A stretch of 64,000 nucleotides of DNA from Methanofollis liminatans DSM 4140 (lineage in GTDB: Archaea > Halobacteriota > Methanomicrobia > Methanomicrobiales > Methanofollaceae): contig NZ_CM001555.1 in assembly GCF_000275865.1 (NCBI RefSeq), positions 2,382,967-2,446,966 on the forward strand, read 5' to 3'. Position 1 is the stretch's first letter. The number at the start of each line of letters is the position of its first letter. The notes beneath the pieces are model-generated. The model was not told the DNA's origin and did not search any database. It saw nothing but the letters and a program-made list of their open reading frames with translations. Below are positions 1 to 64,000 of the stretch, in pieces. A program made the translations under genes and the position numbers.

Positions 1-912
1 GAGGGCGTATGCCGCCGCTCCAAAGAGCGGCGCCCGCCCGCCAAGGGGGCTGACGCAGATTGCAGGGAGGGGAAGGTAGCGGTCGATATGCGGGAGCATG
101 TGCCGCAGGATCAGGCCGCCGTGGGCCTGTGCGATCGGGCCGTCGATAACGATCATTTCGGGATCGTAGGCGACAATAAGGTCTGAAACCGCCCGGCCGT
201 TCACCTCGCCCAGGGCATCCATGAAGGCGAGGGCGACCCTGTCGCCCGCCACCGCCGCCTCCAGAATCCCGCGGCTCGTGGAGGCGTCGAAGGCGGGTCG
301 CTCACCCCGCCGGGCAGACCACGCCGCAAAGAACCGCGGCATCCCGGTTCCTGAGGCATAGCCCTCCCAGTGGCCGGTACGCCCGCAGCCGCACGGGAGA
401 GAGTATGCAAAATCCACATGGAGGTGGCCGACCTCACCGGCGTTCCCGCCCCTCCCGAGGAGCAGGCGGCCGTCGACGACCGCACCCCCGCCGATCCCGG
501 TGGAAAAGGTGATATAGACCAGATTATCCACACCCGTCCCGGCCCCGCGCCAGCGCTCCCCAAGGGCGCCGGCCCGGCAATCGTTGATCAGCCTGACAGG
601 GAGGCCGAAACGGTCGGTGAGCGGGCTGACGAGCGGGACTTCATCAAAGGCCATGTTCGGGGAGCGGACGACCGAGCCCACCGCAGCATCGATGGGGCCG
701 GCCGAGGCGATCCCGACCGCCCGGGCAGCGCTGCCTTCGAGCACCCGGGCAACGGCCGAGGCGACGGCTTCGGTCACGGCCATGCCTGAGCGGCCCTGCC
801 GCGGCGTATCGGCGACGACGCTATCCCCGGCCTGGCCCTCCCGCGTGACCAGGGCAGCCCTCAGGTGGGTCGCCCCGAGATCGACGGCGACAACGGCATC
901 CTCTGCAACCAT
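1..912 (-). CDS. ROK-family sugar kinase (glucokinase-like), C-terminus cut by window edge
   Basis: Reading frame open from the ATG at 912 to base 1, 304 codons with no stop, so the last few residues lie outside the window. ROK kinases phosphorylate glucose or related sugars with ATP in the cytosol. The N-terminus carries the phosphate-binding motif DLGAT (about residues 10-14). Further on are INDCRAGALGE, holding the catalytic Asp of the ROK NDxxxxxxGE motif, and a glycine-rich STGIGGG. The zinc site reads GH followed by CGCGxxGHWE; the third Cys of the bacterial consensus is His. The length already seen fits the 290-320 residues usual for the family. Substrate cannot be told from sequence. 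It lies 25 bases downstream of the cysteine-rich gene on the same strand and may share its transcript. Confidence 0.85.
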   Translation of the reverse strand, partial: MVAEDAVVAVDLGATHLRAALVTREGQAGDSVVADTPRQGRSGMAVTEAVASAVARVLEGSAARAVGIASAGPIDAAVGSVVRSPNMAFDEVPLVSPLTDRFGLPVRLINDCRAGALGERWRGAGTGVDNLVYITFSTGIGGGAVVDGRLLLGRGGNAGEVGHLHVDFAYSLPCGCGRTGHWEGYASGTGMPRFFAAWSARRGERPAFDASTSRGILEAAVAGDRVALAFMDALGEVNGRAVSDLIVAYDPEMIVIDGPIAQAHGGLILRHMLPHIDRYLPLPAICVSPLGGRAPLFGAAAYAL

Positions 913-937
913 ATCCCCACGCCCGATAAAGAGAGGG

Positions 938-1447
938 TTATTCCCCCTCCTCCCTCTTTCGGATGACCATCTCGCACTGAGCATCGCCCATGCACCGCGC
1001 CCGCACGAACCTGAGGGTGAACGCTCCGTTCAGGTGCTCGACCGCCGAGATGGCAAAAGGCATGCACCAGGAAGCGCCCGCAAAGAGATCGCACCCGGCC
1101 TCCCGCAGCGTCCCGGTAAACGGGCATCCTTTCATCACCACCGTCGCCGCTTCTCCTGACGCCGGAAGAACGGTGATCCTGAACGCCGGGCCAAAGAGCA
1201 CCACGGCGCCGACCCTCAGCGCCCCGGCGATCTCCTCCGCGTTATCGGTCGAAATGCCGAAGGTATCGACGATCTCCTTCACCTCGCGGCCGATCGCGTA
1301 CCAGATCATTTGCTCCCGCTCTTCGACCGCCCCGGTTCCTTCACCGCGCAGGGCGCAGGAGTAGAGCGCCGGAATGAGGGCGGCCGCACGTGCCGCAAAC
1401 CGCCACCGGGCCATCGGGGGGATCTCCTCGATCAGGTCCTTTGCCAT
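938..1447 (-). CDS. Cysteine-containing conserved protein, paralogue of the next gene
   Basis: 169 residues from the ATG at 1447; an in-frame GTG at 1456 is possible but lies in the G-rich stretch that looks like the ribosome binding site. I do not recognise a firm function. It is a diverged copy of its upstream neighbour (1502-1999): both begin with an IP-x(4)-RW/W-x-ARAA stretch, both have a mid-protein Cys-Pro, and both end with a Cys-x2-Gly-Asp-x2-Cys-x-Met-x-Ile signature (residues about 150-162). The family resembles ATC-hydrolase-like and V4R-type sensory proteins of methanogens, which is a weak guess. No signal peptide or membrane segment is visible, so it is probably cytosolic. Confidence 0.6.
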   Translation of the reverse strand: MAKDLIEEIPPMARWRFAARAAALIPALYSCALRGEGTGAVEEREQMIWYAIGREVKEIVDTFGISTDNAEEIAGALRVGAVVLFGPAFRITVLPASGEAATVVMKGCPFTGTLREAGCDLFAGASWCMPFAISAVEHLNGAFTLRFVRARCMGDAQCEMVIRKREEGE

Positions 1448-1501
1448 CACCACCACTCTCGCCCACAGACACTAAAAAAGATGGGATCGAACCACGGGCA
1501 T

Positions 1502-1999
1502 TCAGGCTTTCGGCTCGATCCTCATCCTGCACTCGGCATCGCCGACGCAGATCCCGCTCCGGTGCGCAATCCCGTAGGATGGGTTCAGGCTCTCAACCGC
1601 AGACTCACCATACGCCCTGCAGTCGGCACAGCAGGCGCGCGGGTCCATCCCCATCTCAGATGCACGGGAGCACATGGGACAGGAGGTCACGACAATATCG
1701 GCGCAGTCCCGGTCTTTCGCCACCTTCACCTCGCCCTGCAGTTCAGGGCCGAGCAGGAGGGTCGAGATGGTGCTGTACGCCTCCGCCACGTCCGGCGCAT
1801 TCTTCAACGGCATGGCGAAACCGCGGGCGAGCGCACCCTGCCCCTTTCCGGCCTCTCGCCAGATCGCCTGAACTGACTCTTCAAAGCCTTCGCCGTACCG
1901 CTCCATGACCGCACGATGATAGGCGAACGGCATCGCCGTCGCCGCCCGCGTCGCAATGTTCCACCTCAGCTCGGCAGGTATCTGCTCTATTTTAGTCAT
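1502..1999 (-). CDS. Cysteine-rich conserved protein, tandem paralogue
   Basis: 165 residues from the ATG at 1999, preceded at good distance by GGAGAGGTG; an upstream GTG at 2008 falls inside that ribosome binding site. Eight cysteines are seen, clustered in the second half: CPMC, CCADC and CVGDAEC. That arrangement could bind metal or a cofactor, but the ligands are not established. It shares the architecture of the 938-1447 gene, so the pair arose by duplication. Its promoter probably lies in the AT-rich stretch shared with the divergent HAD phosphatase gene. Possible relatives are the ATC-hydrolase-like proteins of anaerobes; function unknown. Confidence 0.6.
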   Translation of the reverse strand: MTKIEQIPAELRWNIATRAATAMPFAYHRAVMERYGEGFEESVQAIWREAGKGQGALARGFAMPLKNAPDVAEAYSTISTLLLGPELQGEVKVAKDRDCADIVVTSCPMCSRASEMGMDPRACCADCRAYGESAVESLNPSYGIAHRSGICVGDAECRMRIEPKA

Positions 2000-2060
2000 C
2001 TGTTCCACCTCTCCGGCACCCCGGAACAGAGGCCGCGGTGCCGGAGGAATATATCAGACC

Positions 2061-2073
2061 AAATATATAAAAC
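2061..2073. promoter_or_regulatory. Shared TATA-box region of divergent genes
   Basis: AAATATATAAAAC, a good archaeal TATA box, lies in the only AT-rich stretch between the divergent genes at 1999 and 2122. On the plus strand a start site about 25 bases downstream (near 2090) would fall upstream of the ATG at 2122 and inside the longer open frame that begins at 2077, which argues for the later start. The reverse strand also reads as TATA-like. Confidence 0.55.
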
Positions 2074-2121
2074 ACGGTGAGGCGCAAGACCAAAAACCTC
2101 ATCCGCACCAGAAGATCTGGT

Positions 2122-2907
2122 ATGGCAGAGGCCGGGCAGATCAGGGGCGTCCTTCTCGATATCGACGGGGTGCTGTATGCAGGCGGCAGGGCGATCGACG
2201 GGGGGAGAGAGACGGTGGCATGGCTGGAGGAGGAGGACATCCCCTTCAGGTGCGTATCCAACACCACCAGCCGTTCCCGCCACTCCATCGCCGCACGCCT
2301 CAGGGCGCTGGACTATGATATCGACGACTCCCTGATCTTCAACCCGCCTCTTGGGGCGATCAGGCACCTGCAGGGAAAAAAGACCTTCCTCCTCACCCGC
2401 GGCGATGTCAGGGACGACTTCATCGCCGCCGGGATCACTCTCGTCGAGGAGGGGGCCGAAGCGGTCGTGGTGGGGGACGCAGGCGACGGCTTCACCTACG
2501 AGGCGATGAACCGGGCCTTCAGGATGGCCCTCGAAGGGGCCGGGATCGTCGCCCTCGAGAAGGACCGCTACTGGATGGGTGCGGACGGGCTGATGCTCTC
2601 CGCAGGGCCTTTTGTGGCAGCACTCGAATACGCCTCTGAGCGCGAAGCCGTGGTCGTCGGCAAACCGTCGCCTGAATTTTTCAGGCTTGCCCTCGAGGAC
2701 ATGGGCATACAACCATCCACCGCCCTCATGGTCGGCGACGATCTCAGGACCGATGTGGGCGGCGCACAGGCCGCAGGCATGAGGACTGCACTGGTCAGGA
2801 CCGGAAAATTCAGGCAGGAGGTATTCGAGGCGTCCCTGATCAGGCCCGACCTCCTCCTCCCCTCGATCGCCAGCCTTCCTGAAGCGATCAGAGAAACATT
2901 TATATAA
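2122..2907 (+). CDS. HAD-superfamily IIA phosphatase (LHPP/NagD-like)
   Basis: 261 residues, cytosolic hydrolase of phosphate esters. HAD motif I is DIDGVLY (residues about 13-19), motif II contains NTTSR (about 50-54), motif III is VVGKPSP near residue 180, and motif IV is MVGDDLRTDVGGA near 207. This order with a capping domain between motifs II and III is the subfamily IIA pattern of NagD, 4-nitrophenylphosphatase and LHPP-like proteins. The start at 2122 was chosen over the GTG at 2077 because homologous HAD proteins begin a few residues before DxDG and the TATA box sits at 2061. The physiological substrate is unknown. Confidence 0.85.
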   Translation: MAEAGQIRGVLLDIDGVLYAGGRAIDGGRETVAWLEEEDIPFRCVSNTTSRSRHSIAARLRALDYDIDDSLIFNPPLGAIRHLQGKKTFLLTRGDVRDDFIAAGITLVEEGAEAVVVGDAGDGFTYEAMNRAFRMALEGAGIVALEKDRYWMGADGLMLSAGPFVAALEYASEREAVVVGKPSPEFFRLALEDMGIQPSTALMVGDDLRTDVGGAQAAGMRTALVRTGKFRQEVFEASLIRPDLLLPSIASLPEAIRETFI

Positions 2908-2959
2908 TGGCACCCATGAGTCTCGCCTGAGAAACAGGAGACGGGGGAGACAGTACGTG

Positions 2960-4078
2960 ATGAACAGGCCGATATGGACGACAATTATAGTGATAACGCT
3001 GCTTTGCACCGGCGTTCTGGTTGCTTCCGGGATCGTAACGATGCTGCGCCCCATCGTCATTTACCCCTCCATCACACCGGCATCGGACGTCCTGGGAACA
3101 GATCAGGCTGAATTCATCTTTCCCTTTGAAGACGCCCGTTACCGGCTCAGGATGCCGGTGGACGCCGCCGTCTACACAGGGGCGCGCGACGGATCGAAGA
3201 GCGCCATACTCTACCGTGAGATCCCTGACGACGAGTGGATCCCGGCATATTATCTCGCGTTCATCGACGACCCGCACCAGGAGGCGCTCTATACAGGTCT
3301 TATCAGTGCTTTTTCCGGGATCAAGGACGAAAACGGTCTTGACTCCGACCGGTACCTGGAGATGATCACGGCATTTGTCCAGTCCATCCCGTACGAGGAC
3401 CACCCCGGCGGCGCTCCGCCGAAGTTCCCGGTGGAGACCGTGGCCGAACGGACTGGCGACTGCGACGACAAGAGTCTCCTACTCGCCGCCCTCCTCTCCA
3501 GGGCCGGCTACGATGTCGCCCTCCTCAACTTCATCGAGAACTCCCATATGGGCGTCGGCATTGCGGCTGACACCGGCACCTACGGCTCGACCGGCTACGC
3601 CTTCATCGAGACGACCGATTACAACTTCGTCGGGGTCGTCCCGGATAACCTGGCAAACGGCGTGCGCCTCACCGGAGACCCCCAGGTGATCAGGGTGGGC
3701 AACGGGACCGGATGCTACACGGCCAGAGCTGAGACGACACATATCATGGAACAGTCAGGGGCGGCACGCGCCGTCATCGACACCTTCGCCCTGAACCTTA
3801 GCGAGCGTCAGGCCGACCTGAAAAAGACCGGGGCCAGCATCGCCAGCGAGAAAGAGACCATTGAAAAACTGCTCATGGCAGGAGATATCGCAGGTTTCAC
3901 CGCACGGATACAGGGCTACAACAACAGAGTGGAAACCTACAACCTGGCCGTTGCGGAGTATGCGGCAGACTCCCGGAGATACGACCGGGCCGTCGAGACC
4001 TACAACTATATCGCCGGCCACCGCTACGACCGAAAAGGCACCTTCGCGTGGCTCCTCTCCAGTTCTTCGGCGGTGTGA
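2960..4078 (+). CDS. Membrane-anchored transglutaminase-like protein
   Basis: 372 residues. A hydrophobic segment at residues about 6-30 acts as signal anchor, placing the rest outside the membrane. The central part (about 130-230) is transglutaminase/cysteine-protease-like: GDCDDKSLLLAALLSRAGY carries the catalytic Cys, the later SHMGVGI the probable His, and ETTDYN the probable Asp. The last 120 residues are polar and probably helical or coiled coil, rich in Tyr. GGGGGA precedes the ATG at good spacing; a GTG immediately upstream (2957) is less likely. Proteins of this layout are common in Methanomicrobiales and are of unknown function, perhaps cell-surface peptide modification. Confidence 0.75.
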   Translation: MNRPIWTTIIVITLLCTGVLVASGIVTMLRPIVIYPSITPASDVLGTDQAEFIFPFEDARYRLRMPVDAAVYTGARDGSKSAILYREIPDDEWIPAYYLAFIDDPHQEALYTGLISAFSGIKDENGLDSDRYLEMITAFVQSIPYEDHPGGAPPKFPVETVAERTGDCDDKSLLLAALLSRAGYDVALLNFIENSHMGVGIAADTGTYGSTGYAFIETTDYNFVGVVPDNLANGVRLTGDPQVIRVGNGTGCYTARAETTHIMEQSGAARAVIDTFALNLSERQADLKKTGASIASEKETIEKLLMAGDIAGFTARIQGYNNRVETYNLAVAEYAADSRRYDRAVETYNYIAGHRYDRKGTFAWLLSSSSAV

Positions 4079-4473
4079 ACCAGGTCGGCCCCCTCGCGAA
4101 CAGGCAGGATCTGCCGGCTCACCTCTCGTTCACGCGAGAGAAGCGAAGTCCTGAACCCTCGCCGTATCTTCTCCGGTTTCGCGTGCGTTCGTATCCATAA
4201 ACCGGGTGCAGACCCGGCGGGGCAGGACCGGGGCCTCTCTCCCCCTGCACGCCGCCGTCTCCCGTGCATGGAGTGTGATCTTCGACATCTGGCTTCTGCG
4301 CAGAACAACCGGGTAGGCACGGGCACGCTCGGCGAGTGCCGAGAAGGTCGTATCGTCCATGATCATACCGGGGGGTGAAGGGTATATTATCCCGGGCCGG
4401 GCGCGGGGTGAAAGTGTATCTTCTGCCGATAACTGTTTATCTGCATTATCAGAAATACTCTGGAGAGGTATCC
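4079..4473. other. Intergenic stretch, no supported gene
   Basis: About 395 bases between the transglutaminase-like gene and sufC. A short inverted repeat CTCTCG/CGAGAG at 4122-4139 could form a terminator hairpin. A 78-codon frame on the minus strand (4130-4366) has no recognisable motif. TTTATCTG near 4436 is a candidate TATA box for sufC. Confidence 0.4.
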
Positions 4474-5205
4474 ATGCTCAAAATCGAGAAGCTGAAGGTC
4501 AGGGTCGGGGACCGGGAAGTCCTCCACGAGATCGATCTTCAGATCAATGACGGGGAGACGCACGTCCTCATGGGGCCGAACGGCTCGGGGAAGAGCACCC
4601 TGTTGATGACCATCATGGGCTTTGGCAACTACGAGGTCATCAGCGGACGGATCGTCTACAACGGAAAGGATATCACCCGCATGCCCATCCATGAACGGGC
4701 GCAGCTGGGGATAGGAATGCTCTTCCAGCGCCCGCCCACCATATCAGGCCTCAAACTCGAAAAACTCCTCACAGCGGTGGCAGGAGGAAAGACAGGAGAT
4801 ATCCCGACCTACGCACGGTCCATGGACATGGAGCGTTTTCTCGAACGGGATATCAACAAGGGATTCTCGGGCGGCGAGATCAAGCGAAGCGAGGTGCTGC
4901 AGTTGATGATCCAGCGGCCCGACTTCATCATGCTCGACGAGCCCGAGAGCGGGGTGGACCTGGAGAACATCTCCCTGATGGGCACCTCGATCGCACACCT
5001 CCTCCAGAAAGACCAGCACATCATGAACCGGCAGAAGAGCGGGCTGATCATCACCCACACCGGCTATATCCTGGATTACCTCGACGCCGACTTCGGCCAT
5101 GTCATGATCGACGGGGCGATACGCTGCCACGGCAACCCCCGCGAGATACTGAAAGTGATCAAAGAGAGAGGATACAGGGAGTGCCTTGCATGCCAGCAGA
5201 TATGA
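4474..5205 (+). CDS. sufC: Fe-S cluster assembly ATPase SufC
   Basis: 243 residues, cytosolic ABC-type ATPase that drives the SufBC(D) scaffold in iron-sulfur cluster assembly. Walker A is GPNGSGKST at residues 34-42, the ABC signature is FSGGEIKRSE near 132, and Walker B is IMLDEPESGVD near 151, followed by the H-loop region ITHTGY. FSGGExKR and DEPExGVD are characteristic of SufC among ABC proteins. The ATG at 4474 has GGAGAGGT at ideal distance, whereas the frame opened upstream at 4375 encodes nothing conserved. The next gene, sufB, overlaps its 3' end, so the two are translationally coupled. Confidence 0.93.
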   Translation: MLKIEKLKVRVGDREVLHEIDLQINDGETHVLMGPNGSGKSTLLMTIMGFGNYEVISGRIVYNGKDITRMPIHERAQLGIGMLFQRPPTISGLKLEKLLTAVAGGKTGDIPTYARSMDMERFLERDINKGFSGGEIKRSEVLQLMIQRPDFIMLDEPESGVDLENISLMGTSIAHLLQKDQHIMNRQKSGLIITHTGYILDYLDADFGHVMIDGAIRCHGNPREILKVIKERGYRECLACQQI

Positions 5206-6299
5206 ATGAAATCGCCCGCCTTCCGGACTCTGAGAAGGAGCGGCTTACCCAGACCGGGCTGGAGATCGGGCTCGAGAACCGGTGCGGGAGTTTCTTCCAG
5301 ATGGACCAGGAGATCCTCCAGACCACCTGCTCGGCCGAGGGCGTGGAAGTGCTCTCCCTCGCAGACGCACTGGAGAAGTACGACTGGATGGCCGAGCACT
5401 ACTGGAACGCCGTCAAGAAGGACAAGGACAAGTACACCGAGTTCGTCGCAAAACAGGAGCGCCCGGCAGGCGTCGTGGTCATCGCCCACAAGGGCGCCCG
5501 CACCGTCTACCCGGTGCAGGCCTGCCTCTACCTTGCCGGCGGGCCGGTGCAGACGGTGCACAACATCATGATCGCCGAGGAGGGCGCCGAACTCCATGTG
5601 ATCTCCGGGTGCGCCAGCGCCGCCGGGGCGAAGAGCGGCTCGCATCTCGGCGTGACCGAGTTTTACGTCGGCAAAAATGCACGGATCACCTCGACGATGA
5701 TCCACAACTGGAACCCGCACATCTCAGTTTACCCGCGGAGCGCCGCCATCGTGGAGGAGAACGGCGTGTTCATCTCCAACTATGTCTGTATGCAGCCGGT
5801 ATCCAGGATCCAGATGTACCCGCAGGCGACCCTCGGCAAAAACGCCGTCGGGCGCTTCTCGTCCATCGTGGTCGCACAGCCCGACTCTCACTTCGACCTG
5901 GGCTCCAGGGCAATCCTCCAGGGGAAGGGGAGCAGCGCCGAACTGATCACCCGCGCCATCACGAAGGGCGGGACGATCATCTCCAGGGGCCACATCCTGG
6001 GCGAGACCGAGGAGACAAAGGGGCATATCGAGTGCAAGGGGATGATCCTCAAGGACGGGACGATCCACGCCATCCCGGAGATCGAGGGCAGAGTGACCGG
6101 GACCGAACTCTCGCACGAGGCGGCAGTCGGCAAGATCGCCCGCGACGAGATCGAGTACCTGATGGCCCGCGGCCTCGACGAGGAGACGGCGACGGCGACG
6201 ATCATCCGCGGCTTTTTAGACGTGAAGATCGAGGGGCTGCCGCCGATGCTGCAGCAGCAGATCGACGCGGCGATCGACGCCGCAGACGCTGGTTTCTAA
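5190..6299 (+). CDS. sufB: Fe-S cluster assembly scaffold SufB/SufD
   Basis: 369 residues, partner of SufC. The single SufBD-type beta-helix domain spans roughly residues 110-330; the stretch with GRFSSIVVAQPDSHFDLGSRAIL and the GHIECKGMILKDG region match the SufB core, and the end (about 330-365) holds the ARDEIEYLMARGLDE helix common to the family. It is shorter than bacterial SufB (about 470), as usual in archaea where one SufBD protein serves. Start at 5190 has GGGAGTG upstream; an ATG at 5202 overlapping the sufC stop is the alternative. Archaea often use only SufBC for cluster synthesis, consistent with this two-gene unit. Confidence 0.9.
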   Translation: MPADMNEIARLPDSEKERLTQTGLEIGLENRCGSFFQMDQEILQTTCSAEGVEVLSLADALEKYDWMAEHYWNAVKKDKDKYTEFVAKQERPAGVVVIAHKGARTVYPVQACLYLAGGPVQTVHNIMIAEEGAELHVISGCASAAGAKSGSHLGVTEFYVGKNARITSTMIHNWNPHISVYPRSAAIVEENGVFISNYVCMQPVSRIQMYPQATLGKNAVGRFSSIVVAQPDSHFDLGSRAILQGKGSSAELITRAITKGGTIISRGHILGETEETKGHIECKGMILKDGTIHAIPEIEGRVTGTELSHEAAVGKIARDEIEYLMARGLDEETATATIIRGFLDVKIEGLPPMLQQQIDAAIDAADAGF

Positions 6300-6304
6300 G
6301 ACAG

Positions 6305-6952
6305 ATGGAGCAGGACTTCGCGCAGGCACGCCGTCTGATGGTCGAGCACCAGATCAGGGCAAGGGGCGTCTCGAACGAGAGGGTCCTTGCCGCCATGCGG
6401 GAGGTTCCCCGCCACCTTTTTGTCCCCGAAGACCTCAGATATGCCGCCTACGGGGACCACCCCCTCCCGATCGGGGAGGAGCAGACGATATCGCAGCCCT
6501 ATATCGTGGCGGTGATGACCGAACTCCTCTCCCCGGAACCGGGCGACCGGATCCTTGAGATCGGGACCGGCAGTGGGTATCAGGCGGCCGTGCTCGGGCG
6601 AATCGTCCGCGAAGTCTGGAGCGTGGAGCGGATCGCGTCGGTGGCGGCGCAGGCGGAACGGAACCTGGAGGCGGTCGGGGCGGCAAACGTTCATGTGGTC
6701 GTCGGCGACGGGACGCTCGGCCTCCCCGAGCGCGCTCCCTACGACGGGATCATCGTCACCGCCGCCGCACCCTCGGTCCCTGAACCGCTCTTCGACCAGG
6801 TCGCCGACGGCGGCAGGCTCGTTGCCCCGGTCGGCTCCCGCCATCTGCAGGACCTCGTCTGCTATACCCGCAGGGGCGGGGACTTCGTGGTGCGTTCGTG
6901 GGGAGGGGTGGCCTTTGTCCCCCTCATCGGCACCTATGGGTGGGAGGTGTAA
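6305..6952 (+). CDS. pcm: Protein-L-isoaspartate O-methyltransferase
   Basis: 215 residues. Repairs isoaspartyl residues in aged proteins using S-adenosylmethionine. Diagnostic features are the N-terminal QARRLMVEHQI, the PRHLFVPE and IGEEQTISQPYIVA substrate-loop motifs (residues about 38-62), and the SAM-binding ILEIGTGSGYQAAVL near residue 80. The conserved post-I VWSVER and TAAAPSVPEPL follow. Length matches the family (200-230). It starts 5 bases after sufB and is followed 3 bases later by the cyclase gene, so it belongs to the suf operon. Confidence 0.95.
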   Translation: MEQDFAQARRLMVEHQIRARGVSNERVLAAMREVPRHLFVPEDLRYAAYGDHPLPIGEEQTISQPYIVAVMTELLSPEPGDRILEIGTGSGYQAAVLGRIVREVWSVERIASVAAQAERNLEAVGAANVHVVVGDGTLGLPERAPYDGIIVTAAAPSVPEPLFDQVADGGRLVAPVGSRHLQDLVCYTRRGGDFVVRSWGGVAFVPLIGTYGWEV

Positions 6953-6955
6953 GAC

Positions 6956-7564
6956 ATGTATTACGACGTCACGCGAGAACTCTCCGAAGAGATCCTCATA
7001 TTCCCCGGAGGAGACCCGAAACCGGAGATCAGCACCGAGGACCACGGCGCCTACCTCCTCAGCCTCCTCTCCCTCTCGACCCACACCGGCACCCACATCG
7101 ACGCCCCTTCGCATTACCTGAAGGACAAGCGGACCGTCGACAAAATCGATCCCGGACGGCTCATCGGCCGGTGCCGCCTCCTCGACCTGGGAACGGCGAC
7201 GGCGATCCAGGCGTCCGACCTCCAGGGAAGAATTGAAGGGGCCGAACGGCTCCTCCTCAAGACCTGGTTTTCCGGTAGAACAGCATTCGATCCGGCGTAT
7301 CCGCACCTGACCACGGATGCCGCCGCTCTTCTCGTGCAGGAAGGGGTCAGGTGCATCGGCATCGATTCCCCGTCCATCGAGGCCTATGACGGCGACGGCA
7401 CCGTGCACCGCACCCTTCTCGAAAGGGGGATTGCGGTGATCGAACTCCTCGACCTCCCGGCAATGCCCGAAGGAGAGTATTATATGGCGGCGCTCCCACT
7501 CCGCCTGAAAGGACTGGATGGGTCGCCGGCACGGGTGATCCTCTCTGACCGCCCATTCGTATGA
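6956..7564 (+). CDS. Cyclase-family hydrolase (kynurenine formamidase-like)
   Basis: 202 residues, cytosolic metal-dependent amidohydrolase of the cyclase family. The signature HTGTHIDAPSHY (residues about 42-53) supplies the zinc ligands His/Asp/His of the family, and GIDSPSIE plus the closing HRTLLERGI form the rest of the active site. Kynurenine formamidase uses this fold, but archaeal members act on unknown amides or esters. Tightly packed between pcm and the unknown gene at 7572, presumably co-transcribed. Confidence 0.85.
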   Translation: MYYDVTRELSEEILIFPGGDPKPEISTEDHGAYLLSLLSLSTHTGTHIDAPSHYLKDKRTVDKIDPGRLIGRCRLLDLGTATAIQASDLQGRIEGAERLLLKTWFSGRTAFDPAYPHLTTDAAALLVQEGVRCIGIDSPSIEAYDGDGTVHRTLLERGIAVIELLDLPAMPEGEYYMAALPLRLKGLDGSPARVILSDRPFV

Positions 7565-7571
7565 GGTGAAG

Positions 7572-8171
7572 ATGAATCTTATCGCATCAGCAGTGGCACG
7601 TCTCGAAGAAACGGTGAAGAATTCAGGCTGCGATGAGGGGAGTGTCTCCCTGACGAGAAACCCGAAACTGGCCGTCTGCCAGTACCCCCGCGGCGTCTGC
7701 GTGGAGGCCTGCTTCGGCGACCGGCGCGGCCATGTGGTCACCCCTGACCCAATACAGGCCTGCACGAAAGTCTCGTTCATGTTCGGTGCGCCCCTCAACA
7801 GCCCGGTGGAGCGGACGGCCGCCTGCGCCATCGTCAACGCCGTCACCGCCTTCTTCTGCATCAACCGGAGGGTGAACCCCTGCGAGGAATCCCGGCACGC
7901 CGCCTGCCTGAGCGGGCTGGCACAGGCGCTTGCAGGGGCGCGGGTCTACGCGGCAGGCGATACGCGGGGGCCTCTGACCGGGATCACCATCACCGAAGAC
8001 CCCGCCGACGCCGACGTCCTCCTGGTCGTCGGGCCCGGCCTCATCTCGAACGAGGGCCTTGCCGCCGTCGAGGAAGCCCTCGGCAAAAAACGGGTGATCT
8101 GTCTGGGCCCATCCACCGCCGGCGTCGCCACCCTCCTCGGAATCGAGCACTGGTGCCCGTACGGGCACTGA
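7572..8171 (+). CDS. Conserved hypothetical protein with Rossmann-like C-terminus
   Basis: 199 residues, not recognised. GAGGTGA overlapping the previous stop precedes the ATG at 7572. The N-terminal half is rich in cysteine and contains APLNSPVERTAACAIVNAVTAFF, resembling the first domain of proteins that chelate metal or bind cofactors (DUF364-like, a tentative comparison). The C-terminal half alternates strand and helix with VVGPGLISNEG and ICLGPSTAGVATLL, a probable nucleotide-type fold. It closes the sufC-to-8171 gene cluster. Cytosolic; function unknown. Confidence 0.55.
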   Translation: MNLIASAVARLEETVKNSGCDEGSVSLTRNPKLAVCQYPRGVCVEACFGDRRGHVVTPDPIQACTKVSFMFGAPLNSPVERTAACAIVNAVTAFFCINRRVNPCEESRHAACLSGLAQALAGARVYAAGDTRGPLTGITITEDPADADVLLVVGPGLISNEGLAAVEEALGKKRVICLGPSTAGVATLLGIEHWCPYGH

Positions 8172-8228
8172 CCCCCTCTGCGCGCAAGATTCCCAAAACT
8201 GATATCCTGTGAAGGCACATTACCGCGC

Positions 8229-9473
8229 ATGCTTTTCGGCTCTTCAGGGATCAGAAGAGAATATTCCGGCGGATTTGCAGACCTCGCCGTTCAGGTGGGG
8301 GCAGCAGCCGCGAAAGCCGGCGGCTCGGCGGTCGTCGGCATGGACGCCCGGACGACCGGGCCGCTGCTTGCCGACGCCGTCACCGCAGGCATCCTCTCGG
8401 CTGGTTCGGACGTATATACCTGCGGGATCGCACCCACGCCGACCGTCGCCTGCGCCGCGCGGGCCCATGCCTTCGGCGTGATGATCACCGCCTCGCACAA
8501 CCCGGAGGAGTACAACGGGATCAAACTCCTCAACCCGGACGGTTCGTCCTTCACCTCTGCCCAGCAGCAGCGAATGGAAGAGGACGTCAGGGGCGATCAC
8601 GGGGCGGGCTGGAGGGAGCAGGGGCACATCCATGCCATCGACGCCGTCTCGATCCATAAGAATGCGATCCTGAACGGCCTCGACCTCCCGGAAGGGCTCT
8701 CCGTCGTTGTCGACTGCGGAAACGGCGCCGGGAGCGCGATCACCCCGGCGCTTCTTGCCGACGCCGGTGTGCAGGCCCTCTGCCTCAATGCCAATCCCTC
8801 GGGCCGGTTCGTCCGCCCTTCAGAGCCCCTCGAGAAGAACCTCCCGTACATGCCCGCAATGGTGCGCAAACGCGGGGCCGCATGTGGGATCGTCCACGAC
8901 GGCGACGCCGACCGGATGATGGCCTTCGACGGGAAGGGCCGGTACATCGGCGGCGATCACCTCCTCATGCTCTTTGCCGAGTACCTCGGAGCCAAACGCG
9001 TCGTCACCACCTCGGACGCCTCGATGGCGATCGAGGAGGGGGCCGAGGTGCACCGGACGCCGGTGGGCGACACCTTCGTCTCTGAAGAACTCTTAAAATG
9101 GGGCGAATTCGGCGGCGAACCGTCGGGCGCATGGATATTCCCGAAAAACTCCCTCTGTCCCGACGGGATCTACGCCGCCGCCCTCCTCTGCGAGATCGCC
9201 GGCGAGTGGGACATCGCCGAACGGGTGGCGGCGATGCCTGCCTATCCGATCCTCAGGGACTCGGTCAGGATCGAGAACGCCCGCGAAGTGATGGCCGCCA
9301 TGGGCGCCGCCGTAGCGACCGACGGCATCAGGATCGAGGACGAGGAGGGCTGGTGCCTGATCAGGGCGAGCGGGACCGAGCCGAAGATCAGGTTCACCGC
9401 CGAGGGCAGGGACGCCGCTGCTGCAAAACGGATGATGGACGCGGGCAAAGAGCGCCTCAGGAGGGCCGCATGA
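8229..9473 (+). CDS. glmM: Phosphoglucosamine/phosphohexose mutase, GlmM type
   Basis: 414 residues. Alpha-D-phosphohexomutase that would interconvert GlcN-6-P and GlcN-1-P in UDP-GlcNAc synthesis. All four loops are present: catalytic phosphoserine TASHNPEEYNG (residues about 88-98), metal-binding DGDADR near 225, sugar-specificity GGEPSG near 296 and phosphate-binding RASGTEPKIR near 379. GEPSG with this context fits GlmM or phosphomannomutase; the adjacent GlmU-like and GlmS genes favour GlmM. The stop overlaps the start of the next gene (ATGA), showing translational coupling. Confidence 0.88.
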   Translation: MLFGSSGIRREYSGGFADLAVQVGAAAAKAGGSAVVGMDARTTGPLLADAVTAGILSAGSDVYTCGIAPTPTVACAARAHAFGVMITASHNPEEYNGIKLLNPDGSSFTSAQQQRMEEDVRGDHGAGWREQGHIHAIDAVSIHKNAILNGLDLPEGLSVVVDCGNGAGSAITPALLADAGVQALCLNANPSGRFVRPSEPLEKNLPYMPAMVRKRGAACGIVHDGDADRMMAFDGKGRYIGGDHLLMLFAEYLGAKRVVTTSDASMAIEEGAEVHRTPVGDTFVSEELLKWGEFGGEPSGAWIFPKNSLCPDGIYAAALLCEIAGEWDIAERVAAMPAYPILRDSVRIENAREVMAAMGAAVATDGIRIEDEEGWCLIRASGTEPKIRFTAEGRDAAAAKRMMDAGKERLRRAA

Positions 9474-10672
9474 TGGAGTGCGTCATCCTTGCGGCGGGCG
9501 AGGGGACGCGGATGCGCCCGCTCACCGCCGAGCGCCCGAAAGTGATGCTCCCCCTCGCCAACCGCCCGATGCTCGAGCACCTGGTCAGGGCAGTCACCGA
9601 GGCCGGGATCACCGCGATCACCCTGGTCGTCGGCTACGGCGAGCGTGAAGTGCGGGAGTGGTTCGGCGACGGCAGCCGCCTCGGCGTCACGATCCGCTAC
9701 GTCGTCCAGCGCCGCCAGCTCGGGACCGCCGACGCCCTCCGGGCGACAAAAGGGCTGGTCACCGGCCGGTTCCTGATGCTCAACGGCGACATGATCGTCG
9801 ATGCGGCCGATCTCGCCGACCTCTGCACGAGAGAAGCCCCGTGCATGGGCGTCTACGAGAGCGACCACCCACAGGACTACGGTGTCGTGACGATCGAGGG
9901 GGACCTGATCACCGGGCTCGAGGAGAAATCACGCCAGCCAAAAAGCCGGATGATCAACGCCGGCGTCTACCTCTTCGACCCCGAGATCTACAAACGGCTG
10001 GAGGGCGTGCCCCTCTCAGGCCGGGGCGAATACGAACTCACCGACGCTCTGGCCGACTATATCGCCGAAGGACGCCTTTCCGCCTATCGCCTCTCCACCT
10101 GGATGGACGTCGGGGCGCCGTGGGACCTCCTGGACGCCAGCGCCACCCTGCTCTCACGGATGAAACCCGCCTGCGAGGGAACGGTCGAGGACGGCGTCGT
10201 CATCCACGGCAAACTGGTCCTGGGCAAAAACTCGGTGGTCAAGGCCGGCACCTACATCGAGGGCGACTGCATCGTCGGCGAGGGGTGCACGATCGGCCCC
10301 CACGCCTATATCAGGGGCTCGACGGCGATCGGCGACGGCTGCCATATCGGCCACGCCGTCGAGGTGAAAAACTCGATCGTCTTCGCCGGGACAAAGATCC
10401 CGCACTTCAACTATATCGGCGACTCGATCATCGGGAGCCAGTGCAACTTCGGTGCCGGCACTAAGGTCGCAAACCTCAGGCACGACCACGGGAACATCTC
10501 GATCAACGGCAGGTCCACCGGCCGGAGGAAGTTCGGGGCGATCATCGGCGACCACGTCCTCTTCGGGATCAACTGCTCGGTGAACGTCGGCAGCGTCATC
10601 GGGAGTTATTCCCTCATCGGGCCGCACAGCCTCGTCGAGGGAACCCTGAAAGACCGGACCGTGATCAGGTAG
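9470..10672 (+). CDS. Bifunctional sugar-1-P nucleotidylyltransferase/acetyltransferase (GlmU-like), copy 1
   Basis: 400 residues. The N-terminal Rossmann domain (1-225) starts with ILAAGEGTRMRPLT, the nucleotidyltransferase signature, with LNGDM as the metal site. The C-terminal left-handed beta-helix (about 245-400) shows hexapeptide repeats such as VVIHGKLVLGKNSVVKAGTYI and ends in KFGAIIGDHVLFGINC. Archaeal proteins of this layout acetylate GlcN-1-P and transfer UMP or dTMP to it. The start is one of two adjacent ATGs (9470 or 9473) after GGAGG. First of two tandem paralogues inside the glycan operon. Confidence 0.88.
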   Translation: MMECVILAAGEGTRMRPLTAERPKVMLPLANRPMLEHLVRAVTEAGITAITLVVGYGEREVREWFGDGSRLGVTIRYVVQRRQLGTADALRATKGLVTGRFLMLNGDMIVDAADLADLCTREAPCMGVYESDHPQDYGVVTIEGDLITGLEEKSRQPKSRMINAGVYLFDPEIYKRLEGVPLSGRGEYELTDALADYIAEGRLSAYRLSTWMDVGAPWDLLDASATLLSRMKPACEGTVEDGVVIHGKLVLGKNSVVKAGTYIEGDCIVGEGCTIGPHAYIRGSTAIGDGCHIGHAVEVKNSIVFAGTKIPHFNYIGDSIIGSQCNFGAGTKVANLRHDHGNISINGRSTGRRKFGAIIGDHVLFGINCSVNVGSVIGSYSLIGPHSLVEGTLKDRTVIR

Positions 10673-10685
10673 GTGAATGAAAACC

Positions 10686-11840
10686 ATGCAGGCAGTTATT
10701 CTTGCAGCAGGTGAGGGCAGGCGTCTGCGCCCTCTCACCCATGCCATGCCCAAGGCGATGGTGCCGGTGGCGAACCGGCCGATCCTTGAGTACATCGTTC
10801 GGGCGCTCGAAAAGAACGGGATCAGGGAGATCATCGTCGTCGTCGGCTACAAAAAAGAGCAGGTGATCAGGCACCTCAACGGCCTGGAGATCCCGGTGAA
10901 GGTCGTCGTCCAGGAGCGGCAGCTCGGCACCGCCCACGCCCTCAAATGCGCGGCGCCCCTGATCACCGGCGACTTCCTCCTCCTCCCCGGCGACAACTAC
11001 ATCGACACGGCCTCGATCGCCCGGATCATGGGGGAGAGAAATGCCGTCCTGACCTGGGACCACCCCCACCCCTCGAACTTCGGGGTGCTCATGATCAGGG
11101 ACGGCTCGGTCCAGCAGGTGATCGAGAAGCCCAGCGAGGCGCCCGGTTTCACCGTATCGACCGGGATCTTCTCGCTCGGACCGGCGTTTCTGGACTTCCT
11201 CGGCGACGAGACCGAGATCCCGAATGCGATCAATGCGATGATCGCCGCCGGCACGCCCTTGAAGGCGGTCCCGGCAGAGGACTGGCAGGACGCCATCTAC
11301 CCCTGGGACCTCCTGAGGCTGAACGCAGCGCTCCTGCAGGGCGTGAGGCAGGAGCGGGCCGGGCGGATCGGCTCTTCGGTCGTGATCAAAGGGCAGGTCT
11401 CCATCGGTCGGGGGACGACGATCGGCCCGAACAGCACCATTCTCGGCCCGGTCGTTATCGGCGAAGACTGCGAGATCGGGCCGAACTGCGTCGTCCTGCC
11501 CGAGACGAGCATCGGCGATCGGGTCAGGATCGAGCCTTTCACCCTGATCGGCCACTCCCTGATCCTCGCCGACGCCTGCATCGGCTCCCATGCCCGGATC
11601 ACCGACGCCGTCGTCGGCACCGGGACGCAGGTAGGCGACCATGCGACGACCTCGCCGCAACGGACCATCTTCTCGATCGAGGGGGAGCTGATCAGGGCGA
11701 AGTTCGGGGCGATCATCGGGGACAACGTGCGGTCCGCCCCGTTCTGCGTCTTCAAAAACTGCATCGTCGGGAACAATGTCTGCGTAGAAGATGGGAAAAC
11801 GCTCTACGGCGAAGTTCCTGATGGGGCAAGAATTATATAA
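10686..11840 (+). CDS. Bifunctional sugar-1-P nucleotidylyltransferase/acetyltransferase (GlmU-like), copy 2
   Basis: 384 residues, same two-domain layout as copy 1: ILAAGEGRRLRPLT at the N-terminus, LLPGDN as the metal site, and a left-handed beta-helix from about residue 225. The end reads KFGAIIGDNVRSAPFC, close to the copy 1 terminus. Start set at 10686 because AGGTGA at 10671-10676 is 9 bases away, while the ATG at 10677 abuts it. The two copies differ in the nucleotidyltransferase active-site loop (Thr-Arg-Met versus Arg-Arg-Leu), so they may prefer different sugars or nucleotides, or one may mainly acetylate. Part of the UDP-GlcNAc gene set. Confidence 0.85.
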   Translation: MQAVILAAGEGRRLRPLTHAMPKAMVPVANRPILEYIVRALEKNGIREIIVVVGYKKEQVIRHLNGLEIPVKVVVQERQLGTAHALKCAAPLITGDFLLLPGDNYIDTASIARIMGERNAVLTWDHPHPSNFGVLMIRDGSVQQVIEKPSEAPGFTVSTGIFSLGPAFLDFLGDETEIPNAINAMIAAGTPLKAVPAEDWQDAIYPWDLLRLNAALLQGVRQERAGRIGSSVVIKGQVSIGRGTTIGPNSTILGPVVIGEDCEIGPNCVVLPETSIGDRVRIEPFTLIGHSLILADACIGSHARITDAVVGTGTQVGDHATTSPQRTIFSIEGELIRAKFGAIIGDNVRSAPFCVFKNCIVGNNVCVEDGKTLYGEVPDGARII

Positions 11841-11842
11841 GG
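11829..11842 (+). promoter_or_regulatory. TATA box for glmS
   Basis: AGAATTATATAAGG at the end of the upstream gene matches an archaeal TATA box. Transcription would begin about 25 bases later, leaving a short leader with GGGGGA ahead of the glmS ATG at 11885. It suggests glmS and the genes after it have their own promoter within the glycan locus. Confidence 0.5.
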
Positions 11843-11884
11843 GATGAGTGTCAGGAGAGATACCATTACGTTGGGGGATGCATC

Positions 11885-13624
11885 ATGTGCGGGATAGTTG
11901 GATATATCGGCTGGAAAGAGGCCGCACCCCTCGTCATCGAGGGATTGAAGCGTCTTGAATACCGGGGCTATGATTCGTTCGGCGTCGCAACCGAGAACGG
12001 GGATATCAATATCATTAAAAAGAGCGGAAAAATCTCAGAGAGCGGGGCCGACCTCAGCGCTCTCGTCGGCACCATCGGGATCGGCCACACCCGCTGGGCG
12101 ACTCACGGCGTGCCCAACGACTGCAACGCCCATCCCCACACCGACTGCACGGGCGCGATCGCCGTCGTCCATAACGGGATCATCGAGAACTACGCGGTGC
12201 TCAAGAGAAAACTCATCGAGAAAGGGCACCGCTTCAAAAGCGAGACCGACACCGAGGTGATCGCCCATCTCGTCGAGGAATATTTCAGCGGCGACCTGCT
12301 CGCCGCCGTCACCGCGGCGGTCCGCCACCTGGAGGGCTCGTATGCGATCCTGGTCATCGCAAAGGACGACCAGAGGATCGTCGCCGCCCGCAAGAGCAGC
12401 CCGCTCGTTCTCGGGATCGGTGACGGCGAGGTGCTCTGCGCCTCAGACGTCACGCCCCTCCTGGAGCACACCCAGCGGGCGGTGTACCTGGAAGACGGGG
12501 ATGTGGCTGCCCTCACGGCGTCCAGGATCGACGTCTACCACGACGGCGTCCGGGTAGAGCGCTCGATCACCCACATCGATTGGAGCGTGGACGACGCAAA
12601 GAAGGGCGGGTTCGAGCACTATATGCTCAAGGAGATCTACGAGCAGCCCGAGGTCTTCTACAACACGATCAAGGCGCTGGAAAAAGACACCCGCCTCCCC
12701 ATGCTCAGGATCCCGGCCGAGATCACGGTGGTGGCCTGCGGGACGTCCTATCATGCCGCCCTCGTCTTCCGCTACCTTGCGCAGGAGTACTCCTCTAAGC
12801 GGGTTTCGGTGGAGTTCGCCTCCGAGTTCAAGTATTATACCCCGCCCCTCCGCGACATGGTGATCGCCGTCACCCAGTCCGGGGAGACGGCCGACACCCT
12901 CACCGCCATCGAGAAGGCGAAGGCCCGCAACTGCTCGACCCTGGCGGTGACGAACGTGCTCGGGAGCACCGTCAGCCGCAGCGCGGACTGGACCGTCTTC
13001 ATGTGCGCCGGCCCCGAGATCAGCGTCGCCGCCACGAAATCTTTTACCGGCCAGCTCGCGGTCTTCATGGGCATGGTGAACGTGATGGCGGACGGGAAGT
13101 TCACCGAAGTCCTGGCCCATGCCCACCGCTCGATCGAGCGGGTGCTCCCGCAGGAAATGGGGGCGGCGGTCTCCCTGCTTCTCAGCGCCACCGAGATGTT
13201 CTACGTGGGCCGCGGGGTTTTCTACCCGGTTGCGCTCGAGGGCGCCCTGAAGATGAAGGAGATCTCCTATATCCACGCCGAAGGATATGCGGCCGGGGAA
13301 CTCAAGCATGGCCCCTTCGCCCTGCTCTCCCCGGAAACGCCGGTCGTCGCCATCTGCACGCCGGGCCGCACCTACGGGGTGATGCTCTCCAACGTCAAGG
13401 AGATGAAGGCGCGGGGTGCCCCGGTCATCGGGATCGGGGTGGAAGGGGACACCGAGGTCGAGAGCATCGTGGACGTCTTTATCCCGATCCCTGAGGACCA
13501 CCAGATGGTCCAGGCGCTCACGGTCTCGGTGATCCTGCAACTCCTGGCCTACCAGACGGCAAACGCGTTGGAGAGAGATATCGACAAACCAAGAAATCTG
13601 GCAAAGAGTGTGACCGTCGAATGA
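11885..13624 (+). CDS. glmS: Glutamine-fructose-6-phosphate aminotransferase
   Basis: 579 residues. Makes GlcN-6-P from fructose-6-P and glutamine, the first committed step to UDP-GlcNAc. The mature N-terminus begins at Cys2 (MCGIVGYIG), the nucleophile of the glutaminase domain; RLEYRGYDS, HTRWATHG and HNGIIENY follow within residues 20-105. Two SIS sugar-isomerase domains occupy about 250-570, with CGTSYHAAL, TQSGETADTL and HAEGYAAGELKHGPFAL. The C-terminus DKPRNLAKSVTVE is the typical closing motif. Its stop overlaps the next start by 4 bases. Confidence 0.96.
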   Translation: MCGIVGYIGWKEAAPLVIEGLKRLEYRGYDSFGVATENGDINIIKKSGKISESGADLSALVGTIGIGHTRWATHGVPNDCNAHPHTDCTGAIAVVHNGIIENYAVLKRKLIEKGHRFKSETDTEVIAHLVEEYFSGDLLAAVTAAVRHLEGSYAILVIAKDDQRIVAARKSSPLVLGIGDGEVLCASDVTPLLEHTQRAVYLEDGDVAALTASRIDVYHDGVRVERSITHIDWSVDDAKKGGFEHYMLKEIYEQPEVFYNTIKALEKDTRLPMLRIPAEITVVACGTSYHAALVFRYLAQEYSSKRVSVEFASEFKYYTPPLRDMVIAVTQSGETADTLTAIEKAKARNCSTLAVTNVLGSTVSRSADWTVFMCAGPEISVAATKSFTGQLAVFMGMVNVMADGKFTEVLAHAHRSIERVLPQEMGAAVSLLLSATEMFYVGRGVFYPVALEGALKMKEISYIHAEGYAAGELKHGPFALLSPETPVVAICTPGRTYGVMLSNVKEMKARGAPVIGIGVEGDTEVESIVDVFIPIPEDHQMVQALTVSVILQLLAYQTANALERDIDKPRNLAKSVTVE

Positions 13625-14214
13625 CAGAATATGGCAGAAACACCATCGGTGAGGGCGCACGCATCTTCGAGCCGGTGACCCTCGGCTTTCCATCGAGGGA
13701 ACGGATCGGACAGAAGGAGTTTGCAGGCACCGTCATCGGCAAAAACGCCGTCCTCAGAACAGGGACGATCATATACTGCGACGTCGAGATAGGAGACGAT
13801 TTTTCGAGCGGGCACAACGTGATGATCCGCGAGCGGACGAAGATCGGCGATCATGTGGCCATCGGCACCTCGGCGGTGATCGAAGGTGACTGCGTCATCG
13901 GGAGCAACGTCTCGCTCCAGAGCATGGTCTATATCCCGACGAACACCTTCCTTGGCGACCATGTCTTCATCGGCCCCAACGCCGTGCTGACAAACGACCG
14001 CTACCCGCCGCACGGAAAGCCGCCCCTGCAGGGCCCTGTCGTCAGGGACGGCGTCTCGATCGGCGCCGGGGCCGTGATCCTGCCCGGCATCACCATCGGT
14101 GAGGGGGCGCTCGTGGCCGCGGGCGCCGTCGTCACCCACGACGTCCCGGCGCGGATGATGGCGATCGGGTCGCCGGCACGCTTTGTCGATCTCCCCGAGC
14201 GGATGCGTGAGTAG
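13621..14214 (+). CDS. Hexapeptide-repeat N-acetyltransferase (WbpD-like)
   Basis: 197 residues forming a left-handed parallel beta-helix almost throughout: I-G-x-x-x-x repeats from residue 8 (NTIGEGARIF) to about 180. The loop NDRYPPHGKPP and the end VVTHDVPARMMAIGSPAR are typical of nucleotide-sugar amino-group acetyltransferases such as WbpD. With the downstream aminotransferase, oxidoreductase and dehydrogenase it completes a set resembling WbpA/B/D/E, which makes UDP-2,3-diacetamido-2,3-dideoxy uronic acid. The acetyl acceptor is thus predicted to be the 3-amino group. Starts within the glmS stop (ATGA). Confidence 0.8.
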   Translation: MTEYGRNTIGEGARIFEPVTLGFPSRERIGQKEFAGTVIGKNAVLRTGTIIYCDVEIGDDFSSGHNVMIRERTKIGDHVAIGTSAVIEGDCVIGSNVSLQSMVYIPTNTFLGDHVFIGPNAVLTNDRYPPHGKPPLQGPVVRDGVSIGAGAVILPGITIGEGALVAAGAVVTHDVPARMMAIGSPARFVDLPERMRE

Positions 14215-14215
14215 G

Positions 14216-15289
14216 ATGAAGGTCCCGGTGGCGCGCCCCCTGCTCGGGGAGGAGGAAGCGGATGCAGTGCGGGAGGTGCTCGCCTCGGGCATGATCGCCT
14301 CTGGCCCGAAAACAGCGGCTTTCGAGGAGCGTTTCGCCGCTTTCTGCGGCGCATCGCACGCCGTCGCCGTGAACAACGGTACGGCCGCGCTGCATGCGGC
14401 GCTCCTCGCCGGCGGCGTAGGGCCAGGCGACGAGGTGATCGTCCCCTCCTTTTCGTTCATCGCAACGGCGACGGCAGTCTCGATGTGCGGCGCCGTCCCG
14501 GTCTTTGCCGACGTGGACCCGGAACGCTTCACCATCGACCCGGTTTCGGCAGAAGCGCTCGTCACCGGGAAGACGAAAGCGGTGATCGCCGTCCACCTCT
14601 TCGGCCAGCCCTGCGACGTCCCGGCGATCGCCGACCTCTGCGCCGACCGGCGCCTCCTTTTCGTGGAGGACGCCGCGCAGGCGCACGGGGCGGCGCTCGA
14701 CGGGAAGCGGGCCGGATCGTTCGGGGACTTCGGCTGCTTCTCTTTCTATGCGACGAAGAACATGACCACCGGCGAGGGCGGGATGGTGACGACGCCGTCT
14801 GACGAGTTCGACGTCCGCCTGCGCCGGATCATCAACCACGGGCAGTCTGAGAAATATCTTCACACCGAACTCGGCTATAACTACCGGATGACCGACATCG
14901 CCGCCGCCGTCGGGCTGGTGCAGCTCGAGCGGCTGGAGGGATTCAACCGGCGCCGGCAGGAGAACGCCGCCTTCTACTCGGACCATATCAGGGCGCCGGG
15001 GATCGCCTTACCGACAACGGCGCCGGGCGCCGTGCACGTCTACCACCAGTACGTCCTGCGGGCCGACGACGGGCGGGACCGGCTGATGGCCGCCCTCGGG
15101 GAGCGGGGGATCGGGACGGCGGTCCATTACCCGGTGCCGATCCACCGGCAGCCGGTCTATGCCGGCCGGCCCGCCTGCTGCCCGGTCGCAGAGCGTCTCG
15201 CCGCCACGGTCTTTTCGATCCCGGTCCATCCCGGCGTCACCGACGAAGAGCGGACGCATATCGCCGATGCGATCAACGAGGTGGCCTGA
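14216..15289 (+). CDS. DegT/DnrJ/EryC1 sugar aminotransferase (WbpE-like)
   Basis: 357 residues, PLP-dependent. Start at 14216 right after the preceding stop. NNGTAALHAAL (residues about 51-61) binds PLP phosphate, FVEDAAQAHGA holds the ring-stacking Asp, and FSFYATKNMTTGEGGM carries the Schiff-base lysine in the SxYxxKN motif. The closing PIHRQPVY and IPVHPGV are family hallmarks. In context it would transaminate a UDP-3-keto-GlcNAc uronate. Its TGA shares a base with the next ATG, so translation is coupled to the oxidoreductase that would make its substrate. Confidence 0.9.
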   Translation: MKVPVARPLLGEEEADAVREVLASGMIASGPKTAAFEERFAAFCGASHAVAVNNGTAALHAALLAGGVGPGDEVIVPSFSFIATATAVSMCGAVPVFADVDPERFTIDPVSAEALVTGKTKAVIAVHLFGQPCDVPAIADLCADRRLLFVEDAAQAHGAALDGKRAGSFGDFGCFSFYATKNMTTGEGGMVTTPSDEFDVRLRRIINHGQSEKYLHTELGYNYRMTDIAAAVGLVQLERLEGFNRRRQENAAFYSDHIRAPGIALPTTAPGAVHVYHQYVLRADDGRDRLMAALGERGIGTAVHYPVPIHRQPVYAGRPACCPVAERLAATVFSIPVHPGVTDEERTHIADAINEVA

Positions 15290-16206
15290 TGGACGCGGGC
15301 GTCATCGGCACCGGGGCGATGGGGCGCAACCACGTCCGCATCTACACCGAGTTGAAGGAGGTCGGGACGACCTACGTCTACGACCTCGACCATGCGGCCG
15401 CAGAGGCCGTCGCCGCCCAGAACGGGGCCGAGGTCTGCGCTTCGATGGAGGAGTTCCTCAGGAAGGCCGAGGCGGTCTCGGTCTGCGTCCCGACGCCGTA
15501 CCATTTTGCGACCGCACGGCAGTGCATCGGGGCCGGCGTCCACACCCTCATCGAGAAGCCGATCTGCCTTTCGGCCGAGGAGGGGGAGCGTCTTGTCGGA
15601 GAGATCCCCGACGGCCTCACCGTCGGCGTCGGGCACATCGAGCGCTTCAATCCGATCGTGGACGAAGTGAGGAGGCTCGTCTCCGCACCTCTGTACGTCC
15701 ATATCGCCCGGCACAACCCGGCATCGGCGCGGGTGAGCGGGTCCTCGGTCGTCGAAGACCTGATGATCCACGACATCGACGTCGTCTTCAACGCCCTCTT
15801 CTCAGGCCCCTGCACCCTGGCGAGCGCCGGAACCGAGGACGTGGCGGCGGCCCTGATCACCTTCGGAACGACGCCGGTCTACCTCTCGGCAAGCCGGAAG
15901 GCCTCGAAGAAGGTGCGATCGATCTACATCGAGCAGGAGGAGGCGACGATCGAGGCCGACTACATGACCCAGGAGGTCTACGTCTACCGCAAACCCGGCG
16001 CCTACGGGCTGGTGGACGGGCAGTACCGCCAGGAGAACATCATCGAGAAACTGCTCGTGAACAAAGTCGAGCCCCTGAAGACCGAACTCCAGACCTTCGT
16101 GCGGTGCGCCAGAGACGCACGGCCGTTCCCGGTGACGCCCGCTCAGGGGCTCGAGAACCTGCGGGTCTGCGAGCGGATCGGGCGGGGGCTCGCCCCCCAC
16201 CGCTGA
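15289..16206 (+). CDS. Gfo/Idh/MocA oxidoreductase (WbpB-like)
   Basis: 305 residues. N-terminal NAD(P) Rossmann domain with GVIGTGAMGRNHVRIY (residues 4-19), then IEKPICLS, the conserved Glu-Lys-Pro motif near residue 86, and GHIERFNPIV near 117. The C-terminal alpha/beta domain holds EDLMIHDIDVVFN with the catalytic His-Asp pair. In the WbpA/B/E/D scheme this enzyme oxidises C3 of the UDP-sugar uronate. Position between the aminotransferase and the UDP-sugar dehydrogenase supports that reading; the exact substrate is inferred from context. Confidence 0.87.
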   Translation: MDAGVIGTGAMGRNHVRIYTELKEVGTTYVYDLDHAAAEAVAAQNGAEVCASMEEFLRKAEAVSVCVPTPYHFATARQCIGAGVHTLIEKPICLSAEEGERLVGEIPDGLTVGVGHIERFNPIVDEVRRLVSAPLYVHIARHNPASARVSGSSVVEDLMIHDIDVVFNALFSGPCTLASAGTEDVAAALITFGTTPVYLSASRKASKKVRSIYIEQEEATIEADYMTQEVYVYRKPGAYGLVDGQYRQENIIEKLLVNKVEPLKTELQTFVRCARDARPFPVTPAQGLENLRVCERIGRGLAPHR

Positions 16207-16258
16207 CTTCTTCTTGTCCCCTGCACAAACACACTTCCGAAAGATACCGGGGGTTATC

Positions 16259-17692
16259 ATGAACACCAGACTGTCATCCATTCTCCAGGAAAAGGGACCG
16301 ATCCGGACGGTCGGCGTCGTCGGCATGGGATATGTGGGCATCCCGGCGGCGGCGCTCTTCGCCGATGCGCCGGCGTTCGACCATGTCTACGGCTTCCAGC
16401 GGGACTCGCTCTCTTCAGGCTACAAGATCGCCGCGCTCAACCGGGGCGAGTCCCCCCTGAAGGGCGAGGAACCGGGGCTCGAAGACCTCCTGCAACGGGT
16501 CGTCTCGGCCGGTACGTTCACCTGCACCCCGGATTTTTCAAAGGTCGCGGAGTGCGACGCTGTCACCCTCGCAATCCAGACCCCGTTTGCGGACCCGAAA
16601 GACCTGATCCCTGACTTCACGCCCCTGGTCGAGGGGATCAGGAACGTGGGCCGACACATCGCTCCAGGCACCCTGGTCGTCCTCGAATCGACGATCACCC
16701 CCGGCACCACCACCGGCATGGCCCGCGAGATCCTGGAGGAGGAGTCCGGGCTCGTGGCAGGCGTTGATTTCGCCCTCGCTCACGCACCAGAGCGGGTGAT
16801 GGTCGGGCGATTGCTCCGCAATATCCGCGAGCACGACCGGATCGTCGGCGGGATCGACGATGTGAGCACGAAACGGGCGGTCGAACTCTACTCCCCGGTG
16901 CTCACCAGCGGCAGGGTGATCCCGATGACGGCCACCGCCGCCGAGGTGACGAAGACCGCCGAGAACACGTTCAGGGATCTCCAGATCGCCGCCGCCAACC
17001 AGCTCGCCCTGTACTGCGAGGCGATGGGGATCAATGTCTACGATGTGCGGGCCGGGATCGACTCCCTGAAAGGCGAGGGTATCACCAGAGCAATCCTCTG
17101 GCCCGGCGCCGGCGTGGGTGGACACTGCCTCACCAAGGACACCTATCACCTGGAGCGGGGCGTGCGGGTGCTCGGAGGCGAACTCGACTGGCCCGGCGAG
17201 GTCGCCTCGCTATACGTGACCGCCCGGCAGATCAACGACTTCATGCCGGCGCATATGCTGACCCTGACGGCGTCGGCCCTCTCCCAGGCAGGAAAGAGCC
17301 TTCGAGGAGCAAAAATCGCCCTCCTGGGCTGGGCCTTCATCAACGACTCCGACGACGCGAGAAACACCCCGGCAGAGCCCTTCCGCGACGCCGCCCTCGC
17401 CGCCGGGGCTGAGGTCGCCGTTCACGACCCCTGGGTGGAGCGCTACCCCGGCCTCGAGGTTTCGCACGACCTTGCGGCGGTGCTCCAGGGTGCCGACGCC
17501 GTTGCCCTCTTCGCCGGGCACCGGGACTACCGGGGGCTTGACCCCGCCCAGGTGAAGACGCTCTCTGGCTGCGATCACCCGGCGATCGTCGACGGTCGGA
17601 ACATCGTCGATCCCGACACCTTCATCGAGGCGGGATTTGCCTACCGCGGGATCGGCAGGGGCGACAGAAACGGCCACGCCCTGAAGGGCTGA
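16259..17692 (+). CDS. UDP-N-acetylhexosamine 6-dehydrogenase (WbpA/WecC-like)
   Basis: 477 residues. NAD-dependent oxidation of C6 of UDP-GlcNAc or UDP-ManNAc to the uronate. GVVGMGYVGIPAAA (residues about 19-32) binds NAD, ESTITPGTT follows, and GAGVGGHCLTKDTYHL near 285 carries the catalytic Cys in the GGxC motif. The C-terminal UDP-binding domain (about 330-460) has LLGWAFINDSDDARNTPAEPF. Start at 16259 after GGGGG; the extended frame from 16214 has no conserved content. It ends a run of five genes predicted to make a diacetamido uronic acid donor. Confidence 0.9.
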   Translation: MNTRLSSILQEKGPIRTVGVVGMGYVGIPAAALFADAPAFDHVYGFQRDSLSSGYKIAALNRGESPLKGEEPGLEDLLQRVVSAGTFTCTPDFSKVAECDAVTLAIQTPFADPKDLIPDFTPLVEGIRNVGRHIAPGTLVVLESTITPGTTTGMAREILEEESGLVAGVDFALAHAPERVMVGRLLRNIREHDRIVGGIDDVSTKRAVELYSPVLTSGRVIPMTATAAEVTKTAENTFRDLQIAAANQLALYCEAMGINVYDVRAGIDSLKGEGITRAILWPGAGVGGHCLTKDTYHLERGVRVLGGELDWPGEVASLYVTARQINDFMPAHMLTLTASALSQAGKSLRGAKIALLGWAFINDSDDARNTPAEPFRDAALAAGAEVAVHDPWVERYPGLEVSHDLAAVLQGADAVALFAGHRDYRGLDPAQVKTLSGCDHPAIVDGRNIVDPDTFIEAGFAYRGIGRGDRNGHALKG

Positions 17693-17800
17693 GTCTCTCT
17701 TCCCATTACCCCTGTATATTCTCTTTTTCGCCTTCATCCCTGCGCACCGCAAAGGATTAATACACCCCCGGGCGTGAACGGGTGCTGGGGACACCACTAT

Positions 17801-18424
17801 ATGATCCGGTCATATGAGGACTACCGATCCTATCTCGAGGCAGACCGCCTTGCTCTGGGCTGCCGTACCACGCGGCCGCCGCTTTTTGGAGAAGAGATCT
17901 GGCGGTTTCAGATCCTGCTCAGGAAGATGGAATATTATCGCAATTGCAGACACTCGTTCATCTACCGGCCCTCTATCTCCTGGACCGGATGGAAATTCCA
18001 TGCCGCAAGCCTCCTCCTCGGGTTCACGATCCCCCTCAACGTCTTCGGCCCCGGCCTGAGCATTGCCCACCGTGGCACGATCGTCGTTCATCCCGCGGTA
18101 CGGATCGGCGCAAACTGCAGGATCCATGCCTGCGTCAATATCGGGACGAAGGCCGGATCCGAGGACCTCACCCCGGTGATCGGCGACAACGTGTACATCG
18201 GTCCGGGCGCGAAGATATTCGGGGATATCAGGATCGCAGACGGGATCGCCATAGGGGCGAACAGCGTCGTCAACAGATCGTTCGAAGAGCCCGGCATATC
18301 GATTGCAGGGGTCCCTGCACGGAAGATCGGAGATAAGGGCAACCGACCGCAGGGCGGAGAACCTGCTCCCGCCGGTGCAGACCGGGGGGCGGCACCCCTC
18401 CCCGGGGATCAGGGGACAGGATAA
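17801..18424 (+). CDS. Serine-acetyltransferase-like hexapeptide acyltransferase
   Basis: 207 residues. The helical N-terminal part (1-75) includes a basic, aromatic segment EIWRFQILLRKMEYYRN. A left-handed beta-helix (about 80-175) follows with GLSIAHRGTIVVHP and the catalytic His in NCRIHACVNIG. The end of the helix, VPARKIG, is typical of the LbH-SAT/CysE-like group that also includes capsule and colanic-acid acetyltransferases. The last 30 residues are disordered and Gly/Pro-rich. In this glycan locus acetylation of a sugar is more likely than serine acetylation. ATG at 17801 chosen over the GTG at 17774. Confidence 0.75.
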   Translation: MIRSYEDYRSYLEADRLALGCRTTRPPLFGEEIWRFQILLRKMEYYRNCRHSFIYRPSISWTGWKFHAASLLLGFTIPLNVFGPGLSIAHRGTIVVHPAVRIGANCRIHACVNIGTKAGSEDLTPVIGDNVYIGPGAKIFGDIRIADGIAIGANSVVNRSFEEPGISIAGVPARKIGDKGNRPQGGEPAPAGADRGAAPLPGDQGTG

Positions 18425-18467
18425 GAACCCTCATCCCCTCTGCGGATCCACGCTTCTTCTGAACCTG

Positions 18468-19604
18468 ATGAAGATCCTCCTCGTATCCACCCAGGACTAC
18501 ATCCACCACCCGGTACCCTCCCGCCACCACTATATCTTCGAGGAGCTGGCCGGGCGCCACGAGGTGCACGTCCCCCACTTCCATGTGAGCCGCGGCCCTG
18601 AGCGCCCCACCCGCCTCCACGTCGAGGAGGCGACCCTCTTCCCCTTCACCAGCCCCTTCCTCCACTACACCGCAAACGCACCCTATCATATGGCAGCGAT
18701 GCGCCGGATCATCAGGGAGAACGGGATCGAGGTCGTGGTGGCGGCGAACGTCCTCGCCGGCACCGCCGCCGTCAGGGCTGCGCGTTCGGCAAAAATCCCT
18801 GTTCTCTTCGACCTCAAGGACTGGTTCCCTGACTCGGCGGCGGCGTATTACGAAAACACCCTTGCGAAACGCCTGATCCACGACGGCGTCTGGGCGATCA
18901 CCCGCTACAACCTCGACCGGAGCGACCGGATCACGACCGTCTCCCCCTCCCTCGCGGCGCAGCTCGGTCGCCACGGCTACGAGGCCGGCGTGATCACCAA
19001 CGGCGTCAACACCGATCTCTTCCGCCCGATGGACGGCGCCCCCATGCGCAGGCGCCTCGGGATCCCGCAGGAGAGTTTCGTGATCGGGTTCGCCGGATCG
19101 GTCGAGCGGTGGTATGCCGTCGACGACCTGATCCGCCTCCTCCCGAAAATCCGGTCGGAGTTCGGCGACGTCAGGCTCCTGGTCGTCGGGGGCTCGCTCT
19201 TCACCGGCTACCTGGACGACCTCAGAGCCCTGGCCTCTGCCTCGGGCGTCGCCGGCGAGGTCGTCTTCACCGGGACGGTGCGGCACGAAGACCTCCCGGC
19301 CCACATCAGCGCCATGGACGTCTGCACCATACCGCTCTCCCCGCCGCAGTGGGCGAACATCGCCCTCCCGAACAAGTTCTTCGAGTACTCGGCCTGCAAA
19401 AAGCCGATCCTCTCGCGGCCCATCCCCGATGTCGAGGCGATCGGCGGGGACCATCTCTCGATCTACCGGAACGACGAGGAGTTCGTCGCCCTCGTCGGCG
19501 AGGCGGTCAGGCGGCCACGGGAGGTTGCGGTCGACTCGGAGCGGTTCAGCTGGAAACGAAGGGCTGCCGAGATGGAGGCCGTCCTCCTGGACCTCACCCG
19601 GTGA
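18468..19604 (+). CDS. Glycosyltransferase, GT4/GT-B type
   Basis: 378 residues, GT-B fold. The N-terminal domain begins MKILLVSTQDY and includes FDLKDWFPDS. The hinge region has ITNGVNTDLFRP (residues about 178-189), the usual entry to the donor-binding domain, followed by IGFAGSVERWYAVDDLI, LLVVGG and FEYSACKKPIL, the E-x7-E-like donor site. It would add a sugar to the dolichol-linked glycan on the cytosolic face of the membrane before transfer by AglB. The sequence up to 18467 in the same frame has no conserved content, so the ATG at 18468 is used. Confidence 0.85.
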   Translation: MKILLVSTQDYIHHPVPSRHHYIFEELAGRHEVHVPHFHVSRGPERPTRLHVEEATLFPFTSPFLHYTANAPYHMAAMRRIIRENGIEVVVAANVLAGTAAVRAARSAKIPVLFDLKDWFPDSAAAYYENTLAKRLIHDGVWAITRYNLDRSDRITTVSPSLAAQLGRHGYEAGVITNGVNTDLFRPMDGAPMRRRLGIPQESFVIGFAGSVERWYAVDDLIRLLPKIRSEFGDVRLLVVGGSLFTGYLDDLRALASASGVAGEVVFTGTVRHEDLPAHISAMDVCTIPLSPPQWANIALPNKFFEYSACKKPILSRPIPDVEAIGGDHLSIYRNDEEFVALVGEAVRRPREVAVDSERFSWKRRAAEMEAVLLDLTR

Positions 19605-19616
19605 AAAGCCACCAAA

Positions 19617-19656
19617 AATCGTTTTTTTCCGTCTCTGGAATTATCCAAATATATTA
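19617..19656 (+). promoter_or_regulatory. Terminator-promoter junction before aglB
   Basis: A T8 run within AAATCG-T-stretch (19617-19630) right after the glycosyltransferase gene resembles an archaeal T-rich terminator. It is followed by AAATATATTA at 19647-19656, a TATA box about 40 bases ahead of the aglB ATG at 19693. aglB therefore probably has its own promoter. Confidence 0.5.
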
Positions 19657-19692
19657 ATCATCCTCCGGGGAAACACTGATACCGGAGTATCA

Positions 19693-22254
19693 ATGCCGCC
19701 TTTCGACGAAAAACAAAGAAATATCTTGATTGCGGGAGCGCTCATCCTCCTCTCGCTCTTCGCCCTCTGGATCAGGCTGATCCCGATGGCCGGACTCACC
19801 GCGGCCGGAGTGGCCGACGTCCTGGGCAACGACCCCTGGTATAACCTCAGGCAGGTGGAGTCCCTCCTCGCCAACGGCCTGACCTATGCCTGGTACGACC
19901 CGATGACCCTCTTCCCGACCGGCGACCCCGTCTACTGGGGCCCGCTCTTCACCCAGATCATCGCGGGGCTCGCGATCCTGACCGGGGCGACGACGCGCCT
20001 CGATATCGCCTTCGTCGCCTCGCTCGTCCCGCCCCTGATGGGCGCCGCCATGGTCCCGCTGGTCTACTTCATCGGCAGGAGAGTGGCCGACCCGAAGACC
20101 GGCCTCCTTGCCGCTCTTTTCACGGCGGTGATCTCGGGGCAGTACCTCTACCGCTCGCTCTTCGGGTTCGTCGACCACCATGTCGCCGAGGTGCTCTTCT
20201 CGACGCTCTTCGCCCTCGCCTATATCGTCGCCCTCCATGCAGGGCGGGAGGGGCGGGTCGACCTCGCCTCGGTCGAGACGTTGAAGCGCCCCCTCCTCCT
20301 CGGTGCTCTCGCGGGCGTCGCCTACCTGCTCGGCCTCTTCGTGATGCCGACGATGATCCTCTTCGCCATGATCGCGGCGGTCTATACGGTCCTCCAGTTC
20401 ATGCTCGACGCCTGGCACGGGCGCGAGAACACCGACCTCGCCGTGATCAACACCGCCGTCTTCCTGATCGCCACCCTCGGCCTCCTCCTCTTCGGGTTCA
20501 AAGAGGCTGGGTTCGGCCTCTCCAGGTACACGATGGGGCACGTGGTCGCATACCTCGCGATCGTCCTCGGGACGTGGGTGCTCTTTGCAATCGCGCGATC
20601 GACGCGGGAGCGGCCGAAATACGTCTATCCCCTCTCGCTCGCCAGCCTCGGGATCATCGGCGCCCTCGCCCTGATGATCGCCGCCCCGGCGCTCTACGGG
20701 GTGCTGGTCGGCAGTTTCTTCTCCTTCTTCGGCCAGTCGGCCGTCGTCCTCACCGTGCAGGAGGCGATGGGGTGGAGCCTTGACAGCGCCTGGCAGGCCT
20801 TCAACCTCGGGCTTCTCCTGATGATCGGCGGGTTTGCCGTCCTCATCTATGAACTCTTCAGAAAAGACCGGCCAGACCACCTCTTCGTGATCGTCTGGTC
20901 GGCCGTCATGCTCGCCTCGACCTGGCAGCACGTCAGGTACGAATACTATCTGGCGGTAAACATCGCCCTGCTCTCCGGCATCTTTGCCGGGTTCGTGGTC
21001 AACGCCGGGTGGAAGGACGTCCTGGCCCTCAGGTCGATTCCCGCTCCCGAGAAAACAGAGGACAAAGGAAAGAAAAAGGCAGGCGCCACGAAGGTTCCTG
21101 CGCGGAAAGGCGATGTAGACGGCGATATCAGGATGGTGCTCGCGGTCGCCGGCGTGGCCCTCGTCTCCCTGGTCTTCGTCCTCATGTCGGTCCAGAGCGG
21201 CATGGCCGTCGCCGAGGCTTCGGGATACGGCGGGATGAACCCACAGTGGCGCCAGGCCCTTGAATGGATGGCCGAGAGCACGCCTGACACCGGCGTCGAC
21301 TACTACGGGATCTACGAGAAGGAGACCTATGAATACCCGGCCACCGCATACGGCGTGATCTCCTGGTGGGACTACGGCCACTACATCACCTACCTCGCCA
21401 AGCGTATCCCGGTCGCAAACCCCTTCCAGCACGGCGTCACCGGGCCGAACGGCTCGGCGGCATTCTTCATGCAGCAGGATGAAACGGCCGCCGCAGAGAT
21501 CATGGAGAACACCGGGACGCGCTACGTGATCACCGACATCGAAATGGACACCGTGAAGTTCTGGGCGATGGCGACCTGGTACGACCCCGCAGTGGCGCAG
21601 AAGGGGTATCTCGACACCTACCTGATCCAGGAGTCGGGATCGTATAACCGGGTGCAGCTGAACACGCCGGCCTACTACCGGACGATGGTCTCGCGCCTCC
21701 ACAACTTCGACGGCTCGATGGCCGAGCCCTCGCAGGTGGTCTATGTGGAGTATACCGAGGCAGGGGTCTCGGGATTCTCCGCACCGGTGATCACAAATGC
21801 CATGATGCTGAACGGGTCTGAAGCGCAGGCAAAGGCCGATGCCTACAACGCGAACGCACCTGCCGGAAAAGGCGCCGGGCTCTTCGGCACCGACAACAAC
21901 CTCACCCTCCCGCCCGAAGAGGTCTCGGCCCTCCAGCACTTCAGGCTCGTCTTCGAGTCGAGCCAGAACGTCTACAATGCCGTGACGCCGAATATTAAAT
22001 ACGTCAAGGTCTTCGAGTATGTTCAGGGCGCCCGTATCGCCGGCGAGGGAACGATCGAGGTGGACCTGAAGGCGAACACCGGCCGGACCTTCACCTACCG
22101 GCAGGAGAGCGTGAACGGAGTATTTGTGGTGCCGTACTCCACATCCGGAAATCCCTACGGCGTGACCGCTCTAGGGCCGTACCGGATCGTCGGCACCGGG
22201 CAGACGATCGAGGTGTCTGAGGACGCCGTGATGCAGGGTCTTACCGTCGGCTAA
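19693..22254 (+). CDS. aglB: Archaeal oligosaccharyltransferase AglB/STT3
   Basis: 853 residues. Membrane enzyme that transfers a lipid-linked glycan to Asn in N-x-S/T of exported proteins. The N-terminal half (about 15-465) has a dozen or so membrane segments; the first outer loop holds GNDPWYNLR with the catalytic metal-binding Asp. The C-terminal soluble domain contains the acceptor-binding WWDYG signature at residues 558-562. A Lys-rich linker lies between the last membrane segment and that domain (about 455-475). The frame opens earlier at 19429, but the ATG at 19693 follows the TATA box and begins the conserved sequence. Its stop shares a base with the next start. Confidence 0.95.
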   Translation: MPPFDEKQRNILIAGALILLSLFALWIRLIPMAGLTAAGVADVLGNDPWYNLRQVESLLANGLTYAWYDPMTLFPTGDPVYWGPLFTQIIAGLAILTGATTRLDIAFVASLVPPLMGAAMVPLVYFIGRRVADPKTGLLAALFTAVISGQYLYRSLFGFVDHHVAEVLFSTLFALAYIVALHAGREGRVDLASVETLKRPLLLGALAGVAYLLGLFVMPTMILFAMIAAVYTVLQFMLDAWHGRENTDLAVINTAVFLIATLGLLLFGFKEAGFGLSRYTMGHVVAYLAIVLGTWVLFAIARSTRERPKYVYPLSLASLGIIGALALMIAAPALYGVLVGSFFSFFGQSAVVLTVQEAMGWSLDSAWQAFNLGLLLMIGGFAVLIYELFRKDRPDHLFVIVWSAVMLASTWQHVRYEYYLAVNIALLSGIFAGFVVNAGWKDVLALRSIPAPEKTEDKGKKKAGATKVPARKGDVDGDIRMVLAVAGVALVSLVFVLMSVQSGMAVAEASGYGGMNPQWRQALEWMAESTPDTGVDYYGIYEKETYEYPATAYGVISWWDYGHYITYLAKRIPVANPFQHGVTGPNGSAAFFMQQDETAAAEIMENTGTRYVITDIEMDTVKFWAMATWYDPAVAQKGYLDTYLIQESGSYNRVQLNTPAYYRTMVSRLHNFDGSMAEPSQVVYVEYTEAGVSGFSAPVITNAMMLNGSEAQAKADAYNANAPAGKGAGLFGTDNNLTLPPEEVSALQHFRLVFESSQNVYNAVTPNIKYVKVFEYVQGARIAGEGTIEVDLKANTGRTFTYRQESVNGVFVVPYSTSGNPYGVTALGPYRIVGTGQTIEVSEDAVMQGLTVG

Positions 22255-23237
22255 TGAGATGTTCAGCGATCACCGGGAGAGTGTTTGCAAAACACGACAT
22301 GTCAGCCCCTCCGGGGAGCGGGCAGTCCGAGACGAGCGCCCGCCTCAGGGAGGTGCTCGCCGGCCTCCCCAGGGATATCCCGGTCCATCCCCCGGTTTCT
22401 GCGACGGTCGAGGAGATCGAGGCCGTCCACGACCCCGCCTATGTGCGCTGGATCCAGAAGATGGCCACAGGCAGCTGTTTTCTCGACGATAACACCTATG
22501 TATCGGACTCGTCGTTCGAGGTCGCCCTTGCGGCCGCAGGCTCCACCCATGCGGCGATCGAGCGGGCCCTCGACGGAGAGAACTGTTTTGCGCTTGTCCG
22601 CCCGCCGGGCCACCACGCCGAGCCCGACCGGCAGATGGGCTTTTGCATATTCAACAACGCCGCCGTCGCCGTCACAAAGGCGCTCCGCGGCCTTGACCGG
22701 GTCGCCATCGTGGACTGGGACCTCCACCACGGCAACGGCACGCAGAAGATCTTTTACCCGTCCGACCGGGTGCTCTACTGCTCGATCCACCAGGAGAACA
22801 GTTTTCCCGGCACCGGATGGCCCGAAGAGATCGGCACCGGAAAAGGGAGGGGATATACGATCAACGCCCCCCTGGCACCAGGAGCGACCCTCGCCGATTA
22901 CGCGCGGATCTTCTCGGCGGTCTTTGTGCCGGCGATCAGGGCGCACCGGCCAGACCTGGTCCTGGTCTCGGCAGGGCAGGACGCCCTCGCTGACGACGAA
23001 CACGGGCGGATGCTGCTCTCACCGCCAGACTACGGGGTGCTGACCAGGATGCTCCTGGACCTCGACCTGCCCCTCGCCCTGGTGCTGGAGGGCGGCTACG
23101 GCCCCTCGCACGGGCAGGCGATCGCCGCAATCTTTACAACGCTCAGGGGTCGGGAGAAAAAGGACGGCGATCCCGGGCGGCCGCGCCCCGGAACCGTCAG
23201 ACTCGCAGAGAAACTGCAGAAACTGATAAATTACTAA
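22254..23237 (+). CDS. Histone-deacetylase-fold (AcuC/HDAC-like) hydrolase
   Basis: 327 residues. Zinc-dependent deacetylase fold: RPPGHHAEPDRQMGFC carries the two catalytic His (residues about 117-132), DWDLHHGNGTQ gives the zinc ligands Asp and His, and LEGGYG the active-site Tyr. The usual SAGFDAH is SAGQDAL here: Asp is kept, the following His is Leu. TAATG overlap with the aglB stop implies coupled translation. Archaeal members may deacetylate proteins, polyamines or small acetyl-amides; the neighbours raise the possibility of an acetylated-sugar substrate, which is inference only. Confidence 0.85.
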   Translation: MRCSAITGRVFAKHDMSAPPGSGQSETSARLREVLAGLPRDIPVHPPVSATVEEIEAVHDPAYVRWIQKMATGSCFLDDNTYVSDSSFEVALAAAGSTHAAIERALDGENCFALVRPPGHHAEPDRQMGFCIFNNAAVAVTKALRGLDRVAIVDWDLHHGNGTQKIFYPSDRVLYCSIHQENSFPGTGWPEEIGTGKGRGYTINAPLAPGATLADYARIFSAVFVPAIRAHRPDLVLVSAGQDALADDEHGRMLLSPPDYGVLTRMLLDLDLPLALVLEGGYGPSHGQAIAAIFTTLRGREKKDGDPGRPRPGTVRLAEKLQKLINY

Positions 23238-24406
23238 CGTCTTTTGACCATCCGGTCCTTGTTCATGTGCGAGACCTCAAAGCCGGGCACGATCACCCTG
23301 ACCACCGGGACAGGGGTGCGGGAAAGGTCGCAGACGAGCACGCGCTCGGTTTCCTTCCCGACCTCGTCGAGGGCGACCCCGATGTCTTCGTCGAAATAGT
23401 CGGTGGCCAGGTTCGCCAGCCCCTCGATCGGGGTGGAGGGAGCGTCGCAGAACCATTCCTTGTTGATCCGCTTCATCCTGTCGTAGCCGATCCGTTCGAG
23501 GAGGTGCTGGCGGTCAGGGTTGACCCGCCCGCCCTGGAGCTGGCTGGCGCGGCTCTGCGCCACCTCGGTGAGCGCCCGCAGTGCGGCGATCTCCGGGTCG
23601 AGATGCGTCCCCGCTCCCATGACCAGGAGAGAGGGGTCTTTTGTGAGCGTGTCGTCCGCCGCCGCCGCCACCGTCGGGATCCCGGTCCGGCCCTCGAGGA
23701 GCCAGAGATGGATCTCGATCCCGTGTCCGGCATAGAGGTCCAGGATCTCCCGCACCGACCCGGTCTCCCCGACCGAGAGTCTCGTCCCCATCGAGTGCCG
23801 CCGTTCAGCCCGGGAGAGGGCGTCGCGCTCGATCACCTCAAGGAGGGCATGAAGCACCGCCTCCTCGATCACGTTGCCCGAGGCGAGGCCGTTCGTGTCG
23901 GAGATGAAGAGGGGCACCGTCTGGCCCAGGCAGTCATAGGGGTGGAAGACGGCGTTGGACGGGACCAGGATCTCCTCATCGTTCAGGAGGTCGAAAGCAG
24001 GCGTCCAGTGGAGTTTCTCGTTCTCCTCCAGGGGGCGGGGCAGGATCAGGTCGGCCGGGTCGAGGGCCCGTCTGATCCCGAGCGCCTCGAAACTCGCGTA
24101 CTCCATGAAATCACAGCGGTATTCGCCGGAGTAGCGCTCGATCGCCTCCATCATCGCCGAGACTTTCGCCTGCACCGGCCCTTTTCCTTTGCCGGCATGA
24201 TGTTTCGCCGCCCCGATAGCGGCAGTCGGCCTGAAGACCGAGAAGCACGGGATGCCGAGGCGGTCGAGGTGGGTGACATCCTCGACCGAGACGACACCGA
24301 TCTCGTCCATCAGGGGTTCTATGGCCTGCAGGGTCTCTTCGGGGGATCTCGAACGGTGGGTCCCGTCGTAATACTGTTTTCTGACGTGGCTGAAGGTGAG
24401 GGACAT
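23234..24406 (-). CDS. ycaO: YcaO-type protein, methanogenesis marker 1 (candidate McrA thioamidation factor)
   Basis: 390 residues. YcaO enzymes use ATP to activate a backbone amide; in methanogens a YcaO with TfuA installs thioglycine in methyl-coenzyme M reductase. The N-terminus with QYYDGTHRSRSPEETL fits the methanogen-specific marker 1 family. The ATP-site acidic residues lie in KVSAMMEAIERYSGEYRC (about 80-97), EEAVLHALLEVIERDAL (about 182-198) and ALRALTEVAQSRASQLQ (about 275-291). TfuA is not in this window. It converges on the HDAC-like gene with a 4-base overlap and is divergent from the DUF2098 gene. Confidence 0.85.
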   Translation of the reverse strand: MSLTFSHVRKQYYDGTHRSRSPEETLQAIEPLMDEIGVVSVEDVTHLDRLGIPCFSVFRPTAAIGAAKHHAGKGKGPVQAKVSAMMEAIERYSGEYRCDFMEYASFEALGIRRALDPADLILPRPLEENEKLHWTPAFDLLNDEEILVPSNAVFHPYDCLGQTVPLFISDTNGLASGNVIEEAVLHALLEVIERDALSRAERRHSMGTRLSVGETGSVREILDLYAGHGIEIHLWLLEGRTGIPTVAAAADDTLTKDPSLLVMGAGTHLDPEIAALRALTEVAQSRASQLQGGRVNPDRQHLLERIGYDRMKRINKEWFCDAPSTPIEGLANLATDYFDEDIGVALDEVGKETERVLVCDLSRTPVPVVRVIVPGFEVSHMNKDRMVKRR

Positions 24407-24429
24407 CGTAGAGGATTAGGCCGGGCGAT

Positions 24430-24438
24430 CTTTTATAC
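24430..24438 (+). promoter_or_regulatory. TATA box of the DUF2098 gene
   Basis: TTTTATACC sits 23-31 bases before the ATG at 24461. An ATG at 24443 in the same frame would be upstream of the expected transcription start, so the transcript is probably leaderless or nearly so, starting at 24461. Confidence 0.5.
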
Positions 24439-24460
24439 CTTCATGCACCCACTCTCTTTC

Positions 24461-24748
24461 ATGGACGCCGCGGAGATTGTCGTGGGGATGACGGTGCGCT
24501 ACCCGCGGACCGGAACGGCCGGAAAGGTGGAGAGGATCGAGGTGATCGAAGGGGAGACGTTTGCCGAACTCGACTCCACCGGCCTCCTGTACCGGGCCGA
24601 TCTGATCGAGCCCGCCGCCAGTCTGGAGGCGAGGCGTACCGGAAAGAAAGAGAATCTGGACGACCGCCTCAAGAGAGAAAAGGCGTTCGAGAAGGATCTC
24701 GATGACGCCTGGAGCAAGATCGACGGAGCCTGTGAGGGAGGGGGTTAA
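24461..24748 (+). CDS. DUF2098 family protein
   Basis: 95 residues. Small cytosolic protein found mainly in methanogens; function unknown. The N-terminal half has a beta-rich, SH3-like pattern with [16 protein letters not shown] and [18 protein letters not shown], the family hallmarks, and a charged helical tail. Start chosen by TATA-box position. Its stop overlaps the convergent nikR stop by 4 bases. Divergent neighbour is ycaO. Confidence 0.75.
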
Positions 24749-25173
24749 TCCTCCTTCTCGATCGGGATCGTGGTCAACTTTACCGACGCAACCCCTTTCT
24801 GAGACATGAGACGTTCGGCGATCGTCTTGAGGGCGGCGCCGTCCCCGCGGAGCAGGATCACTTCCATGCACTGGTCGTGGCTGAGATGGGCATGCATCGA
24901 GGCCTGAATGGTGTGAATATATTCGTGCTGGATATCGGTGATCGTCTGCAGGAGACCGCGCTGGTCATGGTCGTAGACCATCGTGATCACGCCCTGCCGC
25001 TCGCCCTTGACATCCGACATCCACTTGTAGTAGGTGATGTAGCTCCTGATCGCGTCCCGTATCCCCTCCGAACGGGACGAGTAGCCTCTCGCCCCGATAA
25101 TGGCGTCGAACGTATCAAGGAGGTTTTTGGGCAGGGATATCCCAATGCGTGAGAGTTCGCTCTCCGGGTTCAT
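24745..25173 (-). CDS. nikR: Nickel-responsive transcriptional regulator NikR
   Basis: 142 residues. Ribbon-helix-helix DNA-binding domain at residues about 5-48 ([16 protein letters not shown] and [14 protein letters not shown]), followed by an ACT-like nickel domain. The nickel ligands are visible as His in QHEYIHTIQ, the HAHL pair and the Cys in [11 protein letters not shown]. It represses nickel uptake genes when nickel is abundant; methanogens need nickel for F430, hydrogenases and CODH. Start at 25173 because the upstream extension (to 25227) has no homology and homologues begin just before the first beta strand. Confidence 0.9.
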
Positions 25174-25312
25174 ACACCTCAGTGGTACATGGGACAATAT
25201 AAAGCATGCGGAATATGGTAACACCAAGTCGGCAGATTCAACCAGCCCAGTACATACACATTATGTGTCAGACCGCGGATCCACGAAAGCGGACGGTAGC
25301 GATCCCGGCACC

Positions 25313-25353
25313 GATTTATCTATAAAGAGTGCGATATATATAGGAAGGGAGGT
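25313..25353 (+). promoter_or_regulatory. Promoter and ribosome binding site of aIF2-gamma
   Basis: TTATCTATAAAG (25315-25326) and GATATATATAGG (25332-25343) are two TATA-like boxes. GGGAGGT at 25348-25353 is a strong ribosome binding site that decides the start: it is 10 bases from the TTG at 25364 and 22 from the next ATG (25376). Confidence 0.55.
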
Positions 25354-25363
25354 TTGAATCAGT

Positions 25364-26599
25364 TTGCATGACGTAATGGTACCCAATGTCAATATCGGGC
25401 TGGTTGGGCATGTGGACCACGGCAAGACGACGCTTGTGTCGGGTCTGACCGGGGTCTGGACCGACCGCCACAGCGAGGAGATGAAGCGCGGCATCTCCAT
25501 CAGGCTCGGCTATGCCGACGCCACATTTTACCGGTGTGAGAAGCACGAGGGAGAGGAGGGGTATTCGATCTCTCCGGACTGCCCGGTCTGCGGAGAGAAA
25601 TGCGCTCCCTTCAGAACGGTCTCGTTCGTGGACGCGCCCGGGCACGAAACCCTGATGGCGACGATGCTTTCGGGCTCGGCCCTGATGGACGGGGCGATGC
25701 TCGTCATCGCCGCCAACGAGCCCTGCCCCCAGCCCCAGACCAAAGAGCACCTGATGGCCCTTGAACTGGTGGGGATCAAGAATATTGTCATCGTTCAGAA
25801 CAAGATCGATGTCGTTTCCCCGCAGGACGCACTCAAACACTATAAACAGATAAAGGCGTTCGTCAAGGGAACGATCGCAGAAGATGCACCCATTATCCCG
25901 GTCTCGGCCCAGAAAAAGATCAATATCGGGGCGCTCATCCAGGCCCTGGACACCTATATCCCCGCACCCGAGCGAGACCCCGAGGCAACGGCCCAGATGC
26001 TCATCGCCAGGTCCTTCGACATCAACAAGCCGGGATCGAACTGGCGCGACCTGAAAGGCGGCGTTATCGGCGGTTCGCTGACGCAGGGAGCGATCAAGGA
26101 CGGCGACGATATCGAGATTCGGCCCGGCATCCAGATGCAGGTGGAGAACCGGACAGTCTGGAAACCGATCATCACCAAGGTCGTCTCGATCCATACCGGC
26201 GAGCGGAAGGTGACCGAAGCGACCCCCGGCGGCCTGATGGCAATCGGGACGAAACTCGATCCGGCGATCACCAAGAGCGATATGCTGGTCGGGCAGGTGG
26301 CCGGCCATGTCGGCGAACTCCCGGAGATCCTGGACCACCTCACCTTCACGGTGAAGCTGATGGACCGGGTCGTGGGTTCGGGCAGCGAGCTGGATATCAC
26401 GCCCCTGAAGCACAAAGAGCCGCTGATGCTCTCGGTGGGCACGGCGGTGACGGTCGGCGTGGTGACGAACACAAAGAAGGACCAGGCAGAAGTCGTCCTG
26501 AAGAGGCCGGTATGTGCGGATGTCGGGGCGAGGATCGCGATCAGCCGCCAGGTGGAAGGACGCTGGCGCCTGATCGGCATGGGGATCCTTGCCGAGTGA
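25364..26599 (+). CDS. eif2g: Translation initiation factor aIF2 subunit gamma
   Basis: 411 residues. GTPase subunit that brings initiator tRNA to the ribosome. G1 GHVDHGKT (residues 15-22), G3 DAPGHE near 90, G4 NKID near 146 and a zinc knuckle with Cys pairs in the inserted loop ([23 protein letters not shown], read in parts) identify the gamma subunit rather than EF1-alpha. Domains II and III follow. The TTG start at 25364 gives MHDV-x-x-PNVNIG, the typical beginning of archaeal homologues, and has the better ribosome binding site. Heads the information-processing operon. Confidence 0.95.
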
Positions 26600-26976
26600 A
26601 GGTGCTCCTCGACACCAACGCCCTGATGATGCCCGTGCAGTTTCGGATCGACCTCTTCGATGAGCTTCGATCCCTGCTCGGGAGGTACGAGCCGCTCGTG
26701 CTGCAGGACGTCGTGCACGAACTCGAAGGGCTGGCACGCGGCTCCGGGAACGACGCCGCGGCGGCCCGGGCCGGCCTGATGTTTGCCGGGCGCTGTACTG
26801 CCGTCGAAGGCCGGAGCACGGCGCCCTCGGTCGATGACCGGGTTGCCGCCTATGCGGCGGCCGAAGGGTGCATGGTGGTGACGAACGACCGCCGCCTGAG
26901 GGTTGCCCTCCTTGCGGCGGGCGTGCCCGTGATCACGCTGAGAAATCAGAAAAAATTGGAAATTTTAAGGGGATAG
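26596..26976 (+). CDS. PIN-domain protein, Fcf1-like (putative rRNA-processing nuclease)
   Basis: 126 residues from a GTG that overlaps the aIF2-gamma stop (GTGA). PIN-fold nuclease: [10 protein letters not shown] (residues 4-13) with the first acidic ligand, VVHELEGLA with the second, and [10 protein letters not shown] plus VVTNDRRLR with the remaining acids. The Fcf1/Nob1-type gene lies next to aIF2-gamma in most euryarchaea, suggesting a role in rRNA maturation. An ATG upstream at 26512 would overlap the previous gene by 88 bases and is not favoured. Confidence 0.85.
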
Positions 26977-26977
26977 C

Positions 26978-27553
26978 ATGTATTACCGTGTGACGCTCGA
27001 TGACAAGGTGAGGGTGCCCCCGCACCGCCTTGGCGAAGACCTGAGAAATGTGATCCTGGACGAACTCCAGAAGCAGCTCGAAGGGAGCATAGACAAGGAG
27101 ATCGGCATCTTCATCGCCGTAACGAAGATCAACAACGTCGGCGAAGGCGAGATCGTCCACGGAGACGGGGCGGTCTATTACGACGTCACTTTCGAGGCGC
27201 TGGTGCTCCGTCTGGTGCTGCAGGAGGTCATCGAAGGCGAAGTGGTCGAGACGACCAGTTTCGGGGCGTTCGTCTCGCTCGGGCCGATCGATGCGATGCT
27301 CCACGTGAGCCAGATCTCCGACGACTACATCGCCTACGACGAGAAGAACAACACCCTCAACTGCCAGGAGACGAAACGGTCGATCCAGGTGGGCGAGGCG
27401 ATCCGCTGCCGCGTGGTCACCCTGAGCCTCAACGAGCGCGAGCCGCGCGAGAGCAAGATCGGGCTCACGATGCGCCAGGCAGGGCTCGGCACCGATAAGT
27501 GGCTGATCGAAGAGCGCGAGAAGGAGAAGAGCCAGCATGGCGCCAGCGCGTAA
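26978..27553 (+). CDS. rpoE1: RNA polymerase subunit E' (Rpo7)
   Basis: 191 residues. Stalk subunit of archaeal RNA polymerase, equivalent to eukaryotic RPB7. N-terminal RNP-like domain (1-80) begins MYYRVTLDDKVRVPP; a C-terminal S1/OB domain (about 82-170) has EGEVVETTSFGAFVSLGPIDAMLHVSQ. A charged tail closes the protein. It starts one base after the PIN gene and overlaps the spt4 start by 17 bases. Confidence 0.96.
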   Translation: MYYRVTLDDKVRVPPHRLGEDLRNVILDELQKQLEGSIDKEIGIFIAVTKINNVGEGEIVHGDGAVYYDVTFEALVLRLVLQEVIEGEVVETTSFGAFVSLGPIDAMLHVSQISDDYIAYDEKNNTLNCQETKRSIQVGEAIRCRVVTLSLNEREPRESKIGLTMRQAGLGTDKWLIEEREKEKSQHGASA

Positions 27554-27743
27554 GAAAAAACAGATGAAGGCCTGCCAGAGTTGCCACAAGGTGGTCGAGG
27601 GTGAGGCCTGCATGACCTGCGGGTCGACGAACCTGAGCGAGGACTGGGCCGGCTACCTGATCGTCGTCGACCCGAGACACTCGGGGATTGCAAAACAGAT
27701 GAACATCGACATGCCCGGACGCTACGCCCTGAAGGTCCGCTGA
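27537..27743 (+). CDS. spt4: Transcription elongation factor Spt4 (RpoE'')
   Basis: 68 residues. Binds Spt5 and RNA polymerase to promote elongation. A four-cysteine zinc ribbon is visible: CQSC near residues 13-16 and CMTCGS near 25-28, followed by the conserved DWAGYLIVVDPRHS and the IAKQMNIDMPGRYALKVR end. Length is typical. Overlaps rpoE1 and its stop abuts the next start, as in most archaea. Confidence 0.95.
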   Translation: MAPARKKKQMKACQSCHKVVEGEACMTCGSTNLSEDWAGYLIVVDPRHSGIAKQMNIDMPGRYALKVR

Positions 27744-28228
27744 TGTTTTATCTGCCCGAAGAACATCGGGAACAGTTTAAAGAGCCATTCGGGACGCTGT
27801 TCCCGGAGCTCGAGGAGGCGCTGCCATCCCTGGAGGGCAAAACCCTGTACGCCGTCGGGGACGTGGTGACCCACAACCTCCTGGCCGCAGGCAGACCGCC
27901 GGAGATCGCCGTGATAGACGGGTATACGATGCGGGCTCCCTGCAACCGGACGCCTCTTTTTCTCTATCGCCGGATCAGGGTGAAGAACCAGGCCGGAACC
28001 CTGACCGAGGATCTCATCGGGGCGCTGGAGGATGCGGTGGAAAATCCCCCGGCCCTGATCACCGTGGACGGCGAGGAAGACCTCGCGGTGATCCCGCTCG
28101 CCCTCGCCGCCCCTGAAGGGACGGTGATCCTGTACGGCCAGCCTGGAGAGGGCGTCGTTGTCTGCACGGTGACACCGGCATTGAAAGAAGCGGCAAAATA
28201 CCTTCTTTCCCTCTTTGTCCGCGTATAG
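27743..28228 (+). CDS. GTP-dependent dephospho-CoA kinase
   Basis: 161 residues, DUF359 family, shown in archaea to make CoA from dephospho-CoA using GTP. Seen here: YAVGDVVTHNLL with the conserved GDVVT (residues about 36-44), VIDGYTMR (about 58-65), ITVDGEEDLAVIP near 110 and ILYGQPGEGVV near 129. These are the family's diagnostic blocks. It lies between spt4 and S24e, the standard archaeal position. Confidence 0.92.
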   Translation: MFYLPEEHREQFKEPFGTLFPELEEALPSLEGKTLYAVGDVVTHNLLAAGRPPEIAVIDGYTMRAPCNRTPLFLYRRIRVKNQAGTLTEDLIGALEDAVENPPALITVDGEEDLAVIPLALAAPEGTVILYGQPGEGVVVCTVTPALKEAAKYLLSLFVRV

Positions 28229-28252
28229 GGCGGTTTGATCCCGCGCCCTCAT

Positions 28253-28262
28253 GTTTTAAATA
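28253..28262 (+). promoter_or_regulatory. TATA box of the S24e operon
   Basis: GTTTTAAATA lies 30-39 bases before the S24e ATG. A start near 28285 leaves only a few leader bases, with GAGGGAT just before the ATG. Confidence 0.5.
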
Positions 28263-28291
28263 ACCAGGTCGACAATATTTGAGGGATATCG

Positions 28292-28585
28292 ATGGAATTT
28301 CAGATCACCCGTGACTACCGGAATGAACTTTTAAACCGCAGGGAAGTGCATTTTACCCTCGCCTACGACGGGGCCACCCCTTCGAGGGCCCAGATTCTCG
28401 GAAAGATCAGCGCGCTCCTGAACGCCAGCGAGAGCCTCGTTGTTCTTGACTCGATGAAGAAGCAGTTCGGCACGATGGAGCTCAGAGGCGTCGCACGGAT
28501 CTACGACGACGAGGAGAGCCTGAAGATGACCGAGCGCGACTACCTGATCAAGCGCAGCGCACCGAAGGCTGCGGAGGCAGAGTAA
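28292..28585 (+). CDS. rps24e: 30S ribosomal protein S24e
   Basis: 97 residues. The N-terminal [20 protein letters not shown] and central [16 protein letters not shown] match archaeal S24e; the closing acidic-basic tail is variable. Small-subunit protein. Followed after one base by the S27ae gene, the invariant archaeal pair. Confidence 0.95.
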
Positions 28586-28586
28586 G

Positions 28587-28772
28587 ATGGCGGCAGCAAA
28601 GAAGGCAGCAGCCCCGGCCTCGGTCAAGCGGAGCGCGTACTTCGCGGTCGACGGCAAGAAGGCCGTACCGCAGCGGAAGTACTGCCCCCGTTGCGGACCG
28701 GGCGTTTTCATGGCCCAGCACAAGGACCGCCTTTCCTGCGGAAAGTGTGGATATACTGAATTTACCGAATAA
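28587..28772 (+). CDS. rps27ae: 30S ribosomal protein S27ae
   Basis: 61 residues. Zinc ribbon with CPRCG near residues 36-40 and CGKCGY near 53-58. The N-terminal extension is Ala/Lys rich, longer than in many archaea. Unlike the eukaryotic protein there is no ubiquitin fusion. Sits between S24e and kae1-bud32. Confidence 0.94.
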
Positions 28773-28775
28773 AGA

Positions 28776-30332
28776 ATGCAAAAGGGCACAAAGGTACTGG
28801 GGATCGAAGGCACGGCCTGGAACCTCAGTGCCGCTATTTTTGGCGACGAACTCGTTTCCCTCCATTCAAACCCGTACCAGCCCAGAAGCGGGGGGATCCA
28901 TCCGCGTGAGGCGGCCCAGCACCATGCCTCCGTCATGAAGGAGGTGATCGCCGCCGTGCTCACCGATCCGGGCGAGATCGCCGCGGTGGCGTTCTCGCAG
29001 GGCCCGGGGCTCGGCCCCTGTCTGCGGACGGTGGCGACGGCCGCACGCACCCTTGCCCTGGCGCTGGACGTCCCGCTGGTCGGGGTCAACCACTGTGTCG
29101 CCCACATCGAGATCGGGCGGTTTGCGACCGGGTGCGACGACCCGATCACCCTCTATGTCTCGGGGGCGAACACGCAGGTGCTCGGATACCTGAACGGAAG
29201 GTACCGGATCTTCGGCGAGACCCTGGACATCGGCCTCGGGAACGGCCTGGACAAGTTTGCCCGAAGCAAGGATTTCCCGCACCCGGGCGGACCCAGGATC
29301 GAGGAGCTCTCCCGAGGCGGCGGGTATATCGACCTCCCCTATACGGTGAAAGGGATGGACCTCGCCTTTTCCGGGCTGATCAGCGCCGCCCAGGAGAGCC
29401 GGGCCCCGATCGAGGACGTCTGCCACTCCCTGCAGGAGACGGCGTTTGCGATGTGCGTGGAAGTGACCGAGCGGGCGCTCGCGCAGGCCGGCAAAGACGA
29501 GGTGCTCCTGGTCGGCGGTGTGGCCGCCAACGCCCGCCTGCGCGAGATGCTGCAGGTGATGTGCGAAGAGCGCGGGGCCAGGCTCTTCGTCCCGGAGCGG
29601 CAGTTCTGCGGGGACAACGGGGCGATGATCGCCTACACCGGAAAGATCATGCTCGAGCACGGGGCGACCCTGCAGATCGAGGACTCCCGCGCCAACTCCC
29701 ATTACCGCGCCGACGAGGTGGCGGTGGTCTGGCGGACCGAGCCGCAGAAGGTCCCGGCGGCGGGCGCCCGCCAGGGCGCCGAGGCGGTCGTGGTCATCGG
29801 TGAGGACGAGGTGACGAAGCGCCGGGTCTCGAAGTCCTACCGGGCGGCGGCGCTGGACGCACGGCTGATCGCCGAGCGGACGCGGGCCGAGGCGCGCCTT
29901 ATCGCCGCCGCCAGAAAGGGCGGGGTGGCGACGCCGATCATCTACGATGTCTCAGGGGACACGATCACGATGGAGCGGGTGGACGGCGCCCTCCTGCGCG
30001 ATGCTCCGACGGCGGAGCACCTCGCCATCGCCGGCGAGGCGGTCGGGCGGTTGCACGCGGCGGGGATCGTCCACGGCGACCTGACGACCTCGAACATGAT
30101 CGTGCGTGACGGACGGTGCGTACTCATCGATTTCGGGCTTGCGTTCACCTCGGCCGAGACCGAGGACCGGGGAGTGGACCTGCACGTCCTCTTCCAGACG
30201 CTGGAGAGCACGACGGAGGACCCCGAGTCCCTGAAGGCGGCGTTCCTGGGGGGCTACGCCTCCGCCTTCTCCGAAGCGCCGGCGATTATGGAGCGAGAGC
30301 GGGAGATCGAGCGGCGGGGGCGGTACCTCTGA
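28776..30332 (+). CDS. kae1-bud32: Bifunctional Kae1/Bud32, tRNA threonylcarbamoyladenosine synthesis
   Basis: 518 residues, a natural fusion. Kae1 (1-325) transfers threonylcarbamoyl to A37 of tRNA; metal-binding His are in NHCVAHIEIGR, sugar/phosphate loops in VSGANTQVLGY and GGVAANARLREML, and the C-terminal CGDNGAMIAY carries the metal Asp. Bud32 (about 335-518) is a minimal RIO-like kinase with HGDLTTSNMI (catalytic Asp) and DFGLAF. The fusion is common in euryarchaea. KEOPS partners Pcc1 and Cgi121 are not in the window. Confidence 0.96.
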   Translation: MQKGTKVLGIEGTAWNLSAAIFGDELVSLHSNPYQPRSGGIHPREAAQHHASVMKEVIAAVLTDPGEIAAVAFSQGPGLGPCLRTVATAARTLALALDVPLVGVNHCVAHIEIGRFATGCDDPITLYVSGANTQVLGYLNGRYRIFGETLDIGLGNGLDKFARSKDFPHPGGPRIEELSRGGGYIDLPYTVKGMDLAFSGLISAAQESRAPIEDVCHSLQETAFAMCVEVTERALAQAGKDEVLLVGGVAANARLREMLQVMCEERGARLFVPERQFCGDNGAMIAYTGKIMLEHGATLQIEDSRANSHYRADEVAVVWRTEPQKVPAAGARQGAEAVVVIGEDEVTKRRVSKSYRAAALDARLIAERTRAEARLIAAARKGGVATPIIYDVSGDTITMERVDGALLRDAPTAEHLAIAGEAVGRLHAAGIVHGDLTTSNMIVRDGRCVLIDFGLAFTSAETEDRGVDLHVLFQTLESTTEDPESLKAAFLGGYASAFSEAPAIMEREREIERRGRYL

Positions 30333-30871
30333 AGATCGCCGTCGTCACCTCGAACCCGCACAAGGCGGCCGAGGTGGCGAAGTTCTTCGAGGGCGTGGCC
30401 GTTGTGGAGCACGTGCGGCTGGAGATCCCGGAGTACCGGGACAACGACGTGCGGAATATCGCGCGGGAGAAGGCGCGCTATGCCTATTCCCGTATCGGGC
30501 AGCCCCTGATCGTGGACGACACGGCCTTCTGTGTCGACGCCCTGAACGGGTTTCCCGGCCCGTATGCCGCCTATGTCCAGGAGACGATCGGGAACGCCGG
30601 GATCCTGAAACTCATGGACGGCGTCGCCGACCGGCAGGCGCATTTCGAGACGGCGATCGCCTATGCCGACGGGGAGGAGATCAGGATCTTCTCCGGCGTG
30701 ATCGATGGGATGGTGACCGAAGCGCCGCGGGGTGGCGAGGGCTTCGGCTACGACCCGATCTTTGCGGTCGAAGGGCGGACCCTGGCCGAGATCCCGCTTG
30801 CCGAGAAGAGCCTGATCTCCCACCGGGCCCGCGCCCTCGCGGCCTTCAGGGCATGGCTGGAAGATCAATAG
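30329..30871 (+). CDS. rdgB: XTP/dITP diphosphatase (RdgB/HAM1), apparent CTG start
   Basis: 180 residues. House-cleaning enzyme hydrolysing non-canonical purine triphosphates. VVTSNPHKAAEV (residues about 5-16) is the substrate loop, DDTAFCVDALNGFPGPYAA the catalytic acidic region near 68, and GGEGFGYDPIF the base-recognition motif near 135; the end SHRARALAAF is typical. Homologues begin Met-Lys-Ile/Leu; here that position is CTG, overlapping the kae1-bud32 stop (CTGA) just as ATGA and GTGA overlaps occur elsewhere in the operon. The only upstream in-frame start (30116) would overlap Bud32 by 216 bases. Confidence 0.88.
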   Translation: MKIAVVTSNPHKAAEVAKFFEGVAVVEHVRLEIPEYRDNDVRNIAREKARYAYSRIGQPLIVDDTAFCVDALNGFPGPYAAYVQETIGNAGILKLMDGVADRQAHFETAIAYADGEEIRIFSGVIDGMVTEAPRGGEGFGYDPIFAVEGRTLAEIPLAEKSLISHRARALAAFRAWLEDQ

Positions 30872-30928
30872 TCTTAAGAATGCAGAGAGCGTTGTACTTA
30901 GAACTGGACAAACGTGGTGAGATAAGAT

Positions 30929-31075
30929 ATGGCACGGTTCCCCGAAGCTGAAGCACGACTGCTCAACGTTAAAATCTGTATGCGCTGCAATGCACGGAAT
31001 GCACTGAGGGCGACGCAATGCCGCAAGTGCGGCTACCAGCACCTCCGCCCGAAGAACAAGGAACGCAAGGCCTGA
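30929..31075 (+). CDS. rpl40e: 50S ribosomal protein L40e
   Basis: 48 residues, [13 protein letters not shown] at the N-terminus. A four-cysteine zinc finger is seen as CMRC and CRKCGY separated by ten residues, with a basic tail [15 protein letters not shown] lies 8 bases before the ATG. This is the usual last gene of the aIF2-gamma to L40e neighbourhood. Confidence 0.95.
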
Positions 31076-31181
31076 TACAGGCGCACACAAAAAGGGGACG
31101 TCCGGCCGCCCGCGGGGCCGGCAGGGCCCTTGCATCTTTTTCTGCGGGGATTTTCCGTAACGTCGGGATGGTTCCCGGCCG

Positions 31182-31838
31182 TCACACACTGTAATAGGTG
31201 ACCTTTTTTCCCCTGACGGCGTATTCCCCGGCAAAGGTCTCGATGTTGCGCTTGTAGCCGATTCGCCCGGTGACCCCGAGGGCCCGGAGGCGCTCGCGCA
31301 CCCGCATGACATCGGCCTCGTCGCTCCAGTCTTTCGTGTAGACGTAGATCACCTTCCGGTCGTCGCGGGAGTCGGGGTTGGGACGGGCGGTGCTCACCTT
31401 TGACGAGATGCCGAGGTCTCCGGCGACGGTGGCGTCCCGCACCTTCTGCCAGAGGGCGTCGACGTCGGCGGCGTCCGAGAAGATCAGCCATTTTCCGACC
31501 TGTTCGCCGGTGACGTCGACCTCGCCCGCGGAGGGGTTGTCCTCGACGATCCAGTACATCTGCGTGGTCCTGGAGGGGGTGACGCCCTCGCCTCTTTTGA
31601 GCATGTCGTATATGGCGTCCTGGCTCCCGAAGCGGGCAAGGAGGGCGGCGGCGAGGGGCGGATAGTCCTGCTCGAAGGCTGCGAAGATGGCGCGGAAGTC
31701 CTCTTCGAAGTCGATCCCGCCCTCGACACGGGCGAAGAGGGGTACGCCGCGTGCAAGGAGCTCTTTGTTCAGCAGGATCTCAAAGATCCCATATGCTGCG
31801 TCAGCCAGTGCCTCGGAATCGACATCGTCCATGATCAT
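31182..31838 (-). CDS. DUF1917 / Bles03-fold protein
   Basis: 218 residues. The second half (about 90-218) matches the Bles03 fold, also annotated as putative phosphothreonine-lyase-like: YWIVEDNPSA, GKWLIFSDAADVDALWQKV, TARPNPDSRDDRKVIYVYTKDW and GRIGYKRNIETFAGEYA. The N-terminal half is helical and variable. The frame continues upstream to 32081 through the neighbouring gene's antisense; the ATG at 31838 (or 31832) begins the meaningful protein. Cytosolic, function unknown. Confidence 0.7.
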   Translation of the reverse strand: MIMDDVDSEALADAAYGIFEILLNKELLARGVPLFARVEGGIDFEEDFRAIFAAFEQDYPPLAAALLARFGSQDAIYDMLKRGEGVTPSRTTQMYWIVEDNPSAGEVDVTGEQVGKWLIFSDAADVDALWQKVRDATVAGDLGISSKVSTARPNPDSRDDRKVIYVYTKDWSDEADVMRVRERLRALGVTGRIGYKRNIETFAGEYAVRGKKVTYYSV

Positions 31839-31869
31839 GTCTCTGGAGAGGCAATCAAAAAAGGTTATC

Positions 31870-32706
31870 TCAGGGGGTGCGGACCGGCCTCCGGTGTTCG
31901 CAGGGGACGCCGGTCTGGCAGAGACCGCAGGCGTTGATCCCCCCGCATGAGGGGGCGGCGACCGACCTGATGTAGGCCATACACCGCTCTTTGTCGTGGC
32001 CGGCCTCCGTGATCGCCCCGGCCGGGCAGCGATCGATACAGGCGGTGCAGGCGCCGCCGGCGTAGTGGAGGCACCAGTCATGGAGCCCGGCGTACGGCCG
32101 CGGCGTCGGCGTGAGGGGGAGGGCGGCGACCACCGAGCCGAGCCTGACCGCCTTGCCCGCTTCGGTGATCAGGCCGTCGCAGAGCCCGAAGGTGCCGAGA
32201 CCGGAGACCCAGGCGGCATGGCGCTCCGACCAGGTCGAGGCCTCGCCCCGGCGTGCCGAGGTCTCCCGCCGCCAGAGGGGGGAGGCGACCGGGGCGACGG
32301 CCGGGTGGCCTGCGGCGGTGAGGGCAGCAGCGAGACGCCTGCGGAGGAGGGCGTTGAGATCCTCGCCGTACCGGCGGTTCTGCGCCCAGCGGCGGGAGGG
32401 CAGAAGGGTCGCCTCCCGCTGGTCCTCCAGGGTGGCCGCAGTCTGGGGGAGGGCCCAGGCGATGACCGAGAAGCCGCCGAGCGGGACCGTCAGGTCGGGG
32501 AAGGAGAGGGCGAAGATCCGGCGCGGGGTCCAGTGGAAGGGGCCGATATCCTTTTTGATCTCCTCGTAGAGGGGGTCGTCGCCGTCGCTCACCCCGAGGA
32601 GGGGCGGGCCCCATGCGGGTTCGGCGTCGTCGGGCGAGAGGCGGTTGACCTCAGGGTCGGCGAGGATAGCCGTGAGATATGCCCGGATATCGTCGAGGGT
32701 GTGCAT
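31870..32706 (-). CDS. QueG-like 4Fe-4S protein (epoxyqueuosine reductase family)
   Basis: 278 residues. The C-terminal third has two ferredoxin-type cysteine sets: CTACIDRCP near residue 211 and a second with CGGINACGLCQTGVPCE. The central part with WVSGLGTFGLCDGLIT and VRLGSVVAALPL resembles the corrinoid-binding region of QueG and related reductive dehalogenases. It is shorter than bacterial QueG (about 380), so a distinct archaeal subfamily is likely and queuosine chemistry should not be assumed. Start at 32706; upstream frame is antisense to thi4. Confidence 0.75.
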   Translation of the reverse strand: MHTLDDIRAYLTAILADPEVNRLSPDDAEPAWGPPLLGVSDGDDPLYEEIKKDIGPFHWTPRRIFALSFPDLTVPLGGFSVIAWALPQTAATLEDQREATLLPSRRWAQNRRYGEDLNALLRRRLAAALTAAGHPAVAPVASPLWRRETSARRGEASTWSERHAAWVSGLGTFGLCDGLITEAGKAVRLGSVVAALPLTPTPRPYAGLHDWCLHYAGGACTACIDRCPAGAITEAGHDKERCMAYIRSVAAPSCGGINACGLCQTGVPCEHRRPVRTP

Positions 32707-32732
32707 GGGAGTATCTCTGGTGGTGCCCCTCT

Positions 32733-33500
32733 TCAGGGGTGCAGCACAGCCGCGGCCGCCAGGTCGGCGGCCCGCTCGCCTGAGAGGAGCATGCCGCCGA
32801 AGATCGGGCCCATGCGGCACTCGCCGGCGACGGCGTTGGCGGCCATGCCACAGACGAAGAGGCCGGGGAAGACCTCTCTCGTGTGCTCAAGGATGTTGCC
32901 CTCGGCGCGGTCGGCCCACATGAACCCCTCGCCGCGGATGGGCAGGTCGCCGCCCTTCTTCGCGACCATGTGGGCGATGGTGGCGTCGTGGCCGCTGGCG
33001 TCGACGACGGCTTTGCACCTGATGGTGAGGGGGTCGATGTGGAGGCCGGCCATCTCGACCGGGCTCCAGTTGACGACCAGGCCGGCGAGGCGGCCGTCGC
33101 CCTTGATCACGACGTCCTCGACGGCAATGAGGTTGAAGAACTCGGCCCCGGCGGTGCAGGCGGCGGCGGTGAGTTTTGAGACCGCCTCGACCGATTTCGC
33201 CACGTGGTAGCCGGGCTCGAACTCCTTCGATGCGATCCCGAAGCGGTCCAGGATCCGCTTCGCCTCCGCCTGGACGACGATGCGCGGGAACATCATGCCG
33301 CCGCCCCACATCCCGCCCCCGATGGAGAGCTTCTTCTCGAAGAGTCCGACTTTGACCCCTTTCTCCGCAAGGAGGGCCGCACAGGTGATCCCGGAGGGGC
33401 CCCCGCCGACGACGGCGACGTCGAGGTCGAGGTATTCGACCATCGTTTCCATCTGTGTGGCGAGGATCGCCCTGCTGATTGTCACTTCGTCGAGTTCCAT
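32733..33500 (-). CDS. thi4: Archaeal Thi4, sulfide-dependent ADP-thiazole synthase
   Basis: 255 residues. Makes the thiazole precursor of thiamine from NAD and glycine. The dinucleotide-binding [19 protein letters not shown] is at residues about 30-48, [23 protein letters not shown] follows, and [16 protein letters not shown] closes. At the position where yeast Thi4 has its suicidal sulfur-donor Cys, the sequence here reads DASGHDA, with His; archaeal enzymes of this type use free sulfide catalytically. Length fits the family. Divergent from htpX. Confidence 0.92.
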
Positions 33501-33599
33501 CTGACCTCACTGTTTGAAGCCGCCGATAGAAATAGGATCTCTTCACCCGTTCGCGGTTTCACAGGTATTATAGGCTGAGAGTGAATACCTGATAGTAAT

Positions 33600-34487
33600 A
33601 TGAAATGGAAGCGTGACATAGGGCTCACGATGAGGGTCATCATGACCTGGGCACTCCTGCTCCTGGTCTACCTGATCTTCCTCACAGTTCTCGGGGCCCT
33701 GTTCCCGGGGATTGGGATGTGGGGGCTGTTTGCAATCGCCTTCGTGATGGCGTTCGGCCAGTACTTCTTCTCAGATCGGCTGGTGCTCTGGAGCACGGGC
33801 GCCCGGGAAGTGAGCGCCGAGGAGTATCCCGAACTCCACCGGATGGTGGAGAAACTCTCCACTGAGGCCGGGATCCCCAAGCCCCGCGTGGCCGTGATGC
33901 CGTCGCCGGTGCCGAACGCCTTTGCGACCGGGCGGTCGCCCTCCCACGCCGTGGTGGCGGTGACCGACTCGATTGCGAGGCTCCTGACCCGCGAGGAACT
34001 CGAAGCGGTGATCGCCCACGAGCTCTCGCACGTGAAGAACCGCGACGTCCTTACCCTGACGATCGCCTCGTTCATCGCGATGATCGCCACGATCATCATG
34101 CAGAACGCATGGCTCTTCTCCATCGGCGACCGGCGGGAAGGGAGCCCGTGGCTGATCGCATGGATCGTCGCCATCGTCGTCTGGATCGTCTCCACCCTGC
34201 TGATCCGCTCGCTCTCCCGGTACCGGGAGTTTGCGGCCGACCGCGGCAGCGCCTATATCACCGGCCAGCCCAAGGCGCTGATCTCGGCGCTCTACAAGAT
34301 CAGCGGGAGGATGGACATGGTGCCGGCCGAGAAGAAGCGGGCGGTCGAGGGGGCGAACGCCTTCTTCATCATCCCGGCCCTCTCGGGCGACACCTTAATG
34401 GAACTCTTCTCCACCCACCCGCCCCTGGAAAAGCGCGTGGCGGCCCTGGAGCAGGTGGCAGAGGAGATGGGGTATTCGTCGAGGTAG
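33600..34487 (+). CDS. htpX: Zinc metalloprotease HtpX
   Basis: 295 residues. Membrane protease of the M48B family acting in quality control of membrane proteins. Two hydrophobic segments near residues 12-55 and two more around 155-200. The zinc motif HELSH is at residues 140-144, and the third ligand region is REFAADRGSAYITG near 213. The C-terminal FSTHPPLEKRVAAL is a family hallmark. It lies just upstream of two tRNA genes. Confidence 0.94.
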   Translation: MKWKRDIGLTMRVIMTWALLLLVYLIFLTVLGALFPGIGMWGLFAIAFVMAFGQYFFSDRLVLWSTGAREVSAEEYPELHRMVEKLSTEAGIPKPRVAVMPSPVPNAFATGRSPSHAVVAVTDSIARLLTREELEAVIAHELSHVKNRDVLTLTIASFIAMIATIIMQNAWLFSIGDRREGSPWLIAWIVAIVVWIVSTLLIRSLSRYREFAADRGSAYITGQPKALISALYKISGRMDMVPAEKKRAVEGANAFFIIPALSGDTLMELFSTHPPLEKRVAALEQVAEEMGYSSR

Positions 34488-34523
34488 ATCCCCGGCAATA
34501 CCATTTTAAACTCATCACACAGA

Positions 34524-34531
34524 TCATATAG
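34524..34531 (+). promoter_or_regulatory. TATA box of the tRNA pair
   Basis: TCATATAG lies 21-28 bases upstream of the first base of tRNA-Gly, the usual distance for archaeal tRNA promoters. Confidence 0.5.
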
Positions 34532-34551
34532 GGTGTCACACAGACACTCGC

Positions 34552-34622
34552 GCATCGATGGTCTAGTGGCATGACTTTGGCCTTCCAAGCCAATAGCCCG
34601 GGTTCAATTCCCGGTCGATGCA
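34552..34622 (+). tRNA. tRNA-Gly (TCC)
   Basis: 71 bases fold as a cloverleaf: acceptor stem GCATCGA/TCGATGC, anticodon stem TTGGC/GCCAA with loop CTTCCAA (anticodon TCC), T-arm GGGTTCAATTCCC, discriminator A. CCA is not encoded. First of a tandem pair. Confidence 0.97.
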
Positions 34623-34625
34623 TCT

Positions 34626-34699
34626 GGGCTCGTGGTCTAGCTGGTCATGACGTCGCCTTCACACGGCGGAGGTCCTGAGTTCGAATCTCAGCGGGCCCA
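34626..34699 (+). tRNA. tRNA-Val (CAC)
   Basis: 74 bases: acceptor GGGCTCG/CGGGCCC with one G-T pair, anticodon stem TCGCC/GGCGG with loop TTCACAC (anticodon CAC), T-arm CTGAGTTCGAATCTCAG, discriminator A, no encoded CCA. Three bases after tRNA-Gly and presumably co-transcribed. Confidence 0.97.
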
Positions 34700-34704
34700 T
34701 GAAT

Positions 34705-34747
34705 TATCTTTCTTTTCACGTTTTATCTGATTATTTGTAGTTTTTTT
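34705..34747 (+). terminator. T-rich terminator after the tRNA genes
   Basis: Successive T runs (TCTTTCTTTTC, GTTTTATC, GTTTTTTTAG) directly after tRNA-Val. Archaeal polymerases stop on such oligo-T stretches without a hairpin. Confidence 0.5.
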
Positions 34748-35391
34748 AGAGAGCGGAAGCGCCCATGCGATTGAATCTCAAGTGGGAGGGATTCTTGCCG
34801 TTTTCCCAGAGAGTTTTCTGCACCTGTCGCCACAGACGTCTGAGACAATTATCATTTTTACGTCCATTGTGCGGCTTTATCGGCATTATCTAACCATTAT
34901 AATCTCTGATTCCACTGTCATGACAGTTATGTATCTGTCCATACAGTTTCGGGCCGTCCTAACCTTCAGGCGGCGCGGGGATGATACAGAGAGAGTAAGA
35001 AGGCGCGGTGCACCCTCCAGAGAGGACAACTCCCCACGCTGGAGATGGGATCGATCCCGCGTGGCCTCGCACCATGGATGGAGAGGGTGAACCTTTCCCT
35101 CCCTCACGACGGAGAGCCCACGCTATTGATCAATCCCTCTCCCCTGACAAAGCCAAGGGCTAACAAGCGATCCCAGGGGCCATACACATCTTGAACCGAA
35201 TTGACCATCACCGGGAGAAAAGGAGGAGAATATAGGAGAAAGAGAAGAGAAAAAGACGGATTATTCTACTTTTACTCCACCAATTTCTCCAATTACTCTT
35301 TCGGTTCATTCATATTTTCCAACATCTTCAGTCCTATAATCCTGATCTCCCTATAATACGTACAAGATCCCCGGATCCACGTCCCTATAGG
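34748..35391. other. Non-coding stretch between tRNA genes and CRISPR array
   Basis: No supported gene. Short frames on both strands (34782-35090 plus, 34886-35107 minus) lack conserved content. A 12-base palindrome GGGATCGATCCC lies at about 35048-35059. The last 170 bases are AT-rich and precede the degenerate, distal end of the array. Confidence 0.4.
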
Positions 35392-38300
35392 AAATAAATC
35401 CACACACCCGCGTGGGGTGTGACAATGACAGATATATTTGATAAGATTATGTTTGAATTTCAATCCACACACCCGCGTGGGGTGTGACAGAGGTAGTCCC
35501 GCTCGGTGCCGCCGCGCATGAGATTTCAATCCACACACCCGCTTGGGGTGTGACTCGCCGTATATTGGTCATCGCCGAGGTAGAGGTCATTTCAATCCAC
35601 ACACCCGCACGGGGTGTGACCGGCCGGGTCATAGGCGACGGGCAGCCGGAACGTATTTCAATCCACACACCCGCACGGGGTGTGACTGTAGGTGAAAAAA
35701 TGACCGAACAACCAACCCCTATTTCAATCCACACACCCGCACGGGGTGTGACGGGCGGCCGGGGTCAGGAGGAGCGCGAGGAGGAGATTTCAATCCACAC
35801 ACCCGCACGGGGTGTGACGCCCGACGACACGGTCTTCGGGACGCCCTGCAGGATTTCAATCCACACACCCGCACGGGGTGTGACAATCGTCAGCGGTCTC
35901 GCACGGGCCGGAGAACTCATTTCAATCCACACACCCGCACGGGGTGTGACGCCGAAACCCGAGAAATCAGTCAACGCCCCACAAATTTCAATCCACACAC
36001 CCGCACGGGGTGTGACGGTTCCCACCCATTTTTCCGCAGCGAGTTCCATTATTTCAATCCACACACCCGCACGGGGTGTGACTGCGGGCGCTTGTATCTG
36101 CTGCGGCCGGCACTACTATTTCAATCCACACACCCGCACGGGGTGTGACGCGTAAACTTAAGGGGGCTTTAGAGTGACACATAATTTCAATCCACACACC
36201 CGCACGGGGTGTGACGGTGTGGAGTGCGACTTGGGCGAGTATGGATTATAATTTCAATCCACACACCCGCACGGGGTGTGACGCCCGGAATACTTCGGAC
36301 TGGATGGACATGTATATTTCAATCCACACACCCGCACGGGGTGTGACGATGTATATCATGGAAAACACCATTAGAATGTTATTTCAATCCACACACCCGC
36401 ACGGGGTGTGACATTAAATCACCGACTGTTTTAATATCGCTATCATAATTTCAATCCACACACCCGCACGGGGTGTGACTCTATCAGGATATATGTCGTC
36501 TCCATTCATATGGGATTTCAATCCACACACCCGCACGGGGTGTGACCCCGCGCCCTCGGGGAGACCGGGATCCATGTGTTGATTTCAATCCACACACCCG
36601 CACGGGGTGTGACACGTATGCTGATAGAGCACGTGACACCCATCGAATTTCAATCCACACACCCGCACGGGGTGTGACTGCCGTTCCGGTGGATTTCATA
36701 GCGCACATTTGGATTTCAATCCACACACCCGCACGGGGTGTGACCACAGCACTCGCCGAGTCACTGCGTTCGTGTCAGATTTCAATCCACACACCCGCAC
36801 GGGGTGTGACGTGGAGTGCGACTTGGGCGAGTATGGATTATAATTTCAATCCACACACCCGCACGGGGTGTGACCCCTTTTCGGATTCCTCGGGTTTACG
36901 CCCAACTATTTCAATCCACACACCCGCACGGGGTGTGACGTGGCGAGTGCTTGAGCCAATGAGACTGAAGTATATTTCAATCCACACACCCGCACGGGGT
37001 GTGACAGCCCTGACTTTGAGACTCTAGAGTGACCCATAATTTCAATCCACACACCCGCACGGGGTGTGACGTTCTTGATGTTGGGGAAAATGATTAACCT
37101 ATATATTTCAATCCACACACCCGCACGGGGTGTGACAAGGCGGATTTGGTGATGTTGCGATTGTGACAACTGATTTCAATCCACACACCCGCACGGGGTG
37201 TGACAGTCAGGGCTTTGGGACGGAGATGGTAAAACATGATTTCAATCCACACACCCGCACGGGGTGTGACGGCCGTAGCCATTCTTAACGGCGATGTGCC
37301 AATATTTCAATCCACACACCCGCACGGGGTGTGACGAATACATCGCCTTCCACCTTCACCGACGCGGGATTTCAATCCACACACCCGCACGGGGTGTGAC
37401 TTGTTTATCTCAGCACATATAAGGACAATTACGCATTTCAATCCACACACCCGCACGGGGTGTGACCCTCCACGGACACACGCATGCACGCACACTGAAA
37501 ATTTCAATCCACACACCCGCACGGGGTGTGACTGGCTCCGCAATGTCGGGACTACGAATGATATGATTTCAATCCACACACCCGCACGGGGTGTGACCCG
37601 AGTCCCGGCAAAACATCATGGCGGTTCTGATATTTCAATCCACACACCCGCACGGGGTGTGACCTCAAGGGCGTGCCAATGCGTGAATACGATAGGGTAT
37701 TTCAATCCACACACCCGCACGGGGTGTGACTTTGAACGCAAATGGAAGTTAATCGTGACCTCGGTATTTCAATCCACACACCCGCACGGGGTGTGACTAT
37801 AATATGGGTCTTTCAAGACGGCTATGTGAGGATTTCAATCCACACACCCGCACGGGGTGTGACGGCCCGAATTGTATGCTCGTCTATACACATAAGTCTA
37901 TTTCAATCCACACACCCGCACGGGGTGTGACTTCGGTCAAACGATTGCGTGTCTTCTCCCTTCGGGATTTCAATCCACACACCCGCACGGGGTGTGACAC
38001 CCTGATTATGGTGTATGTGGACAGTATATGGGATTTCAATCCACACACCCGCACGGGGTGTGACAACGGGCGAGCACGGTCGATGAGCGGCGCTTGTTAT
38101 TTCAATCCACACACCCGCACGGGGTGTGACGAGGTAGTCCCGTTCGGTGCCGCCGCGCATAACATTTCAATCCACACACCCGCACGGGGTGTGACCAATA
38201 GCGATCGCGAATGCCACAACGGCGAGGATATTTCAATCCACACACCCGCACGGGGTGTGACGGATTAAGATGGAGTCCGACAAACTAATAGCGATATTTC

Positions 38301-40318
38301 AATCCACACACCCGCACGGGGTGTGACGGGGTCGCCGACTGCGGCGGTGGTAGGGGAGAGGATTTCAATCCACACACCCGCACGGGGTGTGACTTCACCA
38401 CCTACGTCCAGCCAACAGCCCTGCCCTTATTTCAATCCACACACCCGCACGGGGTGTGACCATCTGGATGATGCCATCGAAGAGACCGGAGATATTTCAA
38501 TCCACACACCCGCACGGGGTGTGACTCGAGGACGCTATCGACTGGCCGGTCGCCAACCCATTTCAATCCACACACCCGCACGGGGTGTGACCAGGTCGCG
38601 TATGAGGGCCGTGGATAGGCCGGTAATTTCAATCCACACACCCGCACGGGGTGTGACGTGCTGCGGGAGTTTCCGCTGCGAGACCGTGACCCTATTTCAA
38701 TCCACACACCCGCACGGGGTGTGACGGGCACGGCTCGACGATCGGGGATAGCAGGGGAGCATTTCAATCCACACACCCGCACGGGGTGTGACTGGGGGCA
38801 TCCATTCACGCTCCTCCTACCGCCCTATTTCAATCCACACACCCGCACGGGGTGTGACCCCCGACGAACCCGTCGCCGCTCTCGTTCGGCTGAGTATTTC
38901 AATCCACACACCCGCACGGGGTGTGACGGTGAAGGCCGAGGCGTCGGCGAGACCGAGATCGATTTCAATCCACACACCCGCACGGGGTGTGACGTGGTGC
39001 TCGGCGGGATCGGCGTGTGGCTCCTGTGATTTCAATCCACACACCCGCACGGGGTGTGACACCATCTGCCCTGCCACCTCAGTATAGGAGGCTATTTCAA
39101 TCCACACACCCGCACGGGGTGTGACCGGTTCAGGCCCGTGAGCGAGACGCCGCCGGCGTATTTCAATCCACACACCCGCACGGGGTGTGACAGCTGCTTC
39201 TCCCGCGCCCACCGATCGATGGCAGCATTTCAATCCACACACCCGCACGGGGTGTGACCCCAGTCCTCGCCGATCGACATCGCCAGCATCGAATTTCAAT
39301 CCACACACCCGCACGGGGTGTGACCACCTGACAGGTGCCGCCAATAGTGTTGGAGAGGGTATTTCAATCCACACACCCGCACGGGGTGTGACTTTGAGAA
39401 AAAGGCTGCGTATCGGGCCGAGCAGAATTTCAATCCACACACCCGCACGGGGTGTGACGCTCTCTCGGGGTCGGCTTCGTCGCCTCCACCCAGGATTTCA
39501 ATCCACACACCCGCACGGGGTGTGACGTGCGCTGATCCGTTCGGGGATCTCTGGCTGTCTATTTCAATCCACACACCCGCACGGGGTGTGACAGCGGAGC
39601 CCATCAACCTCTATCCTATCCTCATATTTCAATCCACACACCCGCACGGGGTGTGACACAAGGACGGCCACCCCATCAAGGTATTACAGCCTATTTCAAT
39701 CCACACACCCGCACGGGGTGTGACGGGCTGAGCCTGGCCGACTTCATGTAAAATAGAATTTCAATCCACACACCCGCACGGGGTGTGACAGTAACTTCCC
39801 GGCGACAGAAAACGGTTGGCAGGGATTTCAATCCACACACCCGCACGGGGTGTGACGGAGGGTGAGGATCTCCTCCCCCTTCCCGATGTCATTTCAATCC
39901 ACACACCCGCACGGGGTGTGACCCAGGGCGACGTTTACGGGTTCGGTTTTTTTCAGATTTCAATCCACACACCCGCACGGGGTGTGACAACAGAGTCTAT
40001 CCAAATTATAACCCTCGTTGGTATTTCAATCCACACACCCGCACGGGGTGTGACGCGTTTTCCGATGTGGAGGCCAAACTCCAGACCAAATTTCAATCCA
40101 CACACCCGCACGGGGTGTGACTGTGACCGCCGGCGATTACACCTATTACCCGTGATTTCAATCCACACACCCGCACGGGGTGTGACTAGAGACGTACGCG
40201 TCCGCATTGGTGTTGGTATCTATTTCAATCCACACACCCGCACGGGGTGTGACAATGGGCGGGTTTTCAGACCTCCGGACAGGTAGATTTCAATCCACAC
40301 ACCCGCACGGGGTGTGAC
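35392..40318 (-). CRISPR. Type I-C CRISPR array, 75 repeats and 74 spacers
   Basis: I count 75 copies of a 32-base repeat at a mean period of 66 bases, spacers 32-37 bases. Read from the minus strand the repeat starts GTCACACCCCGTGCGGGTG and ends GGATTGAAAT, the type I-C consensus with a stem CACCCCGTGCGGGTG. It is transcribed leftward, away from cas2: the three repeats at 35392, 35457 and 35523 have substitutions (35392 also in its first bases), marking the old, distal end, while the leader-proximal newest repeat is 40287-40318. Several spacers re-sample the same targets (see findings). Long open frames across this region are translations of the repeat and not genes. Confidence 0.98.
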
Positions 40319-40611
40319 CGCAAATGAATCCAGATCGCGTTATGATCATACGAAAGAAGATCGGCACCGATATGGACTAATATCATTTACACGCCGGGCA
40401 CTAAATATTAATTTCGGCCATTGCGGCCCATATAACATTATTTGAAAAACACTGTGTTGTGTGGATCAAATTTCCCTGTTATATATCCATTTTTCTGAGG
40501 GTTATATTCTAAGACCCGAAGAGAAACTCCAACCACAAAAAATAACTATTATCAATCGATTCTCTCTGCGAACCCATTAATAAAACAATGATCACTATAG
40601 GTTCGCAGAGA
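40319..40611 (-). promoter_or_regulatory. CRISPR leader with 12-base inverted repeat
   Basis: AT-rich 293 bases between the newest repeat and the cas2 stop. Several TATA-like boxes on the minus strand (around 40390-40500) could drive pre-crRNA synthesis. A perfect inverted repeat TCTCTGCGAACC (40563-40574) / GGTTCGCAGAGA (40600-40611) with a 25-base loop starts where cas2 ends, and may act as cas terminator or as part of the leader. Confidence 0.75.
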
Positions 40612-40899
40612 TCATAGCACTAATAAACCTTCTGGATCGTAGCCTTTTTTGGTACCGAAGTGCTCCACCCGGTTTTTCCAGTTCTTACCCAGGTAATAAA
40701 ACCTCAGACTATCTTTATCCTCATCTATGATCTCACATAAAGAATGTTTAAGCTGTGCGAACTGAGCCGGATCCACGAGGCACTCAAATACGGAGTTCTG
40801 GACTCTCTGTCCATAATTCACGCACTCTTTTGCCACTCTTCTCAGTCTGCTCTTCCCGCCTTCTGATTCTGTGCTCACATCGTACGTTACCAGTACCAT
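40612..40899 (-). CDS. cas2: CRISPR endonuclease Cas2 (type I-C)
   Basis: 95 residues. Forms the integrase with Cas1. The ferredoxin-like fold begins MVLVTYDVST with the conserved Asp at residue 7, and SVFECLVDPAQFAQLKH is the usual second block; the tail KKGYDPEGLLVL is typical of I-C. ATG at 40899 chosen because GAGGTGA is 9 bases upstream; the GTG at 40911 lies within it. Last gene of the cas operon, next to the leader. Confidence 0.95.
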   Translation of the reverse strand: MVLVTYDVSTESEGGKSRLRRVAKECVNYGQRVQNSVFECLVDPAQFAQLKHSLCEIIDEDKDSLRFYYLGKNWKNRVEHFGTKKGYDPEGLLVL

Positions 40900-40912
40900 C
40901 ACTCCGATCACC

Positions 40913-41944
40913 TCAATTCATAAAAAATGGGGGATACCCATCAATATCCCCACGCAAATAGCGCGCCAGCAACATCGCCTGCACGTAAGGAATTAATCCG
41001 ACAGATATCTTCTCATTTAAATAGGGGTGAGTAATTTCGTCCTGCTTTCTCTTTTGCCAGGCCGAAAGCACCTCTTTTCTTCCATCGTCAGTCAGGATCA
41101 CGCCGCCATTTTCCTTCTTGAGGAAATCTTTTCTACAGACCTGCCTGAGATTGACCATATTCAATGCAAGGCGATCGGCCATGAATGGGCGGAGTTCCTC
41201 CATCAAATCAAGTGCAAGACTCGGCCTTCCTGGACGGTCTGTGTGAAAAAACCCAACATATGGATCGACTCCAACCGTTTCTAAGGCAGATTCAACATCA
41301 TGGGCGAGCAGCGTGTACAGAAAAGACAGGAGAGCATTCATGTTGTCAAGTGGAGGCCTCCGATTCCTCTGAGACAGGAAAAAATCATCCTTTTGCTTGA
41401 GAATCAGTTCATCCAGTGCGCCAAAGTAGAATTTTGCGCAATTTCCTTCAATTCCACGAAGAGAATCTGAATTATAACAGGAATCAATACTCTGAAGATT
41501 TTCAATCAGCAAAGAATCGATGAAACGAATTTTATCGTGATCGATTGCATCTCCGTGGTCACGCAGACTTCGACCGAGAACCGTCCTGCAGTTGACGATT
41601 TTTCCTATGATGAAGCACCTGGCGATCTCCAGGGATTCTTCTGCGTCATCTGCTTTTCGATATTGAGTCCGCCGCAGCAGAACATTGCCCCGGACCCGCC
41701 CATGAACGCGTGCCAGAAATTTTCCATGCGGCGTCAAAAAAGAGAGACCGACATTATTGTCGGTGCATAGTCGCATCAATTGAGGACTGGCCCCCATATA
41801 TCCAAAGCAGACTATACCTTCAAGATTATGTATCGGAATGCGAAATTTTTCAGTATTATTGATTTTAATGACAACATTCTCTCCCTCCCGGAGAAGATAT
41901 GATTCGGGAGTCGTGACATATAATGTGTTCAGTAATTTTCTCAT
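40913..41944 (-). CDS. cas1: CRISPR integrase Cas1 (type I-C)
   Basis: 343 residues. Inserts new spacers at the leader end. N-terminal beta domain (1-100) begins RKLLNTLYVTTPESYLLREGE (read in parts); the helical catalytic domain has GIEGNCAKFYFGALDELI with the metal-binding Glu (about residue 164), VGFFHTDRPGRPSLALDLMEELRP carrying the catalytic His and following Asp/Glu (about 235-258). All active-site residues appear intact, so adaptation should work. 68 bases separate it from cas4. Confidence 0.96.
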   Translation of the reverse strand: MRKLLNTLYVTTPESYLLREGENVVIKINNTEKFRIPIHNLEGIVCFGYMGASPQLMRLCTDNNVGLSFLTPHGKFLARVHGRVRGNVLLRRTQYRKADDAEESLEIARCFIIGKIVNCRTVLGRSLRDHGDAIDHDKIRFIDSLLIENLQSIDSCYNSDSLRGIEGNCAKFYFGALDELILKQKDDFFLSQRNRRPPLDNMNALLSFLYTLLAHDVESALETVGVDPYVGFFHTDRPGRPSLALDLMEELRPFMADRLALNMVNLRQVCRKDFLKKENGGVILTDDGRKEVLSAWQKRKQDEITHPYLNEKISVGLIPYVQAMLLARYLRGDIDGYPPFFMN

Positions 41945-42012
41945 GGATGGAGAGTCCTTAAACTAAAAATACAACTTTGTAAATATAAATCCTTCTAAAA
42001 AACAAGATTATC

Positions 42013-42699
42013 TTAGAGATCGCCGGCACATGCATCCTTCAAATGTTTGTCGACATATTTACGGACTGAAACCGATTTTTTCGTCAGTTTGGGAACACAG
42101 ACATCGACAAGAGAGCAGAATTTGCAATTCTGGGATTTTTCAGCCGGCGGAGTGGTTCCCTTCTTAAAGAGGTCGTGCATCTCGTCGGCCAGGGAGATCA
42201 CGAGTGTTCTCAGTTCTTCCGTGATCTTAAGGTGGACCCTTCTCCGAATCTCGTTATAATAGAAGTCAGCAGTAGTTATGCGTACATCGAACATCTCTTC
42301 CAGGCACATTGCCTGCGCACAGAGTTGCACCTCATCGCGCTCGTCAATCTTTGGCTTTCCCCTTTTGTACTCTACAGGTTGCATTTTCCATAGACCCTCA
42401 TAGCCTGGAAGAGAAACACCATGTTCAGAACGAGTGTACTCAACAACATCTGCCACACCGTAGAGGCCGAGATGATACGAAACCAACGGAAAAGCCCTTG
42501 ATATCACAACGTCGCCCCTGCTTTCTCTCAGGAACGGGTCATCCACGCGCTCATGGAGAAAGTGGCCTTCTGTCGTCCGAAGGTTCTCCTCCCACTGGCG
42601 CTCAATATGGATAAGAGCCCATTGGCGCTTGCAAAAACGAAAATGTTGTATGCCAGACAACGAGAGCAACTCGTCTTCGGCATATTTCTTTTCCATCAT
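42013..42699 (-). CDS. cas4: CRISPR-associated exonuclease Cas4
   Basis: 228 residues. Selects and trims prespacers so that they have the right PAM. Fe-S ligands: a Cys near the N-terminus (HFRFCKRQWAL, residue about 24) and three near the C-terminus (CKFCSLVDVC, about 193-202). RecB nuclease motifs: GVADVVEY with Asp near 83, PVEYKRGKPK near 110, and DEVQLCAQAMCLEE. Starts within the cas7 stop (4-base overlap). Confidence 0.95.
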   Translation of the reverse strand: MMEKKYAEDELLSLSGIQHFRFCKRQWALIHIERQWEENLRTTEGHFLHERVDDPFLRESRGDVVISRAFPLVSYHLGLYGVADVVEYTRSEHGVSLPGYEGLWKMQPVEYKRGKPKIDERDEVQLCAQAMCLEEMFDVRITTADFYYNEIRRRVHLKITEELRTLVISLADEMHDLFKKGTTPPAEKSQNCKFCSLVDVCVPKLTKKSVSVRKYVDKHLKDACAGDL

Positions 42700-43547
42700 A
42701 ACTTTTCGATCAACTCGACGCCCTTCGGGATGTCGTCAGCGATCGTGACGTTATAATCTGCGAAAGAACGGGGTGGCAGATCGCGGGAGAGATGTTCCAC
42801 CTTCACCTTGTCGAACAGGATATGAGACTGGCAGTTGCCGAGTTCGCTTTCATGCTTGAAAACAATCAGTTTCCGTGCAGACATTTTACCCCGTGCCGCC
42901 GAATGGTCGTGCTCAAACATATTGATCAGGCTGTCCCAGAGCAGGTTCAGATCGTCCTCATTAAATCCGGTGGTCTTTTTTGCCAGGTGCGCTGAAATGT
43001 AACCTTCGGCACGATACAGGCCATAGGGCACAATCTGTTTTTTGCCCATCGTCTGGCCCTTTTCAGCGTCTCTCTCGTTTGTAACGGCACAACGGGTGAC
43101 GGTTACTTCCTGCTGAAAGATCGGATCCGCGCTGCGGGCAAAACAAAACTGCACAGGGCCTCTGACCTGGCCACAGTTAACCTCCGTGGTCATCACGGCA
43201 CCGAAGGCCCGAATATCAAAGAAGTTCTGACACATGAATTTTGTCAGTTCGTCGTCTTTCGGTTTCTTCGAATCCGGTTTGATCCCGAGATAATCATAGG
43301 CTTTCTTGTTCTGATCATTGAGCACGACACCGGACTTGACATAGATGTCATAACCTGCCTCCCCACTTTTCACAAGGTCAACGTAATCCCTGATCTTTCT
43401 TTTGAGGCAGACATCGGTGACGATGCCGTAGCCGGTCTGCGGATCCACCCTGGGCATATTGCCCATATCGGGATCCCCGTTAGGGTTTCCGTTTTCAACG
43501 TCGAACAGCAGCACAAATTCGTATCTATTCTTGATAATTTCACTCAT
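42696..43547 (-). CDS. cas7: Cascade backbone Cas7 (Csd2, type I-C)
   Basis: 283 residues. RRM-fold subunit that coats the crRNA spacer. The N-terminal YEFVLLFDVENGNPNGDPD and GYGIVTDVCLKRKIRDYV, and the central FDIRAFGAVMTTEVNCGQVRGPVQF are hallmarks of the Csd2/Csh2 family. Lies between cas8c and cas4 in standard I-C order, with a 2-base gap to cas8c. Confidence 0.95.
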   Translation of the reverse strand: MSEIIKNRYEFVLLFDVENGNPNGDPDMGNMPRVDPQTGYGIVTDVCLKRKIRDYVDLVKSGEAGYDIYVKSGVVLNDQNKKAYDYLGIKPDSKKPKDDELTKFMCQNFFDIRAFGAVMTTEVNCGQVRGPVQFCFARSADPIFQQEVTVTRCAVTNERDAEKGQTMGKKQIVPYGLYRAEGYISAHLAKKTTGFNEDDLNLLWDSLINMFEHDHSAARGKMSARKLIVFKHESELGNCQSHILFDKVKVEHLSRDLPPRSFADYNVTIADDIPKGVELIEKL

Positions 43548-43549
43548 AA

Positions 43550-43930
43550 TTACGCCTCCTCACTTGAAACGGTCTCTTTCTTCTTGTAAAACGCCTTCCG
43601 CTGATGATAGTAGCCAAGCATGAACATGCCCTGATCTTCAAGATTCAGGTATGCCGGAAACTCATCCACCCCGGCCAGGATCTCTTCAATCGACTGACTG
43701 GACTTGAACCCCCAGTCAGACTTGGCGATGTGGTGTTGTGCAAGCTTTAACAGAACAGGAAATACAACGGCGGGCGTTGAAGAAGCGCTGCTGAAGTACT
43801 TGCTGTTAATGGTGCTCTTCATCTCTCTGTTCGTATCACTCTGTACCTTCTCAAGAACGGCAAACAACCTTCCAAGGCGATACGGCACGTTTGAACTGTC
43901 TTCGTTTAGACTCACGGTAATCACATCCAT
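43550..43930 (-). CDS. cas11c: Putative internal Cas11c from the 3' end of cas8c
   Basis: Type I-C systems are known to make a small Cas11 subunit from an internal start in cas8c. The in-frame ATG at 43930 would give 126 residues beginning MDVITVSLNEDSS and including YRLGRLFAVLEKVQ, the expected length and position. The upstream AGGAT is a weak, rather distant ribosome binding site, so this start is a prediction and nearby codons are possible. Confidence 0.45.
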   Translation of the reverse strand: MDVITVSLNEDSSNVPYRLGRLFAVLEKVQSDTNREMKSTINSKYFSSASSTPAVVFPVLLKLAQHHIAKSDWGFKSSQSIEEILAGVDEFPAYLNLEDQGMFMLGYYHQRKAFYKKKETVSSEEA

Positions 43931-45430
43931 TTTGAGATTCGTTAATCCTGATCTGCTCAATCTGAGCAGATATGCTTTGATAAGCCCGGCTCTGACAACA
44001 TTGATTGATCCCTCGACCTTCACGCGGCTCAGGATCGCGCTGTACAACGGCATCGGATAGGCGGTGCCGGTCAGGATCGATCGCATAAGCAGGCCGCCGA
44101 GAAGCGGTGAAACCACTTTTCTGTCAGAACTCTGAGGCACGGTTTCATTCAACAGGCGGTAGACCGAGAAGTATCGCGGACCCGAATCGTCCCGGACGAT
44201 CTCCATGTCCAGGTGGTGACGTGCCACCTTCGCTATAAGATCCTCAACGGTATCGACATACCAGAAACGGACGGCAAGCCGGGCATTGTTCGGAGACAGG
44301 CCAAGGATATAGAAATTCGTCTCCGGGTCCGTCCCGATGTCCTCTTGATGTATTTTCGTACCGGAGCGGACCTTGGTGAGAATATCTCCGATCTGTTTGA
44401 TCGTCGCCGTGTCCCGTACCCGAGAGCCCTCGGCATTCTGATCTTCAATCTTCTCTGCCTCCTGAGGGTCGAAGAAGAACCTCACAAGATCTTCACAGGA
44501 TTTATCCCCGGTTTCAGCCCAGAACACCACTGTCGTATCAGCGATTCGGATTCTGTTACTCTGGCCTGCAAGAAGATATTTCAGGGCAGTCGTGTACTTA
44601 AACATCGACGATTCGCTGATGGGAGAGTTCAAACTTTGGCTCTTCCCATACGAACAGAAAGCCTCATTGTTGAAGCTGACAAGAGAAGCCCCTGCCGACT
44701 GAGCCCCGACAACACCCTGTATTTTATTATGTACCTGAGATATGGGCCCCACCTCTCCGGTCACCAGACACTGGGCGACAAATACATCGCCAGACTCATT
44801 CTGAGAGTAGTTTTCCCAGGCGTTTCTTACCGCACCTTTCCGGTGTAAAAAATCCCCGTTGCATTCAAAAACACAATTGCCACCGGCGAGAAGATCATCC
44901 TTATACTGTCTGGTCTTTGAATTTTCAAGGAACTCTTCCGGCTTCCAGCCATCTAGAAACGTAAGGAATCCACGGGCGCCAGGATCGTCCAGCCCGTCCA
45001 GTATCTCGTGCTGACGGGCTCTGAACTCCTCAAAGCACTCCCTTGAGCGTCTATGAACCAGAGTTACGTCTTTGTCGTTCTCTTCAAGTATCGTATACTC
45101 GGCAGGATCGTTCTCAGGTGAAGAAGAGCTGAATTTCTTCTCAAAATCACCTCTTTTCATCTTTTCAACGCCAAAAACGTACTTTGCATTGTCACAGACA
45201 AAATACGGAACAACCCCGCTTGAACGAGATTTCTGGATAGGAACATCCATATTTTTGGGTTTTGGCTTCTTTTCGTCGCTCCTGAGATCGACAATATTTG
45301 AAAGAACGCCATCGGGGGATATGACAAGTGCAAATGAAACCTTCGCACTGCTGTACCCCAACCGTGGAATGTCAACATTCTCATCCCTCCCCAAAATATC
45401 ATAATGACGACAGAGGGACTGGATGATCAT
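43550..45430 (-). CDS. cas8c: Cascade large subunit Cas8c (Csd1)
   Basis: 626 residues. Recognises the PAM in type I-C Cascade. MIIQSLCRHYDIL at the start, FLTFLDGW, CLVTGEVGPISQVHNKIQGVVGAQSAGASLVSFN (in parts, residues about 195-230), FYILGLSPNNARLAVRFWY, and YRLGRLFAVLEKVQ are typical Csd1 blocks. ATG at 45430 overlaps the cas5 stop by 4 bases; a longer frame to 45454 is unlikely. The last part probably also encodes Cas11c from an internal start. Confidence 0.95.
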   Translation of the reverse strand: MIIQSLCRHYDILGRDENVDIPRLGYSSAKVSFALVISPDGVLSNIVDLRSDEKKPKPKNMDVPIQKSRSSGVVPYFVCDNAKYVFGVEKMKRGDFEKKFSSSSPENDPAEYTILEENDKDVTLVHRRSRECFEEFRARQHEILDGLDDPGARGFLTFLDGWKPEEFLENSKTRQYKDDLLAGGNCVFECNGDFLHRKGAVRNAWENYSQNESGDVFVAQCLVTGEVGPISQVHNKIQGVVGAQSAGASLVSFNNEAFCSYGKSQSLNSPISESSMFKYTTALKYLLAGQSNRIRIADTTVVFWAETGDKSCEDLVRFFFDPQEAEKIEDQNAEGSRVRDTATIKQIGDILTKVRSGTKIHQEDIGTDPETNFYILGLSPNNARLAVRFWYVDTVEDLIAKVARHHLDMEIVRDDSGPRYFSVYRLLNETVPQSSDRKVVSPLLGGLLMRSILTGTAYPMPLYSAILSRVKVEGSINVVRAGLIKAYLLRLSRSGLTNLKMDVITVSLNEDSSNVPYRLGRLFAVLEKVQSDTNREMKSTINSKYFSSASSTPAVVFPVLLKLAQHHIAKSDWGFKSSQSIEEILAGVDEFPAYLNLEDQGMFMLGYYHQRKAFYKKKETVSSEEA

Positions 45431-46098
45431 GAAACGCCTCCGTAACACAGGCACTTCTGAACATCAATAACTCCGTCCACCATACTGGCGCGGAAAAAGA
45501 TGGCTTTCGTCTCGTCGGAAAAATCGATGTCATACAGCATGAACCCGAGATCCCGCTCTCCTCCTTTTTCACCGCGATAGCAGGACACAGGAACTTCCCC
45601 TTCAATGAATTCAAACTGGGTCGGAAATTCACGACAGCCGAAATATGGATGATGGAAGCACTGACCTTTCCGCATCCGCCGAAGTGCGATATTGTAATGC
45701 TTTTCGACGGTGTCATCGGGCCCTGCTCGATCTGTCATCTCAAAATGCGCCTCAATAACATAGCAGACATCACGGAGGACAAGTGAGGCTCTTTGAACCG
45801 TATCCTCTGTAGAATCCTGATAAAGGGCGACATCCTCCCCCTTGAACGCTTTTTTCACATTAGCCGCAGATATTTTTCCCGGTCTCTCATTCCTGCGGAT
45901 ATTGTCGAACCTGATCGGGTTCAGGACGTGGATTTTGTCAATCTTCCAGGAAATCGCAGGCTTCCAGTAAATCGCTTCAAGAATTCCTCGGGCTGCTGAG
46001 GGGGTTATGACATCATAGCTGACGCGCTCAACTTTCATCTCCGGTCGCGTGAAGCAGGCATAATCTCCCCATACTTTCAATTTAATTCCAAATCCGAT
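45427..46098 (-). CDS. cas5: CRISPR Cas5c (Cas5d, crRNA-processing), apparent ATC start
   Basis: 223 residues from the ATC at 46098. In type I-C, Cas5 cuts the pre-crRNA and caps the 5' handle. IGFGIKLKVWGDYACF, TRPEMKVERVSYDVITPSAARGIL and EAIYWKPAISW match the family closely. A perfect GGAGGTGAT ribosome binding site (46111-46103) lies in the gap after cas3 and is 8 bases from this ATC, in the position of the initiator Met of homologues. An ATG at 46137 would overlap cas3 by 26 bases and lacks a ribosome binding site. Overlaps cas8c by 4 bases. Confidence 0.93.
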   Translation of the reverse strand: MGFGIKLKVWGDYACFTRPEMKVERVSYDVITPSAARGILEAIYWKPAISWKIDKIHVLNPIRFDNIRRNERPGKISAANVKKAFKGEDVALYQDSTEDTVQRASLVLRDVCYVIEAHFEMTDRAGPDDTVEKHYNIALRRMRKGQCFHHPYFGCREFPTQFEFIEGEVPVSCYRGEKGGERDLGFMLYDIDFSDETKAIFFRASMVDGVIDVQKCLCYGGVS

Positions 46099-46111
46099 TG
46101 CAATCACCTCC

Positions 46112-48292
46112 TTAAATAATGAACAATGAATTTTCATCAAGATTATATTTTCGGTTTAAAAGACCAATATTTTCAGAATAGAAATCTTCTCCACCCCTCA
46201 ATACAAAAAATCTATCACCGATAGAGGTGATCGCATTGGCTTTTTCCAGTTCCCTGAACTCTTCGAGATAAATGCTCACTGTATACCCCTGCAAACTTCG
46301 AACATATCGCCCCGGAAATCCCGTGCGCTGAATATCTTCGATAATGGATCTGGCCCTGTCATCGTACGGGATAATGATATCCCGCGTATTATTCTCAATG
46401 AGGTTGAACGCGCCGGCCACAGCCTCAAAGGGAAATGCAATTTCATTCAGTCTCTCTTCAAAACAAGGCAGAATGCCCTTATCATCGAGTCCATCAGCCT
46501 CATAAAAATACAATTTCTCGAAATACCGCTCCACAGCAGGCAGCGACAGGGGATCATCGCATTCATCAAAGATCATACCGCCGATTTCAGCAACACGACT
46601 CTGCCAGCGTGTCGGCCGGCCATAAGCTTCAGTGGACCGGAAGACATACACTTCTCCGGAATGCAGTTTTCCTTCACGGTTGCATCTTCCTGCAGCCTGA
46701 CAGACAGAATCAATCCCAGATATCGCCCGGTACACAGCAGGAAAGTCGATGTCGACGCCAGCCTCGATCAGCTGGGTGGAAACAACACGGCACTCAGCCC
46801 CTTTTCTTAGAAGATCTTTGATCTCTTTCAACTGCTTTCTCCGGTGGACCGGACACATTCGCGCACTCAGATGATAGCAGTTCCCGGATTCAGAGATCAA
46901 TTCGAACAGTTTTTGTGCGTGTTTTCGGGTGTTTACGATGCACAAAACCTGTTTGTGCGCCATTAATCTGGCTGAAAGATCAGCATCATCGATAGCGCCG
47001 AGATCAGTAACATGAACGCGCCTGAATACTTTGTACAGTTCCTGTGGGGAGCGCATAATCTCAACGGGTCTGACACGCTCATCCAGAAGTCCATTGAGAT
47101 TCGGCTGAGTTGCCGTGCAAATAACAACCGTTGATCCGTAATTGACCACCAGTTCGGAGAGTGCGGCAAGGCACGGTTTCAAAAAGCCCGTGGGTAACAT
47201 CTGGGCTTCATCGAGGATAATCACACTCTTGGCGAGGTTGTGCAACTTCCGACATCTGGATACGCGGTTGGAAAAAAGAGATTCAAAAAACTGAACATTT
47301 GTTGTGACGACAATCGGAATGTCCCAATTCTCAGAGGATAGTTTCAGTTTATCCGCAACAAGATCAGTGTTTTCAGAGTTTTCGTTCTTAGGATCATAGT
47401 TGCTGTGGTGTTCGAGTACGTTGTGATTTCCAAAGATTTTTCGGAATACATCGGCATTCTGTTCGATGATGCTCGTATATGGTATGACATAGAAAATTCT
47501 GTTCAGATCGTGTTTTTTCAGATGGTCGAGAGCAAATGCCATTGAAGAGAGGGTTTTTCCTCCTCCAGTCGGAACGGTCAGGGAGAACATCTGCGGCGGC
47601 AATTCGGCCTTCTCTCTGCATTGTTCATAGATTTCTCTTCGACATCTATTGATCAAGTTATCTTCAGCAGTTGAAAGTATGGCGTTCATGTGGTCATCGA
47701 ACTTCCTGGAAAGCGTATCGAATGCCTCATATTGCCCTCTGAGAGAGGATTTATCAGGGGACATAAATCCTTCCGTATCGAGAAAATCCGCATCAACGAG
47801 ACATGAAAAGAGCATGCGGATGTAAAACGAAATCGCAAAACCCATTCGTTTATTGATTGGTGTAAGACAGGGACGTACATTCTTCAGATCCGGGATTGAA
47901 ATTTCATTTTTGTATGCCGAGTAGTCCGGCAAATAAGGTTTAGATAGACGCTCCTGGAGTCCGGACTCTGCACTCCCATAATCGAGAAGGCCACCGTGGT
48001 GTCCGGTTATGATATATTCAAGGATATGGCTTTGAAAACTACCATAGAATGTTTCAGACTCTTTTGCCCCTGCAGTAGAATGATCAACCCTGATATTGGC
48101 GCCATCAAGACGCCTCTGAAATTCAGGTGAATATTTCCCAATATCATGCAGCAACCCCCCGGCATATCCAAAGCGCTCTGCGTTGAATTCACCGGCGAAT
48201 CCGGAGGCAATATTCGCTACGTTTTGCAGATGGACTTTCAGGATCTGCCAGTTATTCTTATCCGGGTCATCTGTAGAATGGGCGTAATACAT
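46112..48292 (-). CDS. cas3: CRISPR helicase-nuclease Cas3 (type I-C)
   Basis: 726 residues. Degrades DNA recruited by Cascade. N-terminal HD nuclease domain: VHLQNVANIA with first His (about 21), GGLLHDIGKYSPEFQ with the HD pair (about 48-56), TGHHGG near 97. Helicase: Walker A VPTGGGKTLSSMAF near 243, DEAQMLPTG near 365, TATQPN near 399, and motif VI QAAGRCNREG near 559. All motifs intact. First gene of the operon. A TATA-like CTATATCAAA on the minus strand (about 48350-48341) is its candidate promoter. Confidence 0.96.
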   Translation of the reverse strand: MYYAHSTDDPDKNNWQILKVHLQNVANIASGFAGEFNAERFGYAGGLLHDIGKYSPEFQRRLDGANIRVDHSTAGAKESETFYGSFQSHILEYIITGHHGGLLDYGSAESGLQERLSKPYLPDYSAYKNEISIPDLKNVRPCLTPINKRMGFAISFYIRMLFSCLVDADFLDTEGFMSPDKSSLRGQYEAFDTLSRKFDDHMNAILSTAEDNLINRCRREIYEQCREKAELPPQMFSLTVPTGGGKTLSSMAFALDHLKKHDLNRIFYVIPYTSIIEQNADVFRKIFGNHNVLEHHSNYDPKNENSENTDLVADKLKLSSENWDIPIVVTTNVQFFESLFSNRVSRCRKLHNLAKSVIILDEAQMLPTGFLKPCLAALSELVVNYGSTVVICTATQPNLNGLLDERVRPVEIMRSPQELYKVFRRVHVTDLGAIDDADLSARLMAHKQVLCIVNTRKHAQKLFELISESGNCYHLSARMCPVHRRKQLKEIKDLLRKGAECRVVSTQLIEAGVDIDFPAVYRAISGIDSVCQAAGRCNREGKLHSGEVYVFRSTEAYGRPTRWQSRVAEIGGMIFDECDDPLSLPAVERYFEKLYFYEADGLDDKGILPCFEERLNEIAFPFEAVAGAFNLIENNTRDIIIPYDDRARSIIEDIQRTGFPGRYVRSLQGYTVSIYLEEFRELEKANAITSIGDRFFVLRGGEDFYSENIGLLNRKYNLDENSLFII

Positions 48293-48851
48293 GGCATTTC
48301 ACTGTGTGATCATCCTTATGACTCTCGATAATCCTTCCTATTTGATATAGGGGCAGCAATTACTTCAAAAAATGAGTTTTCAGAGTGAAACACTAAGACC
48401 ACAGAGTATGAAGTGAATTAAGATCTTAGCAGGAGAAGAGATTCAGGCTCCCCAAAAGATGAGACATGACATAATACTGGAGGAACAACCCAAGAATACA
48501 CGCGGCGCTCCAACCACATTATAAACTCCTCCCTGTGGTCCTCATACAGATCAGAGAATGTCTTGAATTTTCCCTCGTTTCTCAGAGTGCATATGTGTAC
48601 CATCTGTGCCATCTATGCTGTAACAGGGTAGCGATAGAATCGATGTACCAGGTTCGGAGACAGACCGCAATGTAAGAAGGAGGAAGAGAGGGTTAAAATA
48701 TTTGGTGCAATTTAGGCATTTTAATTCCGGAAGAACAGACATAAGACCATGAAACGATACAAAAAATTTGGATTGCCTGCCGATCCTGAATATGCCATGC
48801 AAGAAAAAATAATCGGGGAAATCGAGTCCTTTCTCTGCCTGTCGGGAAAAA
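48293..48851. other. Intergenic stretch upstream of cas3
   Basis: No convincing gene. The cas3 promoter lies at its left end. Small minus-strand frames (48418-48612, 48551-48859) have low-complexity or disturbed content and overlap each other. The stretch around 48390-48480 has purine-rich words such as ACCACAGAG, typical of degraded dispersed repeats. Confidence 0.35.
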
Positions 48852-51800
48852 TTATTCAATCACCCTAAACCACGCGTCCCGCAGTCCCACATTATACTGG
48901 GCGATGAACATCGCATCACCAACTTCGACAGCGCCGTTCCAGTGGACATCAGTACGCTCAAAATCATCGGTATTCTTTTCAGGCGGATCAAGCAGCCCTA
49001 CAACCTCTTTGAGCACACGCAGGGTATCAGCCTGATTTACCTCACCATCATTATTGGCATCACCGAGAAGAACCCCTGAAGTGACCCTGATGTAACCGGG
49101 ATCGGTAAAGGTATCTTCACCCCCGTTAATCGAGAGCGCAACCGAATAGCTGCCGGGTGCAGTGTAGACATGAACCGGGTTTTGTTCGGTCGAGTTTGCG
49201 CCATCACCGAAGTTCCAGAACCATGAGGTGACATTGCCGGTGGATGTGTCAGTGAACTGCACCGTAAGCGGGGTATATCCCTGGAGAGGTTCAGCAGTAA
49301 AGTTTGCCGCAGCAGGGAGGGTTACTCTGATTGACATCCCTTTCAGAATTGAGAGAAGGTTATCCTGCCATACAACACCCCAGTTGCATGACGTATTCGT
49401 CTGAACCGAAAACTCAGATGCATCCGCCGGCAGCATAGATGCAGGTATTTCTGCCTTATTCGTGACTCCCAGATCCGCACTGCCATTGTTCTGACCTTCC
49501 CAGACATATGCTATCGGTTTGTGCATCACCGCGGTTCCATTGGGAATGATGGTTGTATCAAACCTGAAGTAATACTCTGTTCCGATTACAAGAGCAGATT
49601 TGTCAAGTTTCAGGTGATAACTACCGTCTGTCAGAAGAGGCGTTGAAAGAGGTGCATTTGTCATAAAAGACGAGTTGATAATTTCAGTTGTCATATTGTG
49701 GTCTTTTGCTGATGCAAACCCGACAAATACTGACTCAAAATCAAGGTCATCCAATACTAACGTGATATTTGTCTCCTGAATTCCGGGTGCTGTAAATGTT
49801 ACCTGACTGCAGTTTCGTGTCAATGTATGGGTGAATGATCTAAACTCTGCAAATGAGGTGTCTGCCCGTGTATCAAACGCACTCTGTGGCCCGATTACAT
49901 ATTCCGACGGGAAATTCCACTCTGCATAGGTTGAGTTCCATGTTGCATAATCATCATACTCAACGGAGGTGATATTTGCAACTCCTGCAACATACGTCAG
50001 ATTTCCGAGGTATACTTTTTCATCCAGATTCTCGGCATGCAGTCTGTATGTCTGGAAGGAAGGATAGGCCCCCGGGACAAATGTATCGTTCTCAGTTGAT
50101 GCGGCAAAGTTACGGTTCAGATCAAACCGTGCCTCTGGTACAGGTGCGGAAATGGTTATCAGATGTACCTTTGTTATGGTGTCCGAACCGCCTGCATTGG
50201 ATACATTCAGGCTCACATTGAAAGTGCCTTCCATCGTGTAGATATGCGATGGGTTCTGAACGGTTGATGTGTTCCCGTCACCGAAGTTCCATACCCATGA
50301 CGCCGGATTTCCTGTAGACGTGTCGGTGAACTGCACTGCGAGGGGAGCGGAACCGCTTGTCACATTAGCAATAAAAGCGGCAACAGGTGGGGTGGCGGGG
50401 GTGTACGATCTGAACACCTGTATCCTGTTATTGTATTCATCCGCCGCATAGACAAGGCCGTCACCATTGACTGCAACACCGAGCAGCCCTGAAAACTCAC
50501 CATCACCGGAACCTGAGACCCCCCATGTGGTGATGAAAATACCATTGCCGGTAAACTTCCGGATATCAGAGGATGCCGTATAGAGATCAAAGGATGTCAC
50601 ATAGACATTTCCGGCATCGTCCGTTGCGATACAGGAAGGAGAAAGGAGTTGCCCGACTCCCTTGTCATCTGACACCCATGTGGCAATGAAGGTGCCGGAG
50701 ATGTCGAATTTCTGAATCCGTCCACCATAGCCGTCTGTAACATAAACATTGCCGAAAGGATCTGTCGCGACACCCTGTGGATCCATGAACTCCCCGGCGC
50801 CGGTGCCATACGATCCCCATTTCGTGATGAAGGTGCCGTTAGAATCGAACTTCTGGATACGGGCAATGACATACTCTTCAGCATCTGCCACATAGATGAA
50901 TCCGTCCTCATCCACTGCGATGCCACGGAGACCACTGAACTGCCCGTCACCATAGCCAACCGGCCATCCCCCCCATTTCGTGATGAAGGTGCCGTTGGCA
51001 TCGAACTTCTGGATACGGTTATTGCCTGAGTCTGCCACATAGACAAAACCTTCACCATCGATAGCGACTCCTTTCGGGAAGGAGAAATTTCCATTCGCTT
51101 CGATCACGGGGAGCTCACCAGGTAAAGATGGTGATTCCTCATGTCCCCATGTTGTGATAAAGGTGCCATTGGCATCGAACTTCTGGATGCGGTGATTGTT
51201 CGTATCTGCTACATAGACATTGCCGGCATCATCAACCGCGACACCCTTCGGGTATGAGAACTCGCTGTCACCGGGCGGCTCAGAGCCCCATGTGGTGATG
51301 AAGGTGCCGGAGCTGTCGAACTTCTGGATGCGGTTATTATAGTGATCGGTTACATAGACGTGGCTTTCTGCATCAACCACGATACCACGCGGCTCTTCAA
51401 ACTCTCCGTCCCCGGTGCCCCGTAGGCCCCATGAGGTGAGGAATGTGCCGGTGCTGCTAAATTTCTGGATGCGGTTGTTAAGTGAATCAGCCACGTAGAC
51501 GTTGCTGTCTGCATCCACTGCGATGCCTGTCGGAGAACGGAATTGTCCGATTCCCGCGCCATACGATCCCCAGGCGGCAATGAAGGTGCCGGAGTTGTCG
51601 AACTTCTGGATCCGTGAGTTAATGGGGTCTGTCACATAGAGATTGCCGGCACGGTCTACTGCGACGCTATCTGGTCCCAGCCCGAATTGCCCATCGCCAG
51701 AGCCCTGAGAGAATACAAATTTTGTGATGAAAGTGCCGGAACTATCGAACTTCTGGATACGGTTATTCCAGTAATCTGATACATAGAGGTAGCCGGCACT

Positions 51801-54800
51801 GTCCACGGTGATACCACGCGGATCGGAAAACTCCCCGTCGCCGGAGCCATACGATCCCCATTTCGTGATGAAGGTGCCGTTTGCATCAAACTTCTGGATC
51901 CGATTATTATAGAGGTCTGCCACATAGACGTTGCCGGCAGCATCCATCACAACGCCATGCGGTCCATTCTCGGAATAAGAATCATAGTCGCATCCAAACT
52001 CCCCGTCGCCGGAGCCCGGAGATCCCCATTTGGTGCTAAAGGTACCGTTACGGTCAAATTTCTGGATCCGGAGATTATTGGAGTCTGCCACGCAGACATT
52101 ACCTGCGGCGTCCACCCCGATGCCCATTGGGCCAAGGAGCCGCCCATCGCCATACGATCCCCATTTCATGACGAATTCGTAGTCTTCTGCCAGAGGACTC
52201 ACGGTTATGTAGTCATTCTTTGTATTGGTGTCGCTTCCTACTGCATTCGTTGCTGTTAATGAGACAGTATAAAAGCCCGGTATCATATAGGTCTTTTTTG
52301 GGTTCTGTTCATGTGAGATTGTACCGTCCCCGAAAGTCCATTGCCATTCCGTTGGTTCTCCGGTTGATTCATCGGTGAATGTGACTGTCAGCGGGGCTGT
52401 ACCAGCGGTTGGCAGAGCAGTGAAGCTGGTGAACGGCATTCCTTCGGGAATGGGTTCAAATATCTGGATGCGATGATTCCGTGCATCTGTTACATAGACG
52501 TTGCCGGCATTATCCACCAGGGTATCCCACGGCTCGTTAAACTCCCCTTCGCCTGTACCATACGAACCAAATTCTGTCAGGAAGGTTCCGTTGGTATCAA
52601 ATATCTGTATGCGATGGTTCAGGGAATCTGCCACAAAGACATTTCCCCTCGAATCCACCGCAATACCCCTTGGTACGTTGAACTGTCCGTCGCCTGAGCC
52701 TGCAGTTCCCCATTTCGTAATGAACGTGCCGGTGCTGGTGAATTTTTGGATGTTGTTATTCCCCGCATCAGACACGAAGACGTTGCCGTCTGCATCCACT
52801 ACAATGCCATGTGGGCGGTCAAACTCTCCGTCACCGGTACCACCGGAACCCCATTTGGTGATGAAAGTACCGTTTGAATCAAACTTCTGGATCCGCTGGT
52901 TGGCATTATCTGCTACATAGATGGAGCCGTCTGCATCAATGGTGATGCCCTGTGGAAAGTCAAACTGCCCGTCACCGGTGCCGTAGGATCCCCATTTGGC
53001 GATGAAAGTGCCAGTGCTGTCAAACTTCTGAATGCGGCTATTCCAGGTATCTGTCACATAGACATTGCTGTCGGAATCCACTGCAATACCATGCGGCATG
53101 TTGAACTCCCCATCTTCTGAATATCCGGAAGAGCCCCATTTGGTGATGAATGAACCAGTTCTATTGAACTTCTGGATGCGGTCATTCCCATAATCCACCA
53201 CATATATGTTACCGGCAGTGTCCCTGACGATACCGTCAGGATACGTGAACTCTCCGTCAGCTGTGCCCCTGGATCCCCACTCTGAGATGAACCTGAAGTT
53301 TGCCGGTGTCGGAACATCGGTGGCGTTTATGTAATTTACCTTTGTGACGGTACTGCTCCCCTGTGCATTCGTTGCATTGAGTGAGACGGTGTAGGTTCCA
53401 ATAGTTGTGTAGGTCTTCTTTGGGTTCTGGTCGGTTGAATTGGTTCCGTCACCAAACTCCCAGAACCACTGTGTCGGCTCTCTTGTCGAGAGATCAGTGA
53501 ACTGCACGGTAAGGGGGGCAATTCCAATTTTGGGTGTCCCGGAGAAGTTGGCACCTGGTGACGCCGGTTCATCAGTGACCGTTATGTAATTCTCCCGTGT
53601 TTTCGTGCTGCTGCCGTCGGCATTTGTTGCGTTGAGTGAGACAGTGTAGGTGCCCGCGGTTGTGTAGGTCTTCTGTGGGTTCTGGTCGGTTGAATTGGTT
53701 CCGTCACCAAAGTCCCAGAGCCATTGTGCAGGCCCCCCGGTTGAGAGATCGGTAAACTGCACGGTTAGGGGTGCTGTTCCATTGGTGGGTGTCCCGGTGA
53801 AGTTGGCGACCGGTGGTACCGGGTCATCAGTGACCGTTATGTAATTCTCCCGTGTTTTCGTGCTGCTGCCGTCGGCATTTGTTGCGTTGAGAGAAACGGT
53901 GTAGGTGCCCAAAGTTGTGTAGGTCTTCAGCGGGTTCTGCTCGATTGAATTGGTTCCGTCACCAAACTGCCAGAACCATTCTGTCGGCTCTCCCGTCGAG
54001 AGATCAGTATACTGCACGGTCAGCGGGGCCCTTCCGGTGGTGGGTGTTCCGGTGAAGTTGGCGACCGGTGATACGGGGTCATCAGTGACCGTTATGTAAT
54101 TCTCTCGTGTTTTCGTGCTGCTGCCGTCGGCATTTGTTGCGCTGAGTGAGACGGTGTAGGTGCCCAAAGTAGTGTAGGTCTTCTGTGGGTTCTGGCTGGT
54201 TGAATTGGTTCCGTCGCCAAACTCCCAGAACCACTCTGTCGGCACTCCGGTTGAGGTGTCATTGAACTGCACCGTAAGCGGGGCTGTTCCATTGGCAGGC
54301 GTTCCCGTGAAGTTGGCAACCGGTGGTGTCGGGGTGTCAGTAACCGATATATAACTCTCTTGTATTTTCGTGCTGCTCCCATCGACATTTGTTGCATTAA
54401 GCGAAACAGTGTAGGTCCCCACTGTTGTGTACGTCTTCTGAGGGGTCCGTTCAGTTGACGTTGTTCCGTCACCAAACTCCCAGAACCACTCTGTCGGCCC
54501 TCCCGTCGAGAGATCGGTGAACTGAACGGCAAGAGGTTTTCTGCCGGAGGTGGGTGTTCCGATAAAGTCAGAAACAGGGATTACCGGGAAATTGGTGACG
54601 TTAATATAGGATTCCTTTGTGGAACTGTTACTTCCACCATCATTGGTTGCATTGAGTGATATGGTGTATAAACCGGGTATCTCATAGGTCTTTGTCGGAT
54701 GCTGAAGTGTTGAGGTGTTCCCATCTCCAAAGTCCCAGAACCATTGTGTAGCATTCCCGGCCGAGGTGTCGTTGAACCGGACGGTCAGCGGAGCAGAACC

Positions 54801-56321
54801 AACGGTGGGATACCCGATAAAATTGGTGACAGGTGGTGGCTGGGTTACGATAATCTGACCACTATATACATATATATCACTCAGATTATCACGACCGACC
54901 CATAATGACACAATATACCAATCAGGTATCATGAAAGTGTAGTTCAGGTTCTGCTCGTCAGTTGTGTACGACCATTCGGGATCATCATAGCGTGCCAGGC
55001 TCCACTCCCATGTGTCGGGGGGTGCAAGACCACCGGTGGAGGTGTCAGTAAACTGTACGGTAAGGGGGGCAGCACCCTCGGTGGTGTTCATGGTGAAGTT
55101 CGCTTTGACCCAGTCAAGGACGGTTATGTAACCATTTTTCGTTGTTGTGTTACTGCTGATTTCGTTCTCAACAGTTAGTGACACATTGTAGACGCCGGGT
55201 ACGGTATAGATGGAGAATGGATGCTGTTCTTCTGAAAAATTGCCATCCCCAAAGTCCCATGACCATGAAGTGGGCGACCCACGGGATATATCAGTAAAAT
55301 TCACCCTAAGAGGGAAATCCCCTTCTGTTGGCTCTCCGGTGAAGTTGGCAAACGGAAGCGATGAGAACTTCTGGATGCGGTGATAATCCCTCTGTGCCTC
55401 GCCGTCTGCCACATAGACATATCCGCCGCTATCCACTGCAACGCCCTTTGGATACTGAAACTCCCCATCTCCTGAGCCACGGTATCCCCATTTGGTGATG
55501 AAGGTACCGTTAGAATCAAATTTCTGGACACGGTACAGCAGGCCGGATCCCGTATAATATTGCCCTTCCGCAACGAAGAGATTGCCCTGATCGTCTACCG
55601 CAGCACCGCTTGGTGGGTAGGTAAACTGGCCGTTGCCCATGCCTTCCGAACCCCATTTGGTGATGAAGGTGCCATTCGCATCAAACTTCTGAATACGATA
55701 ATTCTCATCACCAACATACACACTGTCATTCTTTCCTATTGCAATAGCCATGGGAAATCTGAACTGTCCATCGCCTGCACCCTGATTTCCCCATTGTGTA
55801 ACGAAGGTGCCTGTAGAATCAAACTTCTGGACACGATGATTGACGGTATCTGTCACATAGATATTGCTGGCATTGTCCACCGCAATGCCCCCGGGACTCT
55901 CGAACTGGCCTTCACCTGAACCCTTGGTACCCCATGTGGCAATGTAGGTGCCATCTCCATCGAACTTCTGGACGCGGTTATTTGTCTGTTCCACGACATA
56001 GACATAGCCTTCACCATCCACTGCGACGCCCCTGGGATACGAAAATTGACCGGCGCCGGTGCCCGGGGCACCCCATTTTGTGATAAAATCACCGGTGTTG
56101 CTGAATTTTTGTATCCTGTTATTTCCCGGATCTGCTACATAGACATCGCCTCCGGGATCCACCGCAATTCCCTCCGGCCTGATAAACTGCGCGTCGCCAG
56201 AGCCATATGAGCCCCATTTTGTGACAAATTCATATGATTCAGCGGCCTGCACCCCGGCGATGATATAGGTGCAGAGGATAAGCACTGTAAAGATATTTAC
56301 CATAGATCTCTTTCTCATCAT
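48852..56321 (-). CDS. Giant secreted NHL-propeller/PKD/dockerin surface protein
   Basis: 2,489 residues. Signal peptide 1-26. Rough order: NHL block 1 (30-325, 6 blades), PKD 1-8 (327-1016), NHL block 2 (1020-1300, 6 blades), PKD 9, NHL block 3 (1385-1990, 12 blades), PKD 10, a unique domain of about 250 residues (2080-2345), PKD 11, and a dockerin-like end with GDANNDGEVNQADTLRVL. Blades repeat GDGEF-P-GIAVD-GNVYVAD-NNRIQKFD; PKD domains repeat APLTVQFTDLSTG and WFWEFGDG. Many N-x-S/T sites are seen, often NGT in the blade strand. No C-terminal membrane anchor or PGF signal. Likely a cell-surface or extracellular adhesion protein; partner unknown. Confidence 0.9.
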   Translation of the reverse strand: MMRKRSMVNIFTVLILCTYIIAGVQAAESYEFVTKWGSYGSGDAQFIRPEGIAVDPGGDVYVADPGNNRIQKFSNTGDFITKWGAPGTGAGQFSYPRGVAVDGEGYVYVVEQTNNRVQKFDGDGTYIATWGTKGSGEGQFESPGGIAVDNASNIYVTDTVNHRVQKFDSTGTFVTQWGNQGAGDGQFRFPMAIAIGKNDSVYVGDENYRIQKFDANGTFITKWGSEGMGNGQFTYPPSGAAVDDQGNLFVAEGQYYTGSGLLYRVQKFDSNGTFITKWGYRGSGDGEFQYPKGVAVDSGGYVYVADGEAQRDYHRIQKFSSLPFANFTGEPTEGDFPLRVNFTDISRGSPTSWSWDFGDGNFSEEQHPFSIYTVPGVYNVSLTVENEISSNTTTKNGYITVLDWVKANFTMNTTEGAAPLTVQFTDTSTGGLAPPDTWEWSLARYDDPEWSYTTDEQNLNYTFMIPDWYIVSLWVGRDNLSDIYVYSGQIIVTQPPPVTNFIGYPTVGSAPLTVRFNDTSAGNATQWFWDFGDGNTSTLQHPTKTYEIPGLYTISLNATNDGGSNSSTKESYINVTNFPVIPVSDFIGTPTSGRKPLAVQFTDLSTGGPTEWFWEFGDGTTSTERTPQKTYTTVGTYTVSLNATNVDGSSTKIQESYISVTDTPTPPVANFTGTPANGTAPLTVQFNDTSTGVPTEWFWEFGDGTNSTSQNPQKTYTTLGTYTVSLSATNADGSSTKTRENYITVTDDPVSPVANFTGTPTTGRAPLTVQYTDLSTGEPTEWFWQFGDGTNSIEQNPLKTYTTLGTYTVSLNATNADGSSTKTRENYITVTDDPVPPVANFTGTPTNGTAPLTVQFTDLSTGGPAQWLWDFGDGTNSTDQNPQKTYTTAGTYTVSLNATNADGSSTKTRENYITVTDEPASPGANFSGTPKIGIAPLTVQFTDLSTREPTQWFWEFGDGTNSTDQNPKKTYTTIGTYTVSLNATNAQGSSTVTKVNYINATDVPTPANFRFISEWGSRGTADGEFTYPDGIVRDTAGNIYVVDYGNDRIQKFNRTGSFITKWGSSGYSEDGEFNMPHGIAVDSDSNVYVTDTWNSRIQKFDSTGTFIAKWGSYGTGDGQFDFPQGITIDADGSIYVADNANQRIQKFDSNGTFITKWGSGGTGDGEFDRPHGIVVDADGNVFVSDAGNNNIQKFTSTGTFITKWGTAGSGDGQFNVPRGIAVDSRGNVFVADSLNHRIQIFDTNGTFLTEFGSYGTGEGEFNEPWDTLVDNAGNVYVTDARNHRIQIFEPIPEGMPFTSFTALPTAGTAPLTVTFTDESTGEPTEWQWTFGDGTISHEQNPKKTYMIPGFYTVSLTATNAVGSDTNTKNDYITVSPLAEDYEFVMKWGSYGDGRLLGPMGIGVDAAGNVCVADSNNLRIQKFDRNGTFSTKWGSPGSGDGEFGCDYDSYSENGPHGVVMDAAGNVYVADLYNNRIQKFDANGTFITKWGSYGSGDGEFSDPRGITVDSAGYLYVSDYWNNRIQKFDSSGTFITKFVFSQGSGDGQFGLGPDSVAVDRAGNLYVTDPINSRIQKFDNSGTFIAAWGSYGAGIGQFRSPTGIAVDADSNVYVADSLNNRIQKFSSTGTFLTSWGLRGTGDGEFEEPRGIVVDAESHVYVTDHYNNRIQKFDSSGTFITTWGSEPPGDSEFSYPKGVAVDDAGNVYVADTNNHRIQKFDANGTFITTWGHEESPSLPGELPVIEANGNFSFPKGVAIDGEGFVYVADSGNNRIQKFDANGTFITKWGGWPVGYGDGQFSGLRGIAVDEDGFIYVADAEEYVIARIQKFDSNGTFITKWGSYGTGAGEFMDPQGVATDPFGNVYVTDGYGGRIQKFDISGTFIATWVSDDKGVGQLLSPSCIATDDAGNVYVTSFDLYTASSDIRKFTGNGIFITTWGVSGSGDGEFSGLLGVAVNGDGLVYAADEYNNRIQVFRSYTPATPPVAAFIANVTSGSAPLAVQFTDTSTGNPASWVWNFGDGNTSTVQNPSHIYTMEGTFNVSLNVSNAGGSDTITKVHLITISAPVPEARFDLNRNFAASTENDTFVPGAYPSFQTYRLHAENLDEKVYLGNLTYVAGVANITSVEYDDYATWNSTYAEWNFPSEYVIGPQSAFDTRADTSFAEFRSFTHTLTRNCSQVTFTAPGIQETNITLVLDDLDFESVFVGFASAKDHNMTTEIINSSFMTNAPLSTPLLTDGSYHLKLDKSALVIGTEYYFRFDTTIIPNGTAVMHKPIAYVWEGQNNGSADLGVTNKAEIPASMLPADASEFSVQTNTSCNWGVVWQDNLLSILKGMSIRVTLPAAANFTAEPLQGYTPLTVQFTDTSTGNVTSWFWNFGDGANSTEQNPVHVYTAPGSYSVALSINGGEDTFTDPGYIRVTSGVLLGDANNDGEVNQADTLRVLKEVVGLLDPPEKNTDDFERTDVHWNGAVEVGDAMFIAQYNVGLRDAWFRVIE
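53300..54590 (-). repeat. Tandem near-identical PKD-coding units
   Basis: PKD domains 4-8 are encoded by five consecutive units of about 255 bases with long identical stretches, for example those coding TYTVSLNATNADGSSTKTRENY. High identity suggests recent unequal recombination and possible length variation between strains. Confidence 0.7.
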
Positions 56322-56646
56322 AATCGATTGCCTCTCTGAAATAGTGTTAGAAGATGTATGTTCGGACCGGACAGAAACGGATGAAGCATATTAAATATAT
56401 TTTATCAAGGTATATCAAAATTTATAATTTCGTATCGCTTTGTAAAAGGCGACAATCTTATTACTATGAGTACAATAGCCAAAGAACAAGGAATGAGACT
56501 GTAAATGCCCATTAAAACAATTCAGATGGTGTAAATCATTCCTCCTGCATTCCCGGTAACCCATAACGTGTTCAAAAATTTCTCGTCCCATCATCTTTAA
56601 AATCTCAAATCGCTCTTCTCCATCGAAGCGAAAGTTTTTTTATTAT
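56322..56646. other. AT-rich upstream region of the giant gene
   Basis: About 325 bases, clearly richer in A+T than the core genome. It must hold the promoter of the giant minus-strand gene (TATA-like TTTAATATGC and ATATATTTAAT words near 56385-56402 on that strand). No other gene seen. Confidence 0.4.
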
Positions 56647-56679
56647 CGTTATGTGTCATATACGACCCATAACGGGGAG
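56647..56679. repeat. Hairpin resembling an insertion-sequence end, left copy
   Basis: Imperfect palindrome built on CGTTATG...CATAACG (56648-56675), just upstream of a transposase fragment. A similar hairpin lies at 57301-57334, sharing ATCGTTATGTGT, a central GAC, TAACG and GCAAA in the same order. Confidence 0.45.
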
Positions 56680-56689
56680 CAAACCCACG

Positions 56690-56880
56690 GTGGCTGCAAT
56701 TGTCTATCAAACAGATAAGCGATCCGGGATCACCTATGCCTATCAATCTGTATCATACCGGGATAAGGAGAAGAAACAATCTCGTGCCCGGCGAACCCTG
56801 ATCGGTCGAGTCGATAAAGAGTCAGGAGAGATCCTCACCCTCCGAACCACCGTTTCCCCGACCCGAAGGAGCGCTTTTCA
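56690..56880 (+). pseudogene. Truncated transposase, N-terminal fragment
   Basis: From GTG at 56690 about 63 codons read AAIVYQTDKRSGITYAY, KEKKQSRARRTLIGRVDKE, and SGEI, the start of an IS1634/IS4-like transposase common in methanogens. After about 56880 the frame runs into the antisense of the next gene and loses similarity. The catalytic domain is missing, so it cannot transpose by itself. Confidence 0.6.
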
Positions 56881-57192
56881 GGCGGGGAGCTTCGTCTCGA
56901 TGATCCCTTCGATGAAATCGGTTCCGGCATATCCTGCTGCAATCAGGCCCAGGAGAAACTCACGATCGATCTCCATTCCGACCAGGAATACAGCGGCGAA
57001 GCTGCCCGCGATTGCACCGATTACAAGACTGAAGAGGAGTCGATTCAGATCGAACCATTCCTTCATCTCTTCGTTCTTCATCGCTGCCTGATCCGATCTC
57101 TTCTTGATTCCGACAACTGCCCTGGTCCCCTGTCCGACTGCACCCAGTAGGGCACCCAGAACCACATACAGCACTGCGGTAGTAACATCCAT
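56878..57192 (-). CDS. Small two-helix membrane protein
   Basis: 104 residues with two hydrophobic segments: about 5-25 (TAVLYVVLGALLGAVGQG) and 52-72 (LLFSLVIGAIAGSFAAVFLVG), and a polar linker rich in Lys/Glu between them. The second half with GLIAAGYAGTDFIEGI resembles small holin-like or phage-associated membrane proteins. No family is certain. It sits between the transposase remnant and the right-hand hairpin, which hints at cargo or at insertion next to it. Confidence 0.5.
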   Translation of the reverse strand: MDVTTAVLYVVLGALLGAVGQGTRAVVGIKKRSDQAAMKNEEMKEWFDLNRLLFSLVIGAIAGSFAAVFLVGMEIDREFLLGLIAAGYAGTDFIEGIIETKLPA

Positions 57193-57610
57193 GTACCCTG
57201 TATTCCCGGAGACACGTAACGATGAGGAGAAAAATGGGGCACAATATTCGTTTTATTGCAATTTAGTTGATATATTTTCGGTATTTTGGAAATGCCCAAT
57301 ATCGTTATGTGTTGTACTTGACACCTAACGAGCGCAAATATATCCATCAATGAAATTTGTCCCGTTTATAATTTAAGTCGAAATTCAGCCATTTTGAATA
57401 TGGCTCGTTATGAATTTGCGGGAATGTAGGATGTACATCACCCCGGATGAGTTCACGCCAGCATTATCCTAAAAATGTTATCACTCGCATTCGCTGATTC
57501 CACAGGGAGAGTCCTGGCGAAATCGGATGCAGAGCACCAGAGATCCATATCTCCGCCCCTAAGAGAAGACTTATCTGCTGCAACGGGAATCAGTCCGGCG
57601 GTGATGTTCT
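57193..57610. other. Intergenic region with right-hand hairpin
   Basis: Contains the second IS-end-like hairpin (57301-57334, CGTTATGTG...CACCTAACG). The rest is AT-rich to about 57480 and then returns to core-like composition. No gene supported. Confidence 0.4.
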
Positions 57611-58450
57611 GTGATTGTTGCGGTTTCAGACGTGCACCTGGGCCATAAGGACGAGGGAAAACAGGAGCGGTTTCTCGAGTTCCTGGACCGGTGCGATACC
57701 GGGGAGATCGACCACCTGGTACTGCTCGGCGACATCTTCGACTTCTGGCGGCGGAGCAACGGACTGATCTTCTTCTGCGGGGGGAGGAAGAAAGAAGATC
57801 CTCAGGAGCAGGCCACCGTGGAACGGCTGGTAAATACCAACTGCAAAATTCTCGCGAAACTCTCCGGGCTGCAGGTGAAGAATCTCCACTATGTCGTTGG
57901 GAACCACGACTACTACATCCACCGCCTGCAGAAGAGAAATCCGGCCACCTATCCGTTCCCTGTCTCAAAGACCCTGCGACTGGAGGACGACGGAAAGGGG
58001 TACTTCTTCACGCACGGCTACGACATGGACGTCTACGCCACGATGGAGTCTCTGATGAGCATCGACCAGTACGAAACATTGAGCGAGAGCCTTTGTTTCC
58101 TGACCGATAAATCGGGATGGCTTGCAGACCGCCTGTGGGGGGTATCGGAGGTCATCGAGGATCTGAAATACCGTATCAGATCGATGCAGAAGCCACCGGC
58201 CGAGAGAGAAACAGAGATGGATCTCATCACGCGGTTTGCGCAGTCCCGCGCCGCCCACCTCTTCCTCGGGATGCACCCGATGGACAGTCTCATCTACGGG
58301 CACACCCATGTCCCTGGCTGCAAAAAGATGGACTGCGGAGCCTATGTGGCAAACACGGGGTGCTGGAGCGGGAGCGATCAGGGCTGGTATGTCAGGATAT
58401 CAGAGGGTACGGTGGAGGCGCTGAATTTCAAAGGAGAAAATGTTGTTTAA
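57611..58450 (+). CDS. Calcineurin-like metallophosphoesterase (LpxH-like)
   Basis: 279 residues from a GTG at 57611. Two-metal phosphoesterase motifs are complete: VSDVHLGH (residues 5-12), LLGDIFDFW near 38, VVGNHDYY near 98, FTHGYDMD near 138, and GHTHVPG near 232. The D-x-H/GD-x2-D/GNHD/H/GHTH order is that of UDP-diacylglucosamine hydrolase-like enzymes; archaea have no lipid A, so the substrate must differ. A long helical insert (about 148-215) precedes GHTH. Soluble. Confidence 0.85.
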   Translation: MIVAVSDVHLGHKDEGKQERFLEFLDRCDTGEIDHLVLLGDIFDFWRRSNGLIFFCGGRKKEDPQEQATVERLVNTNCKILAKLSGLQVKNLHYVVGNHDYYIHRLQKRNPATYPFPVSKTLRLEDDGKGYFFTHGYDMDVYATMESLMSIDQYETLSESLCFLTDKSGWLADRLWGVSEVIEDLKYRIRSMQKPPAERETEMDLITRFAQSRAAHLFLGMHPMDSLIYGHTHVPGCKKMDCGAYVANTGCWSGSDQGWYVRISEGTVEALNFKGENVV

Positions 58451-58558
58451 CCGGGCTCCCCCACCAGCCGCCCGGCCCTTGTCGCAGACAGTGCAGCGCC
58501 CGAGATCGCTCGTCACCCCCACGTACCTGCTGTGGTCCGGCACGCTGGAGAGGGACAC
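58451..58558 (-). pseudogene. Possible truncated zinc-ribbon ORF
   Basis: A minus-strand frame from GTG at 58558 reads VSLSSVPDHSRYVGVTSD and LGRCTVCDKGRA, which looks like the first half of a small zinc-ribbon protein with one CxxC pair. The expected second pair is absent: the frame runs on into antisense of the metallophosphoesterase gene and ends near 58400. Low-confidence remnant. The TTGCAC cluster lies 18-56 bases upstream of its start. Confidence 0.3.
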
Positions 58559-58575
58559 CGGCCAGGTTTGTACTT

Positions 58576-58892
58576 TTGCACCGGGTTGCACCCCTTTGCA
58601 CTTGCCGGGTGCAACTAAACGGACACGCAATAAGACTTTGATTTGAAATCAAACCCCTTTCTCCCCAATCATCCCCGGATGTGCACTCAAATGCAGATCG
58701 CACACACACGCACCCACAGCCGCGGGATCATCAGGGGTGGCGTGTGCGTCCCAATTTCTGTGCAATATACTATTATGAGAGAGAGAATTCTCTCTCCTCT
58801 CTATAGAATATTCATTCCAACCTCGTTCCTCCGCTTTTGTAGTTTGCACTTTTCCAGTGCAACTCCGGTGCAAACGAGGTGCAAACGTGCAA
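58576..58892. promoter_or_regulatory. Ten TTGCAC/GTGCAA sites with a central palindrome
   Basis: TTGCAC at 58576, 58586, 58596 (10-base steps) and 58844; GTGCAA at 58609, 58760, 58857, 58868, 58879 and 58887. An 18-base perfect palindrome of GAGAGAGAA and its complement lies at 58779-58796, beside TATA-like words (AATATACTATTAT, CTATAGAATATT). The stretch is between the 3' ends of two convergent genes. It looks like a regulated promoter or protein-binding array for an unannotated transcript. Confidence 0.5.
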
Positions 58893-58993
58893 TCATCAGG
58901 CGGGTCGAGATCGATCCGGCTCCTACCCCCCCACTCCACCGGCGGTATGCTCCCGCGCACCGGGAAAAGAACATCTATGTATGAGATACCCCG

Positions 58994-59494
58994 TCACACC
59001 ACTTCGAGCACGTTCCCGACCACAGACTCCAGACCCTCACCCGAAGAGGCGACGGTGAGATCGGCATACCGCTCATAGAGCGGAACCCGCTCGTCGTACA
59101 TCCCGCGGAGGCTCTGGCCAGGGAGGAGGACGATCCCCCGGGTCGTAATGTTCTTGAGCCTCCGTTCCATCTCGTCGTACGAGATCTCCAGGTACACGAC
59201 CATCCCTCCGGCTTTCAGGTGCGCCATCGCAGCCTCGCTGCAGACCACGCTCCCGCCCGTCGCGATCACCGCATGCTCCGCGTGGAGGGAGAGGACCGTC
59301 TCCTCCTCGATCCGCCCGAACGCATCAGGCCCGTCCTCGTCGAGGATCGCCTGCAGCATCCTCCCGGTCCGCTCCTGGATCAGGATATCGGTATCGATGA
59401 ACCGCATACCGAGGGACTTTGCAAGGATGACGCCCACAGTGCTCTTCCCCGCACCGGGCATCCCGATGAGGATGATGTTTTTGTGGTGATGCAT
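58994..59494 (-). CDS. aroK: Bacterial-type shikimate kinase
   Basis: 166 residues. NMP-kinase fold. Walker A GMPGAGKST at residues 11-19, shikimate-binding FIDTDILIQERTGR near 32, GGSVV near 80, and the lid and adenine region with LPGQSLRGMYDERVPLYERYADL (about 124-148). Most archaea use a GHMP-family shikimate kinase, so this is the bacterial type, either acquired by transfer or a paralogue phosphorylating another substrate. Length fits AroK (160-175). Confidence 0.82.
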   Translation of the reverse strand: MHHHKNIILIGMPGAGKSTVGVILAKSLGMRFIDTDILIQERTGRMLQAILDEDGPDAFGRIEEETVLSLHAEHAVIATGGSVVCSEAAMAHLKAGGMVVYLEISYDEMERRLKNITTRGIVLLPGQSLRGMYDERVPLYERYADLTVASSGEGLESVVGNVLEVV

Positions 59495-59702
59495 ACCGCT
59501 CTCCCGTGACCCGATGGACAGAGGGGTCCTTTATTGGTACCTAGATGGGATTTCGGTGGAGATGAAGGTTGTTTGACAAAAGGTGCAACCGCCCGGTGTT
59601 ATCCCGGTCACACTCATAACCGGTAATGGATGTCGGGCGGCGTCACGACCCTGCAAAGCGGAAGTTATTTTACCCGCATCGAAGAACGGCGTTTGATCGA
59701 GC

Positions 59703-59933
59703 ATGAATGCGAAAGGAGTTGTTGGAGCACTTCTCGGCGCTTTTATAGGTTTTCTCGGCCTGTTGTGGTTTCTGCAGGGCACGGGAATTCTTCGGATGCG
59801 TCCGATATTATGCATCGCGAACTGCGAAGAGGTCGTCGGCCCATCCCTAACCTGGGCGGCGGTTGGAGCGGTTGCTCTCATCATCGGGGCCATCGTCGTT
59901 GCCGTCAGCGTGAGGCGCGGCGGAGCGCCCTGA
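59703..59933 (+). CDS. Small two-helix membrane protein
   Basis: 76 residues: hydrophobic segments at about 5-27 and 48-68, a short loop with ILCIANCEEVV between them containing two Cys, and a basic tail VSVRRGGAP. The positive-inside rule puts the C-terminus in the cytosol. Not recognised; the coding call rests on the clean two-helix layout. Confidence 0.5.
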   Translation: MNAKGVVGALLGAFIGFLGLLWFLQGTGILRMRPILCIANCEEVVGPSLTWAAVGAVALIIGAIVVAVSVRRGGAP

Positions 59934-60260
59934 GACGCAAGCGGATCGAAATATCGGGATGCAATAGAAAGGCCAGGATTTTAATTCTCGGTCATAGCCT
60001 GATGCTCCCGGCCGGTTCGAGGCATCTCATCCGGGTCTATAAACGAAGAGATCAGCGGGGCGAAGCGCCGGTCTCCTCCCCATGACGCCCACCTGTGGCG
60101 ATGCATACGTTGCGGCGGACCTGATGACCCGCTCCCAGGAGGAGGGAAACCGAATTCATACGCTCGGAACCATTATGCAACAGGATCGCCGTTCGGTTTT
60201 CCGCCGGAACCGTTGAATACCACGGAACCGGTTAAGTCACCCCTCGACCCATAATACCGC
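59934..60260. other. Intergenic stretch upstream of the methyltransferase
   Basis: No gene seen. A direct repeat GGAACCG-T-AA lies at 60206 and 60224 (18-base step), close to the next ATG, and might be an operator. Confidence 0.35.
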
Positions 60261-60851
60261 ATGGATATCTTCGACTCGGTCTACCGGAGCACGCCACCCT
60301 GGGACATCGGCCGCCCCCAGAAGGAGTTCGTCGAACTGGCCCGGGCAGGAGAGATCACGGGTTCCGTCCTGGACATCGGATGTGGAACGGGGGATCACGT
60401 CCTCTTTTTTGCAGGCGAGGGGCACGAGGTGCTCGGGATCGACACCGCCTCCCTGGCGATCCGAAAGGCCCGGGAGAAGGCTGCAAAAAGAGGACTCCAG
60501 GCGCAGTTTCTCGTCGGAAATGCACTGGAACTCTCCGTCCTCAACAGAACGTTCGATACCGTCATCGATTCGGGGCTCTTCCACACCCTCTCCGATGAAG
60601 ATCGGCCGGCCCTCGCGGAGAGCCTCGCGGCCGTCCTCGCACCCGGCGGGAGATACTTCCTGCTATGCTTCAACGAGCAGAACCCCGGCGAATACCCTCT
60701 GCCGAGGAGGATCACGCAAGATGAGATACGGGGTACCTTCCGGGACGGGTGGGTCATCAATTACATCAGGCCGGCGGTCTTTGAGAACAGCATCCGGGCC
60801 GACGGGCACCATGCCTGGCTTGCGTCGATATCGAGAACGATGCAGGGTTGA
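60261..60851 (+). CDS. Class I SAM-dependent methyltransferase
   Basis: 196 residues. SAM-binding motif I is VLDIGCGTGDHVLFFA (residues about 36-51), followed by the acidic post-I VLGIDTAS, and motif II FDTVIDSGLFHTL near 99. The N-terminal WDIGRPQKEFVEL is seen in TPMT/TehB-like small-molecule methyltransferases. Acceptor unknown; thiol or metalloid methylation is possible. Cytosolic. Confidence 0.8.
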   Translation: MDIFDSVYRSTPPWDIGRPQKEFVELARAGEITGSVLDIGCGTGDHVLFFAGEGHEVLGIDTASLAIRKAREKAAKRGLQAQFLVGNALELSVLNRTFDTVIDSGLFHTLSDEDRPALAESLAAVLAPGGRYFLLCFNEQNPGEYPLPRRITQDEIRGTFRDGWVINYIRPAVFENSIRADGHHAWLASISRTMQG

Positions 60852-60971
60852 CAGGGGCGGAACTGCTGGCGAACCTCCCTATTCTCCGCCCCTATTTTCC
60901 CCTGTAGCCGCACACGCTCGCCGGTGCCGGGGAAGAAAACCTATGTATGGGGGATATGCTTCTACTGTGAC

Positions 60972-61784
60972 ATGGAAGATCGGCCCCTAAAGGTCCTGGT
61001 CATCATGGGCAGCCCCCGCAGGGCAAATACCTACCACGCAGCCGAGCGGATCCGCGAGATCCTCCAGGAGAACGCACCCGTGGACTGGGAGTACGTCATG
61101 CTGCGGGACGCCGACCTGGAGCAGTGCCGCGGGTGCTACACCTGCTTCGAGCGGGGGGAGGAACACTGTCCGATCAAGGACGACGCCGCCCTCCTGGAAG
61201 AGAAGATGCACGACGCCGACGGGGTCGTCTTCGCCACCCCGGTCTACGGTCTCCAGGTCTCAGGATTGATGAAGGTTTTCATCGACCGCCATTCCTATAT
61301 CTTCCACCGCCCCCGCTTTTTCCGGCAGAAGGCACTCCTCCTCACCAGCGCCGGCGTGATGGGAAACAAGGAGGTGCTGGAGTACCTCGACACCGTGGCC
61401 CGCATCTGGGGCTTCGAGGTTGTTGCCCGGGCCGGGATCGTCTCCCACGCCAACATGGGCCCGCTCCCCGCCTACAGGGTGCGGGAGAACGAAGAGAAGT
61501 TGCAGGCGGCGGCGACGGCCTTTCTCGCCGCACTCCAGAGGGGGACGCGCTCAAAACCCGGACTCTTCGACGTGATGGCATTCCATATGATGAGGGCCAC
61601 TTTTGACGAACTGGGGGAACGCTCTCCTGCGGATCACGCCTACTGGACCGGGCAGGGGTGGCTCCGGAAGGGACGGCGCTACTTTGTGGATGTGCCGGTC
61701 AATCCGGTCTACCATGCCCTGGGCACGCTCGCGGAATGGTACATGCGGCGGCAGATCCGAAAGGACCTGCGGGAGATCGGTTGA
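60972..61784 (+). CDS. Iron-sulfur flavoprotein / NADPH-dependent FMN reductase-like
   Basis: 270 residues. The flavodoxin-like domain starts LKVLVIMGSPRRANTYHAAE with the FMN phosphate loop (residues about 6-25). A compact cluster CRGCYTCFERGEEHCP (C-x2-C-x2-C-x7-C) near residue 52 fits the 4Fe-4S site of Isf-type electron carriers. DGVVFATPVYGLQVSGLMKVFIDR follows in the FMN site. The C-terminal 90 residues are a helical extension not present in Isf. Start at 60972; the frame opens earlier at 60924. Confidence 0.82.
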   Translation: MEDRPLKVLVIMGSPRRANTYHAAERIREILQENAPVDWEYVMLRDADLEQCRGCYTCFERGEEHCPIKDDAALLEEKMHDADGVVFATPVYGLQVSGLMKVFIDRHSYIFHRPRFFRQKALLLTSAGVMGNKEVLEYLDTVARIWGFEVVARAGIVSHANMGPLPAYRVRENEEKLQAAATAFLAALQRGTRSKPGLFDVMAFHMMRATFDELGERSPADHAYWTGQGWLRKGRRYFVDVPVNPVYHALGTLAEWYMRRQIRKDLREIG

Positions 61785-61959
61785 ACCCGGACAGATGCAG
61801 AAAGATGAAAAGGCTTGCGATGATCACTCCGGAACGAGGCGCGGTATGAGCCATGGAACTCCTCGAAGAGGCAGGTTTCGCTCCATCGAGACCTTCCATT
61901 CTTAACGAGAATCGAATCGGCATGAAGACTAATCCAGATGGCAAACACAATTAGGAGTT

Positions 61960-62661
61960 ATGGAAAAGACATGCTTTCAAATTCATGGGATTCCGGCAAT
62001 TCTCTGGGGTTCGGGCTCAAATAAAGTATATCTATACATACACGGACAGGCCGGGCGTAAAGAAGAAGCGGAAACGTTCGCTCATATCGGCTGTCATTAT
62101 GGGTGGCAGGTTTTGAGTATCGACCTGCCCGAACACGGAGAACGCAAAAAAGATACAAATTCATTTGACCCGTGGCACGTCGTGCCGGAACTGCTGTCTG
62201 TTATGGAATATATCAAAGGCCGGTGGACACACATTTCTCTGTTCGCTAACAGCATCGGCGCATGGTTCAGCATGTTGAGTTTTGAAAACGAACCACTGGA
62301 AAAAAGCCTTTTTGTTTCCCCGATTCTCGATATGAACCAACTTATTTCCGATATGATGCTCCGGGCAAACGTATCGGAAACAGAGCTTGAGCGTGAACGT
62401 AGTATCCCCACTGCCTCCGGACAAACTCTTTCATGGGAATATCTTCTCTATGCTCGAAATCACCCTATTACAAAATGGAAGGTTCCAACAGCAATATTGT
62501 ATGGCGAGCATGACGAACTTACCGATCGTACTGTTGTAGAAAACTTCGTGCAGCGTTTTCATTGCAATCTAACGATTATGAAAAACGGGGAACACTGGTT
62601 TCATACCCCGGAACAATTAGAGGTCTTGAATAATTGGATCGAAACGCGCCTTCGAGAGTGA
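61960..62661 (+). CDS. Alpha/beta-hydrolase
   Basis: 233 residues. VYLYIHGQAGRKEE gives the oxyanion HG motif (residues about 23-36), SIDLPEHGE the next strand, and LFANSIGAWFS the nucleophile elbow with Ser in N-S-I-G (about 94-104). GEHDELTDRT carries the Asp and GEHWFHTPEQ the His of the triad. Base composition and codon use are more AT-rich than in neighbours, which suggests transfer. AGGAG lies just before the ATG. Substrate unknown. Confidence 0.8.
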   Translation: MEKTCFQIHGIPAILWGSGSNKVYLYIHGQAGRKEEAETFAHIGCHYGWQVLSIDLPEHGERKKDTNSFDPWHVVPELLSVMEYIKGRWTHISLFANSIGAWFSMLSFENEPLEKSLFVSPILDMNQLISDMMLRANVSETELERERSIPTASGQTLSWEYLLYARNHPITKWKVPTAILYGEHDELTDRTVVENFVQRFHCNLTIMKNGEHWFHTPEQLEVLNNWIETRLRE

Positions 62662-62665
62662 ACGA

Positions 62666-63130
62666 TCAAAACCCCTCCCCCTTCCTCAATTTGACCGAGA
62701 CCCCCTGCACAACGATCCTCCCCATCATCTCCTCCCGCAACCGCTCGGGGAGACGCTCCGCCTGCCACTCGCGTTCCCCGGCAGCATCGCCCCCGGCCGC
62801 CACTATAGCCTTGAGGGCATAGTACGCCGCACCATAGGCGTGCTGCGGGACATGCGCAGTCGCCACCGCCTGGCCCGCGGCACGAGCGGCAAAACAGGCC
62901 GCGTCATTCTCCTTCGCCTCGCGGGCGGCGGCATGGGCGGCAAGAGAGGCGCCGCGTATCTCGGCCATCTGAAACACACCCGTAATGACCCACCGCCGGC
63001 ACGCCTCAATAGCGTTGCGCGGCCGGTCGTCCTCCGGGTACGCCCGCTCAAAATGCGGGAGCACCCGCCCGGCGCAGTCCGCCGCCCATGCCGCCATCGC
63101 GATCTGATCCTCTCTGCCGTATTTTTTCAC
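62666..63130 (-). CDS. Imm-5-like putative immunity protein
   Basis: 154 residues, almost wholly helical and Ala-rich. The repeated pattern with IAMAAWAADCAGRVLPHFE, DDRPRNAIEACRRWV, SLAAHAAAREAK and AGQAVATAHVPQHAYGAAYYALKA resembles the Imm-5-like family, proposed by others to protect against polymorphic toxins. No toxin gene is adjacent in the window, so the role is open. Convergent with the alpha/beta-hydrolase gene, 4 bases between stops. Confidence 0.65.
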   Translation of the reverse strand: MKKYGREDQIAMAAWAADCAGRVLPHFERAYPEDDRPRNAIEACRRWVITGVFQMAEIRGASLAAHAAAREAKENDAACFAARAAGQAVATAHVPQHAYGAAYYALKAIVAAGGDAAGEREWQAERLPERLREEMMGRIVVQGVSVKLRKGEGF

Positions 63131-63151
63131 AAACCATTCATAGTAACTTCA

Positions 63152-63307
63152 GGCTCTGTTAAAATGCTTCCCAAAAATCCCCATAATTACTCACTTATCT
63201 ATGGAGATAGGGGGTATGACCCTCTAACAGGAGGTTTTACCATGAAAAACATTTCATGGGGTATGCTTGCATCCCCTTCCCGGACTCATGGGCGATTCAA
63301 CAGAACC
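63152..63307. mobile_element. MITE-like element, 156 bases
   Basis: Begins GGCTCTGTTAAAAT and ends with the near inverse complement (on the other strand GGTTCTGTTGAATC), 11 of 14 matching. Between them is a short fragment with GGAGG and an ATG frame MKNISWGMLASPSR that stops soon after the right end. Looks like a deleted derivative of an IS5-type element. No clear target duplication. Confidence 0.45.
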
Positions 63308-63531
63308 ATGACTTGAGGTTTATTGGCATTTTATTGCGTATCCTTATCCCTTTTCTTCCGAGGCTACAGATGGCGGAACGTAAGAATCGTTTTTTGAGAT
63401 AAAATGAGAGGCGAGGTAGTTAAAGAGATAGCAAAAAAGGGGTGTGAGATACAAAATGAAGTTCGAATAACAAATCAAAGGCCGGAAAAACCCGGAAAGG
63501 GGTCAGAGGACCTGCTGGTTGTGGAGATCGC
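63308..63531. other. Non-coding stretch
   Basis: Mostly AT-rich to 63500, no conserved frame. A plus-strand frame from 63404 overlaps the beta-lactamase-family gene in antisense and is not supported. Confidence 0.35.
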
Positions 63532-64000
63532 TTACGTAATCCCCAGGGCTTCTATTGTAACCTCGGTGACCCGGGTCGCCGAGTCCATCTCACTCGATGA
63601 CAGGTCCAGAAGGTTCTTGAGGAAGGCGAAGGCGAACCCGCATGATGGATCAGCAAAGCCTATCGTACCCACACCTTCATATCCCATGGCATGCGGAAGC
63701 CCTTTCGTCGGACCAGACCCGCCACCCAGGGTGTAGCCAAGACCATGGGCTGTCCACCAGCGGAAGTCAATCATGTCAGGCTCTTCGGATTGTGGTGCAC
63801 CTGCGATGGCGATGCGTTCCGGGTTGAGTAGCCGCACGCCGTCCAGCACCCCACATCCGGCCAGCATAGCGTAGTGACGTGCAAGGGAGCGGGCGTTTAC
63901 GATCGCCCCTGCTCCCGGGATAATCGCACGTCTCACCTCCGGGAGATTGAATGTCGCCGCAGAATCCCGCAAAGGGTGGTTCGGGGGCATGTCCATCCGG
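63532..64000 (-). CDS. Beta-lactamase-family serine hydrolase, C-terminal part only
   Basis: Frame open to the right-hand window edge, so the N-terminus with the SxxK and YxN motifs is outside. The visible 156 codons show GAGAIVNARSLARHYAMLAGCG, the helix-rich region following the active site in class C beta-lactamase-like esterases, then GLGYTLGGGSGPT and a closing GFADPSCGFAFAFLKN with typical HxG-like strand. Probable esterase or peptidase in the family rather than antibiotic resistance. Confidence 0.7.
   Translation of the reverse strand, partial: RMDMPPNHPLRDSAATFNLPEVRRAIIPGAGAIVNARSLARHYAMLAGCGVLDGVRLLNPERIAIAGAPQSEEPDMIDFRWWTAHGLGYTLGGGSGPTKGLPHAMGYEGVGTIGFADPSCGFAFAFLKNLLDLSSSEMDSATRVTEVTIEALGIT

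Follow-up and report, generated by a model that had tools for sequence, protein, structure and literature searches.

A phased hexamer array in Methanofollis liminatans as the probable remnant of an iteron-type replication origin

What are ten copies of one hexamer doing, in helical phase, between two genes that both end there? The question was raised by an earlier note on 64,000 nucleotides of Methanofollis liminatans DSM 4140 DNA, the whole of which is here called the window. The hexamers, their phased spacing, an 18-base palindrome and the convergent flanking genes all lie where that note had placed them. Exact TTGCAC occurs at 58576, 58586, 58596 and 58844, and its complement GTGCAA at 58609, 58760, 58857, 58868, 58879 and 58887, giving ten exact hexamers within 317 bp (Poisson P ∼4e-16, taking the hexamer density of the window). 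Over its whole length the window is not enriched, with 27 hexamers vs 23.75 ± 4.55 in shuffles, and 10 of these 27 are concentrated in 0.5% of its length. Nor is the hexamer equally frequent throughout the genome: over 541 kb sampled it averages 0.28/kb, and the 400-bp stretches sampled hold three at most, the element and its own-genome relatives excepted.

The hexamers form two mirror-image arms of five each, four inward and one outward, when the degenerate TTGTAC at 58568 is counted. The left arm (58566–58614, as aligned in 31 copies) runs from this degenerate site through three TTGCAC to the inverted GTGCAA at 58609, with spacings of 8-10-10-13. The right arm (58844–58892) has TTGCAC followed by four inverted GTGCAA, with spacings of 13-11-11-8, so that the intervals in the two arms are mostly 10 or 11 bp. 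Between them lie GTGCAC, a self-complementary iteron-like word kept in most copies (58681–58686), and a hairpin-like dyad near the centre of the element (58701–58748, with arms at 58701–58715 and 58734–58748). Co-variation across this dyad is weak (132 Watson–Crick cells vs 127 ± 2 in shuffles, with a shuffled maximum of 134) and its best frame is gapped, and we therefore claim only an inverted repeat. An internal GTGCAA on the minus strand (58760–58765) adjoins an AT-rich core resembling an unwinding element (58766–58815), in which the perfect 18-bp palindrome GAGAGAGAATTCTCTCTC (58779–58796) is flanked by TACTATTAT (58768) and TATAGAATATT (58802). The core is the local GC minimum, at 35% over 58750–58809 vs ∼60% for the genome.

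Two host genes converge on the array, one for a calcineurin-like metallophosphoesterase (57611–58450, plus strand; Pfam PF00149) and the other for shikimate kinase (58994–59494, minus strand; Pfam PF01202). As they end at 58450 and 58994, the array is not the promoter of either, as the note had already argued. Between them, on the minus strand at 58466–58933, is the C-terminal remnant of an AEP-primase/MCM-like-helicase gene (tblastn E 2e-22; profile match E 2.8e-29, with an internal stop). The remnant corresponds to residues ∼730–890 of a ∼920-aa protein, its frame is broken, and it covers the entire array together with a zinc ribbon that is truncated at the neighbouring gene. A search of the window for remnants of cdc6 or of an integrase gave none. 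To judge from its sequence, the window array is a relic, apparently the leftover of an integrative element that has lost everything except ∼470 bp of its replication gene. The feature itself is ordinary; its interest lies in the family that it reveals. Elsewhere in the window, a 2489-aa ORF with repeated NHL-like and PKD-like domains, identified by eye, probably encodes a secreted surface protein (48852–56321, minus strand), and an Rfam flavi_FSE hit inside the metallophosphoesterase gene (58245–58307, minus strand; 27.9 bits vs a cut-off of 43) is probably due to chance.

An array inside a primase–helicase gene

A second copy in the same genome (L002/L042) falls within an open reading frame of ∼920 codons that is convergent with an Orc1/Cdc6-like gene. 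Intact copies were also found in genomes G002, G005, G008 and G009 and, from another family, in G022, all with a frame that stays open across the array and on into a conserved zinc ribbon. Indeed, every intact TTGCAC-class copy examined has an ORF that is open through the array, with no frame-breaking indel inside it. From its N-terminus onwards, the encoded protein has a probable AEP-type primase, a helicase of MCM-like AAA+ fold, a putative winged helix, a linker coded by the array and a zinc ribbon. The array sits in frame between winged helix and zinc ribbon, in the 3′ part of the gene.

The full protein gave no usable match in Pfam, NCBIfam or PDB sequence searches. A structure model was built from 62 homologues (pLDDT 81). 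Residues ∼243–640 of the model match MCM helicases (the best matches are all MCM, Z 17.5–19.4 over ∼270 residues), and Walker A (SGNSGKGKSH) and Walker B (VFLFDD) motifs fall in this helicase part, whose modelled fold is MCM-like AAA+. The fold of the modelled N-terminus matches viral AEP/RepB-type primases, and residues resembling the AEP motifs (DxD, SGxGxH and a later D/N..R), which have no Pfam match, are invariant or nearly so in the 62 sequences. At ∼640–716 the model shows a helix-helix-helix-strands segment, which we read by analogy as a winged helix.

Full-length relatives occur in Methanoculleus, Methanofollis, Methanogenium, Methanoregula, Methanolinea and Methanospirillum, and the N-terminal part is found also in bacteria and viral contigs. 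There was no match among phage records and one partial, N-terminal match among plasmid records; for viral contigs, a scan with the single protein gave no match and an alignment search recovered relatives of the N-terminal, primase part only. Tyrosine integrases lie near several intact genes (L055, L076, L088, L103 and, in the window's own genome, ∼2.057 Mb) and none lies near the window copy, and Orc1/Cdc6 genes are near many elements, but were not seen near every copy. The window's own genome holds three intact primase–helicase genes, at 2.229, 0.164 and 2.053 Mb, whose bodies are 76–82% and zinc ribbons 84–95% identical, and whose arrays are only 13–29% identical. Two of the intact genes in this genome were located at 2.050–2.059 Mb (L222), near the ∼2.057-Mb integrase, and at 163662–166415. 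In two genomes, genes resembling type I restriction-modification subunits, as judged by eye, directly adjoin the primase–helicase gene (L073:10914-19918 and L076:10591-17524).

The embedded array behaves as a DNA element. Over five intact copies, identity at codon positions 1/2/3 is 84/88/68% in the body of the gene and 81/81/68% in the zinc ribbon; in the array it is 74/71/68%, and in the array core 91/72/77%. As the usual codon-position pattern is lost there, we conclude that it is the DNA rather than the protein that is constrained. Many of 32 full-length homologues carry a linker array of other hexamers at the same place, with a comparable 8-11-11-13 spacing; the inverted-array words include TTTGCA, CTGTCA, CTGCCA, ACAGCA, TTTCAG and CCGCAA. 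Several of the 32 share a palindrome of the AGAGAGA-CGCG-TCTCTCT type, and several have no clear top hexamer. At two loci (L096:7950-11249 and L098:7989-11441) the array-coded linker is expanded by in-frame tandem blocks of ∼153 bp, with iterons in each.

We put at about three in four the probability that the array is what is left of a replication origin of the iteron type, belonging to an integrative-element family of Methanomicrobiales and embedded in the initiator gene. Three features of such origins are present, namely helically phased short repeats, an AT-rich region alongside and a putative initiator gene around the repeats, of which the window retains only the remnant. In the mechanism that seems to us the likeliest, the winged helix of the primase–helicase would bind the iterons of both arms, which are inverted with respect to each other, and the palindromic, AT-rich core that they enclose would melt. 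The MCM-like helicase would be loaded at the melted core, and the primase would start synthesis, helped by the Orc1/Cdc6 encoded nearby in many elements. Recombination would swap the recognition region and the array as one cassette, yielding new, mutually compatible replicons. The window element would have decayed to leave an orphan site.

An archaeal ORB site was also considered for the array and is not favoured: the best match was 12/16, which 25 of 300 shuffles reached, and the array resembles the ORB sites of this chromosome no more closely than shuffles do. GC skew over the ∼541 kb sampled gave no clear origin signal. The probable chromosomal origin lies at L044 ∼10405–11200 (136.4–137.2 kb of the genome), where ORB-like TTTCCACTGGAG...CCCC sites are accompanied by dense CGATCGCG-type repeats. 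These ORB-like sites adjoin the best-scoring cdc6, which is another gene than that of the element.

Recognition region and array

The recognition region, the part of the protein that probably reads the iterons, changes together with the array in comparisons between closely related genes. Between L052 and L084, the body is 91% identical, the recognition region 72%, the array-coded stretch 22% and the zinc ribbon 85%. The corresponding values are 87, 78, 18 and 78% for L055 and L070, and 85, 72, 21 and 76% for L055 and L056. Over 210 pairs, which are not independent and whose iteron classes we assigned ourselves (class B being heterogeneous), the difference of recognition from body identity was +9.1 for pairs of the same class and −1.4 for pairs of different classes (rank test P 3e-18). 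The zinc ribbon lies just as near the array, on its other side, and showed no effect of class in the same 210 pairs (P 0.64). The best explanation of these comparisons is that recognition region and array are exchanged between elements as one cassette, and their co-change could partly reflect linkage, as they are adjacent. A second possible reader, Orc1/Cdc6, is not favoured. The Cdc6 proteins encoded near L052 and L084 are 91% identical, with a nearly identical recognition sequence, and the iterons there differ, which makes the winged helix the better candidate.

The class-specific changes also bear on the suggestion, made in the earlier note, that the array binds an architectural protein. 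A nucleoid or architectural-protein site unrelated to mobile elements would fit the phasing on one face of the helix and the several dispersed copies per genome. However, the sequence classes change with the protein of one element, and the copies carry remnants of its gene, so that we find this reading scarcely credible. What survives of the suggestion is a phased, putatively protein-binding array; since its sequence changes with the recognition region, the architectural protein gives way to a replicon-specific initiator.

A partition, handcuffing or copy-control (incompatibility) site, bound by the primase–helicase or by another protein of the element, would have the same anatomy and the same co-change with the recognition region as an origin. 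Iteron sites in known plasmids commonly serve both origin and copy-control roles. A pure copy-control array, however, needs neither a location in a primase–helicase gene nor an AT-rich palindrome core between inverted arms, and we regard it as quite unlikely that the array serves in this way and is not an origin.

Orphan copies

The 341-bp element has three copies in its own genome. Far from being absent from close relatives, which the note had named as grounds for doubt, it is found in 11 of 12 Methanofollis genomes, with 1–7 copies in each. Alignment of 31 copies shows conservation of both arms, of the inverted repeat and of the core, but not of the spacer. In L060 and L065 (both of G004) the majority of the repeats show a concerted shift to TTCAC/GTGAA, a pattern that, at the level of sequence, is as expected for the sites of one protein.

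According to a simple gene caller, 20 copies lie outside predicted ORFs, 11 of them between convergent, 9 between tandem and none between divergent genes. This distribution speaks against transcription control, by which the array would act, as promoter or operator, on the zinc-ribbon frame or on a small RNA, as the note had proposed. TATA-like words and a palindrome are indeed present, but intact copies have the array within the coding sequence, close to the 3′ end of the gene, and the array has no Rfam match, which also tells against a small RNA. The partial zinc ribbon that the note saw beside the array is there; it lies on the minus strand and represents the C-terminus, now broken, of the gene in which the array was embedded. 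The array, being coding sequence of that gene in intact relatives, does not regulate the zinc-ribbon frame. We consider such a role very unlikely.

Are the orphans simply decaying? In five orthologous orphan pairs, identity is 88% in the core, 82% in the hairpin, 79% in the right arm, 73% in the left arm and 68% in the spacer; relative to the spacer, the difference is significant for the core and the hairpin (Fisher P 6e-11 and 1e-5, respectively), and the left arm is not better conserved (P 0.12). Many orphans carry frame-breaking indels, and since some orthologous pairs share them, the ancestor of these pairs was probably already broken. The window orphan itself has an orthologue in G010, adjoining the same metallophosphoesterase gene, and one frame-breaking insertion is common to both. 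This conservation, from which decayed orphans are missing because copies were found by similarity, and which may partly predate breakage of the element, suggests that not all orphans are decaying freely and that some may still be used.

A second iteron class, class B, has many orphan copies per genome. Class-B orphans lie 39–127 bp from class-A ones at different chromosomal sites (L053:9476-10064, L054:9562-10144, L065:9978-10612 and G010:C86:165-779), and in the four pairs checked class B is always upstream of class A in the direction of the gene. The same 1-bp shortening of the spacer occurs in eight orphans (L061, L063, L064, L065, L068, L071, L072 and L074) at several sites in three genomes, as if a non-coding form had spread. 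At L077:9848-10182, a TTGCAC array stands outside any primase gene, ∼4 kb from a primase–helicase gene (3111–5990) with a CTGTCA array.

Retention of the orphans, that of the window included, for the benefit of the host, either as decoys titrating incoming initiators or as dispersed chromosomal origins or landmarks, is conceivable though on balance improbable. It would account for the 1–7 copies of this class per genome and the many of the second class, for the conservation of core and hairpin over spacer in the orthologous pairs, for the indels that some pairs have in common, and for second-class orphans lying directly beside first-class ones at several places. On the other hand, the constraint may partly date from an intact ancestral element, similarity-based finding misses decayed orphans, the left arm shows no more conservation than the spacer, and the G010 orthologue of the window orphan carries mutations in several hexamers. 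Such host use is compatible with the origin explanation, because it concerns present use only. Its more specific form, that orphan arrays are kept on purpose as decoys titrating the initiators of incoming elements of the same iteron class, seems to us unlikely on these comparisons; if it is true, sites at which two classes cluster would amount to a rough record of past elements, added to over time. The orphans in any case raise the question of whether a host turns old origins against newly arriving elements.

Known systems

For archaeal mobile elements it is often not known where replication begins. In many Methanomicrobiales elements a probable origin could now be read straight from the replication gene, with a sequence class that tracks the adjacent recognition region. 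This makes the co-evolution of initiator and site testable, and provides candidate origins for vectors in methanogens, where tools are few. Travel of the cassette would also explain how related integrated replicons share one cell, as with three intact genes bearing different arrays in a 2.5-Mb genome. Outside subscription journals, the literature searched contained no report of an origin array inside an AEP–MCM gene or of its exchange with a recognition region, and nothing relevant on Methanoculleus or Methanofollis origins or elements of this kind.

Among known systems, archaeal ORB origins likewise have inverted sites around an AT-rich element, with Orc1/Cdc6 genes nearby, but differ from the array in iteron sequence and spacing. 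Iteron plasmid origins have phased short repeats too, as does SGI1, an integrated island with an iteron origin near rep and a replication module of its own (PMC7433901). Here, unlike in these, the rep gene itself contains the sites, which are exchanged together with its recognition region, and the proteins are archaeal. AEP primases fused to helicases, including MCM, are described for PrimPol-PV1, PrimQH and others from integrated elements by Kazlauskas et al. (2018, PMC5862659), in passages that describe no array inside the gene; the present family matches no Pfam or NCBIfam model.

The layout recalls two other systems. The Sulfolobus plasmid pRN1 has its origin at the 3′ end of the primase–helicase gene, whose protein carries a C-terminal winged helix (PMC4234260). 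There, however, the origin is a stem-loop of ∼100 nt after the stop codon, without iterons, and the helicase is SF3, whereas here the iterons are within the ORF and the helicase is MCM-like. The origin of phage lambda consists of iterons and an AT-rich tract inside the O coding sequence, and the protein gains residues with every additional iteron (PMC7466680). The likeness is that of iterons and an AT tract within an initiator gene; the proteins are unrelated. Lambda O, a separate initiator, has neither a primase nor a helicase part, and the lambda iterons lie on one side of the AT tract, in contrast to the array, in which two inverted arms surround a palindrome core inside an archaeal primase–helicase gene.
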